Assembly (NCBI GenBank): GCA_018224315.1
Contig: JAGTVF010000041.1
Span: forward strand, 1 to 24,269
Direction of reading: 5' to 3'
DNA from: Desulfobacterales bacterium
Lineage (GTDB): Bacteria; Desulfobacterota; Desulfobacteria; Desulfobacterales; Desulfosalsimonadaceae
Length of the DNA stretch: 24,269 nt
Both the position numbers and the translations under genes were made by a program. The notes below the pieces were generated by a model, which was not told the DNA's origin, searched no databases, and worked only from the letters and a program-made list of their open reading frames with translations. Shown here piece after piece: positions 1 through 24,269 of the stretch (position 1 is its first letter; each line of letters opens with the position of its first letter).

Positions 1-2
1 AG

Positions 3-1466
3 CCGGTCTGGGTGGATGAAAACGGGCTTTCGGATGCGGGCCGGGCGGTCATAGAAGCCGCAGGCAAGGCCGGCCGCCACGGACTGCTGCCGGATGACTA
101 TTATCACGGATGTCTTTCCGAGTGGCAAAAAAGGCTGGCATCCCGGGAGCCCGACCGTTTTGCCGCACGGAACCTTGCGGCCATGGACATCATGATTTCC
201 CATGCGTTTTTCAAATATGCAGACCATTTGGCCCACGGAAAAGTCGATCCCCTTGCGGTATATTCCAGTGAGGTGATTGAATACCCGGAGAAAAATGAAA
301 CCCAAAAAATCCTGGGTTTTCTGGCGGATATGAAAACTCCCGGTGATGTGCGCCAGGCCATAAAGGCACTGGCCCCGGCCGGACCCGGCTACAAGGCGGC
401 TGTGGGCGAAGCCGCACACCTTCAAAAGCGGATGGCTTCCGGCGGGCAAAAACGCATTGGTACAGAAAAACTGCTTCAAAAAGGCGACAAATCGCCCGGG
501 GTTGTACAGCTGCGCCAAATCCTGGCCGCAGAAGGCGATCTGAAAGCGGCGGAAAACAGCAGCCTGTCGCCTGTGTTTGATGCCGAACTGGAAAAAGCCC
601 TCATGGGATTTCAGAAGCGCCACGGCCTGGTGCCGGACGGACATGCGGGCCGCCAGACCATAGCGGCGTTAAACCGGCCTTTGCACGACCGGCTGCAAAC
701 CATTCGCGCCAATCTGGAACGCCGGCGGTGGCTGCCCCGAAAATTAGGCCAGCGGCGCATTGTCATCAATTCGGCCGGGTTTGAACTCAATGCCTGGGAA
801 AAGCAGGACCGTGTATTGAAAATGCGCGTGATTGCCGGCACAAAAACCGAAATGACCCCGCTTTTGACCAAGAACATGGCGCATCTGGTGATCAATCCCT
901 ACTGGAATGTCCCGCCCGGGATACTGGAAAAAAAGGTGCTTCCCAAAATCAGAAACAACCCGGACTATTTTGCAGAAAACCATTTTGAACTTCTCAGCGG
1001 ATGGCAGGCCCATGATACCCGTGTAAGCCCGGAAGCCATCAACTGGTCAGATGTCTATATTCAAAATTTCCCGGGACGGCTCCGCCAGAAGCCCGGCCCC
1101 TGGAACGCACTGGGACGCATTAAATTCATCTTTCCCAACAGATTCAGCATCTATCTGCACGACACCCCGGAACAGCACCTTTTTCAGCGGCGGGTGCGCA
1201 CCTTTAGCAGCGGCTGCATCCGGGTGGAAAAGCCTGTTGAACTCGCGCTTTTTATTCTGAAAAACAACCCGCTATGGGACCGGTCCTGCATAGAAGAGAC
1301 CATTGAAAGCGGAAACACAGAGGCTGTGCGCGTCAATGACCGGATTGCGGTTCATCTGGTCTACCGGACTTTCTGGGTCAGCCCCGGCGGCGTTGTCAAT
1401 TACCGCGACGATGTGTACGAGCTCGACAAGGCCCTGCAAAAAGCCCTGGATGCACAAAATAAGTAG
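3..1466 (+). CDS. L,D-transpeptidase, YcbB/LdtD type (5' truncated by window edge)
   Basis: The family forms 3-3 crosslinks between meso-diaminopimelate residues of peptidoglycan in the periplasm. The reading frame is open to the left edge (Pro-Val-Trp before the GTG at 12), and YcbB proteins are usually near 550-600 residues, so the signal peptide and N-terminus lie outside the window. Counting from the GTG at 12, a peptidoglycan-binding domain covers about residues 158-222 (SPGVVQLRQIL, then FQKRHGLVPDG). The YkuD catalytic domain follows at about 245-430, with His383 in LHDTP and the nucleophile Cys402 in SSGCIRVEKP. This matches the family pattern of His, a spacer, then SxGCxR. The gene converges on the DUF882 endopeptidase gene with a 44-base gap and no visible terminator. 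The family call is firm; the start is unknown. Confidence 0.93.
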   Translation, partial: PVWVDENGLSDAGRAVIEAAGKAGRHGLLPDDYYHGCLSEWQKRLASREPDRFAARNLAAMDIMISHAFFKYADHLAHGKVDPLAVYSSEVIEYPEKNETQKILGFLADMKTPGDVRQAIKALAPAGPGYKAAVGEAAHLQKRMASGGQKRIGTEKLLQKGDKSPGVVQLRQILAAEGDLKAAENSSLSPVFDAELEKALMGFQKRHGLVPDGHAGRQTIAALNRPLHDRLQTIRANLERRRWLPRKLGQRRIVINSAGFELNAWEKQDRVLKMRVIAGTKTEMTPLLTKNMAHLVINPYWNVPPGILEKKVLPKIRNNPDYFAENHFELLSGWQAHDTRVSPEAINWSDVYIQNFPGRLRQKPGPWNALGRIKFIFPNRFSIYLHDTPEQHLFQRRVRTFSSGCIRVEKPVELALFILKNNPLWDRSCIEETIESGNTEAVRVNDRIAVHLVYRTFWVSPGGVVNYRDDVYELDKALQKALDAQNK

Positions 1467-1510
1467 ACCGGCACGCAAACAGAAGCGGAAAAGAGATGAA
1501 ACCGGGCTTT

Positions 1511-2053
1511 CTACCAGAAACGCACCGGCCCCACATCCACGTGCACAAATTCGGAATAGCGCCCCGCCCCGCCGGCCTTGATGGCCCTGGCGGTCTGGTA
1601 CAAACGCCGGTTATCCACCCCGCTGATATGAATATCTGCGGCCATGGCCTTTAAATGATAGCTGTTTTTGGCCACCCCGCTGCCCTTTGAACGCAGAAGC
1701 CGGTTATACTCCGGGGACCGATAGCCCGAGATCAGCCGGATGGGCCGGCGGCCGGCGCCAAGGCGGGTGTGGATCCGGTCGATCAAAAGATACAAAGACG
1801 GTTCAATGGGTTTGACCGTGCCGTTGTAATGACAGCGAAAGACCCGGTCCAGTTTCTCCCGGGCCCCGGCAATCCACTTTCCCTGATCGTCGAGATAGCC
1901 GATGCGCAGCGATTCTCCGGTATGGATATTGTGCACGCAAAGAACGCCTGAAATCTCCCGGCGGCGGATTCCGGCCCATGCAGGCCATGGAAGCATGCAT
2001 GCGAAGGTGCCGACGGTCGCCTGTTTTAAAAAGAATCTTCGGGATATGGGCAT
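1511..2053 (-). CDS. DUF882 (YcbK/MepK-like) peptidoglycan endopeptidase, Tat-exported
   Basis: 180-residue protein of the M15-like DUF882 family. E. coli MepK of this family cuts 3-3 (L,D) crosslinks in the periplasm. The N-terminus MPISRRFFLKQ is a twin-arginine signal, followed by a hydrophobic stretch and an AWAG cleavage region near residue 28. The zinc-site pattern is complete: SGYRSPEYN (109-117), His133 and Asp140 in SYHLKAMAAD, and His171 in VHVDVG. The frame is open for 34 codons further upstream, but the ATG at 2053 puts the Arg-Arg pair at residues 5-6, as expected for a Tat signal. The ribosome-binding site there is weak. The gene ends tail to tail with the L,D-transpeptidase gene, whose products such an enzyme would hydrolyse. 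It diverges from rpsF. Confidence 0.88.
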   Translation of the reverse strand: MPISRRFFLKQATVGTFACMLPWPAWAGIRRREISGVLCVHNIHTGESLRIGYLDDQGKWIAGAREKLDRVFRCHYNGTVKPIEPSLYLLIDRIHTRLGAGRRPIRLISGYRSPEYNRLLRSKGSGVAKNSYHLKAMAADIHISGVDNRRLYQTARAIKAGGAGRYSEFVHVDVGPVRFW

Positions 2054-2114
2054 TTTCTTGGGCTGGTTGTCAGTTGAAAGTTGGAAGGTTCGGCAAAAAA
2101 GTTCAGTTTGACGA

Positions 2115-2143
2115 CAAATAACAAAATTTGAAAGAAGCGTCAA
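2115..2143 (-). promoter_or_regulatory. Weak sigma-70-like promoter candidate for the DUF882 gene
   Basis: On the minus strand, TTGACG (2143-2138) is separated by 17 bases from TATTTG (2120-2115). The -35 box matches five of six consensus bases, but the -10 matches only three. It lies about 60 bases upstream of the chosen ATG at 2053, back to back with the rpsF promoter. Confidence 0.3.
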
Positions 2144-2205
2144 TGGGATTGGCAAAGCTGACCGTTTCAGGGGGTTGGCATTGGATTTTTCGGATCAGTT
2201 TATAC

Positions 2206-2234
2206 TTGACAGGTGGCGGAAAAACGGGTTTAAT
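2206..2234 (+). promoter_or_regulatory. Sigma-70-type promoter of the rpsF operon
   Basis: TTGACA at 2206-2211, a 17-base spacer and TTTAAT at 2229-2234 give a near-consensus promoter. Transcription would start near 2241 and give a leader of about 100 bases before rpsF. No better promoter is visible upstream of the ribosomal protein genes. Confidence 0.7.
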
Positions 2235-2266
2235 AACGGGATTTATATGTGATTGATTCTTTCCTT

Positions 2267-2319
2267 GCTCTGGTTGGAAAAGATCCAATTCCGACAGACC
2301 AATTCCGAAAAACCAGGGC
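2267..2319 (+). promoter_or_regulatory. Structured leader of rpsF, candidate S6:S18 autoregulatory element
   Basis: The rpsF leader can fold on a 9-pair stem, GCTCTGGTT (2267-2275) with AACCAGGGC (2311-2319), including one G-U pair. Inside it lie a small hairpin (TTGGA/TCCAA) and a 10-base direct repeat, CCAATTCCGA, at 2285-2294 and 2299-2308. Bacterial rpsF leaders often carry an RNA that mimics the 16S rRNA site for the S6:S18 dimer and contains a conserved CCG. Two CCG triplets occur here. Assigning it to that class is inference, since no covariance test was possible. Confidence 0.4.
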
Positions 2320-2342
2320 TTTATCAGCCAAAAGGAGGACAA

Positions 2343-2789
2343 ATGAACCATTACGAAAACATTGTGATCATTGACGCCGATGTCGGGCAGGACGACAAGA
2401 AGGCGTTGATGGAGCGCCTGGAAGAGCAGATGAACCGGCGCAACGGCGTTTTGATCGAACTCGATGACTGGGGTACGCGCAAGCTGGCCTATGAAATCGG
2501 AAAAAAACGGCAGGGCCAGTACGTGCGCATTGATTTCTGCGGCAACGGTGAGGTTGTCGACGCCATGGAGCGCACGCTGGTACACGACCAGCGGGTGCTG
2601 CGTTTTATGACCATCCGGCTGGAAGAAAACGTGGATGCAGAAAGCCTGAAGGCGGCAAAACAACCGCAGCAGGCCGCTGCCCAAAGCCCGGCCGAAACCG
2701 ATACGCCCGAAGCCGAAGCCACCCAAACCCCCCAGGCGGCTGCCGCGCCTGAAGCGCAGGCCGAGCCGGCAGCAGAAGAAAAGGAGTAG
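2343..2789 (+). CDS. rpsF: 30S ribosomal protein S6
   Basis: 148-residue S6, which pairs with S18 on the platform of the small subunit. The core at residues 1-100 is typical: [14 protein letters not shown], the [10 protein letters not shown] segment, GQYVRIDF, and the [10 protein letters not shown] strand. The C-terminal 45 or so residues form an Ala/Pro/Gln/Glu-rich tail, a common acidic extension in this family. The frame continues upstream of 2343, but that ATG has an excellent Shine-Dalgarno sequence, AAAGGAGG, at 2331-2338. First gene of the operon rpsF-rpsR-DUF2232-rplI. Confidence 0.97.
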
Positions 2790-2794
2790 ATCCA

Positions 2795-3040
2795 ATGGCT
2801 GTAATGAACAAAAGACGATTTTTCCATCGCCGCAAAGTCTGCCGCTTCTGTGCGGACAGCAAGCTGGCAATCGATTATAAAGATCCGGGCATGCTCAAGT
2901 ATTTTATCACCGAGCGGGGCAAGATTATCCCCCGCCGGATTTCCGGAACATGCGCCAAGCATCAGCGGCATCTGGCCACTGCCATCAAGCGGGCCCGCAA
3001 AATCGCCCTGCTCCCGTACGTGGGCACATCGGACCTGTAA
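2795..3040 (+). CDS. rpsR: 30S ribosomal protein S18, zinc-ribbon (C+) form
   Basis: 81-residue S18, partner of S6 in the 30S subunit. The family segments [22 protein letters not shown] and [14 protein letters not shown] are intact. It keeps CRFC (Cys16, Cys19) and CAKH (Cys53, His56), a potential zinc site. Bacteria with both forms use the Cys-less paralogue under zinc limitation. The start is the ATG five bases after the rpsF stop. Its ribosome-binding site AAGGAG (2781-2786) lies inside the end of rpsF, so the two are probably translationally coupled. Confidence 0.97.
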
Positions 3041-3104
3041 CCGGCACTCCGCAGCCGCCCATATTCGCAAAAATCACGGAAGGGGCCAAACAGCCCCCGG
3101 ATCC

Positions 3105-4064
3105 ATGATGACGACATATAATCCACGCGATATTCTGGCGGGCACCGGCATTCTGGCCTTGTTCGGGGCTGTGGCACTGTATTTTCCCATCCTGGGATTT
3201 GCCTGTTTTCTGCTTTTGCCCCTGCCCATGCTGTTGTACCGGCTCAAGCTGGGCCGCAAAAGCGCCGGGATCATGGCAATGCTGGCCGTGGTTGTCATCC
3301 AGGTCTCCGGGCCGGGTCACGTGGTGGACCTGTGGCTGATTTTGTGCATGATCGGCCTGGGATTTGCCATGGCCGAAGCCCTGGTTCAGAATTTAAGCGT
3401 TGAAAAAACCATCGGCTACCCCGGGGTGCTGATATGGACCGCAGGGCTGGCCGCGCTGCTGTTTATCGGCAGTTTTTCCGCATCCGGGCCTCTGGAAATG
3501 ATTGCGGACTATGTCCGAAGAAACCTGGAACTGACGGCTGCGGCATACGAAACAATGGAGATGCCCGAATCCAGCATCCGGGTGCTCACTGAGTCCATGG
3601 ACCGGATTCATTATGTGATTATGGGCATTCTGCCGGCTTTGACAGCCTCGGGGTTGATTTTTGCCGGGTGGGCAAACCTGCTGATCGCCAGGGCTGCACT
3701 CCGTGCCCGGCAATTGCCTGGCCCGGGATTTGGCCGGCTCAATCTGTGGAAAGCCCCGGACGTACTGGTTTGGGCGGTGATTGCATCGGCACTGCTGCTC
3801 TGGGTGGCAAGCGGCCCCCTGGCCTTTATGGGTGCCAATGCATTGATTCTGCTGATGCTCATTTACCTGTTTCAGGGCATTGCCGTGATCTCATGGTATT
3901 TTGAGCAAAAACAGATGCCCCTGTTTCTGCGGGTGCTGATATACATATTAATTGCCATTCAGCAGGCACTGGCCCTGGTGGTGATCGGCCTGGGTTTTTT
4001 CGACACCTGGGCTGATTTTCGAAAAATAAACGCAGCTCCCGGTGATCATCCGGATCCGTCATAA
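3105..4064 (+). CDS. DUF2232 family multi-pass membrane protein
   Basis: 319-residue integral membrane protein with about eight hydrophobic helices, starting with ILAGTGILALFGAVALYF and ending with LIYILIAIQQALALVVIGLGFF. A hydrophilic region near residues 125-165 may face the periplasm. It matches the DUF2232 (YybS-like) proteins that commonly sit between rpsR and rplI in Desulfobacterota; function unknown. The frame is open far upstream into rpsR, but the hydrophobic protein begins at the tandem ATGs at 3105 and 3108. No good ribosome-binding site is visible at either, so the exact start is uncertain. Being inside a ribosomal-protein operon suggests constitutive, growth-linked expression. 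Confidence 0.85.
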   Translation: MMTTYNPRDILAGTGILALFGAVALYFPILGFACFLLLPLPMLLYRLKLGRKSAGIMAMLAVVVIQVSGPGHVVDLWLILCMIGLGFAMAEALVQNLSVEKTIGYPGVLIWTAGLAALLFIGSFSASGPLEMIADYVRRNLELTAAAYETMEMPESSIRVLTESMDRIHYVIMGILPALTASGLIFAGWANLLIARAALRARQLPGPGFGRLNLWKAPDVLVWAVIASALLLWVASGPLAFMGANALILLMLIYLFQGIAVISWYFEQKQMPLFLRVLIYILIAIQQALALVVIGLGFFDTWADFRKINAAPGDHPDPS

Positions 4065-4124
4065 ACAAACGGATCCCGTGAGCTAAAAAATATGCAACTT
4101 ACGTGCACCATCGGAGGACAAGAG

Positions 4125-4571
4125 ATGAAAGTCATATTAAAAGAAACCATCGAATCTCTGGGCATTATTGGCGCAGAGGCGGATGTGAAGGCCGGTTATG
4201 CCCGCAATTATCTGATTCCCCAGGGCAAGGCCGTGCAGGCCACCAAAGAAAACCGCAAAAAAATGGAGCAGGAACGGGCCAAGATTGAGCTTCAGCTGGC
4301 CAAGGAACGAAAACTGGCCGAAGAAATGGCCGCCCGCCTTGAAGGCGTTATTTTGCAGATTCCGGCCAAGGTGGCCGATGAAGACCGACTGTACGGATCG
4401 GTTGCTGTGCGCGACATCGCCGAAGCCCTTGAGCAAAAGGGCATCGAGGTGGAAAAGCGCGCCATTCTCCTGGCCGATCCCATCAAGACCCTGGGCACCT
4501 ACCAGGTCCCGGTACGCGTCTACCGGGATATTGAACCGGAAATCACCGTGGAGGTAGTGCCCGAATCCTGA
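4125..4571 (+). CDS. rplI: 50S ribosomal protein L9
   Basis: 148-residue L9, which binds 23S rRNA near the base of the L1 stalk. The N-terminal rRNA-binding domain is plain: MKVILKE, LGxxGxxxxVKAGYARNYLIP and GKAVQAT. The long charged connecting helix (about 43-75, rich in Lys/Glu/Arg) and the C-terminal domain (DRLYGSVAVRDIAEAL, then LGTYQVPVRV) follow. The start is the ATG at 4125, with GGAGG at 4113-4117. The frame extends 11 codons upstream, but MKVIL is the family's conserved start. Last gene before the intrinsic terminator. Confidence 0.97.
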   Translation: MKVILKETIESLGIIGAEADVKAGYARNYLIPQGKAVQATKENRKKMEQERAKIELQLAKERKLAEEMAARLEGVILQIPAKVADEDRLYGSVAVRDIAEALEQKGIEVEKRAILLADPIKTLGTYQVPVRVYRDIEPEITVEVVPES

Positions 4572-4632
4572 GAATCGGGTCGTTTCACATGTGTTTGAAG
4601 CGGATCTGCCCTGCCTGGGCGGATCCGCCCTG

Positions 4633-4671
4633 AAAAAACAAACCGCGGCGGTTTCCAGCGGTTTGTTTTTT
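4633..4671 (+). terminator. Intrinsic terminator after rplI
   Basis: A perfect 14-pair stem joins 4633-4646 (A6-CAAACCGC) to 4658-4671 (GCGGTTTG-T6) around an 11-base loop. The right arm ends in six Ts. The A-run on the other side would let it work in both directions. It separates the ribosomal protein operon from dnaB, so dnaB needs read-through or its own promoter. Confidence 0.85.
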
Positions 4672-4727
4672 GATTCACACCTGCCGGGGCCGGCTTGATG
4701 TCCCGGCTGTATATCCCGGGCCGTGCC

Positions 4728-6098
4728 ATGAGCAGCAAAGATCCGTCGCTTCAAAAGCTTCCGCCCCAGAGCCTCGAGGCTGAGGAATCCATTATCAGCG
4801 CTGCCTTGCTGGATAACAACATCCTGCTCGACATCCTTGATATTCTCACGCCCGAAGCCTTTTACAAAAGCGCGCACCAGAAAATTTTCTCCGCCATCAC
4901 CGAACTGTTTGCCGAAGACCAGCCCGTGGACCTGGTTACCCTGGCCGAGCACCTGAGGCGGTCCAACGAACTCGAATCCATCGGCGGAGCCGCCTACCTG
5001 GCCAAAATCGTGGATACCGCACCCGTGCCGGCCAATGCCAAGCACTACGCCCGGATCATCCAGGACCGCGCGGTGCTGCGGCATTTGATCCGCACGGCAA
5101 GCGATATCGTGGAAAAATGCTACAGCGAGTCGGGCAGCACAGACGATGTCATTGATTACGCCGAAGGGGCCCTTTTTGATATTGCCGATAAAAAGCAGAA
5201 GCAGAATTTTTATCCCATCAGCAAAATCATTGAATCCAACATTGATGCATTGGAAGCCCGGCAGGGAAACAGATCACTGATCAGCGGGGTGCCCACGGGA
5301 TTTAAAAAGCTCGACGAGATGACATCCGGCTTTCAGGCCTCGGATCTGATCATCATGGCCGCCCGCCCGGGCATGGGAAAGACCGCCCTGGCCCTGAACA
5401 TGGCCCGGTATGCGGCCGTGGAGGCCGACACTCCGGTTGCCATGTTTTCTCTGGAGATGTCCAAAGAACAGCTTTCCATGCGGCTTTTGTGCGCCGAGGC
5501 CCGCATTGACTCTTCCCGGGTGCGCGACGGGTTTTTCAATGATGACGACTGGTACAGCCTGACCAATGCCGCAGGCGTGCTCTCATCTGCGCCCATCTAT
5601 ATCGATGATTCCCCGGATCTGACCTCCCTTGATATCAAGACCAAGACCCGCCGCCTGAAACGGGAAAAGGGCGTGGGCATGATCATCATCGATTACCTGC
5701 AGCTCATGCGGCCGCGCAAAAACTTCGAGCGCCGGGAACTGGAAATTTCGGAAATGTCGAGAACCCTCAAGGGTCTGGCCAAAGAATTAAACATTCCCGT
5801 GCTCGCCCTGTCCCAGCTCAACCGCCGCCTTGAGGATCGCAGCGACAAGCGCCCCCAGCTTTCCGATCTTCGCGAGTCCGGGGCCCTTGAACAAGACGCG
5901 GATCTGGTTATATTTATTTACAGGGATGACGTCTATAACCCGGACGAAAACAATCCCAACAAAAACATTGCCGAAATTCACCTGGCCAAGCAGAGAAACG
6001 GGGCCACAGGCATGTGCCCACTGGTGTTCAAGGGTGAATACACCCGGTTTGAAAACCTGGCCTACGGGCAATACGCACCCGAATTGGAGGGGACATAA
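4728..6098 (+). CDS. dnaB: Replicative DNA helicase DnaB
   Basis: 456-residue hexameric 5'-3' helicase of the replication fork. The N-terminal DnaG-interacting domain starts at LPPQSLEAEESIISAALLD. The RecA-like domain has Walker A GMGKT (215-219, Lys218) and Walker B IIIDYLQLM (Asp322). The segments LSQLNRRLEDR and DLRESGALEQDAD follow, as in the family. The length is normal and I see no intein. In-frame alternatives are TTG 4695 and ATG 4698. None has a clear ribosome-binding site; 4728 gives the usual short leader before LPPQ. The order rplI-dnaB is common in bacteria. Confidence 0.96.
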   Translation: MSSKDPSLQKLPPQSLEAEESIISAALLDNNILLDILDILTPEAFYKSAHQKIFSAITELFAEDQPVDLVTLAEHLRRSNELESIGGAAYLAKIVDTAPVPANAKHYARIIQDRAVLRHLIRTASDIVEKCYSESGSTDDVIDYAEGALFDIADKKQKQNFYPISKIIESNIDALEARQGNRSLISGVPTGFKKLDEMTSGFQASDLIIMAARPGMGKTALALNMARYAAVEADTPVAMFSLEMSKEQLSMRLLCAEARIDSSRVRDGFFNDDDWYSLTNAAGVLSSAPIYIDDSPDLTSLDIKTKTRRLKREKGVGMIIIDYLQLMRPRKNFERRELEISEMSRTLKGLAKELNIPVLALSQLNRRLEDRSDKRPQLSDLRESGALEQDADLVIFIYRDDVYNPDENNPNKNIAEIHLAKQRNGATGMCPLVFKGEYTRFENLAYGQYAPELEGT

Positions 6099-6105
6099 GC
6101 AGGCA

Positions 6106-6150
6106 ATGCAAGCTTTAAATAAAAGGGAGCGGCAGCTGTTAAGCGAATGA
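6106..6150 (+). CDS. Possible 14-codon leader peptide overlapping the hflX start
   Basis: A tiny open frame starts at ATG 6106 and encodes MQALNKRERQLLSE. Its TGA at 6148-6150 overlaps the hflX ATG (6147-6149) in the arrangement ATGA, typical of translational coupling. GGAGGGG at 6086-6092 lies 13 bases before its ATG, longer than ideal. hflX itself has no well-spaced ribosome-binding site. It may simply be a chance frame; only conservation could decide. Confidence 0.25.
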   Translation: MQALNKRERQLLSE

Positions 6151-7856
6151 AAAACATTTCAGGCAATACCGGCGGACTCAAGGCCGGCGCAGTCCGGCGG
6201 ATTGAAAATCTTTACCACCACCGGATTCCGCCGGAATCGGTCATTTCCCCCGAGCTTGCCGGGGAAATGTGCAGCATCAGCGCTGAAACCCGCCGCCAGA
6301 TCGGGCTGCTGGTGGCACGTTCCGGGAAAATCGCCCGGGTGATCGTGGGCGACAACCAGAAAATCCTGCTGCCCGACACCAGCGAGTACAGAACTCCGCC
6401 TGGCCGGCTCAAAGGGCTGCGCTGCATCCACACCCACTTAAACGATGAAACCCTGACCCGCGACGACCTGACCGACCTCACACTTCTGCGCCTGGACATG
6501 ATGGCGGCAATCACGGCAACCCGTGAGGGAAAACCGGAGCGGATGCATATCGCCCATCTTCTTCCGTCTTCTGAGGCCAGCCAGCCCCACCGGATTTTGG
6601 ATCCGCTCGATCCCATGGATCCGCAGGTGGACTGTGCGGGCCTGATCCGGGCCATCGAGGACGAACTGTCCCAGCACCAGGCCACCCGTGAGGTCACGGA
6701 AGGAAAGGAAAGGGCGGTGCTGGTCAGCGTCACCACCGCCTCCCGGGCCCGGGCACAGGCGTCTTTGACAGAGCTGCGCGAACTGGCCCGCTCCAGTGGA
6801 ATCGAGGTGTTAGACACCATTGTCCAGCACCGCAAAAAGATCAATCCCAGATTCCTGATGGGAACCGGAAAGCTTGAGGAACTGACCATCCACGCCATGC
6901 AGACCGGGGCCACCTTAATTGTTTTCGACCAGGAGTTAAATCCGTCCCAGATGCGCTCGATCACCGACCAGATCGAATTCCGGGTCCTGGACCGCACACA
7001 GCTCATCCTCGACATTTTCTCCCAGCGCGCCCAGTCCCGGGAAGGAAAGATCCAGGTGGAACTGGCCCAGCTCAAATACCTGCTGCCGAGGCTGGTGTTT
7101 AAAAACACGGCCATGAGCCGGCTGACCGGCGGCATCGGCGGCCGGGGCCCGGGTGAAACCAAGCTGGAAATCAATCGCCGCCGGGTCCGGGACCGGATCA
7201 CCCGGCTGGAAAAGGCCCTGGGAAACGTCAAAAAACAGCGCAAACAGCAAAAAGCCCGGCGCTCCAAGCGGGGCCTGCCGGTGATCTCGATTATCGGATA
7301 TACCAATGCCGGCAAATCCACCCTGCTCAACACCCTGACCCACAGCCAGGTGCTGGCCGAAAGCCGGCTGTTTGCCACTCTGGATCCGTCGAGCCGGCGG
7401 CTGAAATTTCCCAAAGACACCGAGGTGATCATCACCGACACGGTGGGCTTTATCCAGGATCTGCCAAAGGAGCTGCGCGTGGCCTTCCGGGCCACACTGG
7501 AAGAACTGGAGAACGCGGATCTGCTGCTCCATGTCATTGATGCGGCCAATGCCGACTGTCTACGGCAGATGCAATCCGTGCATGGCATTCTCCAAGACCT
7601 GGAGCTTGACCGCATCCCGGTGCTCAATGTTTTAAACAAGCAGGACCGGGTGGATGCCGGTACCATGGAGGTGCTTGCTGCCAAAACCAACGGCATTGCT
7701 GTCTCCGCCACAAAGGCCCAAACCCTGCACCCGCTTATTGAAAAAATGGAGCAGGTCATTGCCGGAGAGGCAGCCGGGCCGAATTTTTCGTGGCCGTCAG
7801 ATGAGGCCTCCATGGAAATAAATCCCCTGTTGACGAATACCGGCCGGGTGCTTTAA
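6147..7856 (+). CDS. hflX: Ribosome-associated GTPase HflX with N-terminal extension
   Basis: 569-residue GTPase. HflX binds 50S subunits and splits or rescues stalled ribosomes, especially under stress. The usual HflX N-terminal domain begins near residue 188 (VLVSVTTASRARAQASL) and includes NPRFLMGTGKLEEL. GGIGGRGPGETKLEINRRRV leads into the G domain: G1 GYTNAGKST (384-392), G3 DTVGF (431-435), G4 NKQD (497-500). Typical HflX proteins are about 370-430 residues. The extra N-terminal 185 residues (RIENLYHHRIPPE, RCIHTHLNDETLTRDDLTDL) form a domain I associate with Desulfobacterota homologues; its function is unknown to me. It starts 48 bases after dnaB. Confidence 0.95.
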   Translation: MKNISGNTGGLKAGAVRRIENLYHHRIPPESVISPELAGEMCSISAETRRQIGLLVARSGKIARVIVGDNQKILLPDTSEYRTPPGRLKGLRCIHTHLNDETLTRDDLTDLTLLRLDMMAAITATREGKPERMHIAHLLPSSEASQPHRILDPLDPMDPQVDCAGLIRAIEDELSQHQATREVTEGKERAVLVSVTTASRARAQASLTELRELARSSGIEVLDTIVQHRKKINPRFLMGTGKLEELTIHAMQTGATLIVFDQELNPSQMRSITDQIEFRVLDRTQLILDIFSQRAQSREGKIQVELAQLKYLLPRLVFKNTAMSRLTGGIGGRGPGETKLEINRRRVRDRITRLEKALGNVKKQRKQQKARRSKRGLPVISIIGYTNAGKSTLLNTLTHSQVLAESRLFATLDPSSRRLKFPKDTEVIITDTVGFIQDLPKELRVAFRATLEELENADLLLHVIDAANADCLRQMQSVHGILQDLELDRIPVLNVLNKQDRVDAGTMEVLAAKTNGIAVSATKAQTLHPLIEKMEQVIAGEAAGPNFSWPSDEASMEINPLLTNTGRVL

Positions 7857-7868
7857 TATGGATTTCTT

Positions 7869-8645
7869 ATGGATTTGAACCTGATGAAAAATACGGCCGT
7901 GGGGGCCGCCTACAAAAGCGGGGAAATTTTGCGCCGCCACCTGGGCAATTTCGGAGAGATCAGCAAGAAAGGTCCCAAGGATCTGGTTACGGCCGCAGAT
8001 ATTGCCTCTGAAAAACAGATCATAGAAACCATCCAAAGCCGTTTTGCCGATCACAAAATTCTGGCTGAGGAAAGCAATGCCGAAGACAGCCGCACCAACG
8101 GCTGCACCTGGATCATTGATCCCCTGGACGGTACCACCAATTTTGCCCACCAGGTGCCGGTTTTCTCTGTTTCCATTGCATTTGCCGAAAACGACCAGCT
8201 CAGGGTCGGGGTGGTGCTAAACCCAATGACCGGGGAATTGTTTACGGCCGTGGATGGACAAGGCGCGCAGTTAAACGGCCGGCCCATAAGCGTATCCGGC
8301 TGCCGGCAGTTATCTGACAGTCTTTTGGTGACGGGTTTTCCCTATGACATCAAGGAAAACCCCGAACCGTACATGGAAAAATTTGCCAGATGCCTTTCAG
8401 CCGCCATTGGGGTGCGACGACTCGGATCCGCGGCCCTGGATCTGTGCTTTGTGGCCTGCGGAAGGTTTGAGGGCTTCTGGGAGCAGGGATTAAAGCCCTG
8501 GGACACGGCCGCCGGAACCTTGATTGCCCGGGAAGCCGGGGCGAAGGTCACCGACTTTTCCGGCCGGAACTATGATATCAACAAAAAGGCCCTTCTGGCC
8601 ACAAACGGTTATATTCACGAAGATTTGCGTTCATTGTTAACGTAA
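7869..8645 (+). CDS. suhB: Inositol monophosphatase family protein (SuhB-like)
   Basis: 258-residue Mg-dependent phosphatase of the IMPase fold. SuhB-type enzymes hydrolyse inositol-1-phosphate and related sugar phosphates, and in E. coli SuhB also binds the rRNA antitermination complex. The metal site is complete: Glu67/Glu68 in LAEES, Asp84, Asp87 and Gly88 in WIIDPLDGTTNFAH (81-94), and Asp212 in WDTAAGTLIAREAG. Length is normal. It starts 12 bases after hflX, so it is probably cotranscribed, although the ribosome-binding site is weak. The family call is secure. Substrate and any role in antitermination cannot be read from the sequence. Confidence 0.92.
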   Translation: MDLNLMKNTAVGAAYKSGEILRRHLGNFGEISKKGPKDLVTAADIASEKQIIETIQSRFADHKILAEESNAEDSRTNGCTWIIDPLDGTTNFAHQVPVFSVSIAFAENDQLRVGVVLNPMTGELFTAVDGQGAQLNGRPISVSGCRQLSDSLLVTGFPYDIKENPEPYMEKFARCLSAAIGVRRLGSAALDLCFVACGRFEGFWEQGLKPWDTAAGTLIAREAGAKVTDFSGRNYDINKKALLATNGYIHEDLRSLLT

Positions 8646-8666
8646 ACCCGATAAAGAAGAAATACC

Positions 8667-8861
8667 ATGAAGGAGTTTTACTTGAGCGACGAATACGAAG
8701 ACACAGTGGAATGCTATGGCAGATTTGACATCCAGGCCCGCATCTGCCGCAAATACTGCGCCCTGCGCCTGCGCTGCGCAGTGGAGCAGTCCCAGCAGAT
8801 GCGCATTGAACAACTCGAGGATCTAATGAATTCCTACGAGGCCACCACCAACATCCAGTAA
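8667..8861 (+). CDS. Small Cys-containing conserved-type hypothetical protein
   Basis: 64-residue soluble protein with no signal peptide or membrane helix. It has four Cys at 16, 27, 31 and 37 (C-x10-C-x3-C-x5-C) in a short basic segment, RICRKYCALRLRC, flanked by acidic ends. The pattern could hold a zinc ion or a small Fe-S cluster, but I know no named family. The ATG at 8667 is preceded by AAGAAG at a suitable distance and lies 21 bases after suhB, so it is probably the last gene of the rightward block. It stops three bases before the end of the convergent glcD-type gene. Confidence 0.6.
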   Translation: MKEFYLSDEYEDTVECYGRFDIQARICRKYCALRLRCAVEQSQQMRIEQLEDLMNSYEATTNIQ

Positions 8862-8864
8862 CAT

Positions 8865-10247
8865 TTAAAGCCGCATCTTGCCGGGATTTAAAATCCCGGC
8901 AGGATCAAATGCGGCCTTGATCCGCTTCATCAGGCCAAGTGCGGCATCTGAAATTTCCTTTTGCATATAAGGCGCCTTGGCCAGACCCACACCGTGCTCC
9001 CCGGAGATGGTCCCGCCCAGGGCCAGGGTGAAATCAAAGATCTCATCCACGGCCTGTCGGGCGGCCAGCAGCTGGGCCGGCTCGTTTTTGTCCAGCATGA
9101 TGTTGAAATGAATGTTTCCGTCACCGGCATGGCCGAAACTGACCATGGTGAGCCCGGTTTTTTCCCCCAGTTCGCGGATTTTCTCCACCATTTCCGGCAG
9201 CCGGCTTCTGGGCACCACGATGTCTTCATTGATCTTGTGGGGCCCATAGGTGTAAAGGGCCGGGGAAATGGCCTTTCGGGCCCGCCACAGCCCGGCGGCG
9301 GCATCCGCGTCCCGGGCCACGCAGACATCCCGTGCTCCGTGCTCGGCCAGCACCTTTTCAATCCCCTGGACCGCTTCAGCGGTTTGTCCGGGGCTGCCGT
9401 CGGCTTCAATGAGCAGCATGGCCTCGCGGTTTTCGGGAACCCCGCCTTCCAGGTAATTTTTCACGCAGGAAATGGCGTTTTTGTCCATGTACTCCAGGGC
9501 TCTGGGCACAATGCCGCTTTGCAGTATCGCGGCAACGGCCCGGGCGGCATCGGCCATTTTCACAAACCAGGCAGACAGGGTTTCAACGGTTTGGGGCTGC
9601 GCCCGCAGGCGCAGGGTCATCTCCGTGATCACCCCAAGAGTTCCTTCTGATCCCACGATCAGGCGGGTCAGGTCATAGCCCACCACGCCCTTGACGGTCT
9701 GCACCCCTGTTTTGATGATCTCGCCGGTGGGCAGCACCACCTCCAGGCCCAGCACGTAATCGCGTGTCACACCGTATTTCACCGCCCGGGGACCGCCGGC
9801 GCATTCCGCCAGATTGCCGCCCAGGGTGGAAAAATCCGCACTTGAAGGATCCGGGGGGTAAAACAGGCCGTGGCCGGCCACGGCCCGCTGAAACTCTCCG
9901 GTGACCACCCCGGGCTGGACAATCCCGATAAAATTGTCGGCATCAATGCGAACAATCCGGTTGAAACCGGTCATGACCAGCACCAGGCCCTGTCTGGCGG
10001 CAATGGCCCCGCCGCTCATGCCCGATCCCGCCCCCCGGGGGGTGACGGCAAAGCCGCGGGCCGTGGCCAGGCTCAGGATTTCAGCCACCTGTCCGGGATT
10101 TTGCGGAAATGCCACGGCCTCGGGCACGTGCTCATTGCGGGTGGCATCATAGGCATAGCTCACCCGGTCTTCTTTTTGCCGGCAATAGTTATCCGGGCCC
10201 AGGATCTGACTGAGCCGGTCATGGACTTTGGGAGAAATGGGTTTAAT
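8865..10247 (-). CDS. FAD-binding oxidase, GlcD/D-lactate dehydrogenase type
   Basis: A 460-residue flavoprotein if it starts at the ATT at 10247. Such enzymes oxidise glycolate, D-lactate or other 2-hydroxy acids. The FAD-binding PCMH domain carries PRGAGSGMSGG and GPRAVKYGVTRDYVLG. The C-terminal domain has SFGHAGDGNIHFN, GTISGEHGVGLAK and the terminal GILNPGK. The first ATG/GTG/TTG in frame is GTG 10163, but the 28 codons above it encode KVHDRLSQILGPDNY, which looks like the family's N-terminus, so GTG would cut it. ATT 10247 overlaps the dnaA TAA (GATTAA) and has GGAG ten bases upstream. No GlcE/GlcF partner is nearby, so the substrate is unknown. Confidence 0.9.
   Translation of the reverse strand: MKPISPKVHDRLSQILGPDNYCRQKEDRVSYAYDATRNEHVPEAVAFPQNPGQVAEILSLATARGFAVTPRGAGSGMSGGAIAARQGLVLVMTGFNRIVRIDADNFIGIVQPGVVTGEFQRAVAGHGLFYPPDPSSADFSTLGGNLAECAGGPRAVKYGVTRDYVLGLEVVLPTGEIIKTGVQTVKGVVGYDLTRLIVGSEGTLGVITEMTLRLRAQPQTVETLSAWFVKMADAARAVAAILQSGIVPRALEYMDKNAISCVKNYLEGGVPENREAMLLIEADGSPGQTAEAVQGIEKVLAEHGARDVCVARDADAAAGLWRARKAISPALYTYGPHKINEDIVVPRSRLPEMVEKIRELGEKTGLTMVSFGHAGDGNIHFNIMLDKNEPAQLLAARQAVDEIFDFTLALGGTISGEHGVGLAKAPYMQKEISDAALGLMKRIKAAFDPAGILNPGKMRL
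8879..8901. repeat. Perfect 11-base inverted repeat at the convergent gene end
   Basis: TGCCGGGATTT (8879-8889), one A, then AAATCCCGGCA (8891-8901) form a perfect palindrome. It lies in the last codons of the glcD-type gene, within the conserved GILNPGK coding stretch, about 20 bases past the stop of the small Cys protein. No T-run follows on either strand, so it is not a standard intrinsic terminator, though an RNA hairpin with a 3-base loop could form on either transcript. Confidence 0.45.
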
Positions 10248-11631
10248 CGCTTCCGGACTCCAGTTTTTTCTCGATGATCTGCACCTGTGTAAACAGCTCG
10301 CCCTTGAGCTTGAGTTCCTTTTCCACCGAGTTGATGGAATGAATTACCGTGGCATGCTTCCGGTTAAACTTTCTGCCAATGGACTGCAAAGGCTGGCTTG
10401 TATGTCTGCGGGCCAGAAAAATGGCCACCTGCCGGGTCCGCACCACGGATTTTTTCCTGGACCTGGAAATCATGTCTTTAAGGGCAACGCCAAACTCCCG
10501 GCTCACGAGCCGGGCAATGGAATCAATGGTAATGGTTTTTTTCCGGGAGACAATATTTTTGACCACCTGCTCGGCCAGTTCAAGATCGATTGGATCGCCC
10601 ATCAGGCAGCTTCGGGAAGCCACGCCGATCAATCCGTTTTCCAGCTGCCGCACGTTGTCCACCAGTTCGCCGGCCATGTATTCAGCCACCTGCCCGGGCA
10701 ATTCAATACCCCGGCAGCGCGCCTTTGCCCGCAGAATCCGGAGCCGGGTTTTGAAATCCGGGGCATCAATTGCCGTCATCATGCTCTGGCCCAGCCGGGA
10801 GATGAGATGATCGCTCATTCTGGGAATCTCTGACGGGCTTGCGCAGCTGGAAAATATGAGTTTTTTGCCGGATTCATAAAGGTGATCCAGCACCAGGGCC
10901 AGTTCGGTCTGCGTGCGGGTGCGGCCCGAAAGCATGTGGATTTCCTCGAGCAGCAGCACGTCACAGCCGTCCCGGTAGCGCTTCTTGAAGGTGTCCAATG
11001 AATTGCCTTTAATGGCGTGGACCATTTCATTGGTAAAATCCTCGGCGCTCATGTAATAGACGCGCTCGCCCGGAGAAACCGACAAAATCTTGTGCCCCAC
11101 GGCCTGGGACAAGTGACTTTTGCCCATACCCGTGCCCGACAGAAGAAACACGGCATTCACATTTGCGCTTTTGCCGGAAGCCAGCTCCATTGTGGCCTGG
11201 TAGGCCAGGTTGCAATTGTGGCCCACCACGAAATGATCAAAGGTATAATCCTTGCGCAGTATCCGGCCGTTCATGGGCTGGGCGGCAATACCGGGCAGGG
11301 CCATCTGCCGATCCCGGTTTTTGCCCCGGCCTGGGCCCGCAGCGGATTTCGGGCCATGATCACCGTTGTGATGCGGGTCCTGATTCTGGTCCGGTCCGTT
11401 TACCTGCAGGGAAAAAGTCAGCGGCCGGCCGTTTTTGCGGCTCAGTTCATGATTGATCAGATCCGTATAATTGGCCACGATTCTTTTCTTGATAAAAAAA
11501 TTGGGGCAGGCCAGGACCATGGTGTCGTCTTGTGCCTCTACGTACTGAATCGGCTCAATCCAGAGCCGATACAGGCTTGGGGAAATCTGGTCCTTGATAG
11601 CGGTTTTAACGTCCTTCCACACGGTCTTCAT
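10243..11631 (-). CDS. dnaA: DnaA-family replication initiator, divergent
   Basis: 462-residue AAA+ initiator with the full DnaA layout: domain I (VWKDVKTAIKDQISPSLYRLWIEPI), a Gly/Asn/His-rich linker (about 78-120), the AAA+ domain and a C-terminal DNA-binding helix-turn-helix. Walker A is GTGMGKSH (166-173) instead of the usual GLGKTH. Walker B ends LLLEE (229-230) where LLIDD is common, and sensor 1 reads SSC instead of TSD. In domain IV the usual DHTTV signature reads KHATV (425-429). Start: ATG 11631, preceded by GGAGAG at good spacing. No dnaN is adjacent; the glcD-type gene overlaps its stop. It is either the sole initiator or a second DnaA paralogue, which the window cannot settle. 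Confidence 0.88.
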   Translation of the reverse strand: MKTVWKDVKTAIKDQISPSLYRLWIEPIQYVEAQDDTMVLACPNFFIKKRIVANYTDLINHELSRKNGRPLTFSLQVNGPDQNQDPHHNGDHGPKSAAGPGRGKNRDRQMALPGIAAQPMNGRILRKDYTFDHFVVGHNCNLAYQATMELASGKSANVNAVFLLSGTGMGKSHLSQAVGHKILSVSPGERVYYMSAEDFTNEMVHAIKGNSLDTFKKRYRDGCDVLLLEEIHMLSGRTRTQTELALVLDHLYESGKKLIFSSCASPSEIPRMSDHLISRLGQSMMTAIDAPDFKTRLRILRAKARCRGIELPGQVAEYMAGELVDNVRQLENGLIGVASRSCLMGDPIDLELAEQVVKNIVSRKKTITIDSIARLVSREFGVALKDMISRSRKKSVVRTRQVAIFLARRHTSQPLQSIGRKFNRKHATVIHSINSVEKELKLKGELFTQVQIIEKKLESGSD

Positions 11632-11705
11632 GAGGCACTCTCCATTTACATACTCACAGGATGAACAAAATATACAGTCACAATCAGCAATGGATATGCT
11701 ATGCT

Positions 11706-11714
11706 TGTGCAAAA
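11706..11714 (-). promoter_or_regulatory. DnaA-box match upstream of dnaA
   Basis: The minus strand reads TTTTGCACA, a full match to the relaxed DnaA-box consensus TTWTNCACA, 75 bases upstream of the dnaA start. DnaA commonly represses its own gene through such boxes. It is the only clear match I found in 11632-12251, and one 9-mer could be chance. Confidence 0.4.
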
Positions 11715-11919
11715 GCCGAAAACATCAGAACCGTATCTTTTGGTAAATCAATACGACTGGCAGGTATTCAAACGGCCTTGAATCGCCGGGAAATATTGAA
11801 ATGACGGGATTTGGCTCCCATCGAATGGCTGTGGTTATAATACAGGGGGCCAATGGGATCAAGTGCGATGAGACTCGGTTTTCCCCATTTTCCTCTAAGG
11901 GCCGGTTGTGTTATGAACA

Positions 11920-11948
11920 ATTCTATATATAGCGGAATCTTCTGCCAA
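11920..11948 (-). promoter_or_regulatory. Sigma-70-like promoter candidate directed toward dnaA
   Basis: On the minus strand, TTGGCA (11948-11943), a 17-base spacer and TAGAAT (11925-11920) each match five of six consensus bases. It would give dnaA a leader of about 280 bases with no convincing gene in it. A promoter closer to dnaA was not evident. Confidence 0.4.
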
Positions 11949-12149
11949 TCAGTGGATTGCCGGGCCATTGCTGAATTCTGAAATGAAAAAATTTTGTCGC
12001 AATTCTGTCACATTTACCCGCTTCTTTTTTTGACAGACCGGAGAACCGGCCCGGACGGGGCATTAAGCGATCTTTAATTTTCGTCAATTTTTGTAAAATT
12101 TCAGGGCTAAACAATATTGCCTTTCAGGATGGAATTTTATAGTTATAAA

Positions 12150-12168
12150 TAATTATTTCAAATAATTA
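12150..12168. repeat. AT-only palindrome upstream of namZ
   Basis: Nine-base arms TAATTATTT and AAATAATTA around a single C, perfect on both sides, about 85 bases before the namZ start. Position and symmetry fit a dimeric regulator site. No known regulator consensus that I recall matches it. Confidence 0.45.
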
Positions 12169-12251
12169 AAATTAACACCCGACGGAAATTCCGGATTTTA
12201 CCGGCTTTTGGACAAAAACCAGCGAATCTGCGCGCAGTAAAGGAAAACAAA

Positions 12252-13427
12252 ATGACGACCGTTATCACGGGCCTCAAACACCTGACCCGGGCGCAGCCTT
12301 CGGGCCTGGCCGAAAAACGCCTGGGCCTGCTTTGCAACCCGGCCTCCGTGGATGAGCGCTTCCGTCACGCCCGCCACGTGATTTCCCGGCTCTTTCCGGG
12401 CCGGCTCAAGGCCCTGTTTTCCCCCCAGCACGGTTTTTTTGCGGAAAAGCAGGATAACATGGTGGAGTCCGCCAATTTTTTCGACAAGGAACTCCAAATC
12501 CCGGTATTTAGCCTCTACGGGGCCACCCGCATTCCCACCCCGGAAATGATGGACGGCATTGACGTTCTGATCGTGGACCTCCAGGACGCCGGCACCCGGG
12601 TCTACACATTTTTCACCACCCTGTCCTATTGCATGGAGGAGGCCGCAAGACAGCAAAAGGCGGTGATGATCCTGGACCGGCCCAATCCCGTCGGCGGGCT
12701 GCAGGTGGAAGGAAACTGCCTTGAGCCCGGTTACGCTTCGTTTGTGGGGCGCTACCCTATCCCCATGCGTCACGGCCTGACCATCGGCGAATACGCCCGG
12801 CTGATTAACGCGGAATTTCACATTGGATGCGATTTGAGCGTGATTTCCATGAAGGGGTGGAATCGGCACATGTATTATCCAGACACTGGACTGGCCTGGA
12901 TACCACCGTCGCCCAACCTGCCCACGCCGGCATCGGCAATGGTTTATCCGGGCCAGGTTTTGTGGGAGGGAACCAATGTGTCCGAGGGCCGCGGCACAAC
13001 CCAGCCCTTTGAACTGTTCGGAGCGCCCTGGATGGATACGCACGCACTGGAAAACGCCCTGGGAGAAGCCCCTTTTTCAGGCGCAGTGCTCAGGCCGGCC
13101 GTATTTGAACCCACCTCGGGAAAATGGGTCGGAAGATCCTGCCATGGGTTTCAGATCCATGTCACTGACCGGGAAAAATATCTGCCCTACCAGACCAGCC
13201 TGGCCCTGGTGGGGGCGGTCCGCAAACTTTTCGGCAATGAATTTGCCTGGAAAATGCCCCCTTATGAATATGAATGGGAAAAACTGCCATTTGACCTGAT
13301 CACCGGAGATACAAAAATCCGCTCGCAACTGGAAGCCGGTGTTGATGCGGCTGAAATGGCAAGGAACTGGCAGGCGCAGACAGAAGCCTACCAGCAGCAG
13401 ATACGGCCGTATCTGCTCTATGAATAG
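12252..13427 (+). CDS. namZ: Exo-beta-N-acetylmuramidase NamZ family (DUF1343, GH171)
   Basis: 391-residue DUF1343 protein. NamZ of Bacillus subtilis removes MurNAc from the non-reducing end of peptidoglycan fragments. Family landmarks: LGLLCNPASVD (24-34), SPQHGFF (57-63), VDLQDAGTRVYTF (108-120), DRPNPVGG (142-149), RHGLTIGEYARLIN (173-186) and EGTNVSEGRGTTQPFELFGAPW in the second half. The SPQHG motif has Gln where I recall Glu (PEHG) in many homologues. No signal peptide is seen, so it may act in the cytoplasm on imported fragments. Start: ATG 12252 after AAAGGAAAAC. It faces dnaA across a long intergenic region. The MurU-AmgK fusion 4 kb downstream could use its product. Confidence 0.88.
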   Translation: MTTVITGLKHLTRAQPSGLAEKRLGLLCNPASVDERFRHARHVISRLFPGRLKALFSPQHGFFAEKQDNMVESANFFDKELQIPVFSLYGATRIPTPEMMDGIDVLIVDLQDAGTRVYTFFTTLSYCMEEAARQQKAVMILDRPNPVGGLQVEGNCLEPGYASFVGRYPIPMRHGLTIGEYARLINAEFHIGCDLSVISMKGWNRHMYYPDTGLAWIPPSPNLPTPASAMVYPGQVLWEGTNVSEGRGTTQPFELFGAPWMDTHALENALGEAPFSGAVLRPAVFEPTSGKWVGRSCHGFQIHVTDREKYLPYQTSLALVGAVRKLFGNEFAWKMPPYEYEWEKLPFDLITGDTKIRSQLEAGVDAAEMARNWQAQTEAYQQQIRPYLLYE

Positions 13428-13468
13428 GGAAAAACAAAAAACCGCACCGTATTCAAGCAGGAAATATC

Positions 13469-14137
13469 ATGGCAAAAAATGACGTGCCCGGCTGGCGGCG
13501 CATGCGCTTTAAAAAAAACAAGGTCTGGGTGGAAACCGACGACCACAACAAACCCGTCATTGAGAACAACCGGACCCGGATCAAATATCAGCTTGACCAG
13601 CCCCATGAGTACCGGGTCAATCCCGATCATCTGTCGGAACTGGAAAATGCACCGCAGCAGAACAAATCCGGCAAAAAGCGCACAAAACCAAAACCAGCAA
13701 ACCTTGATGAGCCGCAAGAAACCACCGCCCACCCCGAAAATGCCGTTGTCATCTACACCGACGGGGCATCTTCCGGCAATCCGGGTCCGGCGGGAATCGG
13801 TGCGGTGCTGCGCTATAAGGGGAAAAAAAGGGAAATCTCGCAATATATCGGCCATGCCACCAACAATATCGCCGAACTCGAAGCCGTGCGCACCGCACTC
13901 GCCGCGCTCAAGCGCAGGGACCTGCCCGTGCGGGTCCACACTGACAGCAGTTATGTGCACGGACTTTTGGTCAAAAACTGGAAGGCGCGGCAGAATCCGG
14001 AGCTGGTCCGGGCGCTGAGGGAACTGGCAAGCCAGTTTTCAGACCTGAAAATCATCAAGGTCCGCGGGCACATGGGGGTTGCAGACAACGAACTGGCCGA
14101 TCATCTGGCCACCTCCGCCATTGACAAAAAAGCGTAG
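13469..14137 (+). CDS. rnhA: Ribonuclease HI with distinctive N-terminal domain
   Basis: 222 residues; degrades RNA in RNA-DNA hybrids. The catalytic domain occupies about 92-219 with all key residues: Asp98 (YTDGASSGNPGPAG), Glu136 (NIAELEAV), Asp159 (HTDSSYV), His201 and Asp211 (KVRGHMGVADNELAD). Residues 1-60 form an extra module (WRRMRFKKNKVWVETDD, then IKYQLDQPHEYRV) joined by a Lys/Pro-rich linker. It does not look like the known hybrid-binding domain of some RNases H. Start: ATG 13469 with AGGAAA just upstream, 41 bases after namZ, so cotranscription is likely. Confidence 0.93.
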   Translation: MAKNDVPGWRRMRFKKNKVWVETDDHNKPVIENNRTRIKYQLDQPHEYRVNPDHLSELENAPQQNKSGKKRTKPKPANLDEPQETTAHPENAVVIYTDGASSGNPGPAGIGAVLRYKGKKREISQYIGHATNNIAELEAVRTALAALKRRDLPVRVHTDSSYVHGLLVKNWKARQNPELVRALRELASQFSDLKIIKVRGHMGVADNELADHLATSAIDKKA

Positions 14138-14176
14138 GAAATTGAGGACCAACCGGGGAACGCCAGGCCGTGGCTG

Positions 14177-14215
14177 AAAAAAAATAAAACCCCGCTAACG
14201 CCTGGCGCAGCGGGG
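14177..14215 (-). terminator. Intrinsic terminator of the small membrane-protein gene
   Basis: CCCCGCT (14190-14196) pairs with AGCGGGG (14209-14215). Read on the minus strand, the hairpin is followed by TTTTATTTTTTTT (14189-14177), a classic terminator for the leftward gene ending at 14256. An alternative pairing, CGCCAGGC (14161-14168) with GCCTGGCG (14200-14207), could compete on the rnhA transcript. Confidence 0.75.
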
Positions 14216-14255
14216 CCTGGAACCGAAAACAACCCTGGACAGTTACAAAAGCCGG

Positions 14256-14543
14256 CTATTTTTCCGCTTTTAACTCTTCGAGTTGCTTTTTGAGCTCTTC
14301 ATTTTCCTTGCGGTATTTTTCCGCTTCGCTTTCGCTCTGGCCAGAGCCGCCGGGCTCCACGCCCGTGTCTTTCTGCCAGGTATCTTTCAGCTCATCAAAG
14401 CCCAGATACAAAGCCAGGCAACCGCCGAGGAGCAGCATCACCGGAATGGCACCCGCCAAAAGCTGCAGAAATGCATCAAACCAGATTGCCAGACCAATTA
14501 CGCCGATTACAGCTGCGACTGCACCGCCAACTAAAGTTTTCAT
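14256..14543 (-). CDS. Small two-helix membrane protein with charged C-terminal coiled coil
   Basis: 95 residues. Two hydrophobic helices (about 3-25 and 27-48) are joined by FDAFLQ, followed by GFDELKDTW, a Gly/Ser-rich stretch and a Glu/Lys-rich helix (AEKYRKENEELKKQLEELKAEK) likely to form a coiled coil. Start: ATG 14543 with a perfect AAAGGAGG at 14554-14561; the longer frame to 14585 would skip it. It is a lone leftward gene between rnhA and plsB with its own terminator. Function unknown. The hairpin membrane part recalls, from memory only, MamI-like magnetosome proteins. That link is weak, and no other magnetosome gene is present. Confidence 0.7.
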   Translation of the reverse strand: MKTLVGGAVAAVIGVIGLAIWFDAFLQLLAGAIPVMLLLGGCLALYLGFDELKDTWQKDTGVEPGGSGQSESEAEKYRKENEELKKQLEELKAEK

Positions 14544-14683
14544 AACGCCACGTCCTCCTTTGTTTAATATTGATGATCGGATCACAATATTTTTATTGTT
14601 TCAATCGGGTGGGCCACACCTCCTGCGTTTTGAAGATAATAAGTTTTCATCTAACACAGGCGAATTTGTAAAGCAAGCAAAAA

Positions 14684-14711
14684 CCCCCGGGACTGATACC
14701 ACCTCCGGGGC
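14684..14711 (-). terminator. Possible leftward terminator-like hairpin before plsB
   Basis: CCCCGG (14685-14690) and CCGGGG (14705-14710) form a 6-pair GC stem. Read leftward it is followed by a short T-run (14683-14679). No leftward gene ends here, so it may stop antisense transcripts from within plsB or be incidental. Confidence 0.3.
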
Positions 14712-14758
14712 CATCCGGGCTACTGATATCCGCACCGGAGGCCCGGACCCTTTGCCGC

Positions 14759-14787
14759 TTGAAAAGCCTTAACCAACTTGGTATGGT
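14759..14787 (+). promoter_or_regulatory. Sigma-70-like promoter candidate for plsB
   Basis: TTGAAA (14759-14764), a 17-base spacer and TATGGT (14782-14787) lie 35 bases before the plsB ATG at 14822. The -35 box matches five of six consensus bases and the -10 four of six. The spacing and position fit a promoter for plsB and the MurU-AmgK gene. Confidence 0.45.
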
Positions 14788-14821
14788 TCCATAAAAACTC
14801 TCGACCAAAAAGGCGGCCGCC

Positions 14822-17479
14822 ATGGCTTATAATCGACATTCGCTGCAGGGAAAAACCGCAGCTGACAAAACCCCGCAGAGTGACATGAATCCCGGGGACA
14901 GCGAAATAGCCCCGTTTTTCTGCTATCTGCCGGGATGCAGGGGGTTGCTGGCGCGGTTGATCAGCATCCTTTTGTTTAACCGGCCGAAAATCGATGCCCA
15001 GCTCCAGCAGACGGTCAAAGAACTCGGCCAATCCGGCATTGTCGTATATGTCAACAAGTACCGCAGCAAATTTGAATATTTTTTTTATCACTGCCGGTAC
15101 CGCAAGGAAGGCCTGCCCTATCCGGTTCTTGGTTTTGATTATGCCACCTATTTCTGGCAGCCTTTGAAACGGGTCTTTAACGGCTTTGTTTTCAACTTCG
15201 GCCATTTGTTGAGGCATTTTTCCTGGCCGGATCCTTACCAGCAGCACTTTTACCGCAACCGTCTTCTGGCCGGGGATGCGGCAATGGTTTCGCTGATTGA
15301 GGAAAAGCAGAGTTACCGGCAGCTGGCCAGATCCGGCACCGACCCCATGGACTACCTCATCGAGATCCAAAAAACCATAGATACGCCCATTTACCTGGTT
15401 CCCCAGCTCATCCTCTATGACCGGGACCCCCAGACCACATGGCTGACGCTCACGGATGTCATTTTCGGCACCCGGGAAAAACCCGGGCGGCTGCGCAGGC
15501 TCTGGATGATGCTCAAACGGCCCGGCAAAATCTGGATTGAAGGCGCTGAAATTATCAATCTCAAAGATTTTCTCCAGACCCGGGAAGCCACCAGTCTCAA
15601 TCAGAAAAGCCAGGCCATTTATCTGCGCCGGTTTCTCATCGACCGGATCAACCGGCACCGGCAATCCATTACCGGCCCGGTTCTCAAGTCCCGAACGGAA
15701 ATCATGCAGGGGGTGCTGACCCATCCGGAAACCCAGCGCATCATTTCCGAATATGCGGCCGAACACAAGGTTCCCATTTACAAGGCCCAGAAGGAGGCGG
15801 CGGATTTTCTCGATGAAATTGCCGCCAATTACAACCTTAAGATTATCAAGATCTTTGATATCTTCCTGCGCTGGATTTTCCGGGCCATGTTTGACGGCAT
15901 GGTGGTGGATCAGGAAGGACTGGACCGAATCCGGCAGGCCTCCAAAACCGGGCCCCTGGTGCTGGTGCCCTGCCACAAAAGCCATCTGGATTATCTGATC
16001 CTTTCTTTTGTATTTTTCCACAACAACCTGCCCTGCCCGCATATCGCCGCAGGCAAGAACCTTTCGTTCTGGCCCATCGGGCCGTTGTTTCGGGGCGGCG
16101 GGGCCTTTTTTCTCAGGCGGACATTTAAGGGCGAGCCCCTGTATCCAAAAATTTTTTCGGCTTATATCAACAAGCTGCTCACAGAAGGCTTTCATATGGA
16201 GTTTTTCATCGAGGGCGGCCGAAGCCGCACCGGCAAACTACTGCCGCCCAAGATCGGCTTTCTGTCCCTGCTTGTGGATGCCTACATGAAAAACAACTGG
16301 GATGATATGCTCTTTGTGCCTATATTTATCGGATATGACCGGGTCCTGGAGGAAAAGGCCTATATCCACGAAATGGAAGGAGGCAAAAAAAGCCCGGAAA
16401 ATCTGATCAATATCATAAAGGCCAGAAAATTTCTCAAAAAGAAATACGGCAAGATTTATATCAACTTTCATGAGCCTTTTTCCTTAAAGCAGCATTTTTC
16501 CCAAAGCAGCACCCCGTTTTTCAAACTGGACCGCGAAACCCGGGGGGAGAAGCTGCACACATTCGGGGAAAAAATCATCAGCGCCATTAACAGCCAGGCC
16601 GTGATTACCCCTCATGCGGTGGTGGCCGCCACTTTGCTCAACTGCTCCCAGAAGCGCATTTATTATCGCCAGCTGCTGGAACATGCCGAAACTTATATGA
16701 AGTACCTGTCTATGCGGGGGGTCAAGCTCACCGACACCCTTTACATTGACAACCAGGGGGCCTTTGACACGGTTTTAGACACCTTTATCTCAAACAAATA
16801 CATTGAACGATCCGCATCCACCAGCCCGGCCGGCACACCGCCGAATCCCATTTTCAAGATCCATGAAAACAAACGGCCCAACCTGGAATATTACAAGAAC
16901 AACGGGGTGATCTTTTTTGCGCCCGCGGCCTTTACCGCGCTTTCCATTCTGGCCCTGGACGCATTCCAGTTCACCGCGGAGGACCTGTATCCCCATTACG
17001 CGTTTCTAAAGGATTTTTTCGGCCTGGAATTTATTTTTGACCCGGAAGAAGACGTTGAAACCGCTGTGCGCAAAAATATCAAGGCGTTTATCGACGATGC
17101 CGCACTCACCCCGCATCCGGCCCTGCCGGATACCTATAATGTGACATCCGCAGGATTTCGCAAGCTCAACTTGTTTTCCGGATTTCTCACCGCCTATTTT
17201 GAGTCTTACTGGGTGGTGCTCAATTTCTACATGCGCTATACCCGCGGGCCGATTTTGGAACGCAGAAATTACATCAAAAAAATTCAGGCCCTGGGCAGCC
17301 GCATGTACCGGCGAAACGAGATTCTGCGCAAGGAAGCCCTGTTTAACATCAATTACAAAAACGCAGTGGCCTTTTTTACCAGCCAGGGCTTAAACAATCC
17401 GGAAAATCAGGAAGACCAGGAAGTGCTGGACTTTTACGCGCAAAAAGTCCAGTTCTACCGGCGCTGCCTTCCCAATTAG
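14822..17479 (+). CDS. plsB: Glycerol-3-phosphate 1-O-acyltransferase PlsB
   Basis: 885 residues, close to the usual 800-900. PlsB puts the first acyl chain on glycerol-3-phosphate, making lysophosphatidic acid at the inner membrane. The acyltransferase core is complete: the HxxxxD box CHKSHLDYL (His385, Asp390), the GPLFRGGGAFFLRR segment, EGGRSRTGK (464-472), and LFVPIFIGYDRVLEEKAY. The C-terminal half has the long PlsB-type tail. An alternative start is ATG 14885 (MNPGDSEIAPF). Neither start has a strong ribosome-binding site; I kept the longer. Five bases separate it from the next gene frame. Confidence 0.93.
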   Translation: MAYNRHSLQGKTAADKTPQSDMNPGDSEIAPFFCYLPGCRGLLARLISILLFNRPKIDAQLQQTVKELGQSGIVVYVNKYRSKFEYFFYHCRYRKEGLPYPVLGFDYATYFWQPLKRVFNGFVFNFGHLLRHFSWPDPYQQHFYRNRLLAGDAAMVSLIEEKQSYRQLARSGTDPMDYLIEIQKTIDTPIYLVPQLILYDRDPQTTWLTLTDVIFGTREKPGRLRRLWMMLKRPGKIWIEGAEIINLKDFLQTREATSLNQKSQAIYLRRFLIDRINRHRQSITGPVLKSRTEIMQGVLTHPETQRIISEYAAEHKVPIYKAQKEAADFLDEIAANYNLKIIKIFDIFLRWIFRAMFDGMVVDQEGLDRIRQASKTGPLVLVPCHKSHLDYLILSFVFFHNNLPCPHIAAGKNLSFWPIGPLFRGGGAFFLRRTFKGEPLYPKIFSAYINKLLTEGFHMEFFIEGGRSRTGKLLPPKIGFLSLLVDAYMKNNWDDMLFVPIFIGYDRVLEEKAYIHEMEGGKKSPENLINIIKARKFLKKKYGKIYINFHEPFSLKQHFSQSSTPFFKLDRETRGEKLHTFGEKIISAINSQAVITPHAVVAATLLNCSQKRIYYRQLLEHAETYMKYLSMRGVKLTDTLYIDNQGAFDTVLDTFISNKYIERSASTSPAGTPPNPIFKIHENKRPNLEYYKNNGVIFFAPAAFTALSILALDAFQFTAEDLYPHYAFLKDFFGLEFIFDPEEDVETAVRKNIKAFIDDAALTPHPALPDTYNVTSAGFRKLNLFSGFLTAYFESYWVVLNFYMRYTRGPILERRNYIKKIQALGSRMYRRNEILRKEALFNINYKNAVAFFTSQGLNNPENQEDQEVLDFYAQKVQFYRRCLPN

Positions 17480-17496
17480 AACCTGTGATTTTTCAA

Positions 17497-19221
17497 ATGC
17501 CGGATAACGCCTTTAATGCACTCGTGCTTGCCGCAGGGCTGGGTACGCGTCTGCGGCCCCACAGCCGAAATGTTCCCAAACCCCTGTTCGCCGTGGCCGG
17601 CCGGCCGGTTATCGATATCATCATCTCCAGGCTGATCGATGCCGGGGTCAGCACTATTGCCGTCAATGTTTTTCATCTTCCTGATCAGATCACTGAATAT
17701 ATCGCCTCCTGCAATTACCCGGTGCCGGTGGTCTGCCGGCAGGAGCCGCACCTGCTGGGAACGGGCGGTGCCATTGGCAATTTCTCAGACGTGCTGGGCA
17801 ACCGGCCATTTGTAATGATCAACAGCGACATCTTAACCGATATTGCCATTGAAAAGGTGGTCCGCCAGCATAACACCAGGCGCCCGGCAGCCACACTGGT
17901 GATGCACGACCACCCGGATTTCAACAAGGTGTCTGTGGATCTGCAGGGCCGCATCACCGCCTTTGCCCCCCCGGCCGGCCAAAATCAAAGTCTTATGGCA
18001 TTTACCGGCCTGCAGGTGATCGATCCGGTGATTTATGAATATATTGCACCCAAACAGGCGGTCAGCAGTATTGACCTGTTTTCGGCCATGATCGCAGACG
18101 GACGGAGAATCGAGGCATACCCGGCATCCGGCCATTACTGGATCGACCTGGGCACGCCGCGATCCTTCCGGCAGGCGGTCATCGACACCATGGCCCCGGA
18201 AATCTTTGAACGGCTCACAGGACAAAAACCCCGCGCAGATGATCTTTGCTGCCGGGCCCTGGCCGGCGACGGCTCGGACCGGCAGTGGCTGCGCCTCGCG
18301 TTTAACAACCAAAACCTGATCGTGGCAGACCACGGAATCAACACGGAAAACTCCGTCACGGAGTTTGATGCCTTTGTGGCCATTGGCGGCCATCTTTTTG
18401 ACAAGGGCGTTTGTGTGCCCGAGATCCACGCCCATGACCGGTTTTCCGGACTGGTGTTTGTGGCCGATCTGGGAGACACCCTGCTGCAGCAAGCCGTTGA
18501 AAACGCACCCGGCCCGGAACTTGTTGAAAAATATTACAAAGAGGTCATTGACCGGTTAATGGATATGCACAGCCGGGGATCTGAGGGGTTTGACCCGGCC
18601 TGGGCGTATCAGGGCGCAATCTATGACCGGCAGATGATTTTGGAAAAAGAGGGGCGCTATTTTGTGGCGGCATTTCTACAAAATTATCTGGAAATGGTCG
18701 AAATTGAAACAAATGCCCTTGAATCCGAATTCTGCACCATGGCCGATATCATTTCCGAATCCTGTTGCTACGGGTTCATGCACCGGGATTTTCAGTCCCG
18801 AAACATCATGGTCACCCCAAAAGGCTTTTTTTTCATTGATTTTCAGGCCGGACGCATGGGGCCTTTGGAATATGACCTGGCATCGCTTATAACAGATCCC
18901 TATGTGGCCCTTGCCCCGGAGCTCCAGAATCGCCTTGTGGATTATGCAATGCATCAGCTGGGCATCAGAGCCGGCCGCGGGAAAAAAATTTTTCAAAAAG
19001 GATACCGCTGCTGCGCTATATCAAGAAATCTCCAGGCCCTGGGCGCCTATGGCCGGCTGGTCCGGGAAAAGGGCAAAACCGGTTTTGCCCGCTACATGCC
19101 CCCGGCCCTGAACAACCTGGAAAGACTGACAACCGGGACCGCAGACCCGCGCCTGCCTGTTCTGGCAAAAACCGTGGGCCATGCCCGCCGGCTTCTGGAC
19201 CGGCGGCGGCATGAAAAATGA
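17497..19221 (+). CDS. Fused MurNAc-1-phosphate uridylyltransferase and MurNAc/GlcNAc kinase (MurU-AmgK-like)
   Basis: 574-residue two-domain protein. Residues 1-240 are a nucleotidyltransferase close to MurU: LVLAAGLGTRLRP (9-21), the metal-site NSD (109-111), GTGGAIGN, and HYWIDLGTP. Residues 250-574 are an aminoglycoside-phosphotransferase-fold kinase resembling AmgK: GDGSDRQWLRL (257-267), FVADLGD, HRDFQSRN (429-436, catalytic Asp431) and IDFQAGRMGPLEYDLASL (metal Asp448). In Pseudomonas, AmgK phosphorylates MurNAc at C1 and MurU makes UDP-MurNAc, as separate enzymes. GTG 17485 is an alternative start four codons earlier; neither has a clear ribosome-binding site. Substrate is inferred from domain pairing; other sugar-1-phosphates are possible. 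Confidence 0.85.
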   Translation: MPDNAFNALVLAAGLGTRLRPHSRNVPKPLFAVAGRPVIDIIISRLIDAGVSTIAVNVFHLPDQITEYIASCNYPVPVVCRQEPHLLGTGGAIGNFSDVLGNRPFVMINSDILTDIAIEKVVRQHNTRRPAATLVMHDHPDFNKVSVDLQGRITAFAPPAGQNQSLMAFTGLQVIDPVIYEYIAPKQAVSSIDLFSAMIADGRRIEAYPASGHYWIDLGTPRSFRQAVIDTMAPEIFERLTGQKPRADDLCCRALAGDGSDRQWLRLAFNNQNLIVADHGINTENSVTEFDAFVAIGGHLFDKGVCVPEIHAHDRFSGLVFVADLGDTLLQQAVENAPGPELVEKYYKEVIDRLMDMHSRGSEGFDPAWAYQGAIYDRQMILEKEGRYFVAAFLQNYLEMVEIETNALESEFCTMADIISESCCYGFMHRDFQSRNIMVTPKGFFFIDFQAGRMGPLEYDLASLITDPYVALAPELQNRLVDYAMHQLGIRAGRGKKIFQKGYRCCAISRNLQALGAYGRLVREKGKTGFARYMPPALNNLERLTTGTADPRLPVLAKTVGHARRLLDRRRHEK

Positions 19222-19251
19222 GTTTCCCTGGAAGTCCTAAAACTGATATAA

Positions 19252-19265
19252 TTGTTAATTAACAA
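19252..19265. promoter_or_regulatory. 14-base palindrome overlapping the dapB -35 box, candidate operator
   Basis: TTGTTAATTAACAA is a perfect palindrome whose right part overlaps the -35 hexamer of the dapB promoter candidate, a usual repressor position. The half-sites resemble those of Rex, but Rex sites carry a 4-base spacer that is absent here. The regulator is unknown. Confidence 0.4.
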
Positions 19266-19287
19266 AGAAATAACTGCTTGATATTAC
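19259..19287 (+). promoter_or_regulatory. Sigma-70-like promoter candidate for dapB
   Basis: TTAACA (19259-19264), a 17-base spacer and TATTAC (19282-19287) would start transcription near 19294, leaving a leader of about 77 bases. The -35 matches five of six consensus bases and the -10 four of six. The region is AT-rich compared with its surroundings. Confidence 0.5.
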
Positions 19288-19317
19288 CCAACACTTAATC
19301 ACTTCAAACTGAACACT

Positions 19318-19343
19318 GCCTGTAAAAAAGCCTTTTTACAGGC
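19318..19343 (+). promoter_or_regulatory. Stable hairpin in the dapB leader
   Basis: GCCTGTAAAAA (19318-19328) and TTTTTACAGGC (19333-19343) form a perfect 11-pair stem with a 4-base loop, ending about 12 bases before the dapB ribosome-binding site (GAAAGGA, about 19356-19362). No T-run follows directly, so it is not a typical terminator. It could affect mRNA stability or translation of dapB. Confidence 0.5.
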
Positions 19344-19370
19344 TCACCAATTTTTGAAAGGAAAATTTGT

Positions 19371-20201
19371 ATGCAGCCCATTTCCCTGATGATAAACGGC
19401 CTGCCCGGAAACGTGGCCGCCATGCTTGCGGCCAGGGCCGCCAAAGACAGCCGCTTTGACCTCATTGAGGCCTCTTTGACCGGCGCTGAAATCACACAAA
19501 CAACGCATGCCGTCAACGGCAAAAGCATCGCTTTGATCCCGCCCAAAGACCGCCAGGGGGCCATTGCCGAAATCAGACAAGCCCACAGGGACTTTATTGC
19601 CATTGATTTCACCCATCCCTCTGCGGTCAATGACAATGCCCGGTTTTACTGTGAAAACCAGATCCCCTTTGTCATGGGCACCACCGGCGGCGACCGCCAG
19701 AAACTGGCGACCACGGTGGAGAACTCGGATATCTCCGCGGTGATCGCCCCGAACATGGCCAAGCAAATCGTGGGTTTCCAGGCCATGATGGCCTATGCAG
19801 CCGAAAACTTTCCCAACCTGTTTGCCGGATATGAACTGACCATCGAAGAAAGCCACCAGCAGACCAAGGCTGACACCTCGGGCACGGCCAGGGCCATGGT
19901 GGATTATTTCAACAAGCTGGGCGCAGCCTTTTCCCAAAGCGATATCATCCAAATCCGCGATCCCCAAAAACAAAAAGACCGGCTGGGCGTGCCCGAACAA
20001 TACCTGTCCGGCCACGGATGGCACACCTACACCCTGATTTCGCCGGACAAGACCGTGACTTTCCGGTTTACCCACAATGTCAACGGCCGGGACATCTATG
20101 CCCAGGGGACCTTTGACGCGGTTTTGTTTCTGGCCGGAAAAATCGACCAGGGGCAAAAGGGCCGGGTCTTTTCCATGATTGACGTGCTAAAGCAGGGCTA
20201 A
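19371..20201 (+). CDS. dapB: 4-hydroxy-tetrahydrodipicolinate reductase, plant-type
   Basis: 276-residue DapB, which reduces 4-hydroxy-tetrahydrodipicolinate with NAD(P)H on the lysine/meso-diaminopimelate pathway. The N-terminal MINGLPGNV replaces the usual GAxGRMG loop. GTTGG (103-107) and the catalytic segment ESHQQTKADTSGTA (His162, Lys166, SGT 170-172) follow. The second His of the E. coli HH pair is Gln and one Pro is missing, as in the plant-type subfamily. Start: ATG 19371 with GAAAGGA upstream at good spacing. It has its own promoter candidate and leader hairpin, and the solute-binding gene follows after 9 bases. Its product feeds the peptidoglycan cross-linking residue. Confidence 0.93.
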   Translation: MQPISLMINGLPGNVAAMLAARAAKDSRFDLIEASLTGAEITQTTHAVNGKSIALIPPKDRQGAIAEIRQAHRDFIAIDFTHPSAVNDNARFYCENQIPFVMGTTGGDRQKLATTVENSDISAVIAPNMAKQIVGFQAMMAYAAENFPNLFAGYELTIEESHQQTKADTSGTARAMVDYFNKLGAAFSQSDIIQIRDPQKQKDRLGVPEQYLSGHGWHTYTLISPDKTVTFRFTHNVNGRDIYAQGTFDAVLFLAGKIDQGQKGRVFSMIDVLKQG

Positions 20202-20210
20202 GGGCGACAA

Positions 20211-22019
20211 ATGGGAAACAGCACCCTGATTTTGCGCTTTCTTGCAGCGGCCGCGGCGGTACTTTTGTCCCTCCTTGCCACGGCGTCGTGCCCGGCCCAA
20301 ACCTTCCCAAAACCCGGGTGGCAGGACCGGCCGGATCCCGTGGCCTCCCAGGAGGCCCGACAGGGCGGGGAAATCTGCGTCTTCGGGGGCCAGTACCCCA
20401 AAAGCATGAACTATTACACGGACAACAATGTCTTGTCCTCTCAGCTGTTTTCCATGATGTATGACAGCCTTTTGTCCCTGCATCCCGCGAACCTGGAATA
20501 TGAGCCCGGGCTTGCGCAAAAATGGGAGATATCGGCAGATAAAAAGACCTTCACTTTTCACCTGGACCCGGATGCGCGCTGGAGCGACGGCCGGTCCGTG
20601 ACCGCAGGGGATGTGGCCTGGACCTATGGGGCGATCATGGACCCGGCCCACATGACCGGATCTCACAAGGTCAGCCTGGAGCGGTTCAAGCCCCCTGAGA
20701 TCGTCAATGAGCGCACCATTCGATTTACTGCCAAATCGGTCCACTGGAAAAATTTGCTGGCCCTGGGCGGGCTCAACATTCTTCCCAAACACGCTTTTTC
20801 AGACAGGGATTTCAACAAGATCAACTTTTCCTTTCCCGTGGTCTCAGGCCCGTACAGGCCCGGGCCAATCCGGGAAGGCATGTCACTGGAAATGGAGAAA
20901 AGAAACAACTGGTGGCAGGCCGATTTTGCCAGAAACCAGGGCAAATACAATTTCAACACCCTGGTGTTCCGGTTTTACGCTGAGCGGCAAAATGCCTTTG
21001 AAGCCTTTAAAGATGGAAAAATTGACCTGTTTCCCGTCTATACCTCCAGGATCTGGATCCAGGAAACAGCCGGGGATTCTTTTTTGCGCAACCACATCCT
21101 GAAGCAAAAGATCCACAACCACAAGCCTGTGGGCTTCCAGGGCTTTGCCATGAACATGCGCGAGCTGCCCTTTGACGATGTTCGGGTGAGAAAAGCCATG
21201 GCCCTTTTGCTGGACCGGAAAAAAATGAACCAGACCCTGATGTACAGCCAGTATTTTCTTCACCGCTCCTATTACGAGGATCTTTATTCCGATGCCAACC
21301 CGTGCCCGAACCCGCTGATCAAAATGGACCAGAAACAGGCCCGCCGGCTGCTTGACCAGGCCGGCTGGCAGGTCAACCCCGACACCGGATGGCGGGAGAA
21401 ACAGGGCAGAAAACTGACCATCCGGTTTTTGTCCCGGGATGCGGCCTCTGAGAAATTTCTGTCCATTTATGCTGAGGACCTAAAGGATGCGGGCATTGAT
21501 CTGGTGATTGACAAAAAGGACTGGGCCGCCTGGGCCCGGGACATGGATGAATTTAATTTCCAGATGACCTGGGCGGCCTGGGGCGCGTCCATGTTTAAAG
21601 ACCCCGAGGGGATGTGGGCATCGGCTGAAGCCGACAGGCAGGGAAGCGCCAATATCACCGGCTTTTCCGATCCAGAGGTGGACCGGCTCGTCAAAGCCCA
21701 GAAAACCGAGTTTGACATTGAAAAACGGCACCGGATCTGCCGGGAAATCGATCAGATCGTATTTGCCGCCCACCCATATGTCCTGCTGTGGAATATCGAC
21801 TACACCCGGCTTTTATATTGGAACCGGTTCGGCACCCCGCCCACGGTGCTATCAAAATACGGCGATGAGATGAGCGCGCTGACCTACTGGTGGCACGACC
21901 CGGATGCCGACGCCCTGCTCAAAGAGGCGGTAAAGCGGGAGTTGTCCCTGCCGCCAAAAGCGCCGGCAATCTATTTTGACGAGGTGTTTTCAGAAGATTC
22001 TTCACCCACCAGTTCATAG
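20211..22019 (+). CDS. Family-5 extracellular solute-binding protein (peptide/nickel ABC type)
   Basis: 602 residues. An N-terminal signal (about 1-29, hydrophobic LAAAAAVLLSLLATA) directs export. The Cys after ATAS is not in a good lipobox, so type I cleavage is more likely. The family-5 pattern follows: YDSLLSLHPANLEYEPGLAQKWEISADKKTFTFHL, then RWSDGRSVTAGDVAWTY, and RVRKAMALLLDRKKMNQ. The overall pattern is closest to YejA-like oligopeptide-binding proteins. No permease or ATPase gene is adjacent, so partner and ligand are unknown. A role in importing cell-wall peptides would fit the region but is only a guess. Its last 49 bases overlap the end of alaS on the other strand. Confidence 0.87.
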   Translation: MGNSTLILRFLAAAAAVLLSLLATASCPAQTFPKPGWQDRPDPVASQEARQGGEICVFGGQYPKSMNYYTDNNVLSSQLFSMMYDSLLSLHPANLEYEPGLAQKWEISADKKTFTFHLDPDARWSDGRSVTAGDVAWTYGAIMDPAHMTGSHKVSLERFKPPEIVNERTIRFTAKSVHWKNLLALGGLNILPKHAFSDRDFNKINFSFPVVSGPYRPGPIREGMSLEMEKRNNWWQADFARNQGKYNFNTLVFRFYAERQNAFEAFKDGKIDLFPVYTSRIWIQETAGDSFLRNHILKQKIHNHKPVGFQGFAMNMRELPFDDVRVRKAMALLLDRKKMNQTLMYSQYFLHRSYYEDLYSDANPCPNPLIKMDQKQARRLLDQAGWQVNPDTGWREKQGRKLTIRFLSRDAASEKFLSIYAEDLKDAGIDLVIDKKDWAAWARDMDEFNFQMTWAAWGASMFKDPEGMWASAEADRQGSANITGFSDPEVDRLVKAQKTEFDIEKRHRICREIDQIVFAAHPYVLLWNIDYTRLLYWNRFGTPPTVLSKYGDEMSALTYWWHDPDADALLKEAVKRELSLPPKAPAIYFDEVFSEDSSPTSS

Positions 22020-24269
22020 ACCTTTTTTAAGGCTTGTTCCAGGTTTTCGGGCCTGGAGCCGCCCGCCTGGGCCATGTCCGGCCGGCCGCCACCGCCGCCG
22101 CCAACTTCTGCGGCCACGTGCTTGATGATGTTTCCGGCATGGAACCGGTCTGTCAGATCCTTGGTCACCACGGCGATCAAAAGCGCCTTTTGCCCCTGGA
22201 CCGCGCCGAGCACCACCACACCGGAGCCGATTTTTTCCCGGAACTGATCGGCAATGCTGCGCAGGGCCCCGGGATTGTCTGCCTGAACGCTTTTGGCCAC
22301 CACCTTGACGCCGTTGACCGAGCTGACCTCATCGCTCATCTGGTCAGCAGACGCGGATGCCAGTTTCAGCTTAAGCTGCTCCACCTGTTTTTCAAGGTTT
22401 TTCTGCCCGGCCAGCAGACCCTCCACCCGACTGGCCACGGCCTCGGGCCGGTCCTTTAGCAGGCGGGCGGCTTCATTTAAACACCGGTTGACCTCCTGGA
22501 TGTGGGCAAAGGCCGCCCGGCCGGTCAGGGCCTCGATGCGGCGCACCCCCGAGGCCACGCTGGCCTCAGACAAGATCTTAAACACCCCGATATCCCCGGT
22601 TCGCCCGGTATGGGTTCCCCCGCACAGCTCCTGGCTGAAATCCTCAAGGGAAATCACCCGCACCCGGTCGCCGTATTTTTCCTCAAAAAGGGCCATGGCT
22701 CCGGTTTTAAAGGCTTCTTCCGCGTCCATCTCCTCCACGGACACGGCCAGGTTTTCACGGATCCGTTCATTGACGAGAACCTCGATTTCCTCGATGGTTT
22801 CAGCATCGAGCTGGGAGAAATGGGTGAAGTCAAAACGCAGCCGGTCCGGACCCACAAGCGAGCCGGCCTGGCGCACGTGCTCACCGACCACCTTGCGCAA
22901 ACACTTGTGCAGGATATGGGTGGCCGTGTGATTGCGCGCCGTGGCCCGCCGGTTTTCCGGATCCACGGCCAGGGTGGCAATGTCTTTTTTGTGCACCTTG
23001 CCCGAAACCACCCGGCCCCGGTGAATGATCAGGCCTGTGGGGTCCTTGAAGGTATCTTCCACCCGGATTTCAAAGCCGGGCCCGGCAATTGTGCCCGTAT
23101 CGGCCACCTGACCGCCGGATGTGGCGTAAAAAGGCGTTTTTTCTGTCACCACCTCAATGGGTGAATCCACTTCAGCCTCATCCACGGCTGCACCGTCGAC
23201 CACCAGGAGCATGAGCGCAGACTCACAGCTCAGCTGCTCATAGCCCACAAATTCCGGCCGCTTTTCCGTGGAAGCGGAAAAATTGCGGTAGGCCTCACTG
23301 ACAGACGAAAATGCGGCCACACTGCGCGACTGCTCCCGGCGCTGTGCCATGGCCGCATCAAAACCGTCCATGTCCAAATCCAGGCCCTTGTCGCGCACCA
23401 CGTCTCTGACAATGTCCACGGGAAAGCCGAAGGTGTCATAGAGTTTGAAGATCACCTCTCCGGGCACCACAGTGGCGTTTTCCCGCTGCATCTGCTCCAT
23501 GGTTTCGGCCAGCAGTTTCAGGCCGTGGTCCAGGGTTTCGAGAAACCGCACTTCCTCGTTTTTCACCACATTGGTGATAAACATCCGGTCTTCAAACAGC
23601 TCCGGGTAGGCCTCCTTCATGATCTCAAAAACCGGCTCCACGGTTTTGTGCAGAAACGGCTCGGTCAGGCCGATGTTTCTGCCGTAGCGGATGGCCCGGC
23701 GCATGATGCGCCGCAGCACGTATCCCCTGCCCTCGTTTGAGGGCAGCACCCCGTCTCCGATCAGAAATGCCGCAGCCCGGCTGTGATCGGCAATGACCTT
23801 GACGGCCACATCGGTTGTGTTATCCACTCCCATCTCACGGCCGGACAGGGATTCGATGACCCGGATGATGGGGGTAAACAGGTCAGTGTCAAAATTGGTG
23901 GGCACGTCCTGGATAATCGAGGCAATGCGCTCCAGCCCCATACCCGTGTCAATGCTCGGGCTGGGAAGCGGGGTCATCTGCCCGTCTTCCGATCGGTTAT
24001 ACTGCATGAACACCAGATTCCAGATCTCCAGGTACCGGTCGCACTCGCAGCCGGGCATGCAGTCGGGCGAGCCGCAGCCGGCGGCCGCGCCCCGGTCGAT
24101 GAGAATCTCCGAGCAGGGACCGCAGGGGCCGGTTTCGCCCATGGACCAGAAGTTGTCTTTTTCCCCCAGGCGGACGATGCGCTCGGGATCAACGCCGATA
24201 TGATCGCGCCAGATCTCAAAGGCCTCATCATCGTCGAGATAAACGGTGACCCACAAATCCGCAGGCGGC
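21971..24269 (-). CDS. alaS: Alanine-tRNA ligase, C-terminal portion (N-terminus beyond window)
   Basis: The frame stays open to the right edge (Pro-Pro-Ala-Asp-Leu before WVTVYLDDDEAF), so roughly the first 110 residues are missing from an enzyme usually near 880. It charges tRNA-Ala and clears mischarged Ser/Gly. Visible parts: the active-site segment GETGPCGPCSE with a Cys-rich insertion (CGSPDCMPGCEC), class II motif 3 GMGLERIASI, the editing domain with zinc-site HTATH and CGGTH, and a C-terminal DHHA1 domain with the Gly-rich GGGGGGRPDMAQAGG. It converges on the solute-binding gene with a 49-base overlap and no visible terminator. Confidence 0.96.
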   Translation of the reverse strand, partial: PPADLWVTVYLDDDEAFEIWRDHIGVDPERIVRLGEKDNFWSMGETGPCGPCSEILIDRGAAAGCGSPDCMPGCECDRYLEIWNLVFMQYNRSEDGQMTPLPSPSIDTGMGLERIASIIQDVPTNFDTDLFTPIIRVIESLSGREMGVDNTTDVAVKVIADHSRAAAFLIGDGVLPSNEGRGYVLRRIMRRAIRYGRNIGLTEPFLHKTVEPVFEIMKEAYPELFEDRMFITNVVKNEEVRFLETLDHGLKLLAETMEQMQRENATVVPGEVIFKLYDTFGFPVDIVRDVVRDKGLDLDMDGFDAAMAQRREQSRSVAAFSSVSEAYRNFSASTEKRPEFVGYEQLSCESALMLLVVDGAAVDEAEVDSPIEVVTEKTPFYATSGGQVADTGTIAGPGFEIRVEDTFKDPTGLIIHRGRVVSGKVHKKDIATLAVDPENRRATARNHTATHILHKCLRKVVGEHVRQAGSLVGPDRLRFDFTHFSQLDAETIEEIEVLVNERIRENLAVSVEEMDAEEAFKTGAMALFEEKYGDRVRVISLEDFSQELCGGTHTGRTGDIGVFKILSEASVASGVRRIEALTGRAAFAHIQEVNRCLNEAARLLKDRPEAVASRVEGLLAGQKNLEKQVEQLKLKLASASADQMSDEVSSVNGVKVVAKSVQADNPGALRSIADQFREKIGSGVVVLGAVQGQKALLIAVVTKDLTDRFHAGNIIKHVAAEVGGGGGGRPDMAQAGGSRPENLEQALKKVYELVGEESSENTSSK

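Follow-up and report, generated by a model that had tools for sequence, protein, structure and literature searches.

In Bacillus subtilis and Tannerella forsythia, MurNAc is salvaged with the help of NamZ, an exported enzyme (the B. subtilis NamZ is secreted), and the sugar is converted to MurNAc-6-P by a PTS or by MurK. Fusions of a kinase and a nucleotidyltransferase are known from LicCA, HldE and FKP; the kinases of HldE and FKP belong to other families. LicC-LicA fusions occur in Treponema and have the same domain order as the protein described here, which is encoded in a window of 24,269 nucleotides (the whole stretch of DNA analysed) from a Desulfobacterales genome that is 91% complete. 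A single gene of this window combines a MurU-like uridylyltransferase with an AmgK-like kinase (Table 1). The pairing of these two enzyme types is known and their union in one chain is unusual; we take the protein to be bifunctional. Very probably the protein is a salvage enzyme that would convert MurNAc to UDP-MurNAc, its substrates and the direction of its reactions being deduced from sequence comparison. We found no account of a MurU-AmgK fusion, nor of AmgK/MurU recycling in these anaerobes, in the portion of the open-licence literature covered by our search, and the fusion may be described elsewhere; the literature matches listed for a choline kinase-cytidylyltransferase fusion contained nothing relevant.

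Table 1. Features of the fused gene and its surroundings, in window coordinates.
Feature	Position	Strand	Details and evidence
NamZ exo-beta-N-acetylmuramidase without evident signal peptide, proposed cytoplasmic source of free MurNAc	12252..13427	+	NamZ_N E 9.5e-83, NamZ_C E 3.6e-52 (Pfam)
PlsB-like glycerol-3-phosphate acyltransferase, directly upstream of the fusion	14822..17479	+	885 aa; Pfam
Fused gene, MurU-like uridylyltransferase and AmgK-like kinase	17497..19221	+	574 aa; translation, Pfam, NCBIfam, homologues
Uridylyltransferase domain, minimal MurU-type	17512..18204	+	residues 6-236
Codon for N57, the aligned counterpart of Asn52 in P. putida MurU	17665..17667	+	alignments; 120/120 homologues listed
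Kinase domain, APH fold, AmgK-like	18244..19218	+	residues about 250-574
HRDFQSRN catalytic loop of the kinase	18781..18804	+	residues 429-436; translation, homologues, alignment
DapB, plant type (diaminopimelate/lysine synthesis), downstream neighbour	19371..20201	+	TIGR02130 340.7 bits, over cut-off

The gene is translated without interruption up to its stop codon. Its ATG lies 17 bases past the stop codon of the PlsB-like gene and is favoured over an alternative GTG start at 17485, since the consensus N-terminus of 18 relatives of the protein opens with MKALILAAG. A Pfam scan of the fused protein placed NTP_transferase at residues 8-228 (E 2.9e-25) and APH at 253-474 (E 2.4e-13), both above cut-off, and the nearest solved sequences were 3csv and two Pseudomonas MurU. 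A homologue search retrieved 2780 proteins at E 1e-3 among 8000 candidates scored. Both domains are present in all 120 that were listed (query included), which measure 559-630 aa and show 94-100% query coverage and 45-100% identity; among these matches, the names, where given, are Desulfosalsimonas, Desulfococcus, Desulfobacteraceae, Desulfobacterales or Thermodesulfobacteriota. A hit at 86% that bears the name Desulfosalsimonas suggests a relative of this genus as the source of the window. Residues R18, K28, N57, D111, D217, H429, R430, D431, N436 and D448 are invariant in the 120.

We then considered 76 genomes of the order to which the source belongs (order genomes). Both halves lie at one place in 70 of them, as one stop-free match in 61, as one match with an internal stop in one, and as pieces in eight (one with a stop). 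In another, G303, the halves lie on two contigs, and the fusion was not seen in five of the 76, of which two gave no match at all and three gave nucleotidyltransferase-type matches only. In a search of the phylum, with 247 genomes listed, we obtained matches to both halves in the nine order genomes among them, as well as in two other genomes, G157 and G206, with a stop inside, while the remaining matches listed covered one half only. A cultured bacterium, Desulfobotulus alkaliphilus ASO4-4, carries the fusion as well. With two-domain homologues in 120 of the 120 listed, the halves together in 70 of the 76 order genomes and the invariant residues, we ruled out chance and an assembly or frame artefact as the source of the fusion. 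The earlier note had proposed MurU-like and AmgK-like parts in one polypeptide, uridylyltransferase before kinase and with the signature residues of both intact, and had called for a search for further members; the open frame, the two Pfam domains, the motifs and the homologues agree with it on each count.

The first half adopts the minimal fold of a sugar nucleotidyltransferase without a C-terminal domain of its own, as MurU does, and its motif residues are intact: GxGxR (14-18), K28, N57, N109/D111 and W215/D217. Its best curated family in NCBIfam was MurU with 116 bits, followed by an Rv mannose-1-P guanylyltransferase model with 105 bits, likewise under its cut-off; the match to MurU is equalled by mannose-1-P guanylyltransferases and by a UDP-glucose enzyme. 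The scores lie far below the cut-offs of both MurU models (116 vs 250 bits for NF045761 and 77.6 vs 370 bits for NF045697), and the four separate relatives that were scanned also stay under them. Asn52 of P. putida MurU has been reported to hold UTP (PMC6981941). In our alignments this residue corresponds to N57 of the fused protein, and both N57 and F169 are common to the first half and MurU. The equivalent of N57 is also found in the UGP 8x7s, so that the Asn is not exclusive to MurU. The Glu of the E-x-E-P motif (E83) was tried as an indicator of base specificity and set aside, since it is present in the four references compared and does not discriminate between bases.

The kinase half presents an APH-type fold with the HxDxxxxN and DFQ motifs, as in AmgK, and both HRDxxxxN (429-436) and D448 are intact. 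AmgK was its best curated family (NF045759 in NCBIfam), at scores far below the cut-offs of the two AmgK models (79.2 vs 550 bits for NF045759 and 76.9 vs 500 bits for NF045698). None of the 76 order genomes reached the NF045698 cut-off; matches below it occurred in 71, of which 70 were the fusion and one was the lone kinase half of G303. A single order genome encodes, besides the fusion, a further free-standing AmgK-like kinase (G247:C24:12481-13446, 227 bits).

The strongest evidence for MurNAc as the sugar is the linkage of the fusion to NamZ. Our results showed NamZ in 70 of the 76 order genomes and in 67 of the 70 that have the fusion. The two genes share a contig in 42 order genomes, and in 41 of these NamZ lies on the same strand, 3.6-11.6 kb upstream; in the other one the distance is 28.9 kb, and in 25 fusion genomes NamZ is on other contigs. 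The linkage extends beyond the order, as three genomes contain contiguous genes for a GH3 enzyme, NamZ, the uridylyltransferase and the kinase; in a fourth, a single run comprises NamZ, a GHMP kinase, a Mur ligase, the uridylyltransferase/kinase pair and an LD-carboxypeptidase. Locus L081 groups NamZ with a Mur ligase, a GH3 gene and the kinase in a single run, and NamZ lies directly upstream of the fusions in loci L168 and L169. In locus L079, NamZ is set off from the unfused uridylyltransferase and kinase genes by a Mur ligase and a kinase of the GHMP (galactokinase-like) type (3319-6460). Strong matches outside the order co-occur with NamZ (87/10 vs 41/100, p 8e-22), and the association holds by family (35/3 vs 10/32, p 2e-10). 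A strong match was one with a best E-value exponent of -35 or lower, a threshold of our own choice (the outcome was alike at -38 and -44), and the p-values are only indicative because the E-value mixes both halves, the threshold was chosen and the genomes are related.

The NamZ of the window and 30 linked relatives have no strongly hydrophobic N-terminal stretch, with a best 12-residue Kyte-Doolittle mean over the first 40 residues of 0.38-1.56 (0.66 for the window NamZ). On this crude test, with start codons picked mechanically, NamZ looks cytoplasmic, and we infer that it acts in that compartment.

We also recorded the genes around the fusion in 20 loci chosen for NamZ linkage, where the counts cover PlsB-like, RNase H-like and DapB genes. 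The PlsB-like gene adjoins the fusion in all 20, an RNase H-like gene lies beside NamZ in 13 and DapB was found in 16. The RNase H of the window (13469-14137, Pfam) has about 90 additional N-terminal residues, and its DapB scores below the cut-off of the usual bacterial DapB model, unlike with the plant-type TIGR02130. A dnaA gene (10243-12251, minus strand) lies beside NamZ, and genes for ribosomal protein L9 and DnaB are at 4092-6098; the region is possibly near a replication origin. A promoter and terminator scan returned promoters at chance level, together with 28 terminator-like sites vs 16.6 expected, and was set aside.

The order genomes were also searched for other steps of muramic acid recycling. 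MurQ did not reach its cut-off in any of the 76 (weak partial matches in 52) and neither did AnmK (weak partial matches in four), while with each of the two models 5 of 14 control genomes exceeded the cut-off. GH3 enzymes are present in 69 of the 76 and MurA is over cut-off in 70, the window's own genome being included in both counts. The lack of MurQ matches over cut-off, which the earlier note had proposed to check, speaks in favour of MurNAc salvage. Its idea of a route that bypasses MurA stands only in part: a parallel supply of UDP-MurNAc would exist, but we rejected salvage in place of MurA, given the presence of MurA in 70 order genomes.

With MurU and AmgK as best models, MurQ over cut-off in none of the 76 genomes and the NamZ linkage, which was not in the earlier note, the assignment to MurNAc salvage is supported. 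The earlier note had also named, as a point against it, closest homologues acting on another sugar; here MurU and AmgK lead both comparisons, but the tie of mannose and UDP-glucose enzymes with MurU leaves that objection partly standing. One reading of this kind is that the same reactions run on GlcNAc or on both sugars, the kinase acting on C1 of GlcNAc and the other domain producing UDP-GlcNAc. We consider it improbable, even though the AmgK models carry both sugars in their name and GlcNAc would also be released by NamZ and GH3 enzymes: the first domain is nearer to MurU (116 bits) than to the GlmU (38 bits) or archaeal GlmU-like (79 bits) models of NCBIfam, it has N57 and F169 in common with MurU, the linked glycosidase is the one that releases MurNAc, and MurQ, the alternative means of disposing of MurNAc, was not found over cut-off. 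A synthase of mannose or heptose nucleotides for LPS, capsule or glycan synthesis appears slightly less probable still. The tie between mannose-1-P guanylyltransferases and MurU would suit it, but the HddC model of NCBIfam gives only 70 bits, AmgK best matches the kinase half, the 15 scanned genes of the window include none for glycan synthesis, and cell-wall genes are among the annotated frames that adjoin the fusion or its separate relatives.

The remaining alternatives are very improbable, and to the same degree. A fusion of choline kinase and phosphocholine cytidylyltransferase of the LicC-LicA type would draw on the same two superfamilies, NTP_transferase and APH, yet LicC (1jyk) matches with 36 bits over residues 6-69 only, vs 77 bits for MurU over the whole domain, no choline-kinase Pfam family is among the matches at E 0.001, and the NamZ linkage also argues against it. 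That the fusion is real but one half is inactive or merely regulatory is at odds with the key catalytic residues of both halves being invariant in the 120 homologues listed.

We assembled 100 loci, 80 from a scan of named genome contigs and 20 others, of which 51 have the fused gene, 31 carry the two genes apart from each other and 18 show the kinase only; in loci opened outside the order the genes are separate. In 26 of the 31 separate-gene loci the uridylyltransferase gene ends 300 bases or less before the kinase gene or overlaps it, and in the other five it lies 0.95-2.3 kb upstream. The domains of the fusion thus follow one another as the genes do where they are separate, and their order needs no special reason. 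In L076, L077 and L171 the kinase start codon comes right behind the uridylyltransferase stop codon and in the same frame, an arrangement only a short way from a fusion. We considered whether a special in-frame stop divides the separate genes and discarded the idea, as only 8 of the 25 close pairs (spacing of -80 to +300 bases) share a frame, roughly what chance gives, and all three stop codons are used. Likewise, apparent longer fusions in other orders (open frames of 646-698 aa) proved to be separate genes with a stop between them in the six that were opened (L076, L077 and L091-L094).

In the kinase tree, 17 fusions of the order, the window's included, fall in one group (support 99), which also holds L144, in whose record no fused gene was seen. 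Fusions are carried as well by two MAGs labelled as other phyla, L168 and L169, which form another group (support 100) apart from that of the order. Two independent origins were not upheld in spite of this separation, since a single clade of all fused rows was not rejected (p-AU 0.51 for the kinase, in a set that left out L144 and 3csv, and 0.16 for the uridylyltransferase). L168 and L169 hardly differ, yet their labels read Gemmatimonas (sp.) and Latescibacterota, which makes at least one of these labels doubtful.

Under the preferred reading, that of MurNAc salvage, wall fragments with MurNAc at their non-reducing end would be imported and then cut by NamZ inside the cell, with a GH3 (NagZ-like) enzyme encoded elsewhere in the genome accompanying it in the supply of MurNAc. 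The C-terminal kinase would use ATP to convert free MurNAc to MurNAc-alpha-1-phosphate, and the N-terminal domain would use UTP to turn MurNAc-1-P into UDP-MurNAc, which would join peptidoglycan synthesis past the MurA and MurB steps. Channelling of MurNAc-1-P between the two sites may occur, as the fusion makes plausible. Such a route would require neither the etherase MurQ nor the anhydroMurNAc kinase AnmK, and the order seems to recycle muramic acid in this manner. We see even chances that it amounts to a third way of recycling muramic acid, in which a cytoplasmic NamZ and a bifunctional enzyme, possibly passing its intermediate from site to site, operate with no AnmK or MurQ in 70 of the 76 genomes of an order of sulfate-reducer-type bacteria, with a second, possibly separate, fusion in another phylum. 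If true, a NamZ-dependent recycling route would be added for a large group of anaerobes, and the gene would provide a single-gene tool from MurNAc to UDP-MurNAc for cell-wall labelling and the enzymatic synthesis of UDP-MurNAc. Labelling with 2-alkyne-MurNAc has been described as a test of AmgK/MurU (PMC13041923).

Finally, we compared the locus with the known systems. MurU of P. putida (4y7t) and P. aeruginosa (8hhd) shares ~27% identity with the first half, which differs in being fused to a kinase, in scoring below the NCBIfam cut-off and in having the motif LGTGGA instead of LETGGG. The AmgK relative 3csv has ~22% identity to the kinase half, which differs from AmgK in being fused and below cut-off and in having no AnmK over cut-off beside it in the order genomes. 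LicCA, HldE and FKP also join a kinase and a nucleotidyltransferase in one chain to activate a small molecule, but act on other substrates. Recycling of the Pseudomonas type has AnmK feeding the route and that of the E. coli type has the MurQ etherase, whereas neither is over cut-off in the order genomes. As in the salvage of Bacillus subtilis and Tannerella forsythia, NamZ would be the enzyme that frees MurNAc, but here it has no evident signal peptide and is linked to a fusion of the AmgK/MurU type.
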